Assembly: GCA_022690815.1 (NCBI GenBank) | Contig: JALCZJ010000005.1 | Span: 1-64,000 of the forward strand | Direction of reading: 5' to 3' | Length of the DNA stretch: 64,000 bases | Source of the DNA: Ferrimicrobium sp. | Lineage (GTDB): Bacteria; Actinomycetota; Acidimicrobiia; Acidimicrobiales; Acidimicrobiaceae | Notes under the pieces: generated by a model | The model's database searches: none | Told to the model about the DNA's origin: nothing | What the model saw: only the letters and a program-made list of their open reading frames with translations | Shown: in pieces, positions 1-64,000 of the stretch | Position numbering within the stretch: the first letter of the stretch is position 1 | How the letters are laid out: each line of letters starts with the position of its first letter | Made by a program: the position numbers and the translations under genes

Positions 1-1
1 G

Positions 2-505
2 GGCTTGGCGCTGAATTTGAACCTCCAGTACGCCTCGGGGAACACCTCGGTGACCCAGGAGATGGACGCCTATCAGTCAGCGGCCAAGCAGGCGGGTATC
101 ACCATCAACCTGAGTTCGGCGACCTTTAATACGGTGATCGGCAATGCTGCACCGTGCAAACCCAGTCAGGCTGCCTGTAAGTGGGAGATGGAAAACTGGG
201 CTGGTGGCTGGGAGTACAGCCCGGATAACTATCCGTCTGGTGGTGAGCTCTTCGGTACGGGTTCAGGATCGAACTTCGGTAGCTACAATAGCTCCGAAGC
301 CAACACCCTGATCGCGGCGACCCATACGTCGTCTAACCCACAGGCGGCTCTCGATGCCTACCAGAACTACATGGTCAAGAACCTGCCGGTGATCTATCAG
401 CCATCAGCTGACTATTCGATCTCGTTGATCTCGAGCAAGCTCCATGGCGTTACCCAGAATCCGTATCTCAATCTCACACCTGAGAACTGGTACTTCACTA
501 AGTAA
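2..505 (+). CDS. Peptide ABC transporter substrate-binding protein, C-terminal part
   Basis: The reading frame is open at the left edge, so this is the 3' end of a larger gene and the true start lies outside the window. About 167 residues are visible. They resemble the C-terminal lobe of family 5 extracellular solute-binding proteins (DppA/OppA type): a helix-rich tail with YMVKNLPVIYQPSADYSISL, the usual segment near the end of these proteins, and a final NLTPENWYF-like ending. The protein would capture peptides or similar solutes outside the membrane. Two permease genes of the matching family follow on the same strand after a 116-base gap with a stem-loop. Family assignment is fairly safe; the ligand cannot be told. 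Confidence 0.8.
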   Translation, partial: GLALNLNLQYASGNTSVTQEMDAYQSAAKQAGITINLSSATFNTVIGNAAPCKPSQAACKWEMENWAGGWEYSPDNYPSGGELFGTGSGSNFGSYNSSEANTLIAATHTSSNPQAALDAYQNYMVKNLPVIYQPSADYSISLISSKLHGVTQNPYLNLTPENWYFTK

Positions 506-541
506 CTACCATTAGCCTATTACTATAAGCTGACTGTGAAT

Positions 542-585
542 GATGGTCCTGAGCGATAGCAACTACGCTGCAGCTCAGGGCCATC
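542..585 (+). terminator. Stem-loop between binding-protein and permease genes
   Basis: GATGGTCCTGAGC (542-554) pairs with GCTCAGGGCCATC (573-585) over 13 positions with one G-T pair, around an 18-base loop. It lies 37 bases after the binding-protein stop and is followed by only a short T run. It may partly terminate transcription or protect the 3' end, so that the binding protein is made in excess over the permeases, as is common in such operons. Confidence 0.5.
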
Positions 586-621
586 GTTTGCGATCCATTC
601 ACTATCGCTAGAGGGGAAGCC

Positions 622-1566
622 ATGGTTGGTTACACCATCCGCCGAATCATTCAGTCCATAATCGTGGTGCTCGGTGTCCTGGTTATCATGTTCATCTTGC
701 AGTCACTGCTGCCTGATCCGGCGAGAGCTATCGTGGGCGTGCATGCCTCCCCTGCTGTTGTCCACGCTTTCATTGTGCAAAATGATCTCAACAAGCCCTT
801 TTATATCCAGTTATGGCATTACTTAGTGCAGGTCGTATGGCACCATTCCCTGGGTCGCTCTTACAAATTAAACGAATCGGTGGGATCGATCATCGGTCGC
901 GATGCTCCGAAGTCGCTGCTGCTCGTTGGCGTTGCATTGTTGATCTCGATCGTCGTGGCCGTCCCGATCGGCATCTTCCAAGCTGTGCGACGCAACAAGG
1001 CCAGTGATCAGGTTGTCACTGGTGTCTCGTTTATCTTGTACGCCATGCCGACGTTCTTCCTAGGCGAACTGCTCATTCTTTTCTTCTCCGAATACTTCCA
1101 CTTATTTCCCGCCGAGGCGCCACAAGGCTCCACTGTCGGACAGATCTTGGCACAGCCCAGCGGCCTCGTTCTCCCGATTGCGACGCTCGCTCTGGTAAAC
1201 TTCGCTGGATACTCACGTTTCATGCGTTCTTCGGCTATCGAATCCCTTGCACAGGATTTCATCCGTACCGCACGGGCGAAGGGCCTCTCCGAGCGTGCGG
1301 TACTTTTCAAGCACATGTTGCGCAACTCACTCATCCCGATTGTGACACTCATCGGCCTCACGCTTCCGGCAGTGCTTACTGCGGGTCTGATCACCGAGGT
1401 GCTGTTTAACTTCCCAGGCATTGGCTCGGACTACATCACGGCTTTAACCAGCCAGGACTACCCAACGGCGCTAGGGATCACTTTAATCGTTGCCATTGCT
1501 ACCGTTCTTGGTAATTTGCTTGCCGATATCGCCTACGCGGCCCTTGATCCGCGCGTGCGCTACTGA
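622..1566 (+). CDS. Peptide ABC transporter permease, DppB/OppB family
   Basis: A 314-residue membrane protein of the usual DppB length. It starts with the family's typical N-terminus (MVGYTIRRIIQSIIVVLGV, first membrane helix) and has about six hydrophobic segments. The EAA loop region is visible as FIRTARAKGLSERAVLFKHMLRNSLIP near residues 213-240, the site that contacts the ATPase. The C-terminus ends in the usual AYAALDPRVRY. The ATG at 622 has a purine-rich ribosome site (GAGGGGAAG, 611-619). It forms the membrane channel with the next gene. The ATPase partner is probably the fused protein at 5075-7114 on the other strand. Confidence 0.92.
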   Translation: MVGYTIRRIIQSIIVVLGVLVIMFILQSLLPDPARAIVGVHASPAVVHAFIVQNDLNKPFYIQLWHYLVQVVWHHSLGRSYKLNESVGSIIGRDAPKSLLLVGVALLISIVVAVPIGIFQAVRRNKASDQVVTGVSFILYAMPTFFLGELLILFFSEYFHLFPAEAPQGSTVGQILAQPSGLVLPIATLALVNFAGYSRFMRSSAIESLAQDFIRTARAKGLSERAVLFKHMLRNSLIPIVTLIGLTLPAVLTAGLITEVLFNFPGIGSDYITALTSQDYPTALGITLIVAIATVLGNLLADIAYAALDPRVRY

Positions 1567-1585
1567 GTCAGGAAGGAATCCATCC

Positions 1586-2536
1586 ATGTCCATCACTGAG
1601 GATCTCAATCCAGAACTTGAGGGCGAGTTTGCCGCCCCGTTTGCCAACCCTCCGGGCGGACCGATCCCAGATGGTGGCGACGTCTCCGGGTCGGGTTCGG
1701 CTGCCCGCCTGATCGTCCGCACTTTTTTTGACAACAAGCTCGGTATTCTCGGCATATCCCTCCTGGTATTGTTGCTGCTGTTCAGTTTCGTAGGGCCATT
1801 GTTTTACCATTCGGATACGGTTGTCGCCACGTACAACATCAACCTGCCACCGGGTGCTGGTCATCCATTGGGGACCGACCCAAGCGGCCGCGATGTCTTA
1901 GGTCGACTCATGATCGGCGGCCAGGATAGCCTCATCATTGGCATTATTTCGGCGCTCGTTTCCACCATCATTGGAGCCCTCTGGGGTGCCATCTCTGGAT
2001 TCTTCGGTGGGGTCGTCGATACGGTCCTCATGCGTATCGTCGATGTCCTTCTCGCCATTCCGACCATCTTTATCTTGCTCTACCTCGAGACCATCTATCA
2101 CCCGACCGTCCTCCTACTCATCATCACTATTTCCGCCGTGTCGTGGCTCACCGCTGCCCGTTTGGTCCGGGGTGAGACCTTGAGTCTGCGTACGCGTGAA
2201 TATGTTCGTGCGGTCCGGATCATGGGTGGCGGGAGATTGCGGACCATCCTCCGCCATATTATTCCCAACACCATTGGCGTAATCGTTGTACAAGCCACCT
2301 TCTCGGTTGCCAACGCGATTCTGCTGCTCGCGACGTTAGGATTTCTCGGTTTTGGCCTCGCCCCACCAGCTGCTGACTGGGGTTCGATGCTTTCTGGTGG
2401 AGTTAGCTATATCTACGACGGTTACTGGTGGCTTATCTACCCCGCCGGTGTCCTTATCGTCTTGGCGGTTCTGGCGTTTAACTTTATTGGTGATGCCGTG
2501 CGCGATGCCCTCGAAGTTCGTCTGCAGCGGCGTTAA
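1586..2536 (+). CDS. Peptide ABC transporter permease, DppC/OppC family
   Basis: A 316-residue permease. I place the start at the ATG at 1586, after GGAAGGA (1571-1577). An in-frame start at 1490 would overlap the previous gene by 77 bases and add an unrelated leader. The protein has an N-terminal cytoplasmic tail, a first helix near residues 50-70, the DppC motif HPLGTDPSGRDVLGRL around residue 95, five more helices, and an EAA-type loop (YVRAVRIMGGGRLRTILRHI). It pairs with the upstream DppB-like permease, 19 bases away, to make the translocation pore. The substrate is not determinable; peptides or nickel-type ligands are both known in the family. Confidence 0.92.
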   Translation: MSITEDLNPELEGEFAAPFANPPGGPIPDGGDVSGSGSAARLIVRTFFDNKLGILGISLLVLLLLFSFVGPLFYHSDTVVATYNINLPPGAGHPLGTDPSGRDVLGRLMIGGQDSLIIGIISALVSTIIGALWGAISGFFGGVVDTVLMRIVDVLLAIPTIFILLYLETIYHPTVLLLIITISAVSWLTAARLVRGETLSLRTREYVRAVRIMGGGRLRTILRHIIPNTIGVIVVQATFSVANAILLLATLGFLGFGLAPPAADWGSMLSGGVSYIYDGYWWLIYPAGVLIVLAVLAFNFIGDAVRDALEVRLQRR

Positions 2537-2594
2537 GGACTACTGAACTCTGGCTAGCCCTACGCGCAAGTTCGCCTGGTAGCCTGTTGGCATT

Positions 2595-4184
2595 GTGACT
2601 CATCAACATCAAAAGAAGGTCGTGAAGTCTTCGAAGCTGCGTCGGCGTCGTCGTCTGGTAACCGCCCTCGTTGGCTTTCTAGTCTTGGTTCTCATTCTGG
2701 GGATCGGTGGCTACGTCTACGTGCATTATCGCTACGATCAAATTGGGCGGGTTCACGTCGATGGACTCACAACGCAAGCAACAGGCGGCAAGCCCGAGAA
2801 CATACTCTTAGTCGGTGACAACAGTCGCTGTACGCTCAAGAAGTACTCAAGCTTCTATCAGCAGCAGAACAACCATTTCGGCACCTGTTCGGAAGTTGGG
2901 GGCGGCAGGAGTGATGTAACGATGGTGCTCCATCTCGACCCGGCGACCCACTCGGCGTACCTCCTCTCCATCCCTCGAGACCTTTGGATGCCAATGCCAG
3001 GCGGGCATGGGCTCCAGTTGCGGGTTGATGATTCCCTGAACTCTGCTGAAGACTCCTATCTCCATCTCAAGTTTGGACCAACCATGTTGGTCAAGGCCAT
3101 CCAACAGGACCTTGGTATCCCCATTAGCCACTACGTCGAACTCAATTTCTACACATTCGAAAAAGTAGTCAATACGCTTGGTGGCGTTACCATCGACTTC
3201 CCAACCAAACTCAAGGATTACTACTCTGGGCTCAACATCACCCAACCAGGATGCCAGCATCTCAATGGCACCCAGGCCCTCGCGCTCGTTCGAGCTCGGC
3301 ACCTCTACTACTACGATCCAACGACAGGTACCTGGAAATACGACGGTACCGGAGACCTGGGGCGCATCCAGCGTACGCACATCTTCCTAAGGGTACTGGC
3401 GTCTCAGGTGAAGTCATCGGCCCTGTCTAATCCGCTGAACGCCAATGCTCTCCTCGGTTCCATCCTTCCGGCGCTCAAACTCGATCAGGGGTTTACGTTG
3501 AGCGACCTCGTCTCGCTTGCGCTGACATACTCGCACGTCAATCCTGGGTCGATCCCCACTACGACGCTCCCGGTGATTATCCCCAACGGTACGTTCCACG
3601 ATCTCGCGAATCCGAGCAACTATCAGGCGCCAGGCTCTATCGTTCTTCCCTACCAGCCAAACGACCTTGCCCAGATCTCGAAGTTCCTCGGCTCCAGTGC
3701 CACCGACTATCAGGCGGTCAAGCCGAGTTCCGTAACGGTATCGGTACTCAACGGCTCTGGTGTGACCAACGAGGCCGCGCAGACCGCCTCAGCCTTGCAC
3801 GCGTTGGGATATCAGATCCAGGGCACTGGCAACGCCACGTATGCAGGCAACGATTCTGAGGCAGTAGTCTCCTACCGGCCCGGTGATCTCGCGATGGGTG
3901 AGAAGGTGCTGTCATCCCTCACCGGCCAGGCGATCATGGCGCAAGGTCCAAGCTCGCAGGCTGCAGATGTTGTTGTCACAACCGGTTCTACGGTGGCTGT
4001 CGATCCCCCTAGTGGCACATCGGGGGCTTCGTCGTCGAGCTCCTCGAGTTCCACATCGACGAGCTCCTCGAGTTCCACATCGACGAGTAACCTTCAGACT
4101 GTTAGCCAGATTGCCAACACCAATCTCTGGCGCTCCTCTGAGCCGATCAGCTGGTGGGATCCAAAGGCTTGCCCGACGAAGTAG
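2595..4184 (+). CDS. LytR-CpsA-Psr (LCP) family cell-wall ligase with LytR_C domain
   Basis: A 529-residue membrane-anchored protein with a GTG start. The basic N-terminus and one helix (about residues 22-45) place the rest outside the cell. The LCP domain follows (about 70-270): SDVTMVLHLD, the arginine motif SIPRDLWMP, GGVTIDFP, the HLNGTQALALVRAR block and LGRIQRTHIF. These are the residues that bind the polyprenyl-pyrophosphate donor. A LytR_C domain (about 375-455, VTVSVLNGSGV) comes next, then a serine/threonine-rich tail. Such proteins attach secondary polymers (teichoic acid, arabinogalactan or capsule) to peptidoglycan. The serine-rich stretch comes from a 24-base DNA duplication. 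The gene follows the permeases after 58 bases but is not functionally linked. Confidence 0.9.
   Translation: MTHQHQKKVVKSSKLRRRRRLVTALVGFLVLVLILGIGGYVYVHYRYDQIGRVHVDGLTTQATGGKPENILLVGDNSRCTLKKYSSFYQQQNNHFGTCSEVGGGRSDVTMVLHLDPATHSAYLLSIPRDLWMPMPGGHGLQLRVDDSLNSAEDSYLHLKFGPTMLVKAIQQDLGIPISHYVELNFYTFEKVVNTLGGVTIDFPTKLKDYYSGLNITQPGCQHLNGTQALALVRARHLYYYDPTTGTWKYDGTGDLGRIQRTHIFLRVLASQVKSSALSNPLNANALLGSILPALKLDQGFTLSDLVSLALTYSHVNPGSIPTTTLPVIIPNGTFHDLANPSNYQAPGSIVLPYQPNDLAQISKFLGSSATDYQAVKPSSVTVSVLNGSGVTNEAAQTASALHALGYQIQGTGNATYAGNDSEAVVSYRPGDLAMGEKVLSSLTGQAIMAQGPSSQAADVVVTTGSTVAVDPPSGTSGASSSSSSSSTSTSSSSSTSTSNLQTVSQIANTNLWRSSEPISWWDPKACPTK
4037..4084 (+). repeat. 24-bp perfect tandem duplication in the LCP gene
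   Basis: Two identical 24-base copies lie head to tail at 4037-4060 and 4061-4084, beginning GAGCTCCTCGAG. They are in frame and encode the Ser/Thr-rich segment near the C-terminus of the LCP protein, so the copy number can change without breaking the frame. Confidence 0.9.
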
Positions 4185-5074
4185 GGCTTACCCGACCTGC
4201 ACTGCATCTGCCGTTCCAATGGCATGAGATTCCCGGAGCAGTCAGTACGCGACGGCGATGCTCATCATACATGGCTGGGCCCGTTAACGGAGGCTGGAGC
4301 GGCCGTGGTGAAAGAGCCTTGGCTTCAGATGGGCGCTTCCACTGCGAGTTCATTGGACTTCAACACAGCTGGAGTACCACGGTACGTCGCACGTCGAGGT
4401 TGCCCGAAGCATAGTCATGGCGCTCTCCTTCACCTCGCAGACCGTCTCTTTGTATCGCAACAGAAGCAGCCACCCATAGGTAGATGTTAGATTTTAGCTT
4501 CGCTGAGCATCGATGCAATCGAAGGAGAACCGATAGATCACCTGGGACAAGTGCTTAGCCCTAAGCAGCAAGCCTCGCAGTATCACCATAGCGTCGCTCA
4601 CCACCAACAACGTCTCCCGTCACCGGCATACCGGAGACCACAAGCGAACTCGAGGAAAAATCGCATCCGCTGTCTTTGTTGGAAGGCTTCCTCCGCAGCG
4701 GTGCCGACGGTTTGATAGCCGAGCCCTACCTGTTCAGACTACGAAGGCGTTGGGCACAGCAACAGCCATCCGATCCCTGCGTATGGTGGTTGCTGCGTAC
4801 CCCAGCCACCGCCCACTAGGAAGGCAGCGCACCTGCGGCTTTAGCGGCTGTCAAAGGATGCGATGGCTACGAACTTTGAGTACACTACCCAACCGTCGCT
4901 GCAACAACGGCAATCATCCATCACCCAACGCCACACAGAATGTTCAGTGGGATTGAGCAAATGCGGACGAACGCCCTGTAGCGTCGACCAGGACACCATC
5001 TCTGTCAAGTTCGCTGACCGGACCCCCGTATGATGACTCTAGGCGCGCGCTGTGCGCAGCTGCCCACATGCAGG
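4185..5074. other. 890-bp stretch without a recognisable gene
   Basis: It lies between the LCP gene and the 3' end of the ABC ATPase gene. Short open frames exist on both strands, but none has a convincing ribosome site, family motif or coherent composition. I saw no inverted repeats typical of an insertion sequence and no tRNA. It may be a decayed gene or may hold an untranslated RNA. Confidence 0.5.
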
Positions 5075-7114
5075 CTAGCCAGCGGCTTCTACCTCGGCAA
5101 AGCGTGGCGCCTGCGCCATCGGGAAAAAGCAGGCAGCGTAGTGCTCATCGCCGTATTGGGTATACTCTGGCTGCTCCTCGGCACAACGGGCTTGTGCGTA
5201 CGCACATCGCGTCCTAAATCTACAGCCAGATGGTGGCGTGATCGCCGAAGGGATCTCACCACGAACGGTACCGTGTTCTTTAGCAAGTTCGGTCTCCGGG
5301 TTCGCCTCTGGGACGGCATCGAGCAACATGTGGGTGTAAGGATGCTTTGCCCGCTGAAAGATGTCGGCCTCCGTTCCCAATTCCACCAACTTTCCAAGAT
5401 ACATAACAGCGATTCGATCAGCCATGAACCGGACCACCGACAAGTCGTGTGAGATGATGATGTAAGTCAAATCGTGTTGCTTTTGGAGATCCTTCATCAG
5501 ATTGAGCACTTGGGAGCGAATGGAGACATCCAAGGCGGAGACAGGCTCGTCAGCAACAATGACCTCAGGTTGTAGCGCCAGGGCTCGAGCAAGACCAATA
5601 CGCTGCCGTTGACCGCCAGAGAACTCATGTGGGTAACGGTCAGCCGCTGACGGCGAGAGTCCGACCTCTCGAAGCAGCCGTGCCACCGTCGCATTACGCT
5701 CGCGCTGGTTCCCTACGCGATGGATCGACAATGGTTCAGCGAGGATTTCCCTCACCCGCATACGAGGATCAAGTGATGCGTATGGGTCCTGGAACATGAA
5801 CTGTAAGTCCTGGCGAACTGACTTTAGGTATGCGCCATGATGTTCGATGATTGACTTGCCTTTGAAGCGGATATCACCAGCGGTTACACCTTCGAGGCCG
5901 ACGATCATCGACCCAGTAGTCGTTTTGCCGCAACCGGATTCACCAACGATTCCAAACGTCTCGCCACGATAGATCGTGAAGGAGACGTCGGTAACAGCCT
6001 TGACGGTACCGATCTTGCGCTGAACCAACGCACCTTTGGTGACTGGATACTCTTTGACCACATGATCGAGCTCGATAACTGGCTCAAGCCCAGTCTTAGA
6101 TCCTGCCTGCGCTCGACGCGTGACGCTCACGGGCACACGGTCAGGGGCACTCACTGGGTAGAAACAGGTAAATGGGTGTGAGTAGCCATCGGGAGTTTCA
6201 TACGGCGGCTCTTCGATCCGGCACCGATCCTGGACATAACGGCATCTCGGTGCAAAGCGGCATCCCACTAGGTCGGTGCTCAAATCGGGCGGCAGCCCAG
6301 GGATAGAATAGAGACGCTCCGGAATCGCTCCTTCGAGAGGAGGGATCGAGGCCAAGAGGGCTTCGGTATAGGGGTGCGATGGGTTGCGGAAGAGCTCCTT
6401 GGAGGTCGCAAATTCAGCGACCTTACCGGCGTACATCACGACAACTTCATCGGCTCGGCCGGCGATGACGCCCATATCATGGGTCACCAAGATCATCGCC
6501 ATGGAGAGACGTTCCTTAAGGTCCTCAAGCAGTTCGAGGATCTGTGCCTGAATCGTGACGTCAAGAGCCGTCGTCGGCTCGTCGAGAATCAAAAGCTTGG
6601 GATCACAGGTCAGTGCCATTGCGATCATCACGCGCTGGCGGAGACCACCCGAGAGCTGATGAGGGAAGTAGGTTAGCCGCTCCTTCGGGTTCGGCATGCC
6701 GACCAAGTTAAGCACTTCAATAGCTCTTGCCTCAGCATCAGTCTTGTTCATGCCCAGGTGTAAACGAGCGGTTTCACCAATCTGATCGCCGATGGTTAGC
6801 ACCGGATTCAATGAGGTCATGGGGTCCTGAAAAACCATAGCGATATCGTTGCCGCGGTATTTTCGCATTTGTGCCTGCGACAGTTTGGCTAGATCTACCC
6901 CGTCAAACAGGATCTGCCCTTGAGCTATGTAACCCCCGGTGGGTAGAAGGCCGAGGATTGACATCCCCGTCATGGTCTTACCGGATCCTGACTCGCCAAC
7001 GATCCCAACGGTCTGACCAACATTGACCTCAAAACTCACACCGTCGACCGCCCGCACCTCACCCTTGCGAAGTCGGATGTTAGTGTGCAGATCGTTGATC
7101 TCTAAGAGTGGCAC
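5075..7114 (-). CDS. Peptide ABC transporter ATP-binding protein, fused DppD-DppF type
   Basis: A 679-residue protein holding two complete ABC ATPase domains that are usually separate genes. Domain 1 has Walker A GESGSGKT (about residues 40-47), signature LSGGLRQR (about 154) and Walker [13 protein letters not shown]. Domain 2 has Walker A GESGCGKT (about 391-398), signature FSGGQRQR and Walker [13 protein letters not shown]. Each is followed by the cysteine-containing oligopeptide/dipeptide C-terminal region ([10 protein letters not shown] and [10 protein letters not shown]). I choose the GTG at 7114, preceded by AAGGGGAACGCAC. The longer frame to 7213 adds an unrelated leader. It hydrolyses ATP to drive peptide uptake, presumably for the permeases at 622-2536, although it lies on the opposite strand. 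Confidence 0.93.
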
Positions 7115-7248
7115 GTGCGTTCCCCTTACGTGAATGGCCTCATAGTATGTTATCCGGTCGGCGCATAGGCGAAGCTGCCTTGGGTGAGGAAAACTTCCTC
7201 TCTGCGTCAGCACTCAGGTTGTGCAGTGGGTAGTATAGATTCTCGCAC

Positions 7249-7336
7249 GTCGGAGTGGCGGAATAGGTAGACGCGCTAGGTTGAGGGCCTAGTGACCGAT
7301 AAGGTCGTGCGGGTTCAAGTCCCGCCTCCGACACCA
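7249..7336 (+). tRNA. tRNA-Leu (anticodon GAG)
   Basis: The acceptor arms GTCGGAG (7249-7255) and CTCCGAC (7326-7332) pair fully, followed by A and an encoded CCA. The anticodon stem CTAGG/CCTAG encloses TTGAGGG, so the anticodon is GAG, reading CUC and CUU leucine codons. A long variable arm (GACC...GGTC) confirms a class II tRNA. The T arm is GCGGG TTCAAGT CCCGC. Confidence 0.95.
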
Positions 7337-7791
7337 AAAGGGTTTCGACCGATACCACATACAGTTCATACAGCTTTGGGTCGACACAGCACACAAACTA
7401 TGCCCCCACAAAGACCATGGCATCCGGAGGACGCTATTACAACAAGGGCTCCATGTATACCAGGCGAGACTGGGTTCTACCTCCCGGCGTGATAGCCAAT
7501 TGATTGCGCAGCGCTCGATAGTCCACTAACAGCGGTCGTGCGAATGCTCACCCAGGTCATCCTGTGAGCTGGCTCGACCTATGTTTCTTGTATTGTTTGT
7601 AGCTGGTGGCCGTTGTTCATGTTGCGCTGGTACCCAGCTGGATGTTGCACTCAAACCATGGGCCACACGGCCTCAAAGCCACTCGCCATCGCTTCAGTCC
7701 ATATGACAATCCTGGTCTTTGGAGGCACGGGTCATAGCTAATTTGGAGGTCATCTTCGAGTCACCCCGAGGAGACCTCGCGGGTCCGCAGT
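7337..7791. other. 455-bp intergenic stretch, nothing recognised
   Basis: It lies between tRNA-Leu and the 3' end of the DUF4268 gene. Short open frames here lack motifs and ribosome sites. No clear terminator or RNA fold was seen. Confidence 0.5.
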
Positions 7792-8730
7792 CTACTGACG
7801 TGCCAAATTATGCAAGTATCGTTTAAAGGCCTGCCGGAGTCGCGTCATCGATTCCACCAGATGCACGTGGATCTCGTCCCATTGGGCCTCCGGGGATTCG
7901 AACCCCCCCGGTATCATCAGGGCAATCCGAAAGTGTCCCGAACCCAACGACTCCCACAACAATGGATCAGGTGCAATCGCCTGCTCCAGATCCTCTCTGA
8001 GCGCCAGTAACGAGTTGAAGATGTGATTGGCCTCAGCCTGGCGGTCTCCTGGACCAGCAATACGAATCTCAACGCCACTCTCAAGTGGCTCAACAACGAA
8101 GTTGTAGGTCACTCCCGCCAGACGAGTCAATCGATGGATGACAGAAGTGGCACCGCGGACCGCGGGCACCATCACTGGTGCGCTCTCATGTCCAGCGAGG
8201 AGAGCAAAGAACCTTCGGCGCTCTTCACTGCGATCTACCAGGGTCCGGCGCTCAAACTCGGCGATGCGAATCAATCGCGATGGACCGAGGATTCGATTGA
8301 CCAGATGCGATACCGTACCATCGATACCCCGCAGACCATGAACCTGGAGGAGGAAAAACCGTGTCATCGAGCAGCGATTGAGCCATGCCACCGCACCGAT
8401 GTGTTCGGCGCTAAACTCTTCCGCAACCCAGATGACGGTTGTTGCGCCCAACGCGCTTGAGTATGTGAGCAGTCGCCCAAGACCTGCGTTATTGCTCTTT
8501 GTGAGGCATATCTCGACTACGACGATGCCGCCCTCGGAGTCCTCTCCAATGAGATCGGCGGACCGCGGGCCAGCGTTCACCGGACGCACCAGTGTGGTGA
8601 TGGAGCAATCAAGCGCATCATTGAGCGCATCCGGGTGGCGGGTAAACCAGTCGATGAGCTCATGGGTGCCACCGAGCCAGATCTCCCGAGCCGAAACCCT
8701 CATCGGCCTGCCGATGACCTGCTCCGCCAC
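7792..8730 (-). CDS. PD-(D/E)xK nuclease-like protein with DUF4268 C-terminus
   Basis: About 312 residues. Two GTG codons compete for the start. The one at 8730 has the better spacing (six bases) from AGGAGG, while the one at 8736 directly abuts it. The N-terminal half matches the nuclease-like region of DUF4268 proteins: SADLIGED, then GIVVVEICLTKSNN, then LGRLLTYSSALGATTVIWVA and a WLNR ending. The C-terminal half matches DUF4268 (RQAEANHIFNSLLALREDLE, PLLWESL, WDEIHVHLVESMTRLRQAF). The usual E-N-Q of the active-site strand is here E-I-C, so catalysis is uncertain. The family is often near DNA-processing or defence genes, but this copy is alone. The role is unknown. Confidence 0.75.
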   Translation of the reverse strand: MAEQVIGRPMRVSAREIWLGGTHELIDWFTRHPDALNDALDCSITTLVRPVNAGPRSADLIGEDSEGGIVVVEICLTKSNNAGLGRLLTYSSALGATTVIWVAEEFSAEHIGAVAWLNRCSMTRFFLLQVHGLRGIDGTVSHLVNRILGPSRLIRIAEFERRTLVDRSEERRRFFALLAGHESAPVMVPAVRGATSVIHRLTRLAGVTYNFVVEPLESGVEIRIAGPGDRQAEANHIFNSLLALREDLEQAIAPDPLLWESLGSGHFRIALMIPGGFESPEAQWDEIHVHLVESMTRLRQAFKRYLHNLARQ

Positions 8731-9108
8731 GATCACCCTCCTTGGTACGTCTTTTGGACCCTATGCTCGTCCCATGTCACCAGCCGCTGGGGCAGGACAC
8801 TTGACTCCTTCGCACAACGATAGCCGACCGCGCCAGAAGTGCTTGCGCTCTTGCCAAGGAAAGTCCCGAAGAACAAGGCATGTCGCTTTCGCTCGCCCGT
8901 ACGAGTCCAATTACAATCACTTTTAGTGCTTGCATACCCACATATAGTGAAGTACCATTCAACGCAACACCTCGATGCGTTGACACCGATTTAAGGGTGA
9001 AGCGCGGAACGCCATTTGCCAACTCCATGCTCTGCTCGATTGGAACGGGACCATCGACACTCCCCAACGGTCCTTAGTTTGGAGGGTAGAGTCACGACCC
9101 GACCAGTG
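8731..9108. other. 378-bp intergenic stretch
   Basis: It lies between the 5' end of the DUF4268 gene and the 3' end of hutH, both on the minus strand. It must hold the promoter of the DUF4268 gene. A 96-codon minus-strand frame (8777-9067) exists but shows no family resemblance, and I do not call it a gene. Confidence 0.45.
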
Positions 9109-10626
9109 TCATTGGGCGAGCGATGGCAACGGGGCGAAAGCTCCAATCTCGCCGCTGGCCACCAGTTCGGTTGCAGCTTCGATATCGGGCGCCATGAAGT
9201 GGTCGACGTCATAGTGAGGGACGACCTCGCGCAACCGGCCAATCACCTGCTGGAGTTGAGGGCTGGTCTCGACCGGGGCTCTTAGCTCGATGCCCTGTAC
9301 GGCAGCGAGGAGTTCGATACCGACGATCGTGGCAACGTTACGCGCCAATGGCCCTAGACGCCGTGCAGCGAAGGTCGCCATTGAGACGTGATCCTCCTGA
9401 TTAGCAGACGTCGGAAGCGAATCAACCGATGCCGGATGCGCAAGGCTCTTGTTTTCAGAGGCGAGCGCAGCAGCGCTCACATGCGCGATCATGAAGCCAG
9501 AATTGACTCCCCCATTCTTGACAAGAAATGGCGGTAAGCCGCTCAGCGTTGCATCGATCAGAAGTGCAATACGGCGTTCTGCGATACCCCCTACTTCGCT
9601 AGCGGCGATGGCAAGAAAATCACTTGCCATAGCGACGGGCTCGGCGTGGAAATTACCGCCAGAGAGCACCTCTTGGGTTCCAGTAAAAACCAGTGGATTG
9701 TCAGAAACGCCGTTAGCTTCGGTCAACAACGTTCCCCCGCACCACTGCAGTGTGTCAAAGACCGGACCCATCACCTGCGGTTGGCAACGCAAGCTGTACG
9801 GATCTTGGACTTTCTCACAGTCCTGGTGCCACTGGGTGATACCAGAGCCTTCAAGCAGGGTACGGTAGGCAGCCGCAACCACTGCCTGGAGATGATGACC
9901 ACGCACCGCCTGGATCCTAGGATCGAAGGGGACGACCGACCCCGCTGCGGCATCGACACTCAATGCCCCGGTTACCACTGCGGCTCTGGCCACGCGATCG
10001 ATGGCCAAGAGTCCTTCGATGGCCAATGCGGTGGAGACCTGCGTTCCATTGAGGAGGGCTAAACCCTCCTTCGGCTGGAGGGTGATCGGTGAACGCCCGA
10101 GGAGCGAAAGAGCCTCTGACGCAGGCATGCGTGATCCGCGTACTCGAACCTCGCCGATGCCGAGGAGGACGGCCGCGAGGTGCGCCAGCGGGGCGAGATC
10201 CCCCGATGCACCCACCGAACCCTGGGACGGAATAATGGGCAAGACATCGTGGGTGAGCAGGTCGATGAGGGCCTCGAAAACCTCGGGTGTCACGCCTGAA
10301 TACCCTTGGGCCAGACTTGCAATCTTGAGTAGCAGCACCATGCGCACCACCGCATCCCCCAGGGGCTCGCCGACACCAACAGCGTGCGATAGGACGAGGT
10401 TACGTTGCAACAGCAACAACTCGGACGGGGGAATCTGCGTATTGGCCAAACGGCCAAACCCAGTGTTGATCCCATAGGCCGGATCGGTGGCCTCAGCGAT
10501 GGTAGCTACGGTGGCCGCGGAGGTCCTGATGGTATCCCATGATCGGGTTGGCAGGGTGAGTTTATTAACTCCATCCCTGACCATCAACAGCTGCTCGTAG
10601 GTGAGCGAACCTGGTTCAATCTCCAT
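9109..10626 (-). CDS. hutH: Histidine ammonia-lyase
   Basis: 505 residues, the normal length. The enzyme removes ammonia from L-histidine to give urocanate, the first step of histidine breakdown. The Ala-Ser-Gly triad that cyclises into the MIO prosthetic group is at residues 140-142 in GSVGASGDLAPLAH. The substrate-loop tyrosine is in YGINTGFG (about 51). The ATG at 10626 follows GAAGGGA. A longer frame to 10719 adds 31 unrelated residues. No other hut gene (urocanase, imidazolonepropionase) is nearby, so the rest of the pathway must be elsewhere. A tyrosine- or phenylalanine-type lyase is possible, but the GDLAPLAH context favours histidine. Confidence 0.9.
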   Translation of the reverse strand: MEIEPGSLTYEQLLMVRDGVNKLTLPTRSWDTIRTSAATVATIAEATDPAYGINTGFGRLANTQIPPSELLLLQRNLVLSHAVGVGEPLGDAVVRMVLLLKIASLAQGYSGVTPEVFEALIDLLTHDVLPIIPSQGSVGASGDLAPLAHLAAVLLGIGEVRVRGSRMPASEALSLLGRSPITLQPKEGLALLNGTQVSTALAIEGLLAIDRVARAAVVTGALSVDAAAGSVVPFDPRIQAVRGHHLQAVVAAAYRTLLEGSGITQWHQDCEKVQDPYSLRCQPQVMGPVFDTLQWCGGTLLTEANGVSDNPLVFTGTQEVLSGGNFHAEPVAMASDFLAIAASEVGGIAERRIALLIDATLSGLPPFLVKNGGVNSGFMIAHVSAAALASENKSLAHPASVDSLPTSANQEDHVSMATFAARRLGPLARNVATIVGIELLAAVQGIELRAPVETSPQLQQVIGRLREVVPHYDVDHFMAPDIEAATELVASGEIGAFAPLPSLAQ

Positions 10627-10786
10627 TGGTGATCCCTTCGTTCTGTGGCGAGGCTGTAGTGCTTGCATGAAATCTGATGGATGTGCGGTTGTTATCGACC
10701 CCGATGACCAGGCAGCCAAAGGAGTGATGGCCGCACAGGCTTACCCACGTCGTTCGTCTCTTTGTGATCAGGGTAGCATCGAATGC

Positions 10787-11296
10787 CTATTCTTTGCCAT
10801 CCAAGCTGCGCCGATATCCAAGGAGCTTGACCTGTGGTAATGTGAGATCTCGCTCGGGAACCCGAACGAAACCCATTCGTTCATACAGCCGCTGAGCCTG
10901 GACCATCTGTACATTCGTATGTAGTGATACCGCATGCTTCTGGTTAGCTCTGGCTTGATCGAGACAGGCTGTGACCAGCGCTCGACCCGCTCCATGACGC
11001 TGTACCTTGGGATCAACGCCAAGCATCCGAATGCCGGCCTCGCCAACTTGGAGCCCCTCCGCGTATTCGGATGCTTCATCAAGCACGAGCGTCACTGAAC
11101 CAATAAGCCGCTCGCCCAGGAAGCAACCAAGGACTGGCACCTGCGAAAGCCGAGCACCAACGTCTGCGACGTAATGCAGATAACCCTCTTCGCTCGACTC
11201 TCCTTCGGGATAGATCTGGCGATACGCCGCCAACAATACGGCACTCGCTTGTGGGGCCTCCGCTTGTCGAAGCTGTCGAACCATCAGCGTATCCAT
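10787..11296 (-). CDS. GNAT family N-acetyltransferase
   Basis: 169 residues. The start is the ATG at 11296, with AAGGAGGT well placed; a GTG one codon earlier sits too close. The GNAT fold is visible: an N-terminal helix region, strands ending in GSVTLVLD, the acetyl-CoA pyrophosphate loop QRHGAGRALV (about 108-117) after IRMLGVDP, and the C-terminal pattern VQMVQAQRLYERMGFVRV. Such enzymes move an acetyl group from acetyl-CoA to an amine; the acceptor cannot be inferred. It is divergent from the S51 peptidase and separated from hutH by 160 bases. Confidence 0.85.
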   Translation of the reverse strand: MDTLMVRQLRQAEAPQASAVLLAAYRQIYPEGESSEEGYLHYVADVGARLSQVPVLGCFLGERLIGSVTLVLDEASEYAEGLQVGEAGIRMLGVDPKVQRHGAGRALVTACLDQARANQKHAVSLHTNVQMVQAQRLYERMGFVRVPERDLTLPQVKLLGYRRSLDGKE

Positions 11297-11368
11297 CACG
11301 ACCTCCTTGCGTCTTAGAACGTGTGTATGCCCGCGGGACCTACACCCTTTGCTACCTACACTAGAGCT

Positions 11369-12094
11369 ATGTCAACCCAAGAACCAACGATCCTTGCCAC
11401 CTCTGGTGGGCTCATGCGTGGTGGACGCACGGAGATGGCGTTCGCCCCCTTGCTCAAGTATGCACTGGCACTCAGTGGTGCCAGCAAACCCAAGTTGCTC
11501 TACGTCGGTACCGCCATGGGAGACGATTCCGCTATCGCAGCTCGGATGATCGAGGCCGGGCGAGCCGCTGGGGTCCCAGTTGATCTGCTGAAACTCTATC
11601 CAATGCCAAACGTCGATGACCCCCTGGCTTGGGTACTCGATCACGATGTGGTTTGGGTCGGAGGAGGAAGCGTAGCCAACTTGTTGGCGCTCTGGCGCTT
11701 GCACGGTCTCGACGATGTCCTGACGCAAGCATGGCACCAAGGAATCGTCCTTGCGGGTGTCTCAGCGGGTTCGCTCTGCTGGCATAGCGGAGGCACGACC
11801 GACTCCTTCACCCCTCGGCTCTCCCCGGTCACCAACGGGCTCGGCCTGCTTCCCTACTCCAATGGCGTCCACTATGACTCCGAAGAGCGTCGGCGACCGC
11901 TGTTTCAGCGGCTGATCGCCGAGCGTGTGTTACCCGACGGCTACGCCACCGAGGACGGCACTGGCCTTGTCTTTCACGGTACCCAACTTGTCGAAGCAGT
12001 GGCCGAGATCCCGGGCAAGCAGGCCTACTCAGTGCGACTCGACGGAGATAGCGTTCAAGAAGAGCCTCTCGCCACACGCCTCCTCCAAGCCTAA
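11369..12094 (+). CDS. Peptidase S51 family (dipeptidase E-like)
   Basis: 241 residues from the ATG at 11369; an in-frame start at 11321 adds only an unlikely leader. The serine-nucleophile elbow GVSAGSLCW is near residue 130, after the glycine-rich WVGGGSVANLLALW, both typical of S51 peptidases. The N-terminal ILATSGG is the usual first strand. Related enzymes cleave Asp-Xaa dipeptides or act on cyanophycin; the substrate here is not known. No signal peptide is present, so it acts in the cytoplasm. The ribosome site is weak, and a CTAGAGCT just before the ATG may be a promoter element, so a short leader is possible. Confidence 0.85.
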   Translation: MSTQEPTILATSGGLMRGGRTEMAFAPLLKYALALSGASKPKLLYVGTAMGDDSAIAARMIEAGRAAGVPVDLLKLYPMPNVDDPLAWVLDHDVVWVGGGSVANLLALWRLHGLDDVLTQAWHQGIVLAGVSAGSLCWHSGGTTDSFTPRLSPVTNGLGLLPYSNGVHYDSEERRRPLFQRLIAERVLPDGYATEDGTGLVFHGTQLVEAVAEIPGKQAYSVRLDGDSVQEEPLATRLLQA

Positions 12095-12210
12095 GGTTCG
12101 CAACGACAACCCGCCGACCTTGTCCTAATCGAGACTCATGGCGCTATCACGAGGCAAGAGTTTGGTACCTGGCCGCTGTTGTTACGCAACCACGCCTCAG
12201 ATACCATCCT

Positions 12211-12234
12211 GGCACCGTCCGCTTAGGCGGTGCC
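12211..12234 (-). terminator. Hairpin at the tal stop codon
   Basis: GGCACCG (12211-12217) and CGGTGCC (12228-12234) form a perfect 7-bp stem around ten bases. The hairpin straddles the stop codon of the transaldolase gene. No clear T tract follows, so the call as terminator of the polyphosphate/sugar operon is tentative. Confidence 0.35.
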
Positions 12235-13302
12235 CTTGAGTTTACGCCCTACTGAGTCGACCAACGTATTCCAGTCAGCGGTAAAGCTCTGAGCTCCGTT
12301 GACCTGAAGCTCATCAGCGAGCTGCTCGATATCGAGCCCCGCCTCTTCAAGGCGGGCAATCGTCGCCTCTGACTTAGCAAGCGCGTCATCAAGCACCGAA
12401 GAAATCTCGCCGTGATCGTCAAAAGCCAGCAGCGTCGTCTCTGGCATGGTGTTCACCGTTCCAGGCGCAGCTAAGGCAGACACGTAGAACGTGTCCGAGA
12501 AGGCGGGGTCCTTGGTCGAGGTGGAGGCCCATAACACGCGCTGCATCCGATCGGCACCGTTGCAGAGATCCTGACAACGGTCGGTCGCAAGTATCTGTTG
12601 ATGGGCTGCCCAGATTGATTGCATGACGGCCAAGCCGGTCTGTTGTTGCAGCTGGGGCGGCAGCTTCGGGTTGGCAGCGGAATCCCAACGAGAGACGAAG
12701 ACCGAGGCAACTGAGGGAACATCCAAATCCAAGCCAGCGCGTTGGCGAAGTTCGAGACCGTCAAGAAAAGCCGTCGCCGCAGCAACATAATGCTTAAGGC
12801 CAAAAAGCAGGGTCACGTTGACACCGATGCCATCGGCGATAAGATCCCGAATCGCTTGGCATCCAGCCTCGGTGCCCGGCACCTTGATGAGCACATTCTC
12901 GAGATCGAAGCGCGCACGCAATCGACGGGCCCAGGACATGGTCTCAGGAACCGAGTTGGCATACTCTGGAGGTACCTCGATGGATACAAAGCCATCTCGA
13001 TGACCGCTTCGCTCCCAAGCCTCTCGTAGCAGGTTCGCTGCGTCCGTGAGGTCGACGATCGCCAGCTCGTAGATCATGTCCTCGGCCTCGTGCACGCCCT
13101 TGGCCACAAAACGATCAAGCGCCCCATCGTAATCATTCGAATGGCCAATCGCATGGGCCAAAATAGATGGGTTCGACGTGAGACCGGTGATGCCGACATC
13201 ATGCACATAGTGAGCTAACGTACCCGAATCGATCAACTGCCGTGAAATCGAGTCCAACCAGACACTTTGCCCGAGCTTTGCGAGCGAACGTACTCCATGC
13301 AT
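12223..13302 (-). CDS. tal: Transaldolase
   Basis: 359 residues, the length of the actinobacterial/cyanobacterial-type transaldolase. It moves a dihydroxyacetone unit from sedoheptulose 7-phosphate to glyceraldehyde 3-phosphate in the non-oxidative pentose phosphate pathway. Motifs seen are GITGLTSNPSILAHAI near residue 40 and the Schiff-base lysine in NVLIKVPGTEAG (about 140), followed by GVNVTLLFGLKHY. Its ATG shares one base with the transketolase stop (TAATG), so translation is coupled. It is the last gene of the minus-strand run ppk-CYTH-ppx-pgi-tkt-tal. Confidence 0.95.
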   Translation of the reverse strand: MHGVRSLAKLGQSVWLDSISRQLIDSGTLAHYVHDVGITGLTSNPSILAHAIGHSNDYDGALDRFVAKGVHEAEDMIYELAIVDLTDAANLLREAWERSGHRDGFVSIEVPPEYANSVPETMSWARRLRARFDLENVLIKVPGTEAGCQAIRDLIADGIGVNVTLLFGLKHYVAAATAFLDGLELRQRAGLDLDVPSVASVFVSRWDSAANPKLPPQLQQQTGLAVMQSIWAAHQQILATDRCQDLCNGADRMQRVLWASTSTKDPAFSDTFYVSALAAPGTVNTMPETTLLAFDDHGEISSVLDDALAKSEATIARLEEAGLDIEQLADELQVNGAQSFTADWNTLVDSVGRKLKGTA

Positions 13303-15287
13303 TATTTACCTCCAATGATGGTTTTGATGGTCTCAACGACCTCGTCGGTGCTGAACCCAAAGGCCTCAAGCACCTCATCTTTGCGGCCGGAGGCACCAAA
13401 GGTACGCATTCCGATAACCGAATCAACGAATTCGTACCAGCCAAACGGCGACGCAGCCTCGATGGCGATCTTCGGTGCGTGGCCCAGGAGCTCCGTACGT
13501 TCGGCGTCTGGCCTCTGACGCAGTAACTCAAGCGATGGGACCGAGACGACGGCGGCCTCAACCCCACCTTGGGCGAGGACATCAGCCGCATCGAGGGCGA
13601 GGCTCACCTCGGAGCCGGTCGCAACCAAGGTAACATCGTTACCGCCGCGAAGTCGGTACCCGCCGAGGGATTTTTGATCGATCTTGGCTGCCACCGGCAA
13701 CACCGGTAGGCCCTGCCGTGACAGCACGAGCACGGTCGGACCCTCCGAACGTCCGATACCGAAGGCGACACAGGCCGCGGTCTCGTTCGCATCTGCTGGC
13801 CGCAATACCACGATGCCCGGCATAGCCCGCAAACCAGCCAGCTGCTCAACCGGTTGATGCGTGGTGCCGTCCTCGCCGAGTGCGATGGAATCATGCGTGA
13901 AGATGAACATCGTCTGCAGCTCCATAATCGCGGAAAGTCGCAAGGCGGGCTTCAGGTAGTCAGAAAACACGAAGAACGTGCTTGCAAATGGCAGGAACCC
14001 ACCGTGGGCCGCAATACCATTCGTGATGGCGGCCATCGCGTGTTCGCGGATCCCAAAATAGATATCGCGACCTGCGTAGCTGGGCCACATCACCTCTCCA
14101 GCAAGCTTGGTCTCTGTCGAGCTCTCGACGTCGGCAGCTCCACCGACGATCTCAGGGAAGTGTTCCGCGCCAGCACGCAGGGCTGCACCGAGCGCCACTC
14201 GGGTTGAGACCGTCGTTTGATCAGAGAAGTCAGGCAACGCAAATGATCCCTGGCCAAGCTTTCCATCGAGAACCCGTCGCGCAAACTCCTTGAACCTAAC
14301 CGGGTCGCGTGACGAAGCCAACTGACAGGTGGCCTCCCACGCGGCGTACCCGGAGTCACGATCCGGACGCCATGCGGCGTAGGCCTCGCTAGGCACAACG
14401 AATGGGGCGTGGGGCCACTTGAGCTGCTCACGCGTCGCCAGTACGGCTTCAGCACCCAACGCTGCCCCATGGGCACGATGATCGTCATGATACGGGCTAC
14501 CCATCCCGATGTGCGAGTTCATGATCACCAAGGTCGGTTGTCCCCGGGTCTTGGTGGCCTCTGCCAACACGGCATCGACTTGAGCAAAGTCATCAACATC
14601 GGTAATCCTCAAAACCCGAAAGCCATAGGCCAGGTACCGCGTTGCAACCTCTTCGTCAAACGAGAGCGCACTGGGCCCATCGAGGGTAACGAGGTTGGAG
14701 TCGTAGAGGACCGTCAGCTTCTCCAGCCTCAGATGGCCCGCCAGCGAGGAGGCCTCAGAGGCGATCCCCTCCATCATGTCCCCATCTCCACAAAGCACCC
14801 AAGTGCGATGATCGACGACGGTGGCTCCTTCGACGTTAAATTGCTCGGCCGCCATTCGCTCAGCGAGCGCCAGCCCTACCGCGTTGGCCACTCCTTGTCC
14901 GAGTGGACCAGTGGTGACCTCGACACCGGGGGTCATCCCACGCTCGGGGTGACCAGGGCATCGTGACGGATACCGTCGAAATCGCTGCAGATCCTCGAGC
15001 GTCAGATCGTAGCCATTGAGGTGCAGTGCTCCATAGAGCAGCATCGAAGCATGCCCTCCGGAGAGGACGAAGCGGTCACGGTCCGCCCAATCCGGACGGC
15101 TGGGGTCATGCCGCAGAAACCGCGTGAAGAGCCGGTAGATGACGGGGGCCATCGCCAGCGGCGTCCCCGGGTGGCCCGAATTCGCCAGCTCCACGGCATC
15201 AACGGCGAGAAATCGCAGCGCATTGGATGCGACGTCGTAGACGTCCGGACTTCGTAGGCCACCAAAATCGTTCTTCTGCTCACTCAT
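13302..15287 (-). CDS. tkt: Transketolase
   Basis: 661 residues, full length. This thiamine-diphosphate enzyme transfers two-carbon ketol units between sugar phosphates. It shows the N-terminal ANSGHPGTPLAMAP, catalytic histidines in LSGGHASMLLYG, the thiamine-diphosphate and magnesium motif GDGDMMEGI (about 160) and the pyrimidine-domain motif FGIREHAMAAITNGI. The ATG overlaps the pgi stop by four bases (ATGA), and the stop overlaps the tal start, so the three genes are translationally coupled. 1-deoxyxylulose-5-phosphate synthase is excluded by the overall domain order and length. Confidence 0.96.
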   Translation of the reverse strand: MSEQKNDFGGLRSPDVYDVASNALRFLAVDAVELANSGHPGTPLAMAPVIYRLFTRFLRHDPSRPDWADRDRFVLSGGHASMLLYGALHLNGYDLTLEDLQRFRRYPSRCPGHPERGMTPGVEVTTGPLGQGVANAVGLALAERMAAEQFNVEGATVVDHRTWVLCGDGDMMEGIASEASSLAGHLRLEKLTVLYDSNLVTLDGPSALSFDEEVATRYLAYGFRVLRITDVDDFAQVDAVLAEATKTRGQPTLVIMNSHIGMGSPYHDDHRAHGAALGAEAVLATREQLKWPHAPFVVPSEAYAAWRPDRDSGYAAWEATCQLASSRDPVRFKEFARRVLDGKLGQGSFALPDFSDQTTVSTRVALGAALRAGAEHFPEIVGGAADVESSTETKLAGEVMWPSYAGRDIYFGIREHAMAAITNGIAAHGGFLPFASTFFVFSDYLKPALRLSAIMELQTMFIFTHDSIALGEDGTTHQPVEQLAGLRAMPGIVVLRPADANETAACVAFGIGRSEGPTVLVLSRQGLPVLPVAAKIDQKSLGGYRLRGGNDVTLVATGSEVSLALDAADVLAQGGVEAAVVSVPSLELLRQRPDAERTELLGHAPKIAIEAASPFGWYEFVDSVIGMRTFGASGRKDEVLEAFGFSTDEVVETIKTIIGGK

Positions 15288-16939
15288 GTAGGTCGTCCTC
15301 TCATATGTCGGTAACGCAAGACCAAGTCAGCGGTGGAGGCATCGACGGTGTCCAGCGCTGGGGACTCTGGGGCGCCGAGCATCGGCACCAGCTCCGAGGC
15401 CAACTCCTTGCCGAGTTCAACACCCCATTGGTCGAAGGAGTCGATCCCCCAAATCACCCCTTGGGTGAACACGCTGTGCTCGTAGAGGGCGATGAGCGCA
15501 CCGAGCACCTCTGGTGTGAGGCGTTGAGCAAGGATCGTGGTAGTTGGACGATTCCCGGGCATGCGCCGTGATGCACGCTGCTTGAGCGGAACACCAAGGG
15601 CTTCGAGCTCGGCATCGTTGCGTCCGAACGCAAGCGCCCGTGTCTGGGCCAGTCCATTGGCAAACAACATGTCTTGTTGTGCGTCTGGGCCTCCAAGCGG
15701 CTCTCCAAAGAGAATGAAATCTGCCGGCACAAGGAGCGTGCCTTGATGCAGCAGCTGATAGAAGGCGTGTTGACCGTCGGTACCGGGCTCACCCCAATAA
15801 ATAGCACCCGTACCATAGTCGACGGTGGTACCATCGATGCGCACCGACTTGCCGTTGGATTCCATGGTGAGTTGTTGGAGATAGGCAGGGAACCTCGCGA
15901 GTCGCTCGCTATAGGGCAAAACTGCTTGCGATTGGGCCCCAAAAAAGTTTCGATACCAAACCGACAAGAGGCCCATGATGACAGGAGCATTCTTGGCGAA
16001 TGGCGCTTGACGGAAGTGTTCGTCAACCGTGGCGAAGCCATGAAGGAACGATCGGAACCGTTCTGGCCCAATGGCCAACATGATCGAAAGTCCTACCGCG
16101 GAATCCACCGAGTACCGGCCACCGATAAAATCCCAGAATCCGAACATATTCTGAGGATCGATGCCGAACTCGCGCACCCCAGCCTCGTTGGTAGAGACGG
16201 CCACGAAATGCTTTTCGATGGCATCCGGGTGGTCGCTGAGGGCTTGAGAGATCCATTGGCGAGCGGCCTTGGCATTGGTTAATGTTTCGAGCGTGCCAAA
16301 GGTCTTCGACACGACCACGAATAATGTGGTCTCAGGGTCATTGCGTTCGAAGATAGACGCGATGGCGACAGGGTCGATGTTCGAGACAAAATATGTCGAT
16401 CGGGACTTGTCAGCGAAGTCGTACAAGGCGACCGTAACCATCTCAGGGCCAAGATCTGACCCTCCGATACCGATATTGACGACGGAGGTGAAGGGCTTGC
16501 CGGTCGCGCCAACCCGTACGTTAGAACGGATCGAGCGGGCGAAGGCCTCCATCCGCTGGAGGACATCCTCGACCTCGCGGTCCACATCAATACCGTCGAT
16601 CGGTGCCGTGATCTGGGCACCGTGGCGCAGGGCCGTATGCAGAACTGCTCGATCCTCGGAGACGTTGATATGATCTCCTCGCAGCATTGCCTTGATAGCC
16701 TCTGGAAGGAAACGGGCCTCAGCAAGGGCTATCAGCCGCGCGAGGGTCTCCGTGGTAATGAGCTGTTTGGAAAAGTCCAGATACAGTGGACCAACCTCGG
16801 CGCTAGCCCAGCTAAGTCGTCGATTATCTTGGGCAAAGAGTTGGCGCAAATCGGTGCGCTTGATCGTTGCAGCGTGTTCAGTGAGCGCGCTCCATTGGGG
16901 TAATTGCTTTGGCGAAACCCCAGCAACCGGATACGGCAC
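15284..16939 (-). CDS. pgi: Glucose-6-phosphate isomerase
   Basis: 551 residues, full length. It interconverts glucose 6-phosphate and fructose 6-phosphate. The two family signatures are present: VNIGIGGSDLGPEMV (about 150) and GVIWGIDSFDQWGVELGKEL near the C-terminus, with the SNGKSV region between them. The GTG at 16939 follows GGAGGGAAATTC. It begins 32 bases after the exopolyphosphatase gene and overlaps tkt, so it appears to be part of one long transcript with ppk. This would feed fructose 6-phosphate to the next two gene products. Confidence 0.96.
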   Translation of the reverse strand: MPYPVAGVSPKQLPQWSALTEHAATIKRTDLRQLFAQDNRRLSWASAEVGPLYLDFSKQLITTETLARLIALAEARFLPEAIKAMLRGDHINVSEDRAVLHTALRHGAQITAPIDGIDVDREVEDVLQRMEAFARSIRSNVRVGATGKPFTSVVNIGIGGSDLGPEMVTVALYDFADKSRSTYFVSNIDPVAIASIFERNDPETTLFVVVSKTFGTLETLTNAKAARQWISQALSDHPDAIEKHFVAVSTNEAGVREFGIDPQNMFGFWDFIGGRYSVDSAVGLSIMLAIGPERFRSFLHGFATVDEHFRQAPFAKNAPVIMGLLSVWYRNFFGAQSQAVLPYSERLARFPAYLQQLTMESNGKSVRIDGTTVDYGTGAIYWGEPGTDGQHAFYQLLHQGTLLVPADFILFGEPLGGPDAQQDMLFANGLAQTRALAFGRNDAELEALGVPLKQRASRRMPGNRPTTTILAQRLTPEVLGALIALYEHSVFTQGVIWGIDSFDQWGVELGKELASELVPMLGAPESPALDTVDASTADLVLRYRHMRGRPT

Positions 16940-16971
16940 GAATTTCCCTCCGATCCATTGATGACTCCAGC

Positions 16972-18519
16972 CTAGACGGGACCGTCGGCACCCCCGACGT
17001 TGGTAATTGCGACCCGAAGCTCTCGGTCAAACAGGGATTCGAGCAACCGACGCTTCCTTCGCAACGCATAGAGTTCGGCCCCCAGATCAGTCGTGGCGCT
17101 GATGGAGAGCTCCAGCGACGAGGGATGCACCTTGCAACGAAGCGAGCGAATCAGCTGTTGGTGGGACCGATCCAGAGCATCAGCCAAACGCACCAGGGCT
17201 GTCGCTACCTTGATCTCGTGTACATCGATCTCGTCGAGCTCTTTGGCGATCGAAATCTCCCCTTTGGTATGGGATCCGATCACGTGAGCGATGATCTCGA
17301 TCTCACGCCGCGAGAACCCCCGCGGGGGCGACGCCGTAACCAGGTATTGCCCGTGACGATCGTGGTTATCACGGCTGATAAAGGCTCCAATGTCGTGCAA
17401 CAGGGCAGCTACTTGGAGACGCTCACGAGCTTGCCCTGAGAGCCCATGCAAGACGGCGAGATCGTCAAAGAGTCGACATGCCAGATCGGCCACAAACGTC
17501 GCGTGGGCCTCATTGCCCCGATATCGCTGCAACAACTCCCGCACCGATCCATGCCTCAGCTCTGATGGGTCGACCGAGAATGCGAAGTGCTCCTGGCTTG
17601 CAGCCTCGCGCAGCACAATACCTTCACGAAGTGCCCAAGAACACAGCCAGACTTCGTCGACGGCGACGGCATCAAGGATGGCCATGAGAATATTGGCACC
17701 AAATCCAACGGTCGCGGCTCGTCGGTCATCGATCCCTTTGAGGCTTGGCCGGTCGCTGATGGGAGTGGCAAGAATCGCCGAACAGGCCCCGAGCAGCGAT
17801 TGGCGGCTGACCAAGCGGGCCAAAAGTCCATCATCGAGTTCATCGCGCTCGCTGTCGAGCGAGAGCGCGAGACGGCCAATGGCATTCATCGTCCCACTGG
17901 TGAGGATTAGCCGAGTGGGCAAATAATTAGCCAGTGTCGACAGCGGCTCGTTGAGCTCATGCGCAAGGTAGGTTCTCACCCTTTGATCGCCGTCATCATC
18001 GCCAAATCTGGCTCGCAAGCGTCCGACGCCGAGCCTGAGGCTACGGGCTGCAATCAGCTGCCGCTGGTCACCAAGCATCAGCTCCAGACTTCCCCCACCG
18101 AGGTCGACACCCAACACGGGCCGTGAACCGAGATGACAGGCAGCGCGTATGGCATCAAAGATGAGTGTTGCCTCTTCGTGACCACTGATCACCTGAACAT
18201 CAATACCGGTTTTCGTCGCGATCGCATCGATGAGCTCCTGGGTGTTTTCAGCATCTCGGAACGATGCTGTCGCCTTGGCAACCACGACGTTAGCGCCAAA
18301 ACGCTCAGCAATGATGGAAAATCGAGCAACGGTGCTGACCGCGGCCTCGATGCTTTCGTCGGGGAAATATCCCTCGCGATAGACGACCTCGCCAAGACGC
18401 AGCATCTCACGCTCTTTCGCAATCGGCTCAAGCGTGAGATCGGGTCGCACCTTCACCACCGCGAGGTGAAATGAATTCGAACCAAGGTCTATTGCTGCAA
18501 CGACGACATCAGCGGCCAT
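16972..18519 (-). CDS. Ppx/GppA family phosphatase with C-terminal HD region
   Basis: 515 residues from the ATG at 18519; the frame extends to 18627 but that part overlaps the CYTH gene. The actin-like fold starts with VVAAIDLGSNSFHLAVVKV and the second phosphate-binding loop is LGVDLGGGSLELML (about 128-141). The C-terminal half carries an HD-type helical domain (AALLHDIGAFISRDNHDRHG). Enzymes of this family remove terminal phosphate from polyphosphate or convert pppGpp to ppGpp. Its place just after ppk and a CYTH gene favours polyphosphate. Domain set and length resemble the long Ppx form rather than the short actinobacterial Ppx1/2. Confidence 0.9.
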   Translation of the reverse strand: MAADVVVAAIDLGSNSFHLAVVKVRPDLTLEPIAKEREMLRLGEVVYREGYFPDESIEAAVSTVARFSIIAERFGANVVVAKATASFRDAENTQELIDAIATKTGIDVQVISGHEEATLIFDAIRAACHLGSRPVLGVDLGGGSLELMLGDQRQLIAARSLRLGVGRLRARFGDDDGDQRVRTYLAHELNEPLSTLANYLPTRLILTSGTMNAIGRLALSLDSERDELDDGLLARLVSRQSLLGACSAILATPISDRPSLKGIDDRRAATVGFGANILMAILDAVAVDEVWLCSWALREGIVLREAASQEHFAFSVDPSELRHGSVRELLQRYRGNEAHATFVADLACRLFDDLAVLHGLSGQARERLQVAALLHDIGAFISRDNHDRHGQYLVTASPPRGFSRREIEIIAHVIGSHTKGEISIAKELDEIDVHEIKVATALVRLADALDRSHQQLIRSLRCKVHPSSLELSISATTDLGAELYALRRKRRLLESLFDRELRVAITNVGGADGPV

Positions 18520-18544
18520 GCTGGGTGACCTCACGGTAGTGGCT

Positions 18545-19288
18545 TCATTGATCGACACCACCTCTGGCGTCAGACCATGGAGTGATGATTGGGGTCGATT
18601 GCTCGAGCAAGTCCGCCAGGCGGCCACCTAAGTCCGCAACCCGGTCAACCGACGAGGGTCCAGATATCGACTTCGCCCCCCCTTGGGCGCAAGCGCTCCC
18701 TTCAAGGGCGGTTGCCAACTTCGATGCCGGACTGGGGGTGACATCGGGGAAGCGTTCGTCGATCTCGTCAACAAGTCGGCGAAGCAGGTCACGATCTTGG
18801 CTCTCGACCTCGATCTCGACAAAGGTCAACCGGCGAGGGAAGGCAACGTGGACGACATCGAGACAGATCTCGAGCTCGGCTCCCCCACGCTCACCAAGCC
18901 ACCGCTCCCGCGTGGTGTCGAAGGCGGCGATCTCCACGAGCGGTAGACCTACTCCTAGGGAGCGCAACGCAAGCGAGAGCGCAGCTGGAACCTCGCTCCA
19001 TGAGCCCATCGTCTCGTACTCCCTAGCGATAGCGAGACCACTCGCATCTGGCACTGCGCCAATTTTGACCGTCCAACAGGTTTCACTGGCTCCGCGATCT
19101 CCGCGAGCTCTCAGCCCAACGCCGTGTCGACCAAGGGTGACTTGGTCGTCGTCAAGGTAGCGCGAGGTCAGGGTTTCAATCGTGGATGGCCCGACCATGC
19201 GCTCGCATGTTGCCACGATGGCTGCAACGACCTCTCGGCCGCGTGGCCGGTCTCCTGGACGCCGCTTGAGTTCGCTTTCACGCGCCAC
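18545..19288 (-). CDS. CYTH domain protein, probable inorganic triphosphatase
   Basis: 247 residues with a GTG start that overlaps the ppk stop by 11 bases. The CYTH tunnel-fold pattern is partly visible: RYLDDDQVTL, GLRARGD, CWTVKI, IAREYET and a strand pair with LEICLDVVHVAF and LTFVEIEVES. Charged residues alternate along strands as expected for triphosphate binding. CYTH enzymes hydrolyse inorganic triphosphate or related compounds, and they are often beside polyphosphate genes, as here between ppk and ppx. No CHAD domain is attached. The N-terminal EXEXK signature is only loosely kept (ESELKRR), so activity is uncertain. Confidence 0.7.
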   Translation of the reverse strand: MARESELKRRPGDRPRGREVVAAIVATCERMVGPSTIETLTSRYLDDDQVTLGRHGVGLRARGDRGASETCWTVKIGAVPDASGLAIAREYETMGSWSEVPAALSLALRSLGVGLPLVEIAAFDTTRERWLGERGGAELEICLDVVHVAFPRRLTFVEIEVESQDRDLLRRLVDEIDERFPDVTPSPASKLATALEGSACAQGGAKSISGPSSVDRVADLGGRLADLLEQSTPIITPWSDARGGVDQ

Positions 19289-21377
19289 TGAGAGTCCCGT
19301 GATCAGGTGCGGACCCGTTAAGGATTAGCTGCGCAGAGATTCCTCGTTGACGAACCAGACGCGTCCAGCGTCCCTCGGCGCCGAGCGTCCAGGCATTCGT
19401 ATCGTCTTGCCACTCCAGCTCCAGCATTTGAATAACCCGGCGGCGAAGGTCGAGGTTCTCGAGAGGGAACAGTAACTCCACTCGTCGATCGAGGTTACGC
19501 TGCATGAGATCGCTTGAACCGAGAAGAATCTCAGCCGAGGAGTCCCCAGCGTCTCCGAAGACAAAGATGCGCGAATGTTCAAGGAACTCGCCGACGATCG
19601 AGCGGATCTCGATTCCTTGTGAAAGCCCCTGAACCCCTGGACGCAGCGCGCAGATGCCACGAACCAGTCCGCGAACCCTGACACCAGCCTGCGATGCCAC
19701 ATACAGGGCATCGATGATCGTAGGATCGACGAGCCCGTTGACCTTAAAGCCGATGTATCCCTCGGATCCACGTGCTGTCTCTCGCTCGATCAGCGAGGTG
19801 ATGCGGGCTCGCAGATCGATTGGGGCAAGGATGAGCTTCTCCAGATGCGAAGGGTGTGAGAAGCCGGTGAGGTAGTTAAACACCTCACCGAGATCATGAC
19901 CAATCTGGGGGTCAACGGTGAAGAGCCCGTAGTCTTCGTATGTCTTAGCAGTCTTGGCGTTGTAGTTGCCGGTGCCAAGATGGCAGTAGCGAACCAACCC
20001 TTGGCTCTCGCGGCGAACGACCATAATCGCCTTGCAATGGGTTTTGAGTCCGACGACACCGTACACGACATGGACGCCAGCATCCTCGAGTTTTCGCGCC
20101 CACCCGATGTTGGCGAGTTCATCAAATCGAGCCTTGACCTCGACGATCACCACCACTTGCTTACCGCCTTCAGCCGCATCGATCAGTGATTCAACGATCG
20201 CAGAGTCCCCAGAGGTGCGATAGAGCGTCTGTTTGATCGCTAATACGTCAGGATCGCGGGCAGCCGCCGCAACGAAGGTCTCCACCGTTGATGAGAAGCT
20301 ATCGTAGGGATGATGAACAAGGATGTCCCCCGCCTTAATGGCGGAAAATAGATCGACCGGCTCGCCTTCTGGGCAGGCAAAAGCCGCCGGTGTACGGCCG
20401 GCCGCCCGAGGACCACATTCGTCCTCCAGCCCGAGGTCGTACACCTCAAACAGGCATCGCATGTCAAGGGGTAGCCCCGTGCTGTAGACATCATCGCGAT
20501 GAAGCTCTAACTCGTCGATCAGTAAGGCCAAAATCGCCGGCGACGAGTTGGCGGCGATCTCAAGGCGGACCGCTCGCCCAAATCGACGCCGCCGTAACTC
20601 GGTCTCGACCATGGCCAGAAGGTCATCAGCCTCGCCTTCTTCCAGCACGAGATCGGTATTGCGGGTCACGCGGAACAACGCCGTCTCACCGATCTCCATC
20701 CCAGGAAACAGCAGTGCACCAAAGGACTGGATCAGGTCTTCAAGCAGTACAAAGGAGCCACCACCAATCGGATAAAGGCGTGGAAAGTTCGAGGGCACTT
20801 TTATACGAGCAAAGCGCTCTTCGTGGTCGAGGGGCTCTCGAACTGCAACCGCGAGGTTCAGTGAAAGATTCGAGATGTAGGGAAACGGGTGTGCTGGATC
20901 CACCGATAGCGGCGTCAAGACTGGGTATAAGTCGGCCTCAAAGGCGCTCTTGAGCCGCGCCCGAGTCGCATCCGGAAGTGTCGCTACTTGCTCGATCCTG
21001 ATGCCAAGCTCTGCGAGGCGCGGCAGCAGCCGATGGTGATAACTTGCCTCACCAGCCTCGAGCAGACCAGTTAACCGTCCCCGAATGTTGCGCAACTGCT
21101 CACGTGGGGTCAGGCCATCCGTAGAGCGGATCGTAAAGGGTGAGACCAGTTGATCCTTGAGACCGGCGACCCGCACCTGGAAGAACTCGTCAAGGCCAGC
21201 ACCGAAGATAGCAAAAAACTTTGCCCGCTGCAGCGCACCGAGGCTTTCATCGTCAGCCAGCTCGAGAATACGAGCGCCAAACTCCAGCCACGAGAGCTCA
21301 CGGTTGAAATATCTCGAATCCCCCGGTTCCAACGGCTTTGGATGAAGTTCGAGTGGCAGTTCAAAAGGTTGGCGCAT
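19278..21377 (-). CDS. ppk: Polyphosphate kinase 1
   Basis: 699 residues, full length for PPK1. It reversibly builds polyphosphate from ATP. The N-terminal SRYFNRELSWLEFGARIL block, the phosphohistidine region VRYCHLGTGNYNAKTAKTYE, the HPYDSFSSTVETF motif, IALKQTLYRTSGDS-like core (here LAIKQTLYRTSGDS) and the C-terminal LGSSDLMQRNLDRRVELLFP are all seen. The ATG at 21377 follows AAGGAG. It is the first gene of the minus-strand run with CYTH, ppx, pgi, tkt and tal, and is divergent from the SEDS gene with only 43 bases between the starts. Confidence 0.96.
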   Translation of the reverse strand: MRQPFELPLELHPKPLEPGDSRYFNRELSWLEFGARILELADDESLGALQRAKFFAIFGAGLDEFFQVRVAGLKDQLVSPFTIRSTDGLTPREQLRNIRGRLTGLLEAGEASYHHRLLPRLAELGIRIEQVATLPDATRARLKSAFEADLYPVLTPLSVDPAHPFPYISNLSLNLAVAVREPLDHEERFARIKVPSNFPRLYPIGGGSFVLLEDLIQSFGALLFPGMEIGETALFRVTRNTDLVLEEGEADDLLAMVETELRRRRFGRAVRLEIAANSSPAILALLIDELELHRDDVYSTGLPLDMRCLFEVYDLGLEDECGPRAAGRTPAAFACPEGEPVDLFSAIKAGDILVHHPYDSFSSTVETFVAAAARDPDVLAIKQTLYRTSGDSAIVESLIDAAEGGKQVVVIVEVKARFDELANIGWARKLEDAGVHVVYGVVGLKTHCKAIMVVRRESQGLVRYCHLGTGNYNAKTAKTYEDYGLFTVDPQIGHDLGEVFNYLTGFSHPSHLEKLILAPIDLRARITSLIERETARGSEGYIGFKVNGLVDPTIIDALYVASQAGVRVRGLVRGICALRPGVQGLSQGIEIRSIVGEFLEHSRIFVFGDAGDSSAEILLGSSDLMQRNLDRRVELLFPLENLDLRRRVIQMLELEWQDDTNAWTLGAEGRWTRLVRQRGISAQLILNGSAPDHGTLSGA

Positions 21378-21385
21378 CTCGCTCC

Positions 21386-21413
21386 TTGTTCTACATGACG
21401 GGCAGACTATAGT
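21386..21413 (+). promoter_or_regulatory. Probable promoter of the SEDS gene, leaderless
   Basis: TTGTTC (21386-21391) and TATAGT (21408-21413) are 16 bases apart. The GTG start of the SEDS gene begins eight bases after the -10 box and no ribosome site is present. The transcript probably begins at or next to the start codon, a common arrangement in actinobacteria. The -35 box overlaps the ribosome-site region of divergent ppk. Confidence 0.6.
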
Positions 21414-21420
21414 CTAGGTT

Positions 21421-22752
21421 GTGGCAACAACGGAGCAGGTGAGGATACGTACCCGCGGGTACGAGCGTCGTCGACGAGAGCTTGAGCTGCTCACCGTCGC
21501 TGCTATCGTGACCATCTTCGCTTGGGTTCTTGGATTCTACGGACTCCACCCCAACGGGCGCATTGACATTGTGGACCCATGGCTCGCGATCGTGGTGCTC
21601 GTTCCGATCGGAGCCCACATCGCCAACCGCTACCTGGCATCGGATGCGGACGCAATCCTGTTACCGATCGCCGCACTCCTCAACGGGTTAGGCTTTGTCA
21701 TGATTGGAGTCCTCGACCCCCCTCAGGCACATCTCCAGGCGATCTGGACGCTGGTATCCGTTATCGCCTACGTCGCGTGTATCTATTTCATACGTAATCC
21801 AGACTCGCTGGATCGGTTTCGTTACATCCTCGCTATCGTTGGTATTGGTTTGCTCTTTAGTCCACTACTCCCAGGTATTGGCGAGGATATTGGCGGCGAA
21901 CGCCTCTGGGTGCATCTGGGTAGCTTGAGTTTCCAACCGGTTGAGATCGCCAAGTTGCTCCTCGCCATTTTCCTCGCCTCATTGATTGTTGAGAAACGGG
22001 ATCTTCTCGCTCGATTGCGAGGCGGTGGTCTGCGCCGCTTTGGACCGATTGCCTTGACCTTTGGTGTCGCACTCGCCATCATGGCCGCCGAGAAGGATGT
22101 TGGCTTTGCTCTGCTCATCTTCACCACCTTTGTGTTGATTATGTGGATCGGAACCGGCAATAAGGCCTACTTGTTCTTTGGGGCGGTGACTTTTGTCCTG
22201 GGGTTCGTGGTCGGAGGCCTCGTGCTGCCACAGGTCCATCAACGCATCACCGTGTGGCTTGACCCATGGAAGTACGCGGCCACCAGCGGGTACCAGTTGA
22301 TCCAGGCCCAATACGCCTTTGGCCTTGGGGGCCTGAGCGGGTCTGGACTTGGACTGAGCCATCCCACGGTTCCTGTCGCAACCTCTGACTTTATCTTCGC
22401 CGCCTTTGGCCAGGAACTCGGGCTTTTGGGCACCAGTGCCATTATCATCTCCTTCCTCCTCCTCGTCGGCGCTGGCCTTCGAATCGCACTGAGGGCACAT
22501 GGGGAGTTCAGCTCACTGCTTGCAATGACGCTCACGGTCATCGTTGCGCTGCAGACCTTCTTTATTCTGGCTGGGGTGATCCGGGTGCTGCCCTTGACGG
22601 GGATGACCCTTCCGTTTCTTGCCTATGGTGGATCGTCACTGCTGGCTAATTACATTCTTTTGGCTATCCTCATGCGCATTTCGCATCGATCAAATCAGTA
22701 CGGCGATCAACGCGAGTCAAACCTCAACGCGGCCAAGGAGTGTGCTGAATAA
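21421..22752 (+). CDS. SEDS family peptidoglycan glycosyltransferase (FtsW/RodA type)
   Basis: 443 residues with about 12 hydrophobic segments. It belongs to the shape, elongation, division and sporulation family that polymerises lipid II. The conserved core is visible: GGERLWVHLGSLSFQPVEIAK (family motif with the essential aspartate/glutamate neighbourhood), the GYQLIQAQYAFGLGGLSGSGLG segment with H and P following, FIFAAFGQELGLLG and GMTLPFLAYGGSSLL. It has a basic N-terminal tail. It resembles mycobacterial RodA more than the second SEDS protein in this window (32110-33255). No penicillin-binding protein gene follows; instead a c-di-GMP gene does. The GTG start is probably leaderless. Confidence 0.88.
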   Translation: MATTEQVRIRTRGYERRRRELELLTVAAIVTIFAWVLGFYGLHPNGRIDIVDPWLAIVVLVPIGAHIANRYLASDADAILLPIAALLNGLGFVMIGVLDPPQAHLQAIWTLVSVIAYVACIYFIRNPDSLDRFRYILAIVGIGLLFSPLLPGIGEDIGGERLWVHLGSLSFQPVEIAKLLLAIFLASLIVEKRDLLARLRGGGLRRFGPIALTFGVALAIMAAEKDVGFALLIFTTFVLIMWIGTGNKAYLFFGAVTFVLGFVVGGLVLPQVHQRITVWLDPWKYAATSGYQLIQAQYAFGLGGLSGSGLGLSHPTVPVATSDFIFAAFGQELGLLGTSAIIISFLLLVGAGLRIALRAHGEFSSLLAMTLTVIVALQTFFILAGVIRVLPLTGMTLPFLAYGGSSLLANYILLAILMRISHRSNQYGDQRESNLNAAKECAE

Positions 22753-22832
22753 GTCATGTTTCAAGAACATCACAGCTCTCTGAACAGGACCTTTAGCATC
22801 TTAGTTTGGCAATAATCGGGCTTATTCAGCAC
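22742..22832. repeat. Inverted repeat at the 3' end of the SEDS gene
   Basis: GTGCTGAATAAG (22742-22753) is the exact reverse complement of CTTATTCAGCAC (22821-22832). Extended outward, 15 of 16 positions match. The left arm includes the SEDS stop codon, and the arms are 67 bases apart. It could be a long-range terminator fold or the ends of a very small mobile element of about 100 bases. The rest of the gap to 23059 shows nothing recognisable. Confidence 0.6.
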
Positions 22833-23059
22833 GCTCCTAGCATTACGCCCCCGCGCCGACACCGAAGGCACCCTCGCGCAGGCACGAGCCACCACTCACG
22901 CTGGATTTGATTAAACGCCCGGCCGATCGGCTGCAAACGACCTTCAAGAAATCGAGCAGCACTACGATATCTATACCATGACATTGGGTCAACAATGCGA
23001 ATTCCCTTCGAGGGCCGAGACGGCTGGGTCGCAGGTATACCCCGGAGCATTCGTACGCG

Positions 23060-26000
23060 ATGGCTGCTGAACTTGCTCTGACGATCATCCTCGTCATCGG
23101 GGTCGTCGCCGGTGTCGGATATGGACTGAGGCGCAATGCCTTCGGTAAGCGACTAGCTCGCAACAACGAATACCAACGCCTGCTGGCACAAGCGAGTGAA
23201 CTCATCCGTGCCGATGCCCATGAAAGTGTTCTCTTTCAAGACCTCTGCTCTCTGATCTGTCAAATCGACCCGGTTCGCCTCGCCTGGATCGGTCGCCCTG
23301 GGCCTAACGGGCAGGTCGTTGCGTTGGCAAGCTGTGGGGATACTGGTTATCTCGACAAGATCGATGTCTCCATTCTCGAGAACATCCCCGCCGGACAGGG
23401 ACCGGTTGGTAGAGCCTGGCGAATGGGCCGCGCTGTCTTTGATGCCGAAGCGCTTCACAACCCTAGTTACGAGCCCTGGCGTCACGCCGCTTCTCAACAC
23501 AACTTGATGGGGGTGCACGCGCTCCCGATCATGGAGCACACCTCGATCGACGCTATTCTTGTGGTCTACTTTGGCAAGCACGCCCTTCCAGGAGTTGAGG
23601 AGCAGTTGTTGCTTGAGCGTCTCGCGAACGACCTCTCCAACGGCCTCACCGTAATTCGCGATCAACAACAACGTCGTCAGCTTGCCGCCGCAATCGCACA
23701 GGTGCCCGAGGCGGTCTTCATGCTCGATCAAGCTGGACTGATCTCCTGGTGTAACGAGGGGTGCGAACGTCTCTTCGAACTTGAAGCCGGCAGGTGCGTG
23801 GGAGCCGACCCTGGGGTCGTCTTTGGCGACCGTCATTTTGACGGGCTTCTCACCCGACTTGGTCGAACGTCCCATGGCGACGACGCACTCGAGTGGGATG
23901 CACCCCAGGTGAGTCAGGCCGGCGTACATCACTGGGTGCACGTCTCAGCAACCCGCCTGTTAGATGATCACGAAGAGGTCATCGGCGCGGTCGTCGTCGA
24001 AGTCGACCTCACCGATGAACGCGCGGCAATCGATGCCCAGCAGCGACTGCTCGCAATTCTTGACTCCACCTCAGACGGCATCGGCATCACCGATCGCAAC
24101 GGCAAGCTCATCTACCTCAACAACGGGGGGCGTCAGCTCCTGAACCTTACCCCAGAAGCACACGTCGAGGGTCAGCACTTCATCGAACTCATCGGTGACC
24201 CTGCAGGGCAAGACTCCTTCCTGATCTCCGTCCAACAAGCTGTCTCGAATGGCCGCTGGCAAGGAGAATTGAGCATCACACGTACCGATGGCACTACCAT
24301 ACCGCTCTCGATGGTCATGATGGCCCACAGGAACGGTTCCGGACACGTCGAGTACCTTTCTGCAATCGCTCGCAATATCGTCGACCTCAAGGAGCGTGAG
24401 CAGGAGCTGAGCTATCTGGCTGAACACGACGCGTTGACTGGTCTACCGAACCGCCGTGCACTTGACAAGCTGCTCACGAGCGCCCTGGGCCAAGCGAAGG
24501 TGAACCAGCGCACGCTTGCCATCGGCGTGATCGACCTCGATGACTTTAAGCCGGTCAATGACCGATTCGGCCACCATAGCGGCGATGAACTACTCGTGCA
24601 GCTTGCACGCAGACTCATGGGGCTCCTGCGTGAGGGTGACAGCATCATCCGTCTCGCCGGCGACGAGTTCGTCGTCCTCATCAATGCGCTCGCCACGACA
24701 CCATCGCAGCCAAGCCATGACCTTACCCATACGCTCACACGCCTCCATCAGGCGGTAGAGATGCCTTTTGATCTTGATGCAAACACCAGTGTCACCATCG
24801 ACATGAGCATCGGTGTCGCCCTCTTTCCTCACGATGCGCTTGAACCAGACGCACTACTGCGAGCTGCCGATGCGGCACTATACAATGCTAAGCAGAACAA
24901 GTATCATCGCCAACGTTGGTGGACGTTGCTCTCAGAGTCCATGGAGTTGTCGGTGGCCAACCCCCCAAAACCATCACCCCCGTCCGCCTATGGGGACCAA
25001 GCCGCTGGCCTATTGGCGTCGGCGCTCACCGAATGCGACGGTCTCGTCGAAAATGCCATCGGTGCTTATCACGAGGTAATCGACCGCTTTGGAGCCAGCC
25101 AACGGATCCGTGCGAGCCTTGGCGCCGACGGACACACGGCGCTGAAAGCGCAACAAGCAAAATACTTGGCGGCGATCCTGACCCCAACACTGGAGCAGTC
25201 CACATTGGAGCGCATGGCCGCTCATGTCGGTGTTGCTCACTGGCTCGTCGGTCTTAGCCCGGCGAATTTGGTTGATTCCACCAACACCTTTCGTCAAGCC
25301 CTGATCGACAGTCTCGATGGCGTGCGCACGCAGGCTCACAACGCCAAGCAGCTGATGGCACTGATCGACCGACGAATCGACGACGAACTCGCGGCTCAGC
25401 TCGCGGCCATCAGCGCGGTCAATGACCGCTATTTCAACATCTTCGCCAACCCGATCCCCGCCGAAGCGGCGACATGGATCGATATCATCCAGGCCGAGGT
25501 TGACATCATTGGAGACCTACCAGGCGTTCGTGCCGTGGTGCTCGCCCGACAGGCGAGTAACGACGCCCTGATTGTAGAGGCCTATGCAGGCTCGAAGGGC
25601 CGCGCGATCGCGGATGCCTTCAACACCCCCGAGGCCTCCAATGTCGTGTACCCATCGAACACGGCAAATCAAGGTCTCCCAGCCAGGGCATGGCGCGAAG
25701 CGACCATCGTCGCCGCTGACCGTCTCGTGGGTGACGACATCAACGTAGGTAACGACGCCGTGGTAGGCAAGTTCGGCCTCACTTCAGCGGTTGCGATTCC
25801 AATTCAGAATCTCAACGGACGCCCGGTAGGCCTTGTGATGATCGTTGGCACACATCCAGCACAGTTCTCGTCGGACTGGATGAGGCGATTCTGCGTTAAT
25901 CTCAAGCAACGCTTTGAGAACCTTTTCTATCGAATTGTCACCCCGACCCAGGTGCTCGCACGTGGTCAGGCCATCGCGTATCGCGAGCTCCTACTCAGTG

Positions 26001-27103
26001 GCGGTTTGCGCATGTATGTCCAACCAATCATCGAACTTGGTACCGGCAAGGTGGTCAAGGTCGAAGGGCTTGCTCGCCTTGCCGATCCTGATGGGACCAT
26101 TATCGGTCCCGGATCGTTCCTTGGCATCCTTGGCACCAGCGAGCGCTATCAACTGTTCCGGCTCGCCCTCTTGCAGCTCCTTGATGCCGAGCGCCATTGG
26201 CGATCCCATGGACTCATCCTCGACATCACCGTCAACATCGATGCATCGACACTTGCCAATCCCGAACTAACCTCCTGGTTGTCCGGGACGCTTCGCGAGC
26301 ACCGATTTCCTCCCCAACGCCTCATCCTGGAGCTCCTTGAGACCGACCAGCACCCCGTCACCGACCCCAGGACGCTTGCTGCGGTGACCCAGACCGGTAT
26401 CCAGCTCGCCATCGACGACATGGGCTCTGGCTACTCGAACTGGTTACGCTTGATCGACATTCCCGCCAAGTTGATCAAGATCGATCACCACTTCGTTGCC
26501 CGCATCAAAGACCATCCTCGCACCGCCCTGAACCTCCTCGGCACACTCATTCTTTCGGCCGTCGACGCGGGTCAAAAGGTTGTGGTTGAAGGAATCGAAG
26601 ACGCGACGCTGGCGGAGGTTGCCAAGCGCCTCGGTGCCACCTTCGGCCAAGGGTTTCACATTGCACGCCCCATGCCCACCGATCAGCTCGTACCCTGGGC
26701 ACTGTCGTATCACTGCGGCATTGACGACGAACTACAATCGCTGCTCGGAGCGATGGCCTACCATTGGGCCTTCGTGCACAGCCCGGGCCACTATCGCCGT
26801 GGACCACTCACAGAGTGCGCATTGACTCGCTACTTCGAGCGTACTGGGTACTCGGACAGCGTCGGAGCAATGCTGCACAACGATCTCCACGCTCACGACA
26901 TACCGCCAACCGAGGTGGTAGACGCGCTCACCGACTGGTTCGAGGAGGTCACCACCCAAGTTCTAGCTCAAGCACCACTGGAAAATCCCACCGCATTTGA
27001 CGGAGCCTCACTCGATCCTCTCCAGTCAGAGCGCCAAGATCGGACTCGAATGCCAGCTTCAGCCCAGGAAGATCACGATACTCCGTGGTCATGGACCATC
27101 TAG
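23060..27103 (+). CDS. Multidomain c-di-GMP cyclase/phosphodiesterase (GAF-PAS-PAS-GGDEF-globin-like-GAF-EAL)
   Basis: 1347 residues. One N-terminal helix (about 4-22) anchors it. I read GAF (50-200), two PAS domains (206-320, 325-445), GGDEF (453-620), a helical globin-sensor-like segment (655-795, with HWLVGLSP and a histidine at 727), a second GAF (800-955), EAL (970-1215) and a 130-residue helical tail. The GGDEF site is AGDEF (533-537), a tolerated variant, with the inhibitory RxxD site REGD at 524-527. The EAL site has EGL at 1002-1004, the IDDMGSGYS aspartates and KID at 1140. EGL in place of EAL may still be active. It would make or break c-di-GMP in response to gas, redox or small ligands. 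The globin call is the weakest part. Confidence 0.85.
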   Translation: MAAELALTIILVIGVVAGVGYGLRRNAFGKRLARNNEYQRLLAQASELIRADAHESVLFQDLCSLICQIDPVRLAWIGRPGPNGQVVALASCGDTGYLDKIDVSILENIPAGQGPVGRAWRMGRAVFDAEALHNPSYEPWRHAASQHNLMGVHALPIMEHTSIDAILVVYFGKHALPGVEEQLLLERLANDLSNGLTVIRDQQQRRQLAAAIAQVPEAVFMLDQAGLISWCNEGCERLFELEAGRCVGADPGVVFGDRHFDGLLTRLGRTSHGDDALEWDAPQVSQAGVHHWVHVSATRLLDDHEEVIGAVVVEVDLTDERAAIDAQQRLLAILDSTSDGIGITDRNGKLIYLNNGGRQLLNLTPEAHVEGQHFIELIGDPAGQDSFLISVQQAVSNGRWQGELSITRTDGTTIPLSMVMMAHRNGSGHVEYLSAIARNIVDLKEREQELSYLAEHDALTGLPNRRALDKLLTSALGQAKVNQRTLAIGVIDLDDFKPVNDRFGHHSGDELLVQLARRLMGLLREGDSIIRLAGDEFVVLINALATTPSQPSHDLTHTLTRLHQAVEMPFDLDANTSVTIDMSIGVALFPHDALEPDALLRAADAALYNAKQNKYHRQRWWTLLSESMELSVANPPKPSPPSAYGDQAAGLLASALTECDGLVENAIGAYHEVIDRFGASQRIRASLGADGHTALKAQQAKYLAAILTPTLEQSTLERMAAHVGVAHWLVGLSPANLVDSTNTFRQALIDSLDGVRTQAHNAKQLMALIDRRIDDELAAQLAAISAVNDRYFNIFANPIPAEAATWIDIIQAEVDIIGDLPGVRAVVLARQASNDALIVEAYAGSKGRAIADAFNTPEASNVVYPSNTANQGLPARAWREATIVAADRLVGDDINVGNDAVVGKFGLTSAVAIPIQNLNGRPVGLVMIVGTHPAQFSSDWMRRFCVNLKQRFENLFYRIVTPTQVLARGQAIAYRELLLSGGLRMYVQPIIELGTGKVVKVEGLARLADPDGTIIGPGSFLGILGTSERYQLFRLALLQLLDAERHWRSHGLILDITVNIDASTLANPELTSWLSGTLREHRFPPQRLILELLETDQHPVTDPRTLAAVTQTGIQLAIDDMGSGYSNWLRLIDIPAKLIKIDHHFVARIKDHPRTALNLLGTLILSAVDAGQKVVVEGIEDATLAEVAKRLGATFGQGFHIARPMPTDQLVPWALSYHCGIDDELQSLLGAMAYHWAFVHSPGHYRRGPLTECALTRYFERTGYSDSVGAMLHNDLHAHDIPPTEVVDALTDWFEEVTTQVLAQAPLENPTAFDGASLDPLQSERQDRTRMPASAQEDHDTPWSWTI

Positions 27104-27199
27104 CACGGCCACTGATGATCGGTCAACGCCAGGCGCTGCTGGGGGCGTCTCCGCTATGGCGCCTCGCTCGCGAAGTGTGACGGACGCTCTTCGAATAAC

Positions 27200-27919
27200 G
27201 TGGCCATCATGGTTACCGAGCCCATCAAAGAAACCGAGCCCATCAGAGAAACCGAGCCAAGCAGCGAACCTCCGGTCTTTCTTGTGGTCGTCCCGTTGCA
27301 GCTCGACGCACACCAACCCTTCATACTCGCTGAGCAAAGGGGTACCTGCCTCTCACTCCTTCGCGTGCATCTCAATGCCCTCGATGCGAGCCTCATCTCC
27401 AAAGCCGAACGGTTCTTGGTTGGTACCGTTGGCCTTACCATCTCGCGCTTGACCTTGAGCATCGCTACCCAAAACCTGGCAATCGAACCGTCGGTTGTAG
27501 AACTTTGCTATTACGGCTTTGCCAAAAGTCGGTTTACCAACGGAGACAACCTCACCTGGGCCCCCCTCTACCAGCTGCTCCCAGAGGCTGACCAACGCCA
27601 GCCGCCATCACGGCCATGCAGCGACACGCCCGATGAGCAGCTCAACCCCCATGATCGGGAGCTGCTTGCGGCAACCCTCGATCACCTTCGGCAATCACTG
27701 GATCGACGGCCAGTGATCGAAGAGATCGAACCCGAAGCCTTCACCCTCTCGTATCTACAACACCGCACCGAGATGCTGCTTGGACGCTCACTCCATACCC
27801 AGAACTTCCGGCGAAAGATCCTTGAGTCTGGGTACGTCGAATCGACTGACCTGGCCGTCAACCAAACCATAGGACGCCCAGCTCTCTTATACCGCGTCAG
27901 CCGATCTCAGCACGACTAG
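27200..27919 (+). CDS. NrtR-like Nudix-related transcriptional regulator of NAD synthesis
   Basis: About 239 residues with a GTG start; an ATG three codons on is an alternative, and neither has a clear ribosome site. The middle is a Nudix-fold relic: HLNALDASLISKAERFLVGT sits where the Nudix box would be but lacks its glutamates, as expected for NrtR, which senses ADP-ribose or NAD-related ligands instead of cutting them. The C-terminal winged helix is well kept (FTLSYLQHRTEMLLGRSLHT, NFRRKILESGYV, GRPALLYR). It lies directly before nadA-nadB-nadC, the same place as in mycobacteria, and probably represses them. The N-terminus has a short TEP/IKE repeat that is likely disordered. Confidence 0.85.
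   Translation: MAIMVTEPIKETEPIRETEPSSEPPVFLVVVPLQLDAHQPFILAEQRGTCLSLLRVHLNALDASLISKAERFLVGTVGLTISRLTLSIATQNLAIEPSVVELCYYGFAKSRFTNGDNLTWAPLYQLLPEADQRQPPSRPCSDTPDEQLNPHDRELLAATLDHLRQSLDRRPVIEEIEPEAFTLSYLQHRTEMLLGRSLHTQNFRRKILESGYVESTDLAVNQTIGRPALLYRVSRSQHD
27218..27253 (+). repeat. 18-bp tandem repeat in the regulator N-terminus
   Basis: Two 18-base copies starting GAGCCCATCA differ at one position (27218-27235 and 27236-27253). They encode the repeated acidic/basic hexapeptide EPIKET/EPIRET ahead of the Nudix-like fold. Confidence 0.8.
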
Positions 27920-27954
27920 CTCAATCGTTCTGCCTAGCTTCCTGGTAGCCAAGC

Positions 27955-27980
27955 TATACTAATGCTCATCATGAGTATTA
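27955..27980 (+). promoter_or_regulatory. -10 box and palindromic operator at the nadA start
   Basis: TATACT (27955-27960) is a good -10 box. A palindrome overlaps its last base and spans 27960-27980: half-sites TAATGCTCAT and ATGAGTATTA around a central C, with one mismatch. It covers the predicted transcription start and the nadA start codons. A repressor bound here would block initiation. The NrtR-like protein encoded just upstream is the obvious candidate. Confidence 0.65.
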
Positions 27981-28966
27981 TTGCACCGCCGCTCGACCAG
28001 GTGGATTTCGAACGACATATTCGGCAAGCCGTCGACGATCATCACGCCATCATTTTGGCACACAACTACCAGCCGCCTTGGATCAAACGGGTTGCCGATG
28101 TAACTGGAGATTCTCTCTACCTGTCTCAGCAGGCTCGCGACACCGACGCCTCAACGATCGTCTTTTGTGGAGTCCGCTTCATGGCCGAGACGGCAAAGAT
28201 GCTCTCCCCTCACAAGCGAGTCATCCTCCCAGCCGACGACGCTGAATGCTCCCTTGCAGACTCGATTACCGCAGCCGATCTGGCTGCTTGGAAGTCGACG
28301 TACCCTGAAGCCATCGTGGTCGCCTACGTCAACACCTCGGCAGCCGTAAAGGCGCTTTCCGACGTCTGTTGCACCTCGTCAAACGCTGTCGAAGTCGTAC
28401 GCTCCATCCCCGAGGACCGTGAGATTCTCTTTTTGCCCGATCAATTCCTTGGAGCGTACGTCCAACGCATGACGAAGCACCCCAACATGCACCTCTGGAT
28501 GGGCGAATGTCACGTCCATGCCGACATCTCACCCGATCGACTCCGCGCCAAGATGGCCGAGCACCCCGAGGCGAGTATGATGGTGCATCCTGAGTGCGGT
28601 TGTACTACCTCGACCCTGTACGAACTCGCTGATGGGGACCGAATCCATGGACGCCAACGCGTACAGTTTCTCTCCACCAACCAGATGATCGCAAAGGCAC
28701 GGGAGACGACCGAGGACCACGTGCTCGTCGCCACTGAGATCGGGATACTCTCTGACCTTCGGGCAGCGAACCCAGCGGTGCACTTCGAGGCGGTCAATGA
28801 CCAGGCTGAGTGCCCGTACATGAACCGGATTACGCCCGCACGACTCCTTGAATCGTTCGGTGGTGCCAACGACGAAATCATGCTCGATGACGAGACCATC
28901 GCAAGGGCTCGCTTAGCCGTTGAACGGATGGTCGATCCCGCCTTGAGAACCTGGGCACGGCCGTGA
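27962..28966 (+). CDS. nadA: Quinolinate synthase
   Basis: 334 residues. It condenses iminoaspartate with dihydroxyacetone phosphate to quinolinate using a [4Fe-4S] cluster. The likely ligands are Cys96 (DAECSLADS), Cys183 (GECHVH) and Cys284 (AECPYMNRI). Other family motifs are ILAHNYQPP and HPECGCTTSTLYEL. ATG codons at 27962 and 27971 both fit; the second lies at the distance expected for a leaderless message from the -10 box at 27955. It is the first gene of nadABC and overlaps nadB by four bases. Confidence 0.95.
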   Translation: MLIMSIIAPPLDQVDFERHIRQAVDDHHAIILAHNYQPPWIKRVADVTGDSLYLSQQARDTDASTIVFCGVRFMAETAKMLSPHKRVILPADDAECSLADSITAADLAAWKSTYPEAIVVAYVNTSAAVKALSDVCCTSSNAVEVVRSIPEDREILFLPDQFLGAYVQRMTKHPNMHLWMGECHVHADISPDRLRAKMAEHPEASMMVHPECGCTTSTLYELADGDRIHGRQRVQFLSTNQMIAKARETTEDHVLVATEIGILSDLRAANPAVHFEAVNDQAECPYMNRITPARLLESFGGANDEIMLDDETIARARLAVERMVDPALRTWARP

Positions 28967-30483
28967 CCACGATGCAGATCGACGACGATGCAGCCTTCGA
29001 CGTGGTCATCGTCGGTGCTGGCATTGCTGCGCTCACCGTCGCACTGTCGTTGCCAACCACAACACGCATTGTGATTGTCAGCCAGAGCTATACCAGCACC
29101 TCCAGTCACTGGGCAAAGGGTGGTGTTGCCGCGGCATCGGATGGATCAGCCGACATTCTTGCCCACGCCGACGACACCATCGCCGCCGGAGCAGGCCTCA
29201 ACGCCCCCGCCCAGGTCCGTCGTCTGGTCAGCGAGGCACCAGAGGCGATCGCCTTTTTGATCAGCCAGGGTGTTGAGTTCGAGCCAACACTCGAGCGCGA
29301 GGCAGGACATCAGAGCCCACGAATTCGCCACGCCAATGGCGACGCGACCGGTCTTGCCATCATGGAGGTACTTGGGCCCCGGTGCGCTAGCGCACCCAAC
29401 ATCACGCTGGCGACCGGTCGGCTAATCGAAATTCTGGTCGACGATGCCGGGGTCTGTGGCATCATCGCTGAACGCCAAGGAAAGGGGTGGTCGGTGCGTG
29501 CGCCAAGGGTGGTGCTCGCTACTGGTGGATCCACCGGTCTGTGGCGAGATCACACCTCGCCCGACACAAATATCGGTACGGGCATCATCGCCGCATACCG
29601 GGCTGGCGCAATGCTTGCGGACCTGGAGTTCACGCAGTTCCACCCGACAGCCATTGCCCTGTCGGGCTCTCCGCTTGCGCTCGCAACCGAGGCCCTACGA
29701 GGAGCAGGTGCCTTCATCGTCGACGAGGACGGCAAACGCTTTCTCTTCGAGACTGATCCAGCTGGTGAGTTGGCAACACGTGATCGGGTTGCCCTGGCCA
29801 TGCATCGCCACTGCGGACCGAGTTATCTTGACGTGAGACCAATCGGTGCGCGTGAGGTCGCGGCGCGCTTTCCGACCTTTCTGGCCAACTGTCGGCGTTA
29901 TGGGCATGATCCGTTTGTCAACGGTCCCGTTCCCATACGACCGGCTGCGCACTATAGCATGGGCGGGATCGTCGCTGGTGCCGACGGCGAGACTAGCGTC
30001 GACGGTCTCTATGCCGTTGGTGAATGCGCGAACAGTGGCGTTCACGGAGCCAACCGTCTTGCGTCCAACTCACTGCTCGAAGGCCTGGTATTCGCCCGGC
30101 GCATCGCCACCTCTCTCGCCGAGAGTCCGCGACATCTGCGCTCATCACACCCCCATGAAAGCCTCGATCTGCCATCACGTGCTCCCAAGCGCTCCGAGCT
30201 TTGCGCACTTGTAGATGCCGGCTTAGGCATCGAGCGAGACCGCGCGACACTCATGGCTGCCCGCGCAGACCTCACAACCCTCCCTACCATCCCCATGGAT
30301 CCCTGGGATGCCCATGCCCTAACCGGTGTCACGGCGTTGGTCGAGCTCATGTTCACCGCCGCCATCTTGCGGGAGGGAAGCGTTGGCGCACATACCCGAT
30401 CAGACGCCAGCAACGAAGACCCAAAGTATCGCATCGAATTTGTTGGCGCCCAAGTTCCTCGACGAGTAGGACGGCCCCAATGA
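28963..30483 (+). CDS. nadB: L-aspartate oxidase
   Basis: 506 residues, full length. This flavoenzyme oxidises L-aspartate to iminoaspartate, the substrate of NadA. The FAD-binding start is FDVVIVGAGIAALTVALSL (about residues 7-25), the substrate loop includes SSHWAKGGVAAA, and the second flavin motif is HYSMGGIVAGADGETSVDGL followed by GECANSGVHGANRLASNSL. The C-terminal helical region is somewhat short. The GTG start overlaps the nadA stop (GTGA), and its stop overlaps the nadC ATG (ATGA), so all three are co-translated. Confidence 0.95.
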   Translation: MTTMQIDDDAAFDVVIVGAGIAALTVALSLPTTTRIVIVSQSYTSTSSHWAKGGVAAASDGSADILAHADDTIAAGAGLNAPAQVRRLVSEAPEAIAFLISQGVEFEPTLEREAGHQSPRIRHANGDATGLAIMEVLGPRCASAPNITLATGRLIEILVDDAGVCGIIAERQGKGWSVRAPRVVLATGGSTGLWRDHTSPDTNIGTGIIAAYRAGAMLADLEFTQFHPTAIALSGSPLALATEALRGAGAFIVDEDGKRFLFETDPAGELATRDRVALAMHRHCGPSYLDVRPIGAREVAARFPTFLANCRRYGHDPFVNGPVPIRPAAHYSMGGIVAGADGETSVDGLYAVGECANSGVHGANRLASNSLLEGLVFARRIATSLAESPRHLRSSHPHESLDLPSRAPKRSELCALVDAGLGIERDRATLMAARADLTTLPTIPMDPWDAHALTGVTALVELMFTAAILREGSVGAHTRSDASNEDPKYRIEFVGAQVPRRVGRPQ

Positions 30484-31397
30484 CACTGCTTGATGTCATC
30501 AATCACGCCCTTGACGAAGACCTTATCCAACCACAGCTTGACCCGATGTCAGCTTCGACTGAACCACCGGCGCATCGCGCATCCTCCACCCATGGCTCGA
30601 TCCAAAGCGACGACTCACGCCCAATCGACCTCACTGGCTCCTTGCTCGAAGACCACGATGTGGAACTCGCGCTCGTCGCACGGGCGCCTGGCGTCTTCGT
30701 TGGTCAGCAAGTCGTCCCCTTGGTGTTGGCACTGACCGCACAACGTCTCGGTTATGAGGTGCCAAACTATGAAGCCCTCCTCGGCGATGGTGACCCGCTC
30801 GAGGCGACAACGAAGATCGCCACGATAAGCGGTAGCTTGCGAACCATCCTGGCTGCAGAGCGCACACTACTGAACCTGACGTGTCATCTCTCAGGCGTGG
30901 CAACGTTGACCCGCACCTACGTAACAAAGGTCGCTCACACCTCAGCCAAAATACGCGATACCCGCAAAACTACCCCCGGCCTGCGCCTCGAGGAGAAACA
31001 CGCGGTGCGCTGTGGCGGCGGCGTCAACCATCGCCTCGGGCTCTGGGATGCCTTTTTGATCAAAGATAACCACCTTGCCTACGGGTCGCTCGCCGACCTG
31101 GTCACACGAGCACGACTCCATCAGCCAGCGCGGCCGATCGAGGTAGAGGTCGACGATCTCGACCAACTCGACCAAGCAGTGGAACTGGGTCTAGATCTCA
31201 TCTTGTTGGATAACATGGATGTCGACACAATCAGCGAGGCGGTCAAACGCGTGCGAAGCCGCTGTCGACTCGAGGTCTCGGGCGGAGTGAGCCTTGACAA
31301 TGTGGTCCCAATCGCAGAGACGGGCATCGATTACATCGCAATCGGTGCACTCACCCACTCAGCACCGATTCTCGACCTTGGACTCGATGACCGCTAA
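30480..31397 (+). CDS. nadC: Nicotinate-nucleotide pyrophosphorylase (carboxylating)
   Basis: 305 residues from the ATG at 30480, which overlaps the nadB stop. A longer frame to 30201 lies inside nadB and is not credible. The enzyme converts quinolinate and PRPP to nicotinate mononucleotide, closing the de novo route begun by NadA and NadB. Motifs seen are RTLLNLTCHLSGVATLT, KIRDTRKTTPGLRLEEKHAV, GGGVNHRLGLWDAFLIKDNH and LEVSGGVSLDNV. Between EDLIQ (about 14-18) and IDLTGSLL (about 49) there is a 30-residue polar insertion rich in Ser, Pro and His where other NadC proteins have a short link. Confidence 0.94.
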   Translation: MTLLDVINHALDEDLIQPQLDPMSASTEPPAHRASSTHGSIQSDDSRPIDLTGSLLEDHDVELALVARAPGVFVGQQVVPLVLALTAQRLGYEVPNYEALLGDGDPLEATTKIATISGSLRTILAAERTLLNLTCHLSGVATLTRTYVTKVAHTSAKIRDTRKTTPGLRLEEKHAVRCGGGVNHRLGLWDAFLIKDNHLAYGSLADLVTRARLHQPARPIEVEVDDLDQLDQAVELGLDLILLDNMDVDTISEAVKRVRSRCRLEVSGGVSLDNVVPIAETGIDYIAIGALTHSAPILDLGLDDR

Positions 31398-31463
31398 GGC
31401 GCGCCCGCCCACATGAGGTCGTGATCGCACCCAATCATATGATCGCGGTCGAGCCTGGCTCCA

Positions 31464-32129
31464 TCAGGGCCTCTGCCCCATTACCACATGTGCCCCATCA
31501 CCAATCGTGCGCCCTGGCTCGTCAGATGTTGGTCGAGAGTTCTCGTTGGAGCCGTCCGAATCGCGTTCGTCTTTGTGAAACGTAGTGTCCATCATCGTGT
31601 AGTCGTCACCTTGTTGCGTCGACCCAGTCTCAGCGGCCTGGATGTCTCCAGGTTCGATATCTCCCGCCTCGATATCATGGTCGGCCTCGTCTGGACGCCC
31701 ACCCACCAATCGAGGTGCGACCAGGATAGGAGCCGGAACTGGCTGCAGGAGCGCCAGCATGATAGCATCCGATGGACGAGCGCTAAAAAGCTTGATATGC
31801 CCGTCTCGACTTGACACCGCCAAGATCGCGTGGACGTTGCCCTCAACGACATCGTCGAGTGCGACGTAGCTCACGCCCTGCCCGTGGGCAGCGAGGATAT
31901 CTTGCATCAATTCGGTCGTCATCGGCCGCGGTGCACGCTCCTTCGCTAGGATCAGCGCAAGTTGGCGCGCCTGTTCAATAGAGATCGGTATGTCGAACTC
32001 GACCAAGGACGTGTCGTCAGGCAACAGCGTGATACGGGCAAATGGCTCCGGAAGGTCAACGCCGACCCGAATAAGTCGACAGGGTACAAAACCGGCGAGG
32101 TTGAAGTTCTCAGGATCGACTACGGGCAC
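31464..32129 (-). CDS. Bifunctional nuclease domain protein (BFN, DUF151)
   Basis: About 221 residues from a GTG at 32129; a TTG at 32141 is the other option. Both overlap the 3' end of rodA. The BFN domain covers the first 140 residues, with DDTSLVEFDIPISIEQARQL, MTTELMQDILAA and RPSDAIMLALL, the conserved core of the family. The last 75 residues are acidic and polar, probably disordered. The domain is widespread in actinobacteria and has reported RNase and DNase activity in plant members; the bacterial role is unclear. It faces nadC tail to tail. It probably shares a transcript with rodA and the small upstream gene. Confidence 0.8.
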   Translation of the reverse strand: MPVVDPENFNLAGFVPCRLIRVGVDLPEPFARITLLPDDTSLVEFDIPISIEQARQLALILAKERAPRPMTTELMQDILAAHGQGVSYVALDDVVEGNVHAILAVSSRDGHIKLFSARPSDAIMLALLQPVPAPILVAPRLVGGRPDEADHDIEAGDIEPGDIQAAETGSTQQGDDYTMMDTTFHKDERDSDGSNENSRPTSDEPGRTIGDGAHVVMGQRP

Positions 32130-33255
32130 GCTGGGCCCCAATGTTGAGTGCCAGGCCGACCATCGCCAAGAAGGCCAACATGGCCGACCCCCCGTAGCTG
32201 ATAAGCGGCAGCGGAATACCGGTAATCGGCATGATACCGATGGTCATGCCGACGTTCTGAAAGATCGAGTAGCCAATCCACGCCACGGCCCCGGCAACGA
32301 TCAGTGTTCCGGTGATGTCTTTTGCCCAGCGCATTGCGCTCCAAAGTCGCCATATCAGTATCGCATATCCGGCCAGTAAGGCCGCTGATCCAACAAAACC
32401 AAGTTGCTCTCCAATTGCCGTAAAAATGAAGTCAGTCTGCTGCTCGGGAACGAACGCCAGTGTCGTCTGCGATCCCTTGAAAAGTCCAACTCCAAAGATA
32501 TGTCCGGAGCCGATAGCGATCTTGGATTGAGCCAGGTTGTAGCCAAAACTTGAAGTGTCAGCCTTCGGATTGAGAAATGACAGCAACCTATGGAGCTGAT
32601 AGCTTTTGAGAAAGCCAACGTGAAGCACCGTGACAACTCCAAGAACCCCGACGACGAGCAAGGCCAACAGGTATCGTGCCGGCACGCCGGCCATGACCAG
32701 CAGCAACGCCGTAATGATGCCGATCACGATCCCGGTACCGAGATCCGGTTGCTTGATCACCAACACCATTGGGATACCACCCATCAGGAGAATGGTGATA
32801 ACCCCTCGCAGATCGATGGGATCCTCTCGATTCGCCACGTATGCAGCGATGCCGAAAATTACACCGATCGGCGCAAATTCCGATGGCTGCACTTGGACAG
32901 GACCGAGCTGGAACCATCGCTGCGATCCGAGCTGTGAAGACCCAACCGGAGTCAATACGGCCAGCAATCCAAGAAGGCTCGCACCATAGATGAAATAGGC
33001 GAAGTGAGCGATCCGCTGGTAGTCCACAAGCGCTAGCACCACCATAGCCACGGCTCCGAGGAGGAAATAGATGGCCTGACGCTCGAAATAGTAGTTTCCA
33101 GAGATTCCTGCGTGGATCAGCTGTTCTTTGGTGGCAGAGTAGACCATCAATACGCCAAAAGCACCAATGCCCAGCGCCACGACAGCGAGCAGAAGATCGA
33201 CCTTGAAGAGCCGCTGCACCAGGCTCGTCCTGCGACGAACGGCCATCTGGGTCAT
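32110..33255 (-). CDS. rodA: Rod shape-determining protein RodA (SEDS family)
   Basis: 381 residues, the usual RodA length, with about ten membrane helices. It polymerises glycan strands of peptidoglycan during elongation. The SEDS core is visible: GSQRWFQLGPVQVQPSEFAPIG, VIKQPDLGTGIVI (with the conserved aspartate), SYQLHRLLSFLNP, YNLAQSKIAIGSGHIFGVGLFKG, FVPEQQTDFIFTAIGEQLGFVG and GIPLPLISYGGSAML. The start overlaps the upstream small gene by four bases (ATGA). Unlike the SEDS protein at 21421-22752, this one has the classical RodA motifs PEQQTDFIF and GMTIGIMPITGIPLP. No mreBCD or transpeptidase gene is adjacent. Confidence 0.93.
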   Translation of the reverse strand: MTQMAVRRRTSLVQRLFKVDLLLAVVALGIGAFGVLMVYSATKEQLIHAGISGNYYFERQAIYFLLGAVAMVVLALVDYQRIAHFAYFIYGASLLGLLAVLTPVGSSQLGSQRWFQLGPVQVQPSEFAPIGVIFGIAAYVANREDPIDLRGVITILLMGGIPMVLVIKQPDLGTGIVIGIITALLLVMAGVPARYLLALLVVGVLGVVTVLHVGFLKSYQLHRLLSFLNPKADTSSFGYNLAQSKIAIGSGHIFGVGLFKGSQTTLAFVPEQQTDFIFTAIGEQLGFVGSAALLAGYAILIWRLWSAMRWAKDITGTLIVAGAVAWIGYSIFQNVGMTIGIMPITGIPLPLISYGGSAMLAFLAMVGLALNIGAQRARSRS

Positions 33256-33659
33256 GACAGTCCCAGGATCCTCTCAAGCGTCGAGCGCGCCATCGCGCTT
33301 TGACCGGCCTCAGCCTGGAAGCGAACAAGTGCGGTGGCAATCCAGTCGGAGAGCTTCAAATTCTCTGATCGAATGCGTACGCCACCAACGACGTGGTCGA
33401 CCCTGCTGGCCACCACCTTGCCGTTTTTGTCACGTTCAAGGCTAAAACGCTCTGATCCAACATCGAAATAGTCGGTGCGCTGTTTGCGCTTGGCTTCTGT
33501 GTGCACCCGATCCCCAAACAGCTCGAGCACGCGCTCCAGACCTACCGTCTCAAGGGCTTGTGCCTCTGCAGCCAGCTTGAACAAGTCTGAGGAATCAACC
33601 AGACCATCGGCATCCGCGCCAAAGGCGCCACCTGATTCTTGACCATTGTCTGCTACCAT
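33252..33659 (-). CDS. Hypothetical protein upstream of rodA
   Basis: 135 residues, no family recognised. It is soluble, acidic at the N-terminus, with helical stretches (SDLFKLAAEAQALETVGLER) and a central beta-like part (YFDVGSERFSLERDKNGKVV). The last third, LKLSDWIATALVRFQAEAGQ, looks like a short helical segment. Its stop overlaps the rodA ATG by four bases, so the two are co-translated, which supports it being a real gene. It is divergent from pspA, with 58 bases between starts. Confidence 0.7.
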   Translation of the reverse strand: MVADNGQESGGAFGADADGLVDSSDLFKLAAEAQALETVGLERVLELFGDRVHTEAKRKQRTDYFDVGSERFSLERDKNGKVVASRVDHVVGGVRIRSENLKLSDWIATALVRFQAEAGQSAMARSTLERILGLS

Positions 33660-33717
33660 GATAGCTATAGAGTAGTAGCTCTAGCTGGTATCACTTTAGG
33701 GTTAAGGAGATCCTTTC

Positions 33718-34887
33718 ATGAGCATGTTCAAACGCGTCTCTCAGGTCTTCCAACAGAAGTCGAACGCGCTTCTTGACAAGGTTGAGGATCCAACACAGGC
33801 CATCGACCTCAGTTATGAAAAGATGCAGGAGAATCTTCAGCAGGTTCGTCGCTCGATCGCCGACGTCCTCACCTCACAAAAACGTCTCGAAGCCCAACGT
33901 GCGCAACTCCAAGCGCAATACGACAAATTGCAGGGCCAAGCCCGCCAGGCGCTGCAGCAAGGACAGGAGGACGTCGCAAAGATGGCGCTCCAGCGAGCGA
34001 CCGCGATCCAACCCCAAATCGACTCTCTAAACCCCCAGATTGCACAACTCGCCCAACAAGAGAGCGCACTCGAAGAGACCGGGCGCACGCTGAACTCAAA
34101 GATTGAGGCGTTCCGTGCCCAGCGCGACACCATGAAGGCCCAATATACCGCCGCCAAAGCATCCTCCTCCGCGCTTGAGAACCTGACTGGCCTCTCCGAT
34201 CAAATGACCGATGTCAACATGATGATGGACCGAGCCCAAGATAAGATCACCCAGATGCAGTCTCGTGCTGCAGCCGTCGGCGAACTCGCCAACTCGGGTG
34301 TTCTTGATTCACCATCACTTGGAGGTCATGGCGATGACATCGAGGCAGCCTTGGCGCAGAAGTCCTCGGCCAGCGACGTAGATCTCCAGCTTGCCGCCAT
34401 GAAGGCGGAGCTTGGAGGCGGAGCTGCCCCCGCAGCGAGCATCGCTGCCCCGTCGACGCCGGCTACTCCTGCCGACGATGACGCCACAAAACAAATTCAA
34501 GCAGGTTCGACCGACGCATCACCATCCGATGGTGCCGCCCAGCCACCAGTGGTATCCGGAGCCAATACTTTCGTTGTTCGTGTGCTTGGACAGAATCGTT
34601 TTCGAATCGCGAACTCGATTCGACCAGCGCTTGACGGCCTCGACGCCGCCCTTGAGATGGCCGTGGACAAAAACGATTCCGACTCCTTCGCACAACTGGT
34701 CAAGCAACTCGGACTGTTGGTTGCAAGTAACGGAACGGCACTTGATGAGACCGACACCACCAAGGCGGACCTCGTACTCCCTAGTCCTGACATGACGCTC
34801 GAAGAAGCGAAGAAGCTCTTCTTCGACACGCCGACAGCATCAGTTCCCGATGAGGATGCTCAAACAACACCAGCCAGTGGGAGCTGA
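33718..34887 (+). CDS. PspA/IM30 family protein fused to a PspAA domain
   Basis: 389 residues, far longer than ordinary PspA (about 220-280). Residues 1-230 form the long coiled coil of PspA/IM30, with the family start MSMFKRVSQVFQQKSNALLD. A low-complexity Ala/Pro/Asp linker follows (about 232-280). Residues 283-372 match the PspAA domain, normally a separate small protein beside PspA in actinobacteria: NTFVVRVLGQNRFRI, DSFAQLVKQLGLLVASNG, ADLVLPSPDMTLEEAK. PspA binds and repairs stressed membranes. A strong ribosome site (AAGGAGATCC) precedes the ATG. It is divergent from the rodA transcript. Confidence 0.9.
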   Translation: MSMFKRVSQVFQQKSNALLDKVEDPTQAIDLSYEKMQENLQQVRRSIADVLTSQKRLEAQRAQLQAQYDKLQGQARQALQQGQEDVAKMALQRATAIQPQIDSLNPQIAQLAQQESALEETGRTLNSKIEAFRAQRDTMKAQYTAAKASSSALENLTGLSDQMTDVNMMMDRAQDKITQMQSRAAAVGELANSGVLDSPSLGGHGDDIEAALAQKSSASDVDLQLAAMKAELGGGAAPAASIAAPSTPATPADDDATKQIQAGSTDASPSDGAAQPPVVSGANTFVVRVLGQNRFRIANSIRPALDGLDAALEMAVDKNDSDSFAQLVKQLGLLVASNGTALDETDTTKADLVLPSPDMTLEEAKKLFFDTPTASVPDEDAQTTPASGS

Positions 34888-35248
34888 GCAGCTCCATACT
34901 GTCGCGACCAAATTGGTCTGATCGACAAGCTGCTAATAGCTGTAGTTCGATCGTTGTTGGGTTCGATCGTTGTTGGGTTCGATCGTTGTTGCCTTGTCTG
35001 TCGATCACAAGCGTTATTGACGCCATGCTTTCGTCTGCCTCGATGCCTGGGATGAGCCCGAGCTCCAGCGCAAAGAGTTATCCTCACCCGCCCACAAATC
35101 ATGTGCACCAATACGTCGCAAACCACCCAGTTCGGCAAGTTCACAAGTTTGGAATTGAAGTCTAACCAGCGGCCCATCAATCGGGTGGTCTCTTGCTATC
35201 GTTACCTCGCGTTGACTTGCGTCGATCGCGCGATTCTTGACATCTTGG
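34888..35248. other. Intergenic stretch between pspA and the IS element
   Basis: About 360 bases holding the 16-bp repeats at 34945-34992 and otherwise nothing recognisable. Short minus-strand frames here have no supporting signals. Confidence 0.5.
34945..34992 (+). repeat. Three 16-bp tandem repeats
   Basis: GTTCGATCGTTGTTGG occurs at 34945-34960 and 34961-34976, and a third copy (34977-34992) differs only at the last base. It lies 58 bases downstream of the PspA-PspAA stop, outside any gene. Each unit contains the palindrome CGATCG. Confidence 0.9.
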
Positions 35249-37209
35249 CCGAAGTTCCCCCACCATGACAACCAATATCGGGCCCCACCAGGGGGTTTGT
35301 AAGTAGAGCCCTGCCTACAGGTAGCCGAGAGTCGGAGAGACTCCAAGAAGCTCAAAGGCACGTTGTTGTAAGGGGGTGGGTTTGGTGATCATGACAAACG
35401 AGTCAAGATCGGTGTCTCTGGGTTGGATCCGGTTGGCTGTGACGGTTGCCAGATCCTCCATGAGGGTAGCAAAGCTGTGTACTGGCATGTGATCGGCGCT
35501 CACCTTGGTGCTCGCCTTTGCCTTAGCACTCGTTGATCGCATCGCCGGTGCAACGGGTGAGTCCCTAAGGGCTTTGGCACCGGCTGGATCATCGTCTTTG
35601 AATAACATCGGAGCCAAGGTGTGTGCCATCGCAAAACTCACGTAGTAGCTGAGCATCCGTAAGAACACATGCACCCTCACTCGTGTCTCGGTGCGGTGAC
35701 GGATTGGCCGGATATCGAGGTCGGTGTTACAGCCACGAAAGACGCGTTCGACGTTTGACAAGGACTTATACGACAAGACGACCTCTTCGGTCCCCAGTAC
35801 CTTGGACTCCACGCTGGTACGAAGCACAGAGACACCGTCCAAGATGGTCTCAGCTGCGATCTTTGCCTCATCACGTCGGTAGGTGAAGGTCTCATCGGTG
35901 ATCTCGATAATGAAGTGCTTGGCCATCTTGTAGCGGTCAATGACGTTGCCGACCTTCATCGCTATCTTGTCCTTACCCCGGAGTGGTCGACGTTCGCGAT
36001 TCAAAGAGGCGACGATCTTGTCGAGCTCTGTTTCGGTAGCCGCCAAGAGGGATTGGCGCGTCTTGGTACGCTCCTTGGCTACGTGTGGGTTCAAACACGC
36101 AACGAGGCGTTCACCCGGATCGTCAGGGTGCGTGACCTCGACGAGATCCCTCTCGTCAAAGAGGGAGAGCTCTATCGCCTCGTCTCGTATCAGGGCTCGA
36201 ATCTGTGGAGCACGTCGTGCGGTGATGAAGTCGAGCTGTTTGGGGGTGACGTCTTCTCGTAGACGTGCTTGGGTCAAGAGTCCTCGATCTTAAACGAGCA
36301 CTACGTTGGCAAGTCCAAAGCGACCCTTTAGCTTTTCGACCTGTTGGGCGATCGTCGTTGGCTCACCGGTGTTGCCGGCAAAGACCAAAATGGCGATTGG
36401 AACCCCCTCTTTGGTGGCCAAGAGCCCATAGACGATCTGGAGTCGTCCCCTCACCCCATCCTTTGGGTGACCCCGTTTGCCAAGGGGACAGGTCTTACCC
36501 TCAAAGGCTGCCGATGACATGTCATAGAGAACCAGGGTTCCATCTTCTAGGTGTCGCTTTGCGGGTTCGGCCTCGATTCGTGACTGACGTGGTGCCGTCC
36601 ATCGCCTCATAGAGGTCATCCTCATCGACCGAAGAAAGTGAGAGCACCTCACCGAGTGAACTCGTCGCACGCTTGGCCCTTAGCCCCCTGGCACCGGCGA
36701 GCTTGGAGGAGGGGCGAATCACCTGGGAGATGATCATGGCTACAACGAGATCTCGTTGGCGAGAGGGGACAGGATCAATGAGGGTATCAAGGCCTAGGTT
36801 AGCTATCGTGCCAAGCACGGCCGCGACATGACCATGGCCAAGGCTACGGGTGATGTCAAAGCTCTCTTGGAGCTTTGCCTTTGGGGGTTGGTTCATAAGC
36901 ACCCGGCGCAGTTGCTCTACCTTGTCTGGTGACCAACGGCTCAAGTTCGCAAGCGTACGGGTCTTGACCTTGCCATTGTCTCGATAGCTCTCTCGTAGCA
37001 GCATCGCCGGTGCTAAGTTACGATTGGGGATCGTGGCCGCGTAACTGCTTACTACCTTAGACGTCGATAACACTCATGTCGGGACCAACCCCAACACATC
37101 CTCACCATGCCTGAGCATACATGCCTACACCCTCTACTACCCTAGGCAAGAACATACTGGTCAAGGCGCGATTTGGGCATAAATCGAGACCGGCTGGGGG
37201 GAACTTCGG
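35249..37209 (-). mobile_element. IS1634-like insertion sequence, inactive
   Basis: Inverted ends are visible: CCGAAGTTCCCCC (35249-35261) matches the reverse complement of 37197-37209 exactly. The element is 1961 bases, normal for the IS1634 group. The six bases just outside are TCTTGG on the left and TCTAGG on the right, five of six equal, fitting an old target duplication. The single transposase gene inside is broken by a frameshift and a stop codon. Confidence 0.8.
35315..37073 (-). pseudogene. IS1634 family transposase, frameshifted and with internal stop
   Basis: Three reading-frame pieces together make one DDE transposase. The first (37073 to about 36600) has the N-terminal region, YAATIPNRN to VDEDDLYEAMD. 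A frameshift near 36600 moves to the next frame, which continues WTAPRQSRIEAEP, LVLYDMSSAAFEG and GHPKDGVRGRLQIVYGLL. A TAA at 36290-36292 then interrupts the motif LANVVLV-stop-DRGLL, right before a conserved aspartate. The last part (to 35315) resumes in the same frame with the C-terminal domain (KMAKHFIIEITDETFTYRRD, NVERVFRGCNTDLDIRPIRH). The gene is dead unless supplied by another copy. Confidence 0.85.
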
Positions 37210-37430
37210 TCTAGGTTGATCGGGCTTGAATTCAGGCTGAGACCAGACAGGATTGCCAGTTATTATGAACTTGCATCGCGAACAGGCACTGTGATCAATA
37301 CCTGCAACAATGTGTCGCAGCCTTGCCCGGCGCCTTGCGCCACCACCAATCAAAACTCAGCCGTGCTGGCGGGCCAGCGACATCTTCACGTCTCGCAAGG
37401 TTAAACGCTATCGTCAGCCGCTGCAGTGTT

Positions 37431-39416
37431 TTAGCCAAGCAGCCGACTTAGCTCCTTGATGTCATCGCGAAGCTTCGCTGCTTCCTCAAAGCGAAGCTCG
37501 GTTGCGCAAGTCTCCATCTCGACGGTCAACGCATCGATGACCTCTTGGAGCTGTTCTGGCGCCAGGTGTGAGAAACGCTCCTCCACCTTCGAGCGTCGCA
37601 ACTTGGGCACACGGGTGGGGCCATGTTCATCGCCCATCAGCGATCCGAGCCGCGCAGTCACCGTCGTTGGCGTAATCCCATTGGCGCGATTATATTCTTC
37701 TTGGAGAGCGCGCCGACGTGCGGTCTCTGAAATGGCGTACTCCATCGACTTGGTTACCTTGTCGCCATAGAGCAGCACGGTCCCACGACTGTTACGCGCC
37801 GCGCGGCCGATTGTTTGCACAAGCGAAGTCTCAGATCGGAGAAAGCCCTCTTTGTCGGCATCGAGAATCGCCACCAATGATACTTCCGGGAGGTCCAAAC
37901 CTTCTCGCAGCAGGTTAATGCCAACCAGTACGTCGTACTCGCCGAGTCGTAGGTCACGAATGAGCTCGATCCGATCGAGAGTCTCTACGTTTGAGTGAAG
38001 GTACCGCACACGCACTCCAAGCCCCTCAAGGTAGTCGGTAAGGTCCTCAGCCATTTTCTTAGTTAACGTCGTGACCAGCACACGCTCATCACGCTCCACT
38101 CGATCGCGAATCTCGACCAGAAGGTTGTCGATCTGACCCTTCGTCGGGCGTACCTCGATAACCGGGTCCAACAGACCGGTGGGTCTGACGATCTGCTCGA
38201 CGACTTGAGAGGATTGGGCGAGCTCATAGGGTGCCGGCGTCGCGGAGAGGAAGATCGCCTGATTGATCCGCTCGTAGAACTCATCAAAACGCAGAGGACG
38301 GTTATCCATCGCCGACGGTAGGCGAAATCCATGCTCAACCAACGTCTCCTTGCGCGAGCGATCGCCAGCGTACTGGCCGCGAAGCTGGGGCACCGTCACA
38401 TGGCTCTCGTCGATGATAAGGAGATAGTCCTTTGGAAAGTAATCGAGTAACGTAAACGGAGGCTGGCCAGCGGCGCGACCATCGAGATGCCGGGAGTAGT
38501 TCTCAATGCCGGAGCAGAATCCAACCTCGGCCAACATCTCCAGATCGAACTCGGTTCGCATCTTGAGGCGCTGGGCCTCCAAGAGTTTGTTGTGATCCTC
38601 GAAGTAGCGCAGTTGGCTCAAGAGTTCGTCTTCGATAGAGCCGATTGCCACCTTGAGACCCTCAGGACTCGCGAGGTAATGTGACGCCGGGAAAATCACA
38701 AACTCGTCGATATCTTTGACTAATTCACCAGTCATGAGATCAACCTTCGCGATGCGCTCAATCTCGTCCCCGAAGAACTCAATACGCATGGCGAACTCCT
38801 CGTAGGCTGGGTGAACCTCAACCGTGTCACCACGCACGCGGAACCGTCCGCGTACCACCTCAAGGTCGTTGCGCTCGTACTGCATGGCCACCAACGAACG
38901 TGCCATCGCAGGAAGCGCCAACGTATCCCCAACGTGCAGCGGGAGAATCTGGCCCTGATACTCTTCCGGAGAGCCCAAGCCGTAGATACACGACACTGAC
39001 GCCACCACGATGACATCACGGCGGGTCAGGAGAGCTGAGGTTGCCGCGTGCCGTAAACGGTCGATCTCGTCGTTGACCGAAGAGTCCTTCTCGATGTAGG
39101 TGTCAGTCGATGGAAGGTAGGCCTCCGGTTGGTAGTAGTCGTAGTACGAGACGAAGTACTCGACCCGGTTGTGTGGGAAGAACCCTCGAAACTCATTCGC
39201 AAGTTGGGCAGCCAGCGATTTATTCGGTGCAATCACGAGGGTTGGCCGCTGCACCGACTCGATGGTCCACGCGATGGTTGCGCTCTTGCCCGAGCCGGTA
39301 ATCCCGAGCAACGTCTGGAAGCGATCTCCACGGCGCACGCCCTCAGACAGCGCAGCGATAGCTTTCGGTTGATCACCAGCCGGTTGGTAATCGGACACGA
39401 CCTGAAACGTAGTCAC
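37431..39416 (-). CDS. uvrB: Excinuclease ABC subunit B
   Basis: 661 residues, full length, GTG start. UvrB is the damage-verifying helicase-like subunit of nucleotide excision repair, working with UvrA and UvrC. It shows the N-terminal [11 protein letters not shown], Walker A GITGSGKS (about 40-47), the DNA-clamping beta-hairpin with [30 protein letters not shown], the helicase motifs [15 protein letters not shown] and QTIGRAARN, and the C-terminal UVR motif [16 protein letters not shown], which contacts UvrC. No uvrA or uvrC gene is in the window. In mycobacteria uvrB also lies near coaE, rpsA and polA, as it does loosely here. Confidence 0.97.
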
Positions 39417-39842
39417 TCATTTAGCTTAGGCGGCTGCTCAATACGAGGACGTCTTGGCCACCAGGCTCCGGCAGTACGCGGTGTGCGCTGTTCCGTAGAC
39501 GCAAGGAAGGCCGTCACTTTGCCGCAAGTGAACCGTATCCGACCAATCACCATCGTTCGTGTCCGACATTATCATCCATTGTCACTGGACTACGAGCTCC
39601 AAGAGCGCGATCGACACACTTCCCTACCCACGAGATGCTCTGTCCACCGAGATGCTCTGGCCAAGACATAGCTGCGCCAGCGGATACGGTGTTGTTCCCC
39701 AACGACATGCTAGTCACACAGTTGGTCAAGTCATGATTCGTGACTCTCCAGGCAGCCTCGTCAACGGTATTGTGCCATCGCGCGAGGACCTTTCAGAAGG
39801 TGACGTTGCCGGACGCCGACCAGGGAGAGGATAAGGTGAACT
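39417..39842. other. Intergenic stretch between uvrB and the hydrolase operon
   Basis: About 425 bases between divergent genes. It should hold the uvrB promoter. Short plus-strand frames show no family features. No tRNA or clear riboswitch fold was seen. Confidence 0.45.
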
Positions 39843-39859
39843 AGTTGCAAATTGCAACT
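39843..39859 (+). promoter_or_regulatory. Perfect palindrome upstream of the dienelactone hydrolase gene
   Basis: AGTTGCAA (39843-39850) and TTGCAACT (39852-39859) form a perfect inverted repeat around one A, 56 bases before the ATG of the hydrolase gene. Size and position fit the operator of a dimeric regulator. No regulator gene is adjacent, so the binding protein is unknown. Confidence 0.55.
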
Positions 39860-39915
39860 TCTTGACCGCGGTGGTGCCCCCTCTGCATCCACCCAAACAA
39901 CCGTATGGAGGAATT

Positions 39916-40665
39916 ATGACAGACCACGCAGTACTCGGTGAAGAGATCGCATTACGAGGAGCGGACGGCGACTGGATCGAGGGATTTTATGCACGTCCAC
40001 TCGGGCTCGCATCCATCGGCTCCGTCGTCGTTATCCATCACATGCCGGGCTACGACGAGGCAACCAAAGAGATCGCCCTTCGCTTCGCTCGACACGGTTA
40101 CGCGGCGCTCATGCCAAACCTTTATTTTCGTGAGGCCCCCAACGCTGCCCCAGACGACGCTGCGGCCATTGCGCGCTCCAAGGGAGGAGTACCTGACGAC
40201 CGACTTCTTGGCGATGTTGCCGGGGCTCGTGACTTTTTGCTGCATCAACCCAATGCCAACGGCAAGAGCGGCGTGATCGGCTACTGCTCGGGTGGCCGCC
40301 AGTCCTTCCTCTCAGGCTGCGAACTGCCATTTGACGCAGTGGTCGACTGCTACGGGGCCTTCGTGGTCAATCAGCCGCCGGCTGAATCGCCAATGCAAGT
40401 ACGTGCCGTCGTCGATCGCGCCCCAAAGCTTACGGGACCAGTACTCGGCCTCTTTGGCAACGATGACTCGTATCCAGGACCAGATGAGGTCAATGTCTTA
40501 GACGCTGAACTTACCAAACTCGGCAAACCACACGAGTTTCACCGCTACGACGGCGCAGGCCATGCGTTCTTCAACACTGCGGCCCCTTCATATCGACCAG
40601 AGGCTGCAAAGGATGCCTGGGGACACATCTTCACCTTTTTTGCAACGAACCTAGGGGCACAGTAA
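39916..40665 (+). CDS. Dienelactone hydrolase family protein
   Basis: 249 residues from the ATG at 39916, which follows GGAGG. It is an alpha/beta hydrolase with the family's cysteine nucleophile in GVIGYCSGGRQS (about 118-129), aspartate in FGNDDSYPGPDEV (about 182) and histidine in YDGAGHAFFN (about 213). Classical members open dienelactones in chlorocatechol breakdown, but most homologues are general carboxylesterases. No aromatic-degradation genes are nearby. The next gene begins three bases after the stop, and both are probably controlled by the palindrome at 39843. Confidence 0.88.
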   Translation: MTDHAVLGEEIALRGADGDWIEGFYARPLGLASIGSVVVIHHMPGYDEATKEIALRFARHGYAALMPNLYFREAPNAAPDDAAAIARSKGGVPDDRLLGDVAGARDFLLHQPNANGKSGVIGYCSGGRQSFLSGCELPFDAVVDCYGAFVVNQPPAESPMQVRAVVDRAPKLTGPVLGLFGNDDSYPGPDEVNVLDAELTKLGKPHEFHRYDGAGHAFFNTAAPSYRPEAAKDAWGHIFTFFATNLGAQ

Positions 40666-40668
40666 CCG

Positions 40669-40938
40669 ATGTGTACCTATACGACATCGACACTCACCCT
40701 CGTTGGAAATGCCAAAAGCGGCGAGTCCTGGGAGCGCGTCAAGACGGCCTCGGTGTACCTCGATCACCCAGTTTCCTTCCCAGCTACACACTCACTCAAC
40801 ATCGATCTCTTTGCTGACCAGCCTGACCCTAAGCGGTCGACGGCCCTTGAACTCTCACCTCGCTCGGCTAAGGCCCTCGCTGAGGCGATTCTCACCATGA
40901 TCGCAGAGGCACCTGAGGGTTTGATCGAGGAGGAATAA
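40669..40938 (+). CDS. Small conserved protein, DUF6295-like
   Basis: 89 residues. The start MCTYTTSTLTLVGNAKSGES and the middle YLDHPVSFPATHSLNIDLF are patterns I associate with DUF6295, which has a beta-rich fold and no known function; this assignment is from memory. The end is a helix (SAKALAEAILTMIAEA). It begins three bases after the hydrolase gene, so the two form an operon closed by the hairpin at 40960-41000. Confidence 0.65.
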   Translation: MCTYTTSTLTLVGNAKSGESWERVKTASVYLDHPVSFPATHSLNIDLFADQPDPKRSTALELSPRSAKALAEAILTMIAEAPEGLIEEE

Positions 40939-40959
40939 TTATTCGGAGCTGACTTCGCT

Positions 40960-41003
40960 TTTGCCACGATTGTGCCGCCTATCGTCACAATCGTGGCAAA
41001 TCT
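40960..41003 (+). terminator. Rho-independent terminator
   Basis: TTTGCCACGATTGTG (40960-40974) and CACAATCGTGGCAAA (40986-41000) form a perfect 15-bp stem with an 11-base loop, followed by TCTTTAATTTT. It lies 21 bases after the DUF6295-like stop and ends the hydrolase operon. Confidence 0.85.
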
Positions 41004-41098
41004 TTAATTTTGTGACTGTTTTCATTCGATGCATAGTACAATATTCTTCATGCCGAGAGCCTGCGACCGAATGGCTCTCACGTCCAAGGATGGTAATC

Positions 41099-41962
41099 AT
41101 GCATCGTTTGCTCTCGCTTACGTCACTACGTACCTTGATCCCGCTCGGAGCCGTCGGGATCCTCTCTTTGACCGGTATCACCACTCAGACGACGGCATCA
41201 GCGCAGCTTGCCGACTTCTCGATCCCCAACATTGGGGTCGGATCCGCACCCCATTGGGGAACCCTCGTCGAACAGAATGCGACACTGTCGGGTACAGTCA
41301 CCGGTGGTTTGGCTGTTGGTGGGAGGTTAACGATGCACCCCAAGACATCCTGGTTGTGCACCCGAACGTCCTGCCCTCCGATTCCAGTCGCCTTCAACGT
41401 CGTCAGCCAGGCGTACACGATCGACGCAACGCGGTGGGGGGCCCTCGCACCGAGCATGACCCAGCACTCGACGCCGGCCAGGGTTGAACTCACTGGCAGT
41501 AACCGAACCCTCGACGTCGCGCGACTCACGTCAGTCCCGACGGGGTCCTTCTCGGTCACCATCAATGCGCCAGCGACAGCGACGGTTCTCATCGAGGTCA
41601 CCCCGCAGGTCGCCAGATTCATCGACCGCCTGCAGGTTACCCGACTCAACGGCGTCCACACCGATCACCTTCTCTGGGATTTCGGGAGCGTCACATCGTT
41701 AAATCTAGGCAGTCAGTCCTTTGTCGGGACGGTGCTAGCGCCACAAGCACTGGTGACGCTACCAGCGCTCATTGCAGGCGATCTCTTCGCTAAAGATCTG
41801 CAGTCTACACAAGCTGTGGTCATTCACGATGTGACCAATGGGTTCACCGGATCGTTGCCACAGTATCCGATCACGGCAGCACGAGCGACGGTCGTCATTC
41901 CCAACGCTCAAGCGAGCCGTTCAGCAACGACGGACGGCCCTGCTCACATCACAGCACCCTAG
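41099..41962 (+). CDS. Secreted choice-of-anchor A family protein
   Basis: 287 residues. I choose the ATG at 41099, which follows AAGGA and opens a clear signal peptide (MHRLLSLTSLRTLIPLGAVG, cleavage probably after TASA near residue 35). The longer frame to 40961 runs through the terminator. The mature part is beta-rich, with the pattern of the choice-of-anchor A domain: RLNGVHTDHLLWDFGSVTSL followed by QSFVGTVLAPQALVTLPALI and GDLFAKDL. Such domains occur in adhesin-like surface or secreted proteins. No LPXTG or C-terminal membrane anchor is present, so it may be released. A TACAAT box at 41037-41042 may be its -10. Confidence 0.7.
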   Translation: MHRLLSLTSLRTLIPLGAVGILSLTGITTQTTASAQLADFSIPNIGVGSAPHWGTLVEQNATLSGTVTGGLAVGGRLTMHPKTSWLCTRTSCPPIPVAFNVVSQAYTIDATRWGALAPSMTQHSTPARVELTGSNRTLDVARLTSVPTGSFSVTINAPATATVLIEVTPQVARFIDRLQVTRLNGVHTDHLLWDFGSVTSLNLGSQSFVGTVLAPQALVTLPALIAGDLFAKDLQSTQAVVIHDVTNGFTGSLPQYPITAARATVVIPNAQASRSATTDGPAHITAP

Positions 41963-42187
41963 GAGCGTAGGTCCAAATCACCCCCCAGGTCCGGTAGCTG
42001 GCACGGAGTTGGTCAAAGTCGTAGCACCTTGATGTTCCTCGGACAGCCAGGGAGCAAGTCTTCACAGGGAGATACTCAGACCGGAAGCTGTTGAGCGCGC
42101 AAAGGGTACTGCGACAGCTATCAGGGCGCGTTAGAACAAGCACCGCCCGATTTTGTCGGGTAGCCAGCTGCGGTCGCGGGGCTGGTG

Positions 42188-42793
42188 CTAGAGTGCGAGG
42201 GGCGCGAGCGCCCGTGTTGGGTTGCGAGACCCAGAGCGGAGACCCTTTGCGAAATTCTTCACTCCTGCCAGGCGAAGGATGTTAATTACGAGGTTCCGTA
42301 GTGTCGCGAATGCTCTGGGTGCTGAGCCAGAACGTACTTTAGAACGATCCTCTCCCATCGTCGCATCGCGAACTCAGTGCAGCGCGTTCTCGATCCCCCT
42401 GTGCTGACGTATGAAGCCAAGAAGTTTGGCCTTGCTCGCCCGAGTCTCCTGAAGGCTTGTCACGTAGTAGGCGGACTCGGTAGAAAGCTCATCTCCAGCC
42501 TTTGGATTGTCGACCGTTCTTTCGATGCGAATCGCTTGGGCGACATAACGGAAGGAGAGCAAGCCATCCAATGCACTCGAGACCTGGATCGAACGGGTCT
42601 CGTAGCGTCCATGGCCTTTGTTGGTCTCGCTGTAGTGTTGAGAGAAAGCCGTCTCTTCCAGGGTGCTAATCGCGTTATAGAGGCCGGGCTGGTTCTCCTT
42701 TACTTGAAGGACAAAGTCAGCGTGTTTCTCAGTGAACAAGAACTCTGCGTGGTCACGTTGTGCGTGGACTTGTTCTAGAGACGTTATGGCAAA
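42188..42793 (-). pseudogene. ISAs1 family transposase relic
   Basis: The C-terminal third of an ISAs1-type DDE transposase. It reads VHAQRDHAEFLFTEKHADFV, LQVKENQPGLYNAIST, then the RQHRGIENALH block. At 42374-42376 a TGA stands where the family has tryptophan (IENxLHWVRD), and the frame then continues VRDATMGEDRSKVRSGSAP and FATLRNLVINIL to a stop at 42188. The 5' part is missing: a TAG interrupts the frame at 42794, with no upstream homology. No inverted ends were found. The region 41963-42187 before it holds nothing recognisable. Confidence 0.8.
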
Positions 42794-42930
42794 CTATGCT
42801 AAGGAGCGATGAACTTAGCCATACCAGTAGCGTGCCCCTGAAACCACAACACAGACGGGCAGACTTTGAGGACCCACAAGTACAGTTCCACGGCAACCCG
42901 AACAGACAAGATCAGCCCTAGGATGTCCAT

Positions 42931-44898
42931 ATGACAAACAGTTCCGGCCTGCCCATCGACGAATTTTCCAACTCCATCACGCCCCAAGTTGACCTGTTTG
43001 GACACGTGAACGACTCCTGGCTTGCGACAACGCCGATCCCACCTGACAAAGCATCATATGGTACCTTCTCCATCCTGGCTGAGCAGGCGGAACTCGCTGT
43101 GCGAACGATCCTCGAGGAGGCCCAAAGCGCTGCTCCGGGTACCGAAACCCGTAAGTTGGGCGATCTCTACACCAGCTTTATGGACGAGGAGGCGATCGAA
43201 CGCCACGGCCTTACCTCGCTTGAACCCTGGTTTGCCCAGATCGCTGCCATCGACAGCATCGAAGACCTCTTGCAGTTCCTTGGTCGCGCACAACACGAGG
43301 GTCTCGCAAGCGTCTTCGATCTCTACGTCAGCTCAGATCCTGGTGACCCCAATCGCTATCTCGTCTCAGTGGAGCAGGGCGGGCTCTCGCTACCAGACGA
43401 GCGCTACTACCACGAAGAGCAATTCCGTTCAATCCACGACGGCTTGGCGCTCCACATCGAGCAGATGCTTCGACTTGCACAGCTCGACGACGTCGCCAAC
43501 CGCACGGCGGGTATCGTCGCCCTCGAGAACGCGATAGCGGCCCACCACTGGGATAATGTAGCCTGCCGCGACGCCGTCAAGACCTACAACCTGACGACCA
43601 TCGACCAGGTAAGTAACACGATCGCTGCCGCTGGTACCTTAAAGGGACTCACCCCTTGGCTCAATGGCTTACAAGCCCCCGCGAGAGCCCTCGACGAACT
43701 CATCGTCCGCCAGCCAAGCTTCCTTTCCGGGCTTGCAACCCTGTTGACCGATGATCAGCTCCCAGCATGGAAGGACTGGTTGAACTGGCAGATTCTTCAC
43801 GCAGCCGCACCCTATCTTCCGGAAGCCTTTGTGCAGGAGAACTTCGACTTCTATGGTCGCATGCTGACCGGAGCCGACAGCCTCCGCGATCGGTGGAAGC
43901 GTGGCGTCGGCCTGGTCCAAGGCGCCATGGGCGAGGCAGTTGGTCGAATCTATGTCGAGCGCCACTTCGATGCTAAGGCCAAGAAGGCGATGGATGAGCT
44001 CGTCGACAACCTTCTTGACGCCTATCGCGTCCGAATCGAAAACCTCGATTGGATGACTCCAGCGACACGCACCCAAGCCCTCGATAAGCTCAACAAGCTT
44101 CGCCCAAAGATCGGTTACCCCACCAAATGGCGTGATTACTCAGCGATGGTCGTGGACGCCGGCAACCTGTGGGATAATGTCCGCCACATCGGGGCCTGGT
44201 ACTTCAACCGAGAGATGAACAAGATTGGGACACCGGTTGACCGTGATGAGTGGTTCATGACACCGCAAACCGTCAACGCCTACTACAGCCCTGACTTCAA
44301 TGAGATCGTCTTTCCTGCCGGTGTGCTCCAGTATCCATTTTTCCAAGCCGATCGGGATCCCGCCACCAACTATGGCGCGATCGGTGCTGTGATCGGGCAC
44401 GAAATCGGCCATGCCTTTGACGATGAGGGATCCAAGTATGACGGCGATGGGAGGCTTCGAGACTGGTGGACCAGCGAAGATCGCGCCGCCTTTGAGGCCA
44501 GGACGCACGTATTGATCGATCAATACGACGCGTTGGCTCCCCGGCAGACCCCAGACCAGCACGTCAACGGTTCGCTCACCATCGGTGAGAATATCGGTGA
44601 TCTCGGTGGACTCGGTATCGCATGGGTCGCCTATGAGATCTCGCTCGGTGGCGAGCCCTCCCCTGTCGTCGATGGACTGACCGGAGCGCAACGATTTTTC
44701 AGTTCATGGGCACTCGCGTGGAGAGAGAAGCGACGCGACGCGGAGATGCTACGCCGCTTGGCTATCGACCCTCACTCGCCAAACGAATTTCGCTGCAACC
44801 AGGTCGTCCGTAACCTCGATGCCTTTCACGACGCGTACGCGACGACCGAAAATGACCCGATGTGGCTGGCCCCTAACGAGCGCGTGCGCATCTGGTAG
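42931..44898 (+). CDS. pepO: M13 family zinc metallopeptidase (PepO/neprilysin-like)
   Basis: 655 residues, full length. The zinc site is HEIGH (residues 490-494) in VIGHEIGHAFDDEGS, with the third ligand in ENIGD (553-557). The N-terminal half has the usual DLFGHVNDSWLATTPIPPDK and the helical cap domain, and the NAYYSPDFNEIVFPAGVLQ stretch precedes the zinc site. There is no signal peptide, so unlike mammalian neprilysin it should act in the cytoplasm, cutting peptides. The C-terminus ends in VRIW, the family equivalent of the conserved CxxW tail without the cysteine. An IS relic lies just upstream. Confidence 0.93.
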   Translation: MTNSSGLPIDEFSNSITPQVDLFGHVNDSWLATTPIPPDKASYGTFSILAEQAELAVRTILEEAQSAAPGTETRKLGDLYTSFMDEEAIERHGLTSLEPWFAQIAAIDSIEDLLQFLGRAQHEGLASVFDLYVSSDPGDPNRYLVSVEQGGLSLPDERYYHEEQFRSIHDGLALHIEQMLRLAQLDDVANRTAGIVALENAIAAHHWDNVACRDAVKTYNLTTIDQVSNTIAAAGTLKGLTPWLNGLQAPARALDELIVRQPSFLSGLATLLTDDQLPAWKDWLNWQILHAAAPYLPEAFVQENFDFYGRMLTGADSLRDRWKRGVGLVQGAMGEAVGRIYVERHFDAKAKKAMDELVDNLLDAYRVRIENLDWMTPATRTQALDKLNKLRPKIGYPTKWRDYSAMVVDAGNLWDNVRHIGAWYFNREMNKIGTPVDRDEWFMTPQTVNAYYSPDFNEIVFPAGVLQYPFFQADRDPATNYGAIGAVIGHEIGHAFDDEGSKYDGDGRLRDWWTSEDRAAFEARTHVLIDQYDALAPRQTPDQHVNGSLTIGENIGDLGGLGIAWVAYEISLGGEPSPVVDGLTGAQRFFSSWALAWREKRRDAEMLRRLAIDPHSPNEFRCNQVVRNLDAFHDAYATTENDPMWLAPNERVRIW

Positions 44899-45271
44899 TC
44901 ACCCCGCTCACAGCTGACGATAGCGTCACCCCGGCCCAAACGCAATGAATCGACCTTACCGCGTCGATCTCGCGCAGCCGGTGGGTGCACGTAGCAACCC
45001 GCAAACAGGTCAGCTTGTGATGCCCAACACCAGCACTCGCTTGCATCCATCACCGTCTCCAGGTTGCAAGGAGTGCGATCGCCGGTGGATCTTGCCCCCG
45101 AAAGCTATCCATCAAGAACTTTGTCAAACTTAGCTGATCTCGGTCGCCCCCTCGCCAAAAGAGCGACTGAGAGAAGTTCCAAGGGATCATGATCCGATGT
45201 CAGCGATCACTAACCTTGGACGCCCAGACTGACCAGGGACGCTGTGCACGGTTCGAGATGGACGCGATCGA
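44899..45271. other. Intergenic stretch between pepO and the HDOD gene
   Basis: About 370 bases between convergent genes. No motif, tRNA or conserved frame was seen apart from the hairpin at its right edge. Confidence 0.45.
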
Positions 45272-45294
45272 GAAAACGTGAACGTTTCGTTCAC
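45271..45294 (-). terminator. Rho-independent terminator of the coaE-HDOD transcript
   Basis: On the minus strand GTGAACG-AAA-CGTTCAC (45278-45294) forms a 7-bp stem with a three-base loop, starting one base after the HDOD stop codon and followed by GTTTTCTC. It would end the minus-strand transcript. Confidence 0.6.
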
Positions 45295-45295
45295 C

Positions 45296-46120
45296 TCAGA
45301 ACAGATCGTTGATCATCGCCAACGAGCGTGTTCGAACGTTGGCCAGCACACCTTCAAGCTGCGCATCGGAGACGTAGTTTGGCCAGAGCATGCCAGGAAC
45401 CTCACGACACTCGTCAAGGGGTAGTTCCAATCCCACTAAGTGCGCGAGCCGGTCCCCATCGACCAGCGCAGCATGCGTTCGCGAAAGCGAGCCCTTGGGA
45501 GTGTGATGCTGGGCGACCGCCTGCACGAGGTCAGGGTGAAAATTCCAGCTAGCAAGGATGTCGGCACCGATACTAGCATGGTGAAGCCCGTAGCGCTTGC
45601 GCTCATCGGTTAGCATCGAGAACTCGGCATCCACGGTCAACGGAGTTGAACGGCGCGCTGTGAGCTGCTCTTGATACGCGGAGTCGAGACTCGCGATCAC
45701 CGCCTCACCGATGTCGTGCAACAAGGCGAGCGAGAACGCTTGCTGTTGATCGGCACCAATCATCCGGGCAACTTCGCTGGCCGCAACGGCCGAAGTGATC
45801 GAGTGCTCCCAATCCTGGGGGGTGACGCTGCCGGTACCCGCGACAAAGGCCGCGAGAGCAAGCGACTTGACAGCGTCAAAGCCAACAATCGCTATGGCCG
45901 CATGGAGCTCGCGTACTCGTCCACCAGTCCCATAAAAAGCGGAGTTCGCCATACGCATGACCCGCTGCACCAACGCGGGATCGGTGCTCACAACGGTCGC
46001 CACTTCGCGTGCACCCACGTCATCTCGCTCGATCACCGTCAGCAGTCTGCCAGCTATCGCCTGCGAAGCCTCAAAGACCTCTATTTTTTGGTTGATCTCT
46101 TCAACCGAAACAAGATCCAA
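45296..46120 (-). CDS. HDOD domain protein
   Basis: 274 residues. The start is a TTG, supported by a strong AGGAGGT seven bases before it. The HDOD domain covers most of the protein, with VVSTDPALVQRVMRMANSAF, the IAIVGFDAVKSLALAAFV helix and ALLHDIGEAVIAS, in which the HD pair is kept. The region around YGLHHASIGADILASWNF is the second metal-site-like segment. HDOD proteins take part in signalling, often together with c-di-GMP or two-component proteins; no enzymatic activity is established. It follows coaE by 37 bases on the same strand. Confidence 0.85.
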   Translation of the reverse strand: MDLVSVEEINQKIEVFEASQAIAGRLLTVIERDDVGAREVATVVSTDPALVQRVMRMANSAFYGTGGRVRELHAAIAIVGFDAVKSLALAAFVAGTGSVTPQDWEHSITSAVAASEVARMIGADQQQAFSLALLHDIGEAVIASLDSAYQEQLTARRSTPLTVDAEFSMLTDERKRYGLHHASIGADILASWNFHPDLVQAVAQHHTPKGSLSRTHAALVDGDRLAHLVGLELPLDECREVPGMLWPNYVSDAQLEGVLANVRTRSLAMINDLF

Positions 46121-46157
46121 CCCGCACCTCCTGGTCGAAACCAGTATCGGCGCATCG

Positions 46158-46778
46158 CTAATGGCCCTTAATTTCTTCTACGATCCGGATAACCTGGTTC
46201 CGAAGACTCGCGAGGTCATCGTCGTTCTCAATATACCAGCGCCCCTCTACCTGACCGATTCCCTGGCTCGCCTGAGCCCGAAGACGCGCGGCGGCATCGC
46301 CAGGGTCGAGGCCACGGCGCTGTACAAGTCGCTCAAGCGACACCGCAGCAGAGGCGCGCACGACCACAACGTCATCGATCATGTAGTCATGAACGCTCTG
46401 AGGGGTCAGCAACGGAATTTCGATCACAACGGCCGGCTCTCCTTTGCCGACACACGCAGCGACAAAGGCAAGAATTACGGCTCGGATGCGCGGATGGGTG
46501 ATCTCCTCGAGCTGTCTACGATAACGATCATCGGAAAAGACAATCTGCGCAAGACGGGCGCGGTTCAGCGATCCCGTCTCGTCGAGGACGCGATCGCCGA
46601 AGGTTGCCACGACCTCATCGAGGCCAGGTGTTCCAGGTGCAACGACATCACGGGCGACGGCGTCGGCACTGATGGTGCGAAGCCCATACTCAGCAAACAA
46701 CCCGAGTACCGCTGTCTTGCCAGAACCTATGGTACCGGTGACAGCGACCACTCGGGTTGTTGATTCTGTCGTGGTCAC
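46158..46778 (-). CDS. coaE: Dephospho-CoA kinase
   Basis: 206 residues, the common bacterial length, GTG start. It performs the last step of coenzyme A synthesis, phosphorylating dephospho-CoA. The P-loop is VTGTIGSGKTAVLGLF (about residues 13-28), followed by the TISADAVARDVVAPG motif that binds dephospho-CoA, and HPRIRAVI and VIEIPLLTPQ further on. Mycobacterial CoaE has an added C-terminal domain that is absent here. It lies 33 bases after rpsA, in the order pdtaR-polA-rpsA-coaE known from other actinobacteria. Confidence 0.95.
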   Translation of the reverse strand: MTTTESTTRVVAVTGTIGSGKTAVLGLFAEYGLRTISADAVARDVVAPGTPGLDEVVATFGDRVLDETGSLNRARLAQIVFSDDRYRRQLEEITHPRIRAVILAFVAACVGKGEPAVVIEIPLLTPQSVHDYMIDDVVVVRASAAVSLERLVQRRGLDPGDAAARLRAQASQGIGQVEGRWYIENDDDLASLRNQVIRIVEEIKGH

Positions 46779-46811
46779 GTGCCGTAAAAGCCCTTGACCA
46801 ACAGAGACGAA

Positions 46812-48056
46812 CTACTCTGCGTCCGTGCCGCCTTCGCCTTCGACACCCTCTTCGGCTGGTCCGATGAAGTTACCTTCTTCGTCATAACCATACTCCGCGA
46901 AGGCATCACGATACTCGGGAGCAAGCTCACCACCCTCAAGCGCCTGTCGAATGGACAACGAGATGCGGCGACGCTGTGGATCGAGGTCGATGATCTTAAC
47001 CCATAGCTCTTCACCAACGGTGACCACCTGCTCTGGAAGGTCAACATGATGGAGGGCCATCTCCGAGATGTGGACGAGTCCTTCAATCCCGGCAGCCACC
47101 TGCACGAAGCAACCGAAAGGCACCAACTTGGTGACTCTGCCGTATACGAGTTCACCAACCTTGTGCGCGGCAGCAAACTCCTGCCAAGGATCGCGCTGTG
47201 TTGCCTTGAGGGACAACGAGATTCGCTCGGTGTCTTGGTCAACCTCTAGCACGAGCACCTGAACCTCGTCGCCGACTGAGACAACGGATGATGGGTGGTC
47301 GACATGGTTCCAAGACAGCTCCGACACGTGCACCAGTCCGTCCATGCCACCGAGATCGACGAACACACCAAAGTGAACGATCGAGGAGACGACACCCTTC
47401 TTGACCTCCCCAGGTCGAATACTGGTGAGGAACTCTTCACGCTGCTCGCGCTGATTCTCCTCAAGAAACGCCCGGCGGGAGAGCACAACGTTGTTGCGAT
47501 TCCGATCCAGCTCGATGATCTTAGCCTCGATGTCCTGACCAATCATCGGCGTCAGATCACGAACCCGACGCAAGTCAACGAGCGAGGCGGGCAAAAAGCC
47601 ACGAAGGCCGATATCGACAATAAGGCCACCCTTGACGAGTTCGATGATCTCTCCTCGGACTACGCCGTCACGGGCCTTGATAGCCTCGATTTCCTTCCAG
47701 GCCTTCTCGAATTGAGCTCGCTTCTTCGAGAGAACGAGACGACCTTCCTTGTCCTCCTTTTGGAGAACGAGTGCCTCGATCTTGTCTCCCGGGCTCACTA
47801 CTTCGCTAGGAGCGACATCCTTACGGATCGAAAGCTCACGAAGCGGTATGACCCCCTCCGACTTGTATCCGATGTCCAAGAGGACTTCGTCTTTGTCAAC
47901 TTTGACGACGGTTCCGATGACGACATCGCCCTCGTCGAAATCAACAACACTCTTCGCGATGGCGTCTTCAAGACCCGTCTCGCCAAGATCATCAACCACA
48001 ATGGTATCTGCGCCGGCTCCGTCTTCGACTTCAGCCACCACGTCCGCTTCGCTCAT
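46812..48056 (-). CDS. rpsA: 30S ribosomal protein S1
   Basis: 414 residues with four S1 RNA-binding repeats (roughly 45-115, 130-200, 215-285 and 300-372), the usual number in actinobacteria instead of six in E. coli. The repeat signatures FGVFVDLGGMDGLVHVSELSW and FGCFVQVAAGIEGLVHISEM are clear. S1 helps mRNA bind the 30S subunit. Both ends are acidic, and the tail is rich in Glu and Gly. AAGGAAG precedes the ATG. The 147 bases between polA and rpsA probably hold a promoter. Confidence 0.96.
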   Translation of the reverse strand: MSEADVVAEVEDGAGADTIVVDDLGETGLEDAIAKSVVDFDEGDVVIGTVVKVDKDEVLLDIGYKSEGVIPLRELSIRKDVAPSEVVSPGDKIEALVLQKEDKEGRLVLSKKRAQFEKAWKEIEAIKARDGVVRGEIIELVKGGLIVDIGLRGFLPASLVDLRRVRDLTPMIGQDIEAKIIELDRNRNNVVLSRRAFLEENQREQREEFLTSIRPGEVKKGVVSSIVHFGVFVDLGGMDGLVHVSELSWNHVDHPSSVVSVGDEVQVLVLEVDQDTERISLSLKATQRDPWQEFAAAHKVGELVYGRVTKLVPFGCFVQVAAGIEGLVHISEMALHHVDLPEQVVTVGEELWVKIIDLDPQRRRISLSIRQALEGGELAPEYRDAFAEYGYDEEGNFIGPAEEGVEGEGGTDAE

Positions 48057-48203
48057 GAACTTCCTTACACGACTATTTCAATAATTGAACCGATAAAATT
48101 CGAGTCCTACGGACTCTCAGTTAATGATAGCCCAACTTTAGCCGCCCCGATCGCGAGCCGGGAAATTCTTCCAACTGTTTGCCGAGCGTTTACCGACTCG
48201 AGG

Positions 48204-50897
48204 CTATGTCCTGGCCTCCGCCCAGTTGGCACCGACGCCCACGTTGACGATGAGTGGCACAGCAAGCGGATAGACACCAGCCAGCGACTCACGAACCAAA
48301 TCTGCGACCATCGTTGCCTCATCCTCCGGGGCCTCTACAACCACCTCATCGTGAATCTGGAGGACCAATCTGGCGTTGGTGTCAAGCAACCGCTTATCCA
48401 GGGTCACAAGCGCCATCTTGAAAATATCGGCCGCCAGTCCTTGCGTTGGCGCATTCATGGCTTGTCGCTCGGCACCTTGCCGGATGGCATGATTGGGTGA
48501 TTGCAACTCCGGCAAATAGCGTCGACGCCCAAGGAGCGTCGTCGTGTAACCTCGCTCGCGTGCCTCGCGAATCACCGACTCTCGGTACTGGACCAACCCC
48601 GGGTATGCGGCAAAGAACGATGTCAGAATTGCATCAGCCTCCTCGCTCGAGATGCCCAAACGACTAGCGAGGCCGTAGGACTCCATCCCATAGGACAGCC
48701 CATAGGTCACCATCTTGGCCACCGCCCGTTGTTCGTAGCTAACCTGGGAGGCCTCAATGCCATAGATAGAGGCGGCCACCATCGCATGCACGTCGCCGCT
48801 GCCCCTTAGCACCTCGATCAAACGCTCATCGTTGCTCAGATGTGCGAGAATCCTGAGCTCGATCTGCGAGTAGTCGGCCGCGACGAGCACCGCGCCTCGG
48901 GGCGCAACAAAAACCCGCCGAAACTGTCGACCCTCCTCAGAACGAACCGGGATATTTTGCAGGTTGGGATGCTCCGACGAGATCCGGCCCGTCCTCGCTA
49001 CGGTCTGGTTGAAGGTGGCGTGGATCCTGCCATCGGCGGCGATCTCAGCCCTCAGCCCTTCATAGAACGTCGAGCGCAACTTGTCGAGTTCACGAAACTT
49101 CAGCACGAGTGAGACCAACGGGTGCTGGTCTCGGAGCCCCTCCAGGACTCGAGCATCGGTGGAATAGCCTGTCTTAGTCCGCTTACCTGTCGGTAATCCC
49201 AATTTTTCGAACAACATCGTACCGAGTTGCTTGGGCGAGTTCGGATTGAAGTCATCACCGGTGAAGGCGTGAATTGCCCTAAGGGTCAAGCTGGCCTCAG
49301 CAGCTAGACTCACCCCGATCTCCTCTAAGACCTGAGTATCGACACCGGCACCGGCGACCTCCATCTTGGTAAGCACGCCTACGAGGGGAATCTCGACCTC
49401 CATGGCCAGTCGTTGAACGCCCTCGGCTTGGATCCGGGTAAGTAACCCATCGAGCAGAACCGGCATCACAGCGAGCTCTGTAGCCATCCGTTCCTGATCA
49501 GCGCGATCGTCAAAGAGACCATCGGCTGGGCCGTCGGGCCAATCGATATCTAACAGGTGAGCGACTTCCCTGAGATCAGAGCGCCGTTGTGATGAATCCA
49601 GGACGTAGGCAAGGACCCCAAGATCCATGAGCCGTGATGGGGCAACCTTGGTCCCCATGGTGAGCGCAAGCGATCGGAGCGTCTCCTTGAGCCCAATACC
49701 AACCCACTCTGACTCGTTGAGAACCGCAAGTGACACTTCTTGGTCCATGATGGCCTCGTCGTGGCCCGGCCCTAACGGGAACCAGACCGGGGTGGCTGCA
49801 TTCGGCTCTGGCGCACCAAAACCGAGCGTTCGAGGGGCAACGCGACCATCCTCGCCAGCAAAGCGCGCTGACACAGTGAGATAGTCCGAATGCGCGTTGA
49901 GCAACTCCTCGGGCGTAGCAACCACCCGATACTCGGGTGCAAGGGTGACGTGCTCTCGGAGCGACTGGTCACCAAACGCTGGTTCACCGACACCAAAGAG
50001 CTCCTTAAGGCTCGCAAAGACACCTCGCAAACCAAAGGAGACGACAAACATCTGCTCCGCAGCTGCAACATCAAACGAGGTTGGCAACGCCAGATCGCTG
50101 AGCGCGATCGAGATTGGGGCCTCTTGATCGAGCGCAACCAGTTGACGCAGCAGGCCGAGCTCTGATTCAGCCTCATCGAGGGCTTCGCGCTGACGAGCAG
50201 GCAACGATGAACGCTCGGCAAGTATTGTGTCGATATCTCCAAATCGATTAATGAGCTGGGCGGCGGTTTTCGCTCCGATGCCGCGAACGCCGGGAAGGTT
50301 GTCGGACTTATCCCCACGCAAGAGCGCAAAGTCGCCGTATTGCTTCGGGGCGACACCGTACTTCGCGATGACGGCACCCTCGTCCATCGTCTCAAGGTTC
50401 GAGACCCCTTGACGGGTGAGATGGACCCTAACGAGCGGGTCGGCAACGAGTTGCAAGATGTCACGATCACCGGTGACGATCTCTGTCGCGACGTGATCGG
50501 CCGTCGCCAACCGAGTCAGCGTTGCAATCACATCATCTGCCTCGAACCCAGCAAGCTCGATCGCTGGGATCTGGACCACTTGAAGTAACCCCCGGACAGC
50601 TTCCAGCTGAAACCGGAGTTCATCGGGGGTGGTTGCACGGCCACCCTTGTAGTCAGCGAAGAGGTCATCACGAAAGGTTGGCGAGGGATGATCTAACGCC
50701 ACCGCCACGTAGGTAGGTGAGAACTGACGAACCGCAGATACCAACATGCGAAAGAACCCAAAGAGCGCATTCGTGGGCCCGCTCTCCCCTTGCATTGGTG
50801 GCATTGCAAAGAACGCACGAAACATCAACGAATAGCCATCGAGGGCGAGAAGGGTCGGTCGTGCTTCGCCGCTACTGGGCAGGCTTGAGGTCGCCAT
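48204..50897 (-). CDS. polA: DNA polymerase I, proofreading domain degenerate
   Basis: 897 residues, full length. The N-terminal 5' nuclease domain is intact (LLALDGYSLMFRAFFAMP, ELAGFEADDVIATL, TGDRDILQL, LLRGDKSDNLPGVRGIGAKT). The middle domain lacks the DxE motif and other metal ligands of the 3'-5' exonuclease, as in other actinobacterial PolA. The polymerase domain has motif A DYSQIELRILAH, motif B RAVAKMVTYGLSYG and motif C QIHDEVVVEAP. It fills gaps and removes Okazaki primers. Its ATG lies 26 bases inside the end of the response regulator gene, so the two are translated together. Confidence 0.96.
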   Translation of the reverse strand: MATSSLPSSGEARPTLLALDGYSLMFRAFFAMPPMQGESGPTNALFGFFRMLVSAVRQFSPTYVAVALDHPSPTFRDDLFADYKGGRATTPDELRFQLEAVRGLLQVVQIPAIELAGFEADDVIATLTRLATADHVATEIVTGDRDILQLVADPLVRVHLTRQGVSNLETMDEGAVIAKYGVAPKQYGDFALLRGDKSDNLPGVRGIGAKTAAQLINRFGDIDTILAERSSLPARQREALDEAESELGLLRQLVALDQEAPISIALSDLALPTSFDVAAAEQMFVVSFGLRGVFASLKELFGVGEPAFGDQSLREHVTLAPEYRVVATPEELLNAHSDYLTVSARFAGEDGRVAPRTLGFGAPEPNAATPVWFPLGPGHDEAIMDQEVSLAVLNESEWVGIGLKETLRSLALTMGTKVAPSRLMDLGVLAYVLDSSQRRSDLREVAHLLDIDWPDGPADGLFDDRADQERMATELAVMPVLLDGLLTRIQAEGVQRLAMEVEIPLVGVLTKMEVAGAGVDTQVLEEIGVSLAAEASLTLRAIHAFTGDDFNPNSPKQLGTMLFEKLGLPTGKRTKTGYSTDARVLEGLRDQHPLVSLVLKFRELDKLRSTFYEGLRAEIAADGRIHATFNQTVARTGRISSEHPNLQNIPVRSEEGRQFRRVFVAPRGAVLVAADYSQIELRILAHLSNDERLIEVLRGSGDVHAMVAASIYGIEASQVSYEQRAVAKMVTYGLSYGMESYGLASRLGISSEEADAILTSFFAAYPGLVQYRESVIREARERGYTTTLLGRRRYLPELQSPNHAIRQGAERQAMNAPTQGLAADIFKMALVTLDKRLLDTNARLVLQIHDEVVVEAPEDEATMVADLVRESLAGVYPLAVPLIVNVGVGANWAEART

Positions 50898-51474
50898 CGA
50901 TCACCTTTTCCGCGATGTCCTTTACCTTGCCACGAGTATCCATGGCTGTCTTTTGAAGAAAACGAAAGGCATCGGACTCGGAGAGTTGATACTCTTCCAT
51001 GAGACGGGCCTTGGCGCGATCAAGGATCACCCTGGTCTCGAGCTTCTCCTCAAGCTTACGACGCTCGTCGTGGATTCGCCCTAGCTCACTCTCGACCATC
51101 ATCTTCTCATCAAAACGTGCCAGTGCCAACTCGATAGCTGGGACCAGGTCGCTCGCTTGGAAGGGCTTGACCAGATAGGCCATCACACCCGCCTCTCGTG
51201 CCTGCTCGACGAGGGACCGCTGGGAAAACGCCGTGAGAATGATCACCGCACAAAGTTGCTCCGCATTGATGGCCTCAGCAACACTCAGTCCGTCCATGCC
51301 TGGCATCTTGACATCCAACACGGCCGCTGAAGGACGCATGGTTCGCACCGCCTCAAGCGCCTCATCACCCCGACCGAGATCGGCGATGACATCGTAACCC
51401 TCAGCGACGAGCATCTCTTTCAGGTCCCGCCGGATAATCGCCTCATCCTCGGCGATGATGATACGTTGTGCCAT
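50872..51474 (-). CDS. pdtaR: ANTAR response regulator (PdtaR-like)
   Basis: 200 residues. The receiver domain (1-115) has the acidic pair in IIIAEDEAIIR, the phosphorylated Asp54 in AVLDVKMPGMDG, the threonine in ILTAF and Lys103 in YLVKPF. A coiled linker leads to an ANTAR domain (about 128-188: RAKARLMEEYQLSESDAFRF, LQKTAMDTRGKVKDIAEKVI). ANTAR domains bind tandem hexaloop RNA hairpins and prevent transcription termination. The mycobacterial counterpart Rv1626 is paired with the kinase PdtaS and lies near polA, as here. No kinase gene is in the window. Confidence 0.93.
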   Translation of the reverse strand: MAQRIIIAEDEAIIRRDLKEMLVAEGYDVIADLGRGDEALEAVRTMRPSAAVLDVKMPGMDGLSVAEAINAEQLCAVIILTAFSQRSLVEQAREAGVMAYLVKPFQASDLVPAIELALARFDEKMMVESELGRIHDERRKLEEKLETRVILDRAKARLMEEYQLSESDAFRFLQKTAMDTRGKVKDIAEKVIDGDLKPAQ

Positions 51475-51579
51475 AGCGCCCTCGTGATCTCCCTAACCAA
51501 AACCGTCTTGCTCCCTAGTAAACTAGGCGGTCGGTACCCCTGGAGGTGCCATTTGTTACACCGAGCCACTGGAGGCACG

Positions 51580-52233
51580 ATGATCATTGGCCGTTCGCTT
51601 TGGGTCGCCGGAACCAACACCTGGATCATCACAGGCGACAACAACGAGTGTGTTGTTATCGACTGCCCACCCGACCCACAAGCAATCGTCGACCTCATCA
51701 CGGAACACAACTTGACTCCCAAGGCGATCGTTGCAACCCACGGTCACGTCGATCACACCGGTGGTATCCCAACGGTCTCTCGACACTACACCAACGTACC
51801 GGTTTATCGCCATCGCGGGGATGCCCACTATCTAACCGATCCACTTGGAGCTAGCGGCATGCTGCGAGAGGCGCTCAGAGCGACCGGGCTGGATCTTCAA
51901 GAACCTGAACTCATCTGCGACCTCGAGGACGCAGATACAGTTCGTGGCGCAGGCATTCTCATCAAAGCCATCCATACCCCGGGTCATACCCCAGGATCCA
52001 TCTGCCTTCTCGTCACGAACCCGGACGGGGAGATGCTTTTTAGCGGTGACCACCTCTTCCGAGGCTCGATTGGTCGAACGGATTTGCCAGGCGGATCAGC
52101 CGAACTCTTGCTGCAGTCGATGAGGGATAAGATTCTCCCCCTTTCGGATGATCTACGAGTCTTTCCTGGTCACGGCGAGACGACAACGATTGGGCACGAA
52201 CGCACTACTAACCCGTTTCTTTGCCAGCTCTAG
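51580..52233 (+). CDS. MBL-fold metallohydrolase (glyoxalase II-like)
   Basis: 217 residues from the ATG at 51580 after TGGAGG; the frame extends to 51466, overlapping the response regulator start, and is not used. The metal motif is THGHVDHTGG (His54, His56, Asp58, His59), with HTPGHTPGSICLL and the aspartate in LFSGDHLFRGSIGRTDLPGG, and a last histidine in VFPGHGETT. This pattern is that of hydroxyacylglutathione hydrolase-like enzymes, common in actinobacteria, where glutathione is absent and another thiol or ester may be the substrate. It is divergent from pdtaR. Confidence 0.88.
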   Translation: MIIGRSLWVAGTNTWIITGDNNECVVIDCPPDPQAIVDLITEHNLTPKAIVATHGHVDHTGGIPTVSRHYTNVPVYRHRGDAHYLTDPLGASGMLREALRATGLDLQEPELICDLEDADTVRGAGILIKAIHTPGHTPGSICLLVTNPDGEMLFSGDHLFRGSIGRTDLPGGSAELLLQSMRDKILPLSDDLRVFPGHGETTTIGHERTTNPFLCQL

Positions 52234-52811
52234 AGCGCCGTCATGTCACACACATCAACGTGGTGTGTTGAAGCCTTCGAACACCGCCACGATGGCCACC
52301 AGGCTCGAGCCACCGCCCGAACACTCGGCAAAAATACAACGCTGGTGGCCCGATGCCGCCAAGGCTTTGTGCCGTGACCCGAAGATTGGCGCCAACGCCA
52401 CCATCACAATGCAGGCCTGAGTCAAACATATCGTCATATCCTGTCGAACGTAGAGCGTCAAACATCTAGAGAGCCTAAACCAGCATAATCACGGCTTCTC
52501 ATGCGCTCACAACGCTGTGCGCTGGGACCGGCGATGTGCCGGCTCAATACCACGCTCGAGGGACCGTCCACTTGAGACAGAGCCCACTCACGTACGTTTA
52601 TTATGTCTCGTTGCAGGAGATTGCTCTGACAACTGTTGGAACCCCTCTGGTACCAGGTCCTGATAGACGTGTGCCCAGTAATCTTGAGCGGATCAACAGC
52701 CCAAAGCTACTAACTCAGCGGAGAAGCAGTGAGCGATGGGATAACGTCCAATCAAATGACGTCCAATCGATGGCATCGCCGACCGAGGTATCGGCAACTG
52801 CCCCATCGGCG
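52234..52811. other. 578-bp stretch without a recognisable gene
   Basis: It lies between the MBL hydrolase and tRNA-Leu(CAA). Short frames on both strands lack motifs and ribosome sites. No mobile element ends were found. Confidence 0.45.
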
Positions 52812-52894
52812 TACCCGGGGCGGGACTCGAACCCGCACGCCCTTTCGAGCAGAGGCTTTTGAGGCCTCCGTGTCTACCATTCCACCACCCGGGC
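52812..52894 (-). tRNA. tRNA-Leu (anticodon CAA)
   Basis: On the minus strand the acceptor GCCCGGG pairs with CCCGGGT (one G-U pair at the first position), then discriminator A; CCA is not encoded. The anticodon stem GAGGC/GCCTC encloses CTCAAAA, giving CAA, which reads UUG. The variable arm GCTCGAAAGGGC is long, as expected for leucine. The T arm is GCGGG TTCGAGT CCCGC. Confidence 0.93.
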
Positions 52895-53023
52895 TAGGGC
52901 AACCAGCATAATCTAGCATCAACGTGTAACCAATCAGCGAGCAACGACATCAAAACTACTGAAAGCAAAACGGTGAAAGATTGGTGACGATCTCACCGAG
53001 AGCTATGGAGGTAACGAGCGGCA

Positions 53024-54229
53024 ATGATTGCCTTTGTCTTTCCAGGGCAAGGATCACAGCAGGCAGGCATGGGGGCCCCTTGGGCAGACCACCCGTCCTT
53101 TGAGCTTGTCGAAGAGGCGAGTACGGTCCTCAATCGCGACTTGACCCATCTACTCACCGATGCCGACTCCGATGCCCTCCAGATCACCCGCAACACACAA
53201 ATCTCAACTTTTCTCCTATCGATGGTTGCTCTCGACGCCGTCGAGCGACTTGGGGTTGCCCCGCAGGTGTGTGCCGGACACTCACTCGGTGAATACGCGG
53301 CCCTGGTCGCGGCCGGTGGCCTCGCATTTGACGCCGGCCTTCGGCTCGTTCAAGAGCGAGGTGAGGCCATGGCGGTCGCCGCAGAGGCTCAGCCGGGTGC
53401 GATGGTGGCCCTTCTAGGGGCGGATCTAGATGTGGCTCGCGCGATCTGTGACAGCATCCCGGGAGACCTCTGGATCGCCAACCATAACTCGTCCACCCAA
53501 ATCGTGCTCTCAGGCACCCATGACGCCATTGTCCAGGTCGAGGAGCGGGCTAAGGAGTTTGGTGTAAAGCGGGTCACGCGCCTGAAGGTCGGTGGCGCGT
53601 TTCATTCGCCTTACATGGAGGCGGCACGCGACCGGCTGAGTAAGGCCATCACCGCTACCAAATTCTACGACCTCGAGGTGCCGGTGATCGCAAATGTCGA
53701 CGCCCGCGAACACGTCGATGCCGATGAGTGGCCTGGGCTGCTCGCCGATCAACTCACCCATTCCGTACGCTGGGAAGAGACGATTCAGTATCTGCGGGAG
53801 CTCAAACCGCGCCTCGTGCTTGAGGTCGGACCCGGTGGCGTCCTAACCAACCTCTTAAAGCGCACGGCACCTGAATTGCGCGTCCTCTCAGTCGCCACGC
53901 CAGCCGATCTCGAAAAACTGCTCGCGCTAGTTGCCGCTCAGGGTCCGATGGATGACTGGGCCACGTCCCACCAGGGGGAGCGCCTCTATGGAACCGAACG
54001 CCTCGTCGTGGCGCCATCGAGCGGCGTCTTTCAGCCTGAGGCAGCGGCCTGTATGCCTGGAGGGCCGATCGCGGTTGGCGATCTACTCGGTGTCATCGGT
54101 GAAACGCAGCTTCGTTCGCCGTTTGCAGGAACCCTTCAGGGGATGATCGCACTCCCGGGGGAACGCGTCACTGCGGGCCAACCAATCGCCTGGCTCACAA
54201 CCGATTCGCAGCGCTCTATGGAGGAGTAG
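53024..54229 (+). CDS. fabD: Malonyl-CoA:ACP transacylase with C-terminal lipoyl-like domain
   Basis: 401 residues, about 95 more than ordinary FabD. The transacylase part (1-305) has FVFPGQGSQQAGMG, the nucleophile Ser87 in AGHSLGEYAALV and the catalytic histidine in GGAFHSPYM (His194). It loads malonyl groups onto acyl carrier protein. Residues about 325-392 look like a biotinyl/lipoyl barrel-sandwich domain (LVVAPSSGVFQPEA, VGDLLGVIGE, LRSPFAGTLQGMIALPGERV, AGQPIAW), but the usual MKM/DK attachment hairpin is missing. It is the first gene of the fatty-acid cluster. TGGAGG lies upstream of the ATG. Confidence 0.93.
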   Translation: MIAFVFPGQGSQQAGMGAPWADHPSFELVEEASTVLNRDLTHLLTDADSDALQITRNTQISTFLLSMVALDAVERLGVAPQVCAGHSLGEYAALVAAGGLAFDAGLRLVQERGEAMAVAAEAQPGAMVALLGADLDVARAICDSIPGDLWIANHNSSTQIVLSGTHDAIVQVEERAKEFGVKRVTRLKVGGAFHSPYMEAARDRLSKAITATKFYDLEVPVIANVDAREHVDADEWPGLLADQLTHSVRWEETIQYLRELKPRLVLEVGPGGVLTNLLKRTAPELRVLSVATPADLEKLLALVAAQGPMDDWATSHQGERLYGTERLVVAPSSGVFQPEAAACMPGGPIAVGDLLGVIGETQLRSPFAGTLQGMIALPGERVTAGQPIAWLTTDSQRSMEE

Positions 54230-54348
54230 GTGCTGCATAGCATCATCTCATGAACAAGACCCGGTGAACGCTACAACATCAACCCCCAAGCACCATCGCT
54301 TGCGTAGTAATTACGGCATCGTCAACCACACTGAAATGGAGAGGCACT

Positions 54349-55272
54349 ATGGGAGCACGCATCACTGGCTTTGGGTCAGCCTTGCCGGAGCGTATCGTCA
54401 CCAACGCCGAATTTGAGAAATATCTCGATACCTCCGACGAATGGATTACCTCGCGGACCGGGATCCGAGAGCGCAGATTTGGAGGCACGACCACATCGCT
54501 CGCCGTTGAGGCTGGTCGCAATGCAATCACATCGGCGGGTCTCACACCAGCCGATATTGACTTTGTCATCCTCTCAACGACCACCCCAGATCAGACCGTC
54601 CCCGCCACCTCGGCCGAAGTGACGTTCCAACTCGGGACCAGCGGAGCTGGCATGGACATCAATGCCGCCTGCGCCGGGTATGTCTACGCTCTCGTCACCG
54701 CCCGTGGTCTCATCGAGATGGGATATCATCGGATCCTCGTGATCGGCGCCGATACGCTGTCCAAGATCACTGATCAGCACGACCGTTCGACCGCAGTCCT
54801 CTTTGCCGATGGTGCTGGGGCCGTCGTCCTCGAGTCGAGCGAGGCCGAAACCTTCCTCGGATGGGACCTGGGCGTCGACGGCTCTGCACGGCCCATCCTG
54901 TACTGCGACCACGGAGGTTATATGTACATGGAGGGCCAAGAGGTCTTCAAGCGTGCAGTCAGGGCGATGCTCGAGTCGGCACAACGAGCGCTCAAGCAGG
55001 CCGGGGTGACCGGAGATGATGTCGGCCTCTTGGTGCCTCATCAGGCGAACCTTCGCATCATCCAAGCAGCCAACGAACGCCTCGGGATTCCACTGGAGCG
55101 TACTGCCTTGGTGCTCGACAAGACCGGAAACACCTCGTCGGGTTCCATCCCGCTCGCGCTCGCCGACGCTGCCGGTGCTGGACGACTCGCAGACGGTGAC
55201 TTAGTCCTCTTCACCGGCTTTGGGGCCGGCATGACGTGGGCCAGCGCCCTAGTTCGTTGGGAACTGCCATGA
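54349..55272 (+). CDS. fabH: 3-oxoacyl-ACP synthase III
   Basis: 307 residues. It starts each fatty acid by condensing acyl-CoA with malonyl-ACP. The catalytic cysteine is Cys108 in DINAACAGYVYAL; the histidine lies in VPHQANLRII and the asparagine in KTGNTSSGSIPLAL. The N-terminal ITGFGSALPERIVTN and EWITSRTGIRERR are family signatures. GGAGAGG precedes the ATG. 119 bases separate it from fabD. Its last four bases overlap the fabG start. Primer choice (acetyl or branched) cannot be read from the sequence. Confidence 0.95.
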   Translation: MGARITGFGSALPERIVTNAEFEKYLDTSDEWITSRTGIRERRFGGTTTSLAVEAGRNAITSAGLTPADIDFVILSTTTPDQTVPATSAEVTFQLGTSGAGMDINAACAGYVYALVTARGLIEMGYHRILVIGADTLSKITDQHDRSTAVLFADGAGAVVLESSEAETFLGWDLGVDGSARPILYCDHGGYMYMEGQEVFKRAVRAMLESAQRALKQAGVTGDDVGLLVPHQANLRIIQAANERLGIPLERTALVLDKTGNTSSGSIPLALADAAGAGRLADGDLVLFTGFGAGMTWASALVRWELP

Positions 55273-55979
55273 GTCACGTTCTTGTCACCGGTGCCGCCTC
55301 AGGTATCGGACTCGCGAGCGCCATGCGTCTGGTCGCCGATGGGCATGACGTCACTGCAACCTACCATGGGACGCCACTTCCTGTCGAGCTCGCCGGTTGT
55401 GCGAGTGTCCAGCTCGACATCACCGATGCCGCTGGAATCCAAGCCGCCATCAAAGAGGCCGAAGCTCGCTCGGGCCCCGTCGAGGTCTTGGTTGCCAACG
55501 CTGGAGCTACCAGAGACATGCTTCTTGCACGGATGGACGACGCGCGATTTGAGGAGATGCTCAACACCAATCTGACGTCTGCCTTTCGACTCACGAAAGC
55601 AGTGCTCCCGTCGATGATGAGGGCGCGACAGGGCCGACTGATCTTCATTTCGTCGATCGTCGGGCTCACCGGGGGGCCAGGCCAGACCAATTACGCAGCA
55701 TCAAAGGCCGGACTTATCGGATTTGCACGCTCAGTAGCTCGCGAACTAGGGTCACGCAACATCACCGCCAACGTCATCCTCCCCGGTGCAATCGATACCC
55801 AACTGCTCTCAGAAGCGGGCGAGAATCGGCGCACCCAGATCGAATCACAGATCCCGCTTGGCAGAGTTGGTCGTCCCGACGAAGTCGGTGCGGTAGTACA
55901 GTTTCTGGCCTCCAGTGGGGCCAGTTACATCAACGGCGCGCTTATCACCGTTGATGGTGGACTGGGGATGGGTATTTAA
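55269..55979 (+). CDS. fabG: 3-oxoacyl-ACP reductase
   Basis: 236 residues from the ATG at 55269, which overlaps the fabH stop (ATGA). It is a short-chain dehydrogenase that reduces 3-oxoacyl-ACP with NADPH. The nucleotide-binding motif is TGAASGIGLASA (about 7-18), followed by VANAGATRD, the catalytic serine in FISSIVGLTGG, and the Tyr-Lys pair in NYAASKAGLIGF. The C-terminus YINGALITVDGGLGMGI is the usual end. Its position between fabH and acpP supports the fatty-acid role over other reductases. Confidence 0.95.
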   Translation: MSHVLVTGAASGIGLASAMRLVADGHDVTATYHGTPLPVELAGCASVQLDITDAAGIQAAIKEAEARSGPVEVLVANAGATRDMLLARMDDARFEEMLNTNLTSAFRLTKAVLPSMMRARQGRLIFISSIVGLTGGPGQTNYAASKAGLIGFARSVARELGSRNITANVILPGAIDTQLLSEAGENRRTQIESQIPLGRVGRPDEVGAVVQFLASSGASYINGALITVDGGLGMGI

Positions 55980-56006
55980 CCCTCTCCAGACTCGAACCAT
56001 GGAGGG

Positions 56007-56045
56007 TATAGTCCCTTCAAGGTCAATAGGAAGAAAGGAAAAACA
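56007..56045 (+). promoter_or_regulatory. Possible internal promoter and ribosome site before acpP
   Basis: TATAGT at 56007-56012 is a good -10 box, but the -35 region is poor. A purine-rich stretch AGGAAGAAAGGAAAAA follows before the acpP ATG at 56052. An internal promoter would allow the high expression usual for acyl carrier protein. Confidence 0.4.
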
Positions 56046-56051
56046 ACCGCT

Positions 56052-56294
56052 ATGGATCGACAAGAGGCATTTGAGAAGTTCACCGAGTGCACCGTCAAGG
56101 TTCTAGGTGTCAACAAGGATCAGGTCGTGGAGTCAGCGAGTTTCGCCGACGACCTCGATGCCGACTCCCTCGATCTCGTCGAGTTAATTATGGCGCTTGA
56201 AGACGAATTCTCGGTCACCGTACCCGAGTCTGAACTCGAGGGTGTTGACACGGTCGGAAAGGCCTTTGATCTCGTTTACGGGAAGCTTGGATGA
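56052..56294 (+). CDS. acpP: Acyl carrier protein
   Basis: 80 residues, the normal size. The phosphopantetheine arm attaches at Ser39 in DDLDADSLDLVELIM. The protein is acidic, with the four-helix pattern of ACP and the C-terminal EGVDTVGKAFDLVYGKL. It carries the growing chain between the Fab enzymes coded around it. Its stop overlaps the fabF ATG by four bases. Confidence 0.96.
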   Translation: MDRQEAFEKFTECTVKVLGVNKDQVVESASFADDLDADSLDLVELIMALEDEFSVTVPESELEGVDTVGKAFDLVYGKLG

Positions 56295-57493
56295 GGCTGA
56301 GTTACGGCGACAACCCGATCTTTGCCACGCACCGCGTCGCGGTCACCGGGCTAGGGGTGATATCGGGCCTAGGCCTGAATCTCGAGAGCTTCTGGCAGGG
56401 GTTGCTCTCACCCCCACCACCTGGGATCCGCCGAGCTGAGGGCTTTGACCCCACCAACTGGCTCAACGCCAAGGAGATTCGACGTCACGATCGTTACAAC
56501 CAGATGGGAGTCGCTGCTGCCGATATGGCGATCAACGACGCCGGCAATCCGACCTACCCAGCCGAGCGTGTCGCTGTCTGGATGGGAACCGGAGTCGGTG
56601 GTCTTGAGAGTCTTGAGAATCAGGTGGTTATTGGCCATGACCGCGGATACTCGCGGGTGTCACCGTTCCTTGTTCCGCTGATGATGGCGAACTCTAACGC
56701 CGCATCGATCTCGATGCGCTTTGGCTACCAAGGTCCTTGCGAGACGTCGGTGACCGCATGTGCGGCATCGAATCACGCGATCGCCAACGCGGCGCATCTG
56801 ATCGCCACCGGCCGGATCGACATGGCTATTACCGGTGGAGCCGAAGCAGCTATCACAAAAACTGCCTCCGCAGGCTTCACAAACATGACCGCCATCTCAA
56901 AGGTTGACATCTCCCGACCATTTGACCGAAACCGTGATGGCTTCGTGATGGGAGAGGGAGCTGGCGTCCTTGTGCTTGAGGACTTCGACAAAGCGCAGGC
57001 GCGTGGCGCGAGGATCTATGCCACCATCGATGGCATCGCCTCGACCGCTGATGCCTATCACATCACACAACCAGCACCTGGCGGCGTTGGGGCACGTAGC
57101 GCTATGTCAATGGCGATCGAGGATGCTGGCCTTACCACGGCTGACATCGCTCATATCAACGCCCACGGAACATCGACCCCGATGAATGACCTCGCGGAGG
57201 CGACGGCGATTCGGACACTGTTTGAGGAGTTGAACCCTCCAGTCACCTCGGTAAAAGGTGCCCTTGGGCACGCACTTGGGGCCGCGGGTGGACTCGAAGC
57301 AGTGGCCGTGGCGCTAACCTTTGCCCATCAGCTGATACCTCCAACCGCCAACACCGTCGATCTTGACCCAGAGGTTGACATCGACGTGGTGATGAAGGAT
57401 CCTCGACCACTCCCGGCTGGGCATATCCTATCGAACTCCTTCGGCTTTGGAGGTCACAACGCCTGTATCGTCTTTGGGCCGCCACCGGCGTAA
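56291..57493 (+). CDS. fabF: 3-oxoacyl-ACP synthase II
   Basis: 400 residues. It elongates the acyl chain by condensation with malonyl-ACP. The catalytic cysteine is Cys157 in SVTACAASNHAI; the two histidines are in INAHGTSTPMND and KGALGHALGAAGG. The N-terminal RVAVTGLGVISGLG and the C-terminal ILSNSFGFGGHNACIVF are typical. It overlaps acpP by four bases and closes the cluster fabD-fabH-fabG-acpP-fabF. FabZ, FabI and acetyl-CoA carboxylase genes are not in this window. Confidence 0.95.
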   Translation: MRLSYGDNPIFATHRVAVTGLGVISGLGLNLESFWQGLLSPPPPGIRRAEGFDPTNWLNAKEIRRHDRYNQMGVAAADMAINDAGNPTYPAERVAVWMGTGVGGLESLENQVVIGHDRGYSRVSPFLVPLMMANSNAASISMRFGYQGPCETSVTACAASNHAIANAAHLIATGRIDMAITGGAEAAITKTASAGFTNMTAISKVDISRPFDRNRDGFVMGEGAGVLVLEDFDKAQARGARIYATIDGIASTADAYHITQPAPGGVGARSAMSMAIEDAGLTTADIAHINAHGTSTPMNDLAEATAIRTLFEELNPPVTSVKGALGHALGAAGGLEAVAVALTFAHQLIPPTANTVDLDPEVDIDVVMKDPRPLPAGHILSNSFGFGGHNACIVFGPPPA

Positions 57494-57550
57494 TCGATCG
57501 GCGTCCAAACCGCATCGATAATTCAACGGGGGCCAGGGTAGGCTGGGGCT

Positions 57551-59170
57551 ATGTCATCTGATGAAACCAGCCACCCTGGAACCCTCGAAACCGACGATGC
57601 AAAGGTCGGTTCATTCTCCTTGGCGCAACCGTGGATCGTCAACCCGGAGCGCCTCGAGTGGCTACCCGCCACCCAACAGTTGCGGGCGCGTACACGTGCT
57701 CAAGTGCCCGTCCTGCTGCGACAGCGGCGCATCCCACCAGCACGGCGAGTGATCGGAACCGGTATCTCCCTCGGTGTCGCCCTCCTCGGTTGGCGCCTGC
57801 TTGACCGTCGGCGTGGCAAAAGCGAGTCTCGTCGCGGCCTCTCACGTCGTCTGCGCCGTTCATTCGAGCACTTGGGTCCCACCTATATCAAGTTGGGTCA
57901 AATCATCTCATCAGGCGAAGGAATCTTTCCTGTAGAACTGGTGGACGAGTTCCGGCTCTTGCGCGATAGCGTTCCAGCCGAAGATTTTACCGTGGTACAA
58001 AACACCATCGAGGAAGACCTCGGCGGACCGCTCGAAAACTTCTTTGCGACATTCGACAAAAAGCCAGTTGCCGCCGCCTCAATCGCTCAGGTCTATTTTG
58101 CGACCCTTCTGACCGGAGAGCCCGTCGCTGTCAAGGTCCAACGGTCCCAAGTCAGTGATCTTGTTCGCCGTGATCTGGCGGCGATGAGCTGGATTACTCC
58201 CCACCTCATCGGTCGCATTCCGGTCGCTGCGCTCGCAAACCCACCCGCCCTTGTTGAGCTCTTTGCCGAGACCATCGTCGAAGAACTTGACTTCCGTCTT
58301 GAGGCTGCCAACATGCTTGACATCGCCGGCGTCCTAGCGGCCACCGATCAGCGCAGCATCATCGTCCCTCGGCCCCACCCAAACCTGGTGACCAGACGGG
58401 TACTCGTAATGGAACGACTACGTGGCTTTAAATGGGACGACGCTATCGGCATGCGCAAAGCAGGGATCGATACAACCGCCGTCGTGCGGGCCGCACTCGT
58501 CTCATTCCTCGAAGGGGCGATGCTCCACGGAGTGTTCCATGGTGATCTCCATGGCGGTAATCTCCTAGTTGGTGACGATGGCAAGGTCGTACTGCTCGAT
58601 TACGGCATCACCGGAAGACTCTCCGAAGCCAAGCGCCTTGGATTCCTGCGACTACTCATGGGGGGCTCGATGAATGATCTTCAGTCCCAAATTCAGGCCT
58701 TGATCGATCTCGGGGCGCTACCCACCGACACTGACATTCAAGCGGTCATCGACGATCTTGGACTCGAAGAGCCGGCCAAGGATCCCACCCAAATGCGACC
58801 CGAGGAGATGATTGCCGAAATCCAAGAGCTGACCAAAGCCTTGCTGGGATACGGTGCCCGCTTGCCGAAGGAGTTGATGTTGTTTGTCAAGAACATGATC
58901 TTCGTCGACTCGTCACTCGCAACGCTCGCGCCAGAGATCGACCTCTTCGCTGAGATCACCTATCTCGCTTCGTACTTCATGACCCGCTACGGCGCCCAGA
59001 TCTCGGCCGACATTGGAATGCAAGTCTCCCCCACTGCCATCGATCTCGGTGGACTCAAAGCGAGTCTAGGCGTCGATGCCGAACTCGAACATCTGAGCTA
59101 TCGGGAGCTCAAGGAGCGGCGCGAGCTGATCCGCCGACGTATGGAACAGAGCCAGGGCCGTCGGGGCTAG
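57551..59170 (+). CDS. UbiB/ABC1/AarF family atypical kinase
   Basis: 539 residues. Motifs of the ABC1 kinase-like family are clear: the family-specific GPTYIKLGQIISSGEGIFP (about 111-129), the alanine-rich loop AAASIAQVYFA, the lysine in PVAVKVQRS, HGVFHGDLHGGNLLV and LLDYGITGRLS. Such proteins bind ATP and support quinone synthesis or membrane-lipid homeostasis. One helix may lie near residues 66-80, and the usual C-terminal hydrophobic hairpin is not evident. Which quinone is made cannot be told; actinobacteria use menaquinone, so a role in ubiquinone is unlikely. Its stop codon overlaps that of the convergent gnd in the four bases CTAG. Confidence 0.88.
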   Translation: MSSDETSHPGTLETDDAKVGSFSLAQPWIVNPERLEWLPATQQLRARTRAQVPVLLRQRRIPPARRVIGTGISLGVALLGWRLLDRRRGKSESRRGLSRRLRRSFEHLGPTYIKLGQIISSGEGIFPVELVDEFRLLRDSVPAEDFTVVQNTIEEDLGGPLENFFATFDKKPVAAASIAQVYFATLLTGEPVAVKVQRSQVSDLVRRDLAAMSWITPHLIGRIPVAALANPPALVELFAETIVEELDFRLEAANMLDIAGVLAATDQRSIIVPRPHPNLVTRRVLVMERLRGFKWDDAIGMRKAGIDTTAVVRAALVSFLEGAMLHGVFHGDLHGGNLLVGDDGKVVLLDYGITGRLSEAKRLGFLRLLMGGSMNDLQSQIQALIDLGALPTDTDIQAVIDDLGLEEPAKDPTQMRPEEMIAEIQELTKALLGYGARLPKELMLFVKNMIFVDSSLATLAPEIDLFAEITYLASYFMTRYGAQISADIGMQVSPTAIDLGGLKASLGVDAELEHLSYRELKERRELIRRRMEQSQGRRG

Positions 59171-60189
59171 CCCTGCGAGCCCCCCGGCAGCTCGTCATGG
59201 CCGCCGAACTCCTTGCGTAGAGCAGAAAGGACCCGATCCCCGTAGGCGCCAGAGCCTTGCGAGGCAAAGCGCGAAAACAGCGATGCCGCGATCGTCGGCG
59301 CAGGAATACCTTCATCGATTGCGGCATTAACCGTCCAGCGCCCCTCCCCTGAGTCCGACACCCGGCCCTTGAAAGCCTCAAGGGATGCGTCCCGGTGGAG
59401 CGCATCGGCAGCAAGGTCGAGCAACCATGAGGCCACCACACTGCCGCGCCTCCAGAGTTCAGCAACCTCCGCAACCGGGATTTCGTATTGATAGGCGCTT
59501 GGATCATGCAACGGTGCGACCTCAGCACTCGCGTCCTGGACCCGACTGCCGATATCTGCGGCCTCAAGGATTGCCAGGCCTTCGGCCAGAGAAGCCATCA
59601 TGCCGTACTCGATACCGTTGTGTACCATTTTGACAAAATGTCCCGCACCGTGATTACCACAGTAGAGATAGCCTTGCTCGGACGGTCGGAGTGCAACCGA
59701 GTCGTCCGTCCTCGGAGTGGTACCGACACCCGGTGCGAGGACCGCAAAGATAGGCTCAAGGCGATCAAACACCTCGCGCTCGCCTCCCACCATCAGACAG
59801 TAGCCGCGCTCGCGGCCCCAAACACCTCCGCTGGTACCAGCATCCATGTGATGGATACCTTGGTCTTTGAGTTTGGCAGCATGCACCTGGTCATCGCGAT
59901 AAAAACCGTTCCCACCATCGATGACGACATCATCTGGTTCTAGCACGGCTGCGAGCTCATCCAGAACCTGCTCAGTGACGCCTGCCGGGACCATGAGCCA
60001 GACGGCGCGGGGTGCCGAGAGCCTCTCGACAAATTCCTTGAGGGTCTCGGCACAGACGAGTCCCTCGTCGGTCGCCGTCTTTCTTGCCTTAGCTGAGGCA
60101 TCAAATCCAATCACGTCGACATCCCCAGCACGCAGGCGCAAACCCATATTCAAGCCCATCCGACCAAGCCCTACGATTCCAAGCTGCAC
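59167..60189 (-). CDS. gnd: 6-phosphogluconate dehydrogenase, decarboxylating, GntZ/YqeC type
   Basis: 340 residues from the GTG at 60189, five bases after AGGAGG; a TTG at 60204 lies before the ribosome site and is rejected. This is the shorter form (about 300-340 residues), usually NAD-dependent, rather than the 470-residue form. It shows LGIVGLGRMGLNMGLRLR (Rossmann loop), VIDGGNGFYRDD, MDAGTSGGVWGRERGYCLMV and FVKMVHNGIEYGMM with the catalytic Lys-Asn pair. It makes ribulose 5-phosphate, feeding the transketolase and transaldolase encoded at 12223-15287. Confidence 0.92.
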   Translation of the reverse strand: MQLGIVGLGRMGLNMGLRLRAGDVDVIGFDASAKARKTATDEGLVCAETLKEFVERLSAPRAVWLMVPAGVTEQVLDELAAVLEPDDVVIDGGNGFYRDDQVHAAKLKDQGIHHMDAGTSGGVWGRERGYCLMVGGEREVFDRLEPIFAVLAPGVGTTPRTDDSVALRPSEQGYLYCGNHGAGHFVKMVHNGIEYGMMASLAEGLAILEAADIGSRVQDASAEVAPLHDPSAYQYEIPVAEVAELWRRGSVVASWLLDLAADALHRDASLEAFKGRVSDSGEGRWTVNAAIDEGIPAPTIAASLFSRFASQGSGAYGDRVLSALRKEFGGHDELPGGSQG

Positions 60190-60355
60190 ACCGTCCTCCT
60201 TCAACGTTTGGTGTCTAGCCTACTCCAAGATCGCTCAGGCATCACAACGGCTGCCGTCAGGTCTTAGGCCGCCACTCGGTCCACCCCGCGACACGTCCGG
60301 GCCGCCAAAAACTGACCGAGCCCGTAACAGACACAAACCATAAACCTTACGGTGG

Positions 60356-61546
60356 TTAACGCCCGCCGAGAATCCAAGCGCGAATAGCATCGCCGTCCGC
60401 ATCGAGGTCTGGAGGGAGATGGCGATAGGTCGGCGGCGTCTGAGACAAGGTGATGGGATTGCGGATCATCTCAAGCTCGTCTGCACCCCCGCCCAGTCGG
60501 ACGGTGGGCTCAAGACCAACCTTTCGGGCGAGTTCGATCCCTTCGGCGACGGTTGCGATTGGAGCACATGGGACACGGGCAGCCATTAACAACTCGAACC
60601 ACTCGTCGGATGTCTTCGTCAAGAGCCGTTGGCTCAAGAGTGGACCAAGGATCATTCGGTTGGCCGTGCGCAAGTCATTATGGCGAAATCTCTCGTCATC
60701 AGCCAGCTCTGGAACCCCAAGGACTTCGGTCAGCTTACGAAACTGGCCATCGTTCGCGGCGATCACGATCAGCTCTCCATCCTGCGTTGGGAAGGGATCG
60801 TACGGGTAAAGGCTTGGGTGTGCATTGCCCATCCGGAACGGCACAACGCCCCCCATCGTCACCGCCGCGGTGTGATTGACCAATCCCGACAAGGCCGAAG
60901 CCAGCAAGCTCACCTCAACTTTTTGACCCTCACCGGATAGGGTGCGTTGATGCAGCGCCGCCAAGATCCCCATTGATAGATGCAAGCCAGCAATGATATC
61001 CATGACCGAAATGCCTGCCCGATACGCGGGCCCATCTGGCTCGCCGGTCAAGCTCATCAAACCGGACATGGCTTGGATCATGAGATCGTAACCCACCATC
61101 TCGGCACCAGGGGATCGCGTCCCAAAGCCTGAGATAGAAGCGTAGATCAGTCCCCGATTCTGGACACGCAGTTCATCGTAACCAAGCCCAAAGCCGGCGA
61201 TTTGCCCAGGTTTGAAGTTCTCGACCATGATATCGGCCGCAAGCGCGAGCCTCTTGGCTACCTCCAGGTCAGCAGGGTTACGGAGGTCCAAAACGATCGA
61301 GCGCTTGTTGCGATTGATCCCCAAGTAGTACGTTGAGACTCCATCACGAACTGGGGGCTTCCAAGTGCGGGTATCATCACCAGCTGGGCCTTCTACCTTA
61401 ATCACGGTGGCACCAAGATCACCAAGCAACATCGTCGCGTATGGACCAGCCAAAATCCGCGAGAAGTCAGCCACCAACAAACCCGACAACGGGCCCTGGG
61501 AAGCGGCACGCTCATCGGCTATCGAGTCGTTCGCTGGGTCATTCAC
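60356..61546 (-). CDS. CaiB/BaiF family (class III) CoA transferase
   Basis: 396 residues from the GTG at 61546 (AGGA eight bases before it); the frame runs to 61594 with an unlikely leader. Motifs seen are LLVADFSRILAGPYATMLLG, DLGATVIKVEGPAGDDTR, NRNKRSIVLDL, ENFKPGQIAGFGLGYDEL, and the catalytic aspartate in GYDLMIQAMSGLM. Members move CoA between carboxylic acids such as carnitine, oxalate/formate or succinate/mesaconate. The acceptor cannot be read here. It stands alone: gnd lies downstream on the same strand, 166 bases away. Confidence 0.9.
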   Translation of the reverse strand: MNDPANDSIADERAASQGPLSGLLVADFSRILAGPYATMLLGDLGATVIKVEGPAGDDTRTWKPPVRDGVSTYYLGINRNKRSIVLDLRNPADLEVAKRLALAADIMVENFKPGQIAGFGLGYDELRVQNRGLIYASISGFGTRSPGAEMVGYDLMIQAMSGLMSLTGEPDGPAYRAGISVMDIIAGLHLSMGILAALHQRTLSGEGQKVEVSLLASALSGLVNHTAAVTMGGVVPFRMGNAHPSLYPYDPFPTQDGELIVIAANDGQFRKLTEVLGVPELADDERFRHNDLRTANRMILGPLLSQRLLTKTSDEWFELLMAARVPCAPIATVAEGIELARKVGLEPTVRLGGGADELEMIRNPITLSQTPPTYRHLPPDLDADGDAIRAWILGGR

Positions 61547-62170
61547 GACCAGTATCCTATACCGCCTCGCATCGACGCCACAAGGCCACCACACACCAAC
61601 TGGTAGCTACTCGCCACCAAGGCCTTTGCGATAGCAGTACTATCCTTCAATGCGGCCGCGATTACCTAACGGCTGCGAGAAAACTGAGGCCTTCACGATC
61701 TAGCTCCCTCCGGGACTCGGCATGCAAACCGTGCAAAATACGCGACGCCCCAACGTTCACAGGCCAAGCTTGCCAAGGGGTATCGACAACGTCACGTTTC
61801 GTTGCGCGCGTCAGTCACCGGCTGGCGGTCCATCTGCAATCGCACCATGATCAGGGTTCCACCCCATGGCGCAACGGCTCACGCCGTCGTTCGAATGCCG
61901 GTACGACCTGGCACTTGTATCAGGACGCTGCCGTGTCTTCTCCACCACGGTGGAGACCGCTGGCGGCCAGACGATAAGCCCCTGGTCGTGGCGACTCTTC
62001 CCGTACACGCCCGTCCGCCAGCGCACAGTACAACGTACTGGCCCCCAACGGTGTGGCAATCGAACGATATGAGACACGAACGGAGTGACCCATCGCGCAA
62101 GCCACGTCAGCTGCTCACCACAAGGCCACAACATGGACCTCGGAATGATCACTTGACAACGAGGTGCGAA
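61547..62170. other. 624-bp stretch without a recognisable gene
   Basis: It lies between the CoA transferase start and the 3' end of the LapA gene, both on the minus strand. Short overlapping frames on both strands have no motifs. It should hold the CoA transferase promoter; TATAGGATACT just before its start is a possible -10 region. Confidence 0.45.
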
Positions 62171-62566
62171 CTAAGAACCCGAACTATGTTCTGCACGCCG
62201 TATTCGACTCATACCTCGTCGCAGTTGCAACACGCGAGCCAAACTCAAAACGAACACCAGTAACCCACCAAGAATGACGCCAAAGAGAATCGCAATCCCC
62301 ACAGGCATGTGCGTCGTAGCGCCAGGAAAATGAATAGTTACCGTCGCCAGATTCTGAAGAATGAAAACCAGAATTGCAATCAACACAATAAGTCCAACAA
62401 CAGAACCAATCCAAACCCTCGATGTACGGGTTGACCGTGGATCGTGCCCATGCCGGACCAAATTATCCAACTCTCCGGACGGTGCTACCTCACTCTCGCG
62501 ACGCTCTTCGCTCACTGGATCGGGTTCCCCAATACCTTGCGGATAGTCTTCGCTACTGTGCTCCAT
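62171..62566 (-). CDS. LapA-domain (DUF1049) membrane protein
   Basis: 131 residues from the ATG at 62566; a longer frame to 62665 lacks a ribosome site and is not used. An acidic, polar N-terminus (about 1-50) precedes two membrane helices with the LapA pattern: RVWIGSVVGLIVLIAILVFI, then QNLATVTIHFPG, then GIAILFGVILGGLLVFVLSL and a basic LRRGMSRIRR. The domain is related to the E. coli LPS assembly protein LapA but is widespread in Gram-positives, where its role is not known. Confidence 0.8.
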   Translation of the reverse strand: MEHSSEDYPQGIGEPDPVSEERRESEVAPSGELDNLVRHGHDPRSTRTSRVWIGSVVGLIVLIAILVFILQNLATVTIHFPGATTHMPVGIAILFGVILGGLLVFVLSLARVLQLRRGMSRIRRAEHSSGS

Positions 62567-63816
62567 GGACTTCAGCCTAACCAGTTCCGACCAACAAAAC
62601 GCCCACACAGCCAGGCCGTGAGAAATGCGGCGGCTCTGCCCTGCTGGCCGGTGCACGAACCCCAAATGACACTTAGCAACACGAGCAACGACCTATCGGC
62701 TTCTCTTTCTGGTCAATAGCAACACGACGTTGCGAGTCAGTACCGTCGCCTCGAGAAACTCATTTGGTATCAGTATCGATACCCTAGTGTGCAAGCACTG
62801 GCATCACAACCCTCCTAGTGTGACGCTGCTAAGGTGACTCTCTTGGCCACACTCAGGGTCTGCGATCTCGTGCAGATACACCGCAGAGATATGAAGTCAG
62901 TACGAACATAAGCGAGCAACGAGCTAAGAATTGCGAACCAAGTCATGGGTGCGGCGCTCCTCCCAAGGAGTGCCAAGTTCACCAAGGGATGGTAACTCCA
63001 AGATCGAACACCTCCGACGGGCCGGGTTCTCGCCATTACCACGAGGGTTACTGCGCACCATTGCCTGCGCTAGCTCATGCGAACCTGTCGCCCTAGTACC
63101 CTTATCCAAAGCGCGGTGCCTACAGTGTGCAACAGCACGAACCCTCACTGCATCATGCTTAACCGAAGCCCATAGTCTTGATCACCCGGCTCCTGTATAG
63201 CCCAAGGGGTCAAGGCACCGACTCATCTGCATCGACGCGTGTGCAAGAATCGTTCGCCCAAGGGCATGCCCGTCCGATGGACTCTTAACCCCCGCAAGCA
63301 ACAGGTACCCCAAGAGCGAACGATGGTATCCGTTCACCGGCTACGCCACGACGATAGTGTGTTTTAGGGCCAATACGGTGGAGTACGCTGGGACAGAACC
63401 CCCAGAAACAGAGATGTCGAGGCGTCCAGCAGCCCTGAGCTCCATGGCAACCAAGCTGGCCAACTATATCTGGCGCACCAGCTCGATACCCCGCCGTGCG
63501 AAGACCTCACCTGAGTGCCTGATCTTTGGCAATACAACCATCTGCTGGGGTGCCCATGCAATGGGGGAACGACAATTCAGGGCACGACGGCGGGTGGCCC
63601 CAGCACCCGCCGTCAGCATGAGCGACCTAGTTCAAAGGCACAATCCGCCACCCACCACGCCAGTTGCCTATCGCATCTCAACCGGCCGATGCCGTAACGG
63701 CTAGAACTCGCAATATACAAACAACACGTAGCCAATGCTCAAGGGAGTGTCCTCCTACGCATGAAGCGCTGCAGCGAGAAGCCGAGCTGTGAAACGTGCC
63801 CTCTTGGTGACCTTGT
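62567..63816. other. 1250-bp gene-poor stretch
   Basis: Between the LapA gene and the partial gene at the right edge. Frames of 60-115 codons occur on both strands, but none shows a family motif, a good ribosome site or steady codon use. No tRNA, rRNA, RNase P, tmRNA or SRP RNA pattern was seen. A short hairpin GCCG-TAA-CGGC lies near 63691. Confidence 0.5.
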
Positions 63817-64000
63817 TTAGGCGAGACTATCTTTGCTATCAACTGATCTCACTGTTCCGGCAGGAGTGTTGTGCACCTGCTCTTTGGTCACATCATGACG
63901 GCGGCCACTGCTCAAGGCCACCACGATGCGAAGAAGCAGCGTTACGATTCCAACGATCAGCAAAATGAGACCAACCTCTGGGATTGAAAACCCAGTTATG
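63817..64000 (-). CDS. Small membrane protein (DUF6458-like), C-terminal part
   Basis: An open frame of 60 codons enters from the right edge, and the start lies outside the window. It reads ITGFSIPEVGLILLIVGIVT with a hydrophobic helix, then LLLRIVVALSSGRR and a polar tail ending DSKDSLA. The helix-plus-basic pattern and the SIPEVGLILLIVGI motif recall DUF6458, a two-helix membrane protein of actinobacteria with no known role. The assignment rests on memory of the pattern. Confidence 0.6.
   Translation of the reverse strand, partial: ITGFSIPEVGLILLIVGIVTLLLRIVVALSSGRRHDVTKEQVHNTPAGTVRSVDSKDSLA

Follow-up and report, generated by a model that had tools for sequence, protein, structure and literature searches.

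The usual scheme of type II fatty-acid synthesis shows free enzymes that have one soluble carrier protein in common and, upstream of them, an unattached acetyl-CoA carboxylase. The fabD gene in the Ferrimicrobium sp. window (the whole stretch of 64,000 nucleotides that was analysed) raises the question of what a malonyl-CoA:ACP transacylase might do with an additional C-terminal domain. A sequence-only reading had described residues 325–392 as a barrel-sandwich hybrid from which the segment for biotin or lipoate attachment is missing, and had offered a docking or regulatory link to acetyl-CoA carboxylase or ACP, or a structural relic, as its role.

The FabD open reading frame is intact (53024–54229, + strand) and encodes 401 amino acids. 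Pfam Acyl_transf_1 spans residues 4–284 (E 1.3e-36), the active-site motifs GHSLGEY and AFHSPYM are present, and the NCBIfam fabD model TIGR00128 is matched with 265.1 bits against a cut-off of 260.9, placing the protein within FabD. Relative to TIGR00128 FabD, the catalytic core is complete and the fab cluster is the usual one, whereas the window protein is longer by ~97 C-terminal residues, comprising a linker and the barrel-sandwich domain. The features of the locus are as follows.

53024..53935, + strand: FabD catalytic core (malonyl-CoA:ACP transacylase), residues 1–304, from Acyl_transf_1, TIGR00128, the two active-site motifs and AlphaFold2
53936..53992, + strand: flexible linker, residues 305–323, with pLDDT <50 at 313–323
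53975..54199, + strand: biotinyl/lipoyl-like barrel-sandwich domain without attachment hairpin, ~residues 318–392, from AlphaFold2, family alignments and dN/dS
54349..55272, + strand: fabH, the gene found directly 3′ of the domain in 78/82 sampled loci
55269..55979, + strand: fabG, also matched in clusters
56052..56294, + strand: acpP (acyl carrier protein)
56291..57493, + strand: fabF, followed here by an ABC1 kinase gene and in separate-form Acidimicrobiia by accD
57551–59170: ABC1 kinase gene, 3′ of fabF

The stop codon of acpP and the start codon of fabF share a 4-base overlap (ATGA, 56291–56294), which fits an operon. Just 5′ of fabD lies a tRNA-Leu (caa) gene on the − strand (52811–52894); open reading frames called over it, at 52536–52911, were rejected as spurious.

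The structure of the whole FabD was predicted with AlphaFold2 using 32 sequences of natural fused relatives, giving a pLDDT of 91.7. Values were mostly >90 in the core up to residue 304 and low over the linker (~305–323), the length and sequence of which vary between relatives; six strands then followed between 325 and 392, as a block with pLDDT 84–94. A version of the domain that relatives encode as a separate gene was also predicted (pLDDT 89.9), and the strand order of the FabD tail is the same. When this separate form was superposed with VIA-align on the BCCP of E. coli (4hr7), 71 residues aligned at rmsd 1.1 Å (Z 12.4), and its best solved matches were BCCPs (Foldseek 7.5e-6). Compared with the biotinyl domain (PF00364), as represented by the E. 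coli AccB C-terminal domain and P. horikoshii BCCP, the fold is the same over the whole domain (Z 11–12, rmsd 1.1–1.8 Å, 21–30% identity). A profile built from 35 relatives likewise matched solved biotinyl domains with E values of 1e-7 to 1e-4 (1o78, 2e-7; 2d5d, 6e-7). The predicted fold, the superposition of the separate form and the profile matches together uphold the barrel-sandwich reading of the tail, and the fold of the biotinyl domain was found where its absence would have overturned that reading. The strands do lie within residues 325–392, but the domain starts somewhat earlier, at about residue 318, where a GE...ER motif is found.

Despite the shared fold, the defining residue of a BCCP is absent. 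Lysine occupies the biotin column of the alignment in 0/82 members, and the (A/V)MKM motif that marks biotinylation is lacking; the lipoylated lysine of the DK hairpin, as seen in E2 and GcvH domains, was likewise not found in that column. Separately encoded relatives keep the hairpin at the length seen in BCCP but without the lysine, and 43/56 of these separate forms have glycine at the biotin column. In fused forms of the window's order the hairpin is deleted altogether, the window protein included, in agreement with the missing attachment segment noted earlier. A hidden attachment lysine was considered and rejected: scattered lysines lie ≤8 columns from the site in 10/82 members, none of which falls on the site itself or is conserved. 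The same genome encodes E2 and GcvH domains that retain their attachment lysines, as well as one BC–BCCP subunit with EAMKM, a real BCCP. The family has motifs of its own: GE..(x4)ER precedes the first strand and GER...QPxAWLR closes the domain, with P..G.F, SPFAG and GERV..QPIAW also conserved in the tail. In three FabD tails, L190 (G285) and L189 and L191 (G231 and G277), an insertion lies inside the barrel-sandwich domain (~40–50 residues in L190); fabG is directly 3′ of fabD in these three clusters.

The top sequence relatives of the domain are BCCP/biotinyl families, and separate forms match BCCP-type models best. Searched alone, the window's tail gave sub-threshold matches to Biotin_lipoyl, HlyD_3 and YqeB, and none of the curated Pfam/NCBIfam models took it above cut-off. 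An HlyD/RND periplasmic adaptor was rejected on score (HlyD_3, 17.6 against 22.2; RND_mfp, 18.3 against 94.9), as was YqeB, for which TIGR03309 gave 21.7 bits against a cut-off of 220, over the tail region only. The C-terminal domain of YqeB nevertheless resembles the tail: it lacks the hairpin, begins almost alike with ER.(x)SPA.GVF and is picked up by the family profile. It belongs, however, to a Rossmann-type protein involved in the maturation of Se/Mo hydroxylases. As judged by the defining lysine the domain is neither a BCCP nor a lipoyl domain, and by score it is neither YqeB nor an efflux adaptor; the family is not captured by curated Pfam/NCBIfam models. As a separate observation, the YqeB C-terminal domains at L159, L160 and L161 share both the start and the absent hairpin with fused FabD tails, through either relationship or convergence.

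To establish how widely the domain occurs, the 99-residue tail was searched by tblastn against 296 genomes of the class; 136 had a match, the weakest of which include ordinary biotinyl or lipoyl domains. Within the window's order, the match sits in a frame of FabD length, and one continuous FabD–tail frame was verified in 15 families, so that a frameshift artefact joining FabD to a short gene is ruled out. Other families within the order and class encode the domain separately, in an open reading frame of ~85–110 residues lying precisely between fabD and fabH. When 396 genomes of the phylum were searched with a profile, more separate genes in this position came to light, and fused FabDs were found in a further three families (f68, f85 and f102). 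Apart from Aquihabitans sp. G128, the named separate-form loci of a public scan came almost wholly from Acidimicrobiia or from MAGs of unclassified Actinomycetota. The FabD tail belongs to a family of small barrel-sandwich proteins that resemble BCCP, lack its biotinylated lysine and occur across the Actinomycetota. The separate gene in the fatty-acid synthesis cluster is its ancestral-looking form, and the empty hairpin was deleted after fusion in the window's order. In a FabD+FabH tree of 67 loci the fused or separate state changes 3 times, two of the changes being forced by starred branches, which implies about three separate fusions of the domain to the 3′ end of fabD in the phylum. The sequence-only reading knew of no described FabD with this layout, and in the open-access literature that was searched nothing relevant was found on a FabD with a biotinyl/lipoyl-like tail or on such a gene in actinobacterial fab clusters. 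The layout is not unique to this genome but is the norm in 15 families of its order.

Selection on the tail was estimated by the Nei–Gojobori method in 12 close pairs. Values of dN/dS were mostly 0.03–0.21 for the tail, with three tail pairs saturated at synonymous sites, and 0.02–0.17 for the FabD core; purifying selection acts on the tail as it does on the core. A relic or passive stabiliser, that is, a former BCCP captured by FabD that now merely stabilises the fold, would be consistent with loss of the attachment hairpin in the fused clade and with loss of the whole domain in some lineages. We consider it very improbable and reject the relic because the dN/dS of the tail is low and core-like; the domain is moreover kept as an independent gene across the phylum and, where fused, hangs on a disordered linker instead of being necessarily packed against FabD. 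Strong purifying selection would also suit a regulatory input domain, through which a ligand or a signalling protein (e.g. PII-type) acting on the tail would alter FabD or carboxylase activity. PII-type proteins bind BCCP domains, and the conserved polar motif of the family (ER, GER, W-L-R) is absent from real BCCPs. However, the present analysis connected the tail with no pocket, no ligand and no signalling gene, and we regard such a role as unlikely.

Gene neighbourhoods were then compared across the sampled loci. The usual order with the separate form is fabD – small gene – fabH – fabG – acpP – fabF, often with accD last. In 72/82 loci fabD is 5′ of the domain or fused to it. The accD gene follows fabF in 25/27 separate-form Acidimicrobiia loci; L041, one of the two exceptions, ends earlier. 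In the fused clade it was near in 1/19, having mostly gone from the cluster, and six tail-less Acidimicrobiia had a fab cluster with accD in 0/6. These counts are not independent of ancestry, and short contigs can hide accD; its presence is confounded with ancestry because the separate, fused and tail-less states follow clades. A strict rule by which fusion equals loss of accD from the cluster fits Acidimicrobiales but is broken by L140, which is fused and has kept accD. In the window genome the closest relative of the cluster accD lies on another contig (49% identity). The accD genes of separate-form clusters and of genome G550 encode an acyl-CoA carboxylase beta subunit, as judged by similarity to solved AccD/PccB, including AccD6 and AccD5 structures. 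In mycobacteria (fabD-acpM-kasA-kasB-accD6) a carboxyltransferase gene ends the cluster, as in separate-form loci; the mycobacterial cluster is not known to contain a small BCCP-like gene.

The same neighbourhoods bear on the main rival explanation, a protein–protein module within the type II synthase that would bridge FabD to FabH or ACP and aid malonyl-ACP transfer to the first condensation, with no part for the carboxylase. Such a module would account for the nearly constant position of fabH directly 3′ of the domain (78/82), for the adjacency or fusion to fabD, for the repeated fusions to FabD, and for retention of the gene where the fab cluster has no accD, as in several deep families (L122–L132, L137–L139 and L141). 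It fits less well with L045 and L173, where the domain is kept without a fabH neighbour, or with L146–L149, L152, L153, L155 and L156, where FabD is unlinked. The fold, moreover, is the one that the carrier domain of the carboxylase itself adopts. In families f79, f86 and f93, fabD is elsewhere and the cluster runs small gene – fabH – acp – fabF – accD, which speaks for the carboxylase link. The two hypotheses come apart in G550, where the small gene lies 3 nt 5′ of accD, whereas fabH (contig 12) and fabD (contig 15, ~380 kb away) have no copy of the domain alongside. This single case splits the carboxylase from the FabH/FabD hypotheses and favours the carboxylase; we consider the bridge to FabH or ACP possible but doubtful.

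Since the domain exists as its own small gene in fatty-acid or carboxylase clusters elsewhere in the phylum, it probably couples malonyl-CoA production to use. We tentatively favour a reading in which it is a non-catalytic BCCP mimic, comparable with plant BADC, that would dock on acyl-CoA carboxylase and, when fused, tether malonyl-CoA use to supply. Docking would take place at a BCCP-binding surface of the enzyme, on either the AccD carboxyltransferase or the biotin-carboxylase/BCCP subunit, and the docked mimic would not participate in carboxyl transfer. The free subunit would assist in assembling or tuning the carboxylase supplying fatty-acid synthesis; the FabD-fused form, on its flexible linker, would keep transacylase and carboxylase together, malonyl-CoA being consumed at its site of production, with a corresponding effect on flux. 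Of the roles first offered for the tail, it is the docking or regulatory link to acetyl-CoA carboxylase that genomic context favours; the structural relic is not supported, given the purifying selection on the tail.

Plant BADC proteins of the heteromeric acetyl-CoA carboxylase provide the precedent. In Arabidopsis they are 25–30% identical to BCCP and lack the AMKL motif, and they were first described as inhibitors and later as an aid to carboxylase assembly (PMC11926652). Both they (PMC11926652) and the actinobacterial family are BCCP homologues without a biotinylation motif that are kept beside a real BCCP, here the EAMKM-bearing BC–BCCP of the window genome. Plant BADC differs in being plastidial, in its longer mature chain, in not being fused to a transacylase and in having known binding partners; the likeness proposed here is one of function. 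Docking on the carboxylase is supported by the BCCP fold, the absent lysine, the conservation of the tail, recurrent fusion, the accD neighbourhood and the BADC precedent. It is weakened because the gene is also found in fab clusters without accD, because accD has mostly gone in the fused clade and because some Acidimicrobiia live without the domain; the mimic reading is weakened further because the N-terminal extension that full-length BCCP and BADC possess is missing from the members. A more specific proposal, which we consider rather unlikely as it stands, is that the family is an unrecognised biotin-less BCCP-like subunit of an acyl-CoA carboxylase dedicated to fatty-acid synthesis in Actinomycetota, its FabD-fused form in Acidimicrobiales and two other lineages being a counterpart of BADC that acts as a channelling tether through which malonyl-CoA is taken directly. 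A carrier mimic that lacks biotin, is conserved within the fab cluster and has repeatedly become part of FabD would physically link the committed step to the first transfer and, if this is true, would be a bacterial parallel to BADC, whose mode of action is disputed. The separate and fused forms are ready natural variants for testing this idea.

Five near-complete genomes of the class (G047, G087, G095, G190 and G003) gave no FabD match at E 1e-10, and the sole FabD match of G059 lies inside a frame of ~2400 amino acids; in some lineages of the class the type II system may have been replaced by a large multidomain synthase. Two loci were set aside from the family: L046 (G089), which carries an ordinary lipoyl-domain sequence, and L044 (G012), where the lysine-less domain is not in a fab cluster. 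The latter BCCP-like open reading frame (L044:5088–5396, − strand) lies near aroQ-efp-nusB and pyrR-pyrB-pyrC-carA; in Firmicutes, accB and accC are located between efp and nusB. A further lysine-less barrel-sandwich protein found with the same profile, also away from any fab cluster, is encoded at L133:4873–5250 (G319), just 3′ of a DegT-type-aminotransferase-like gene.
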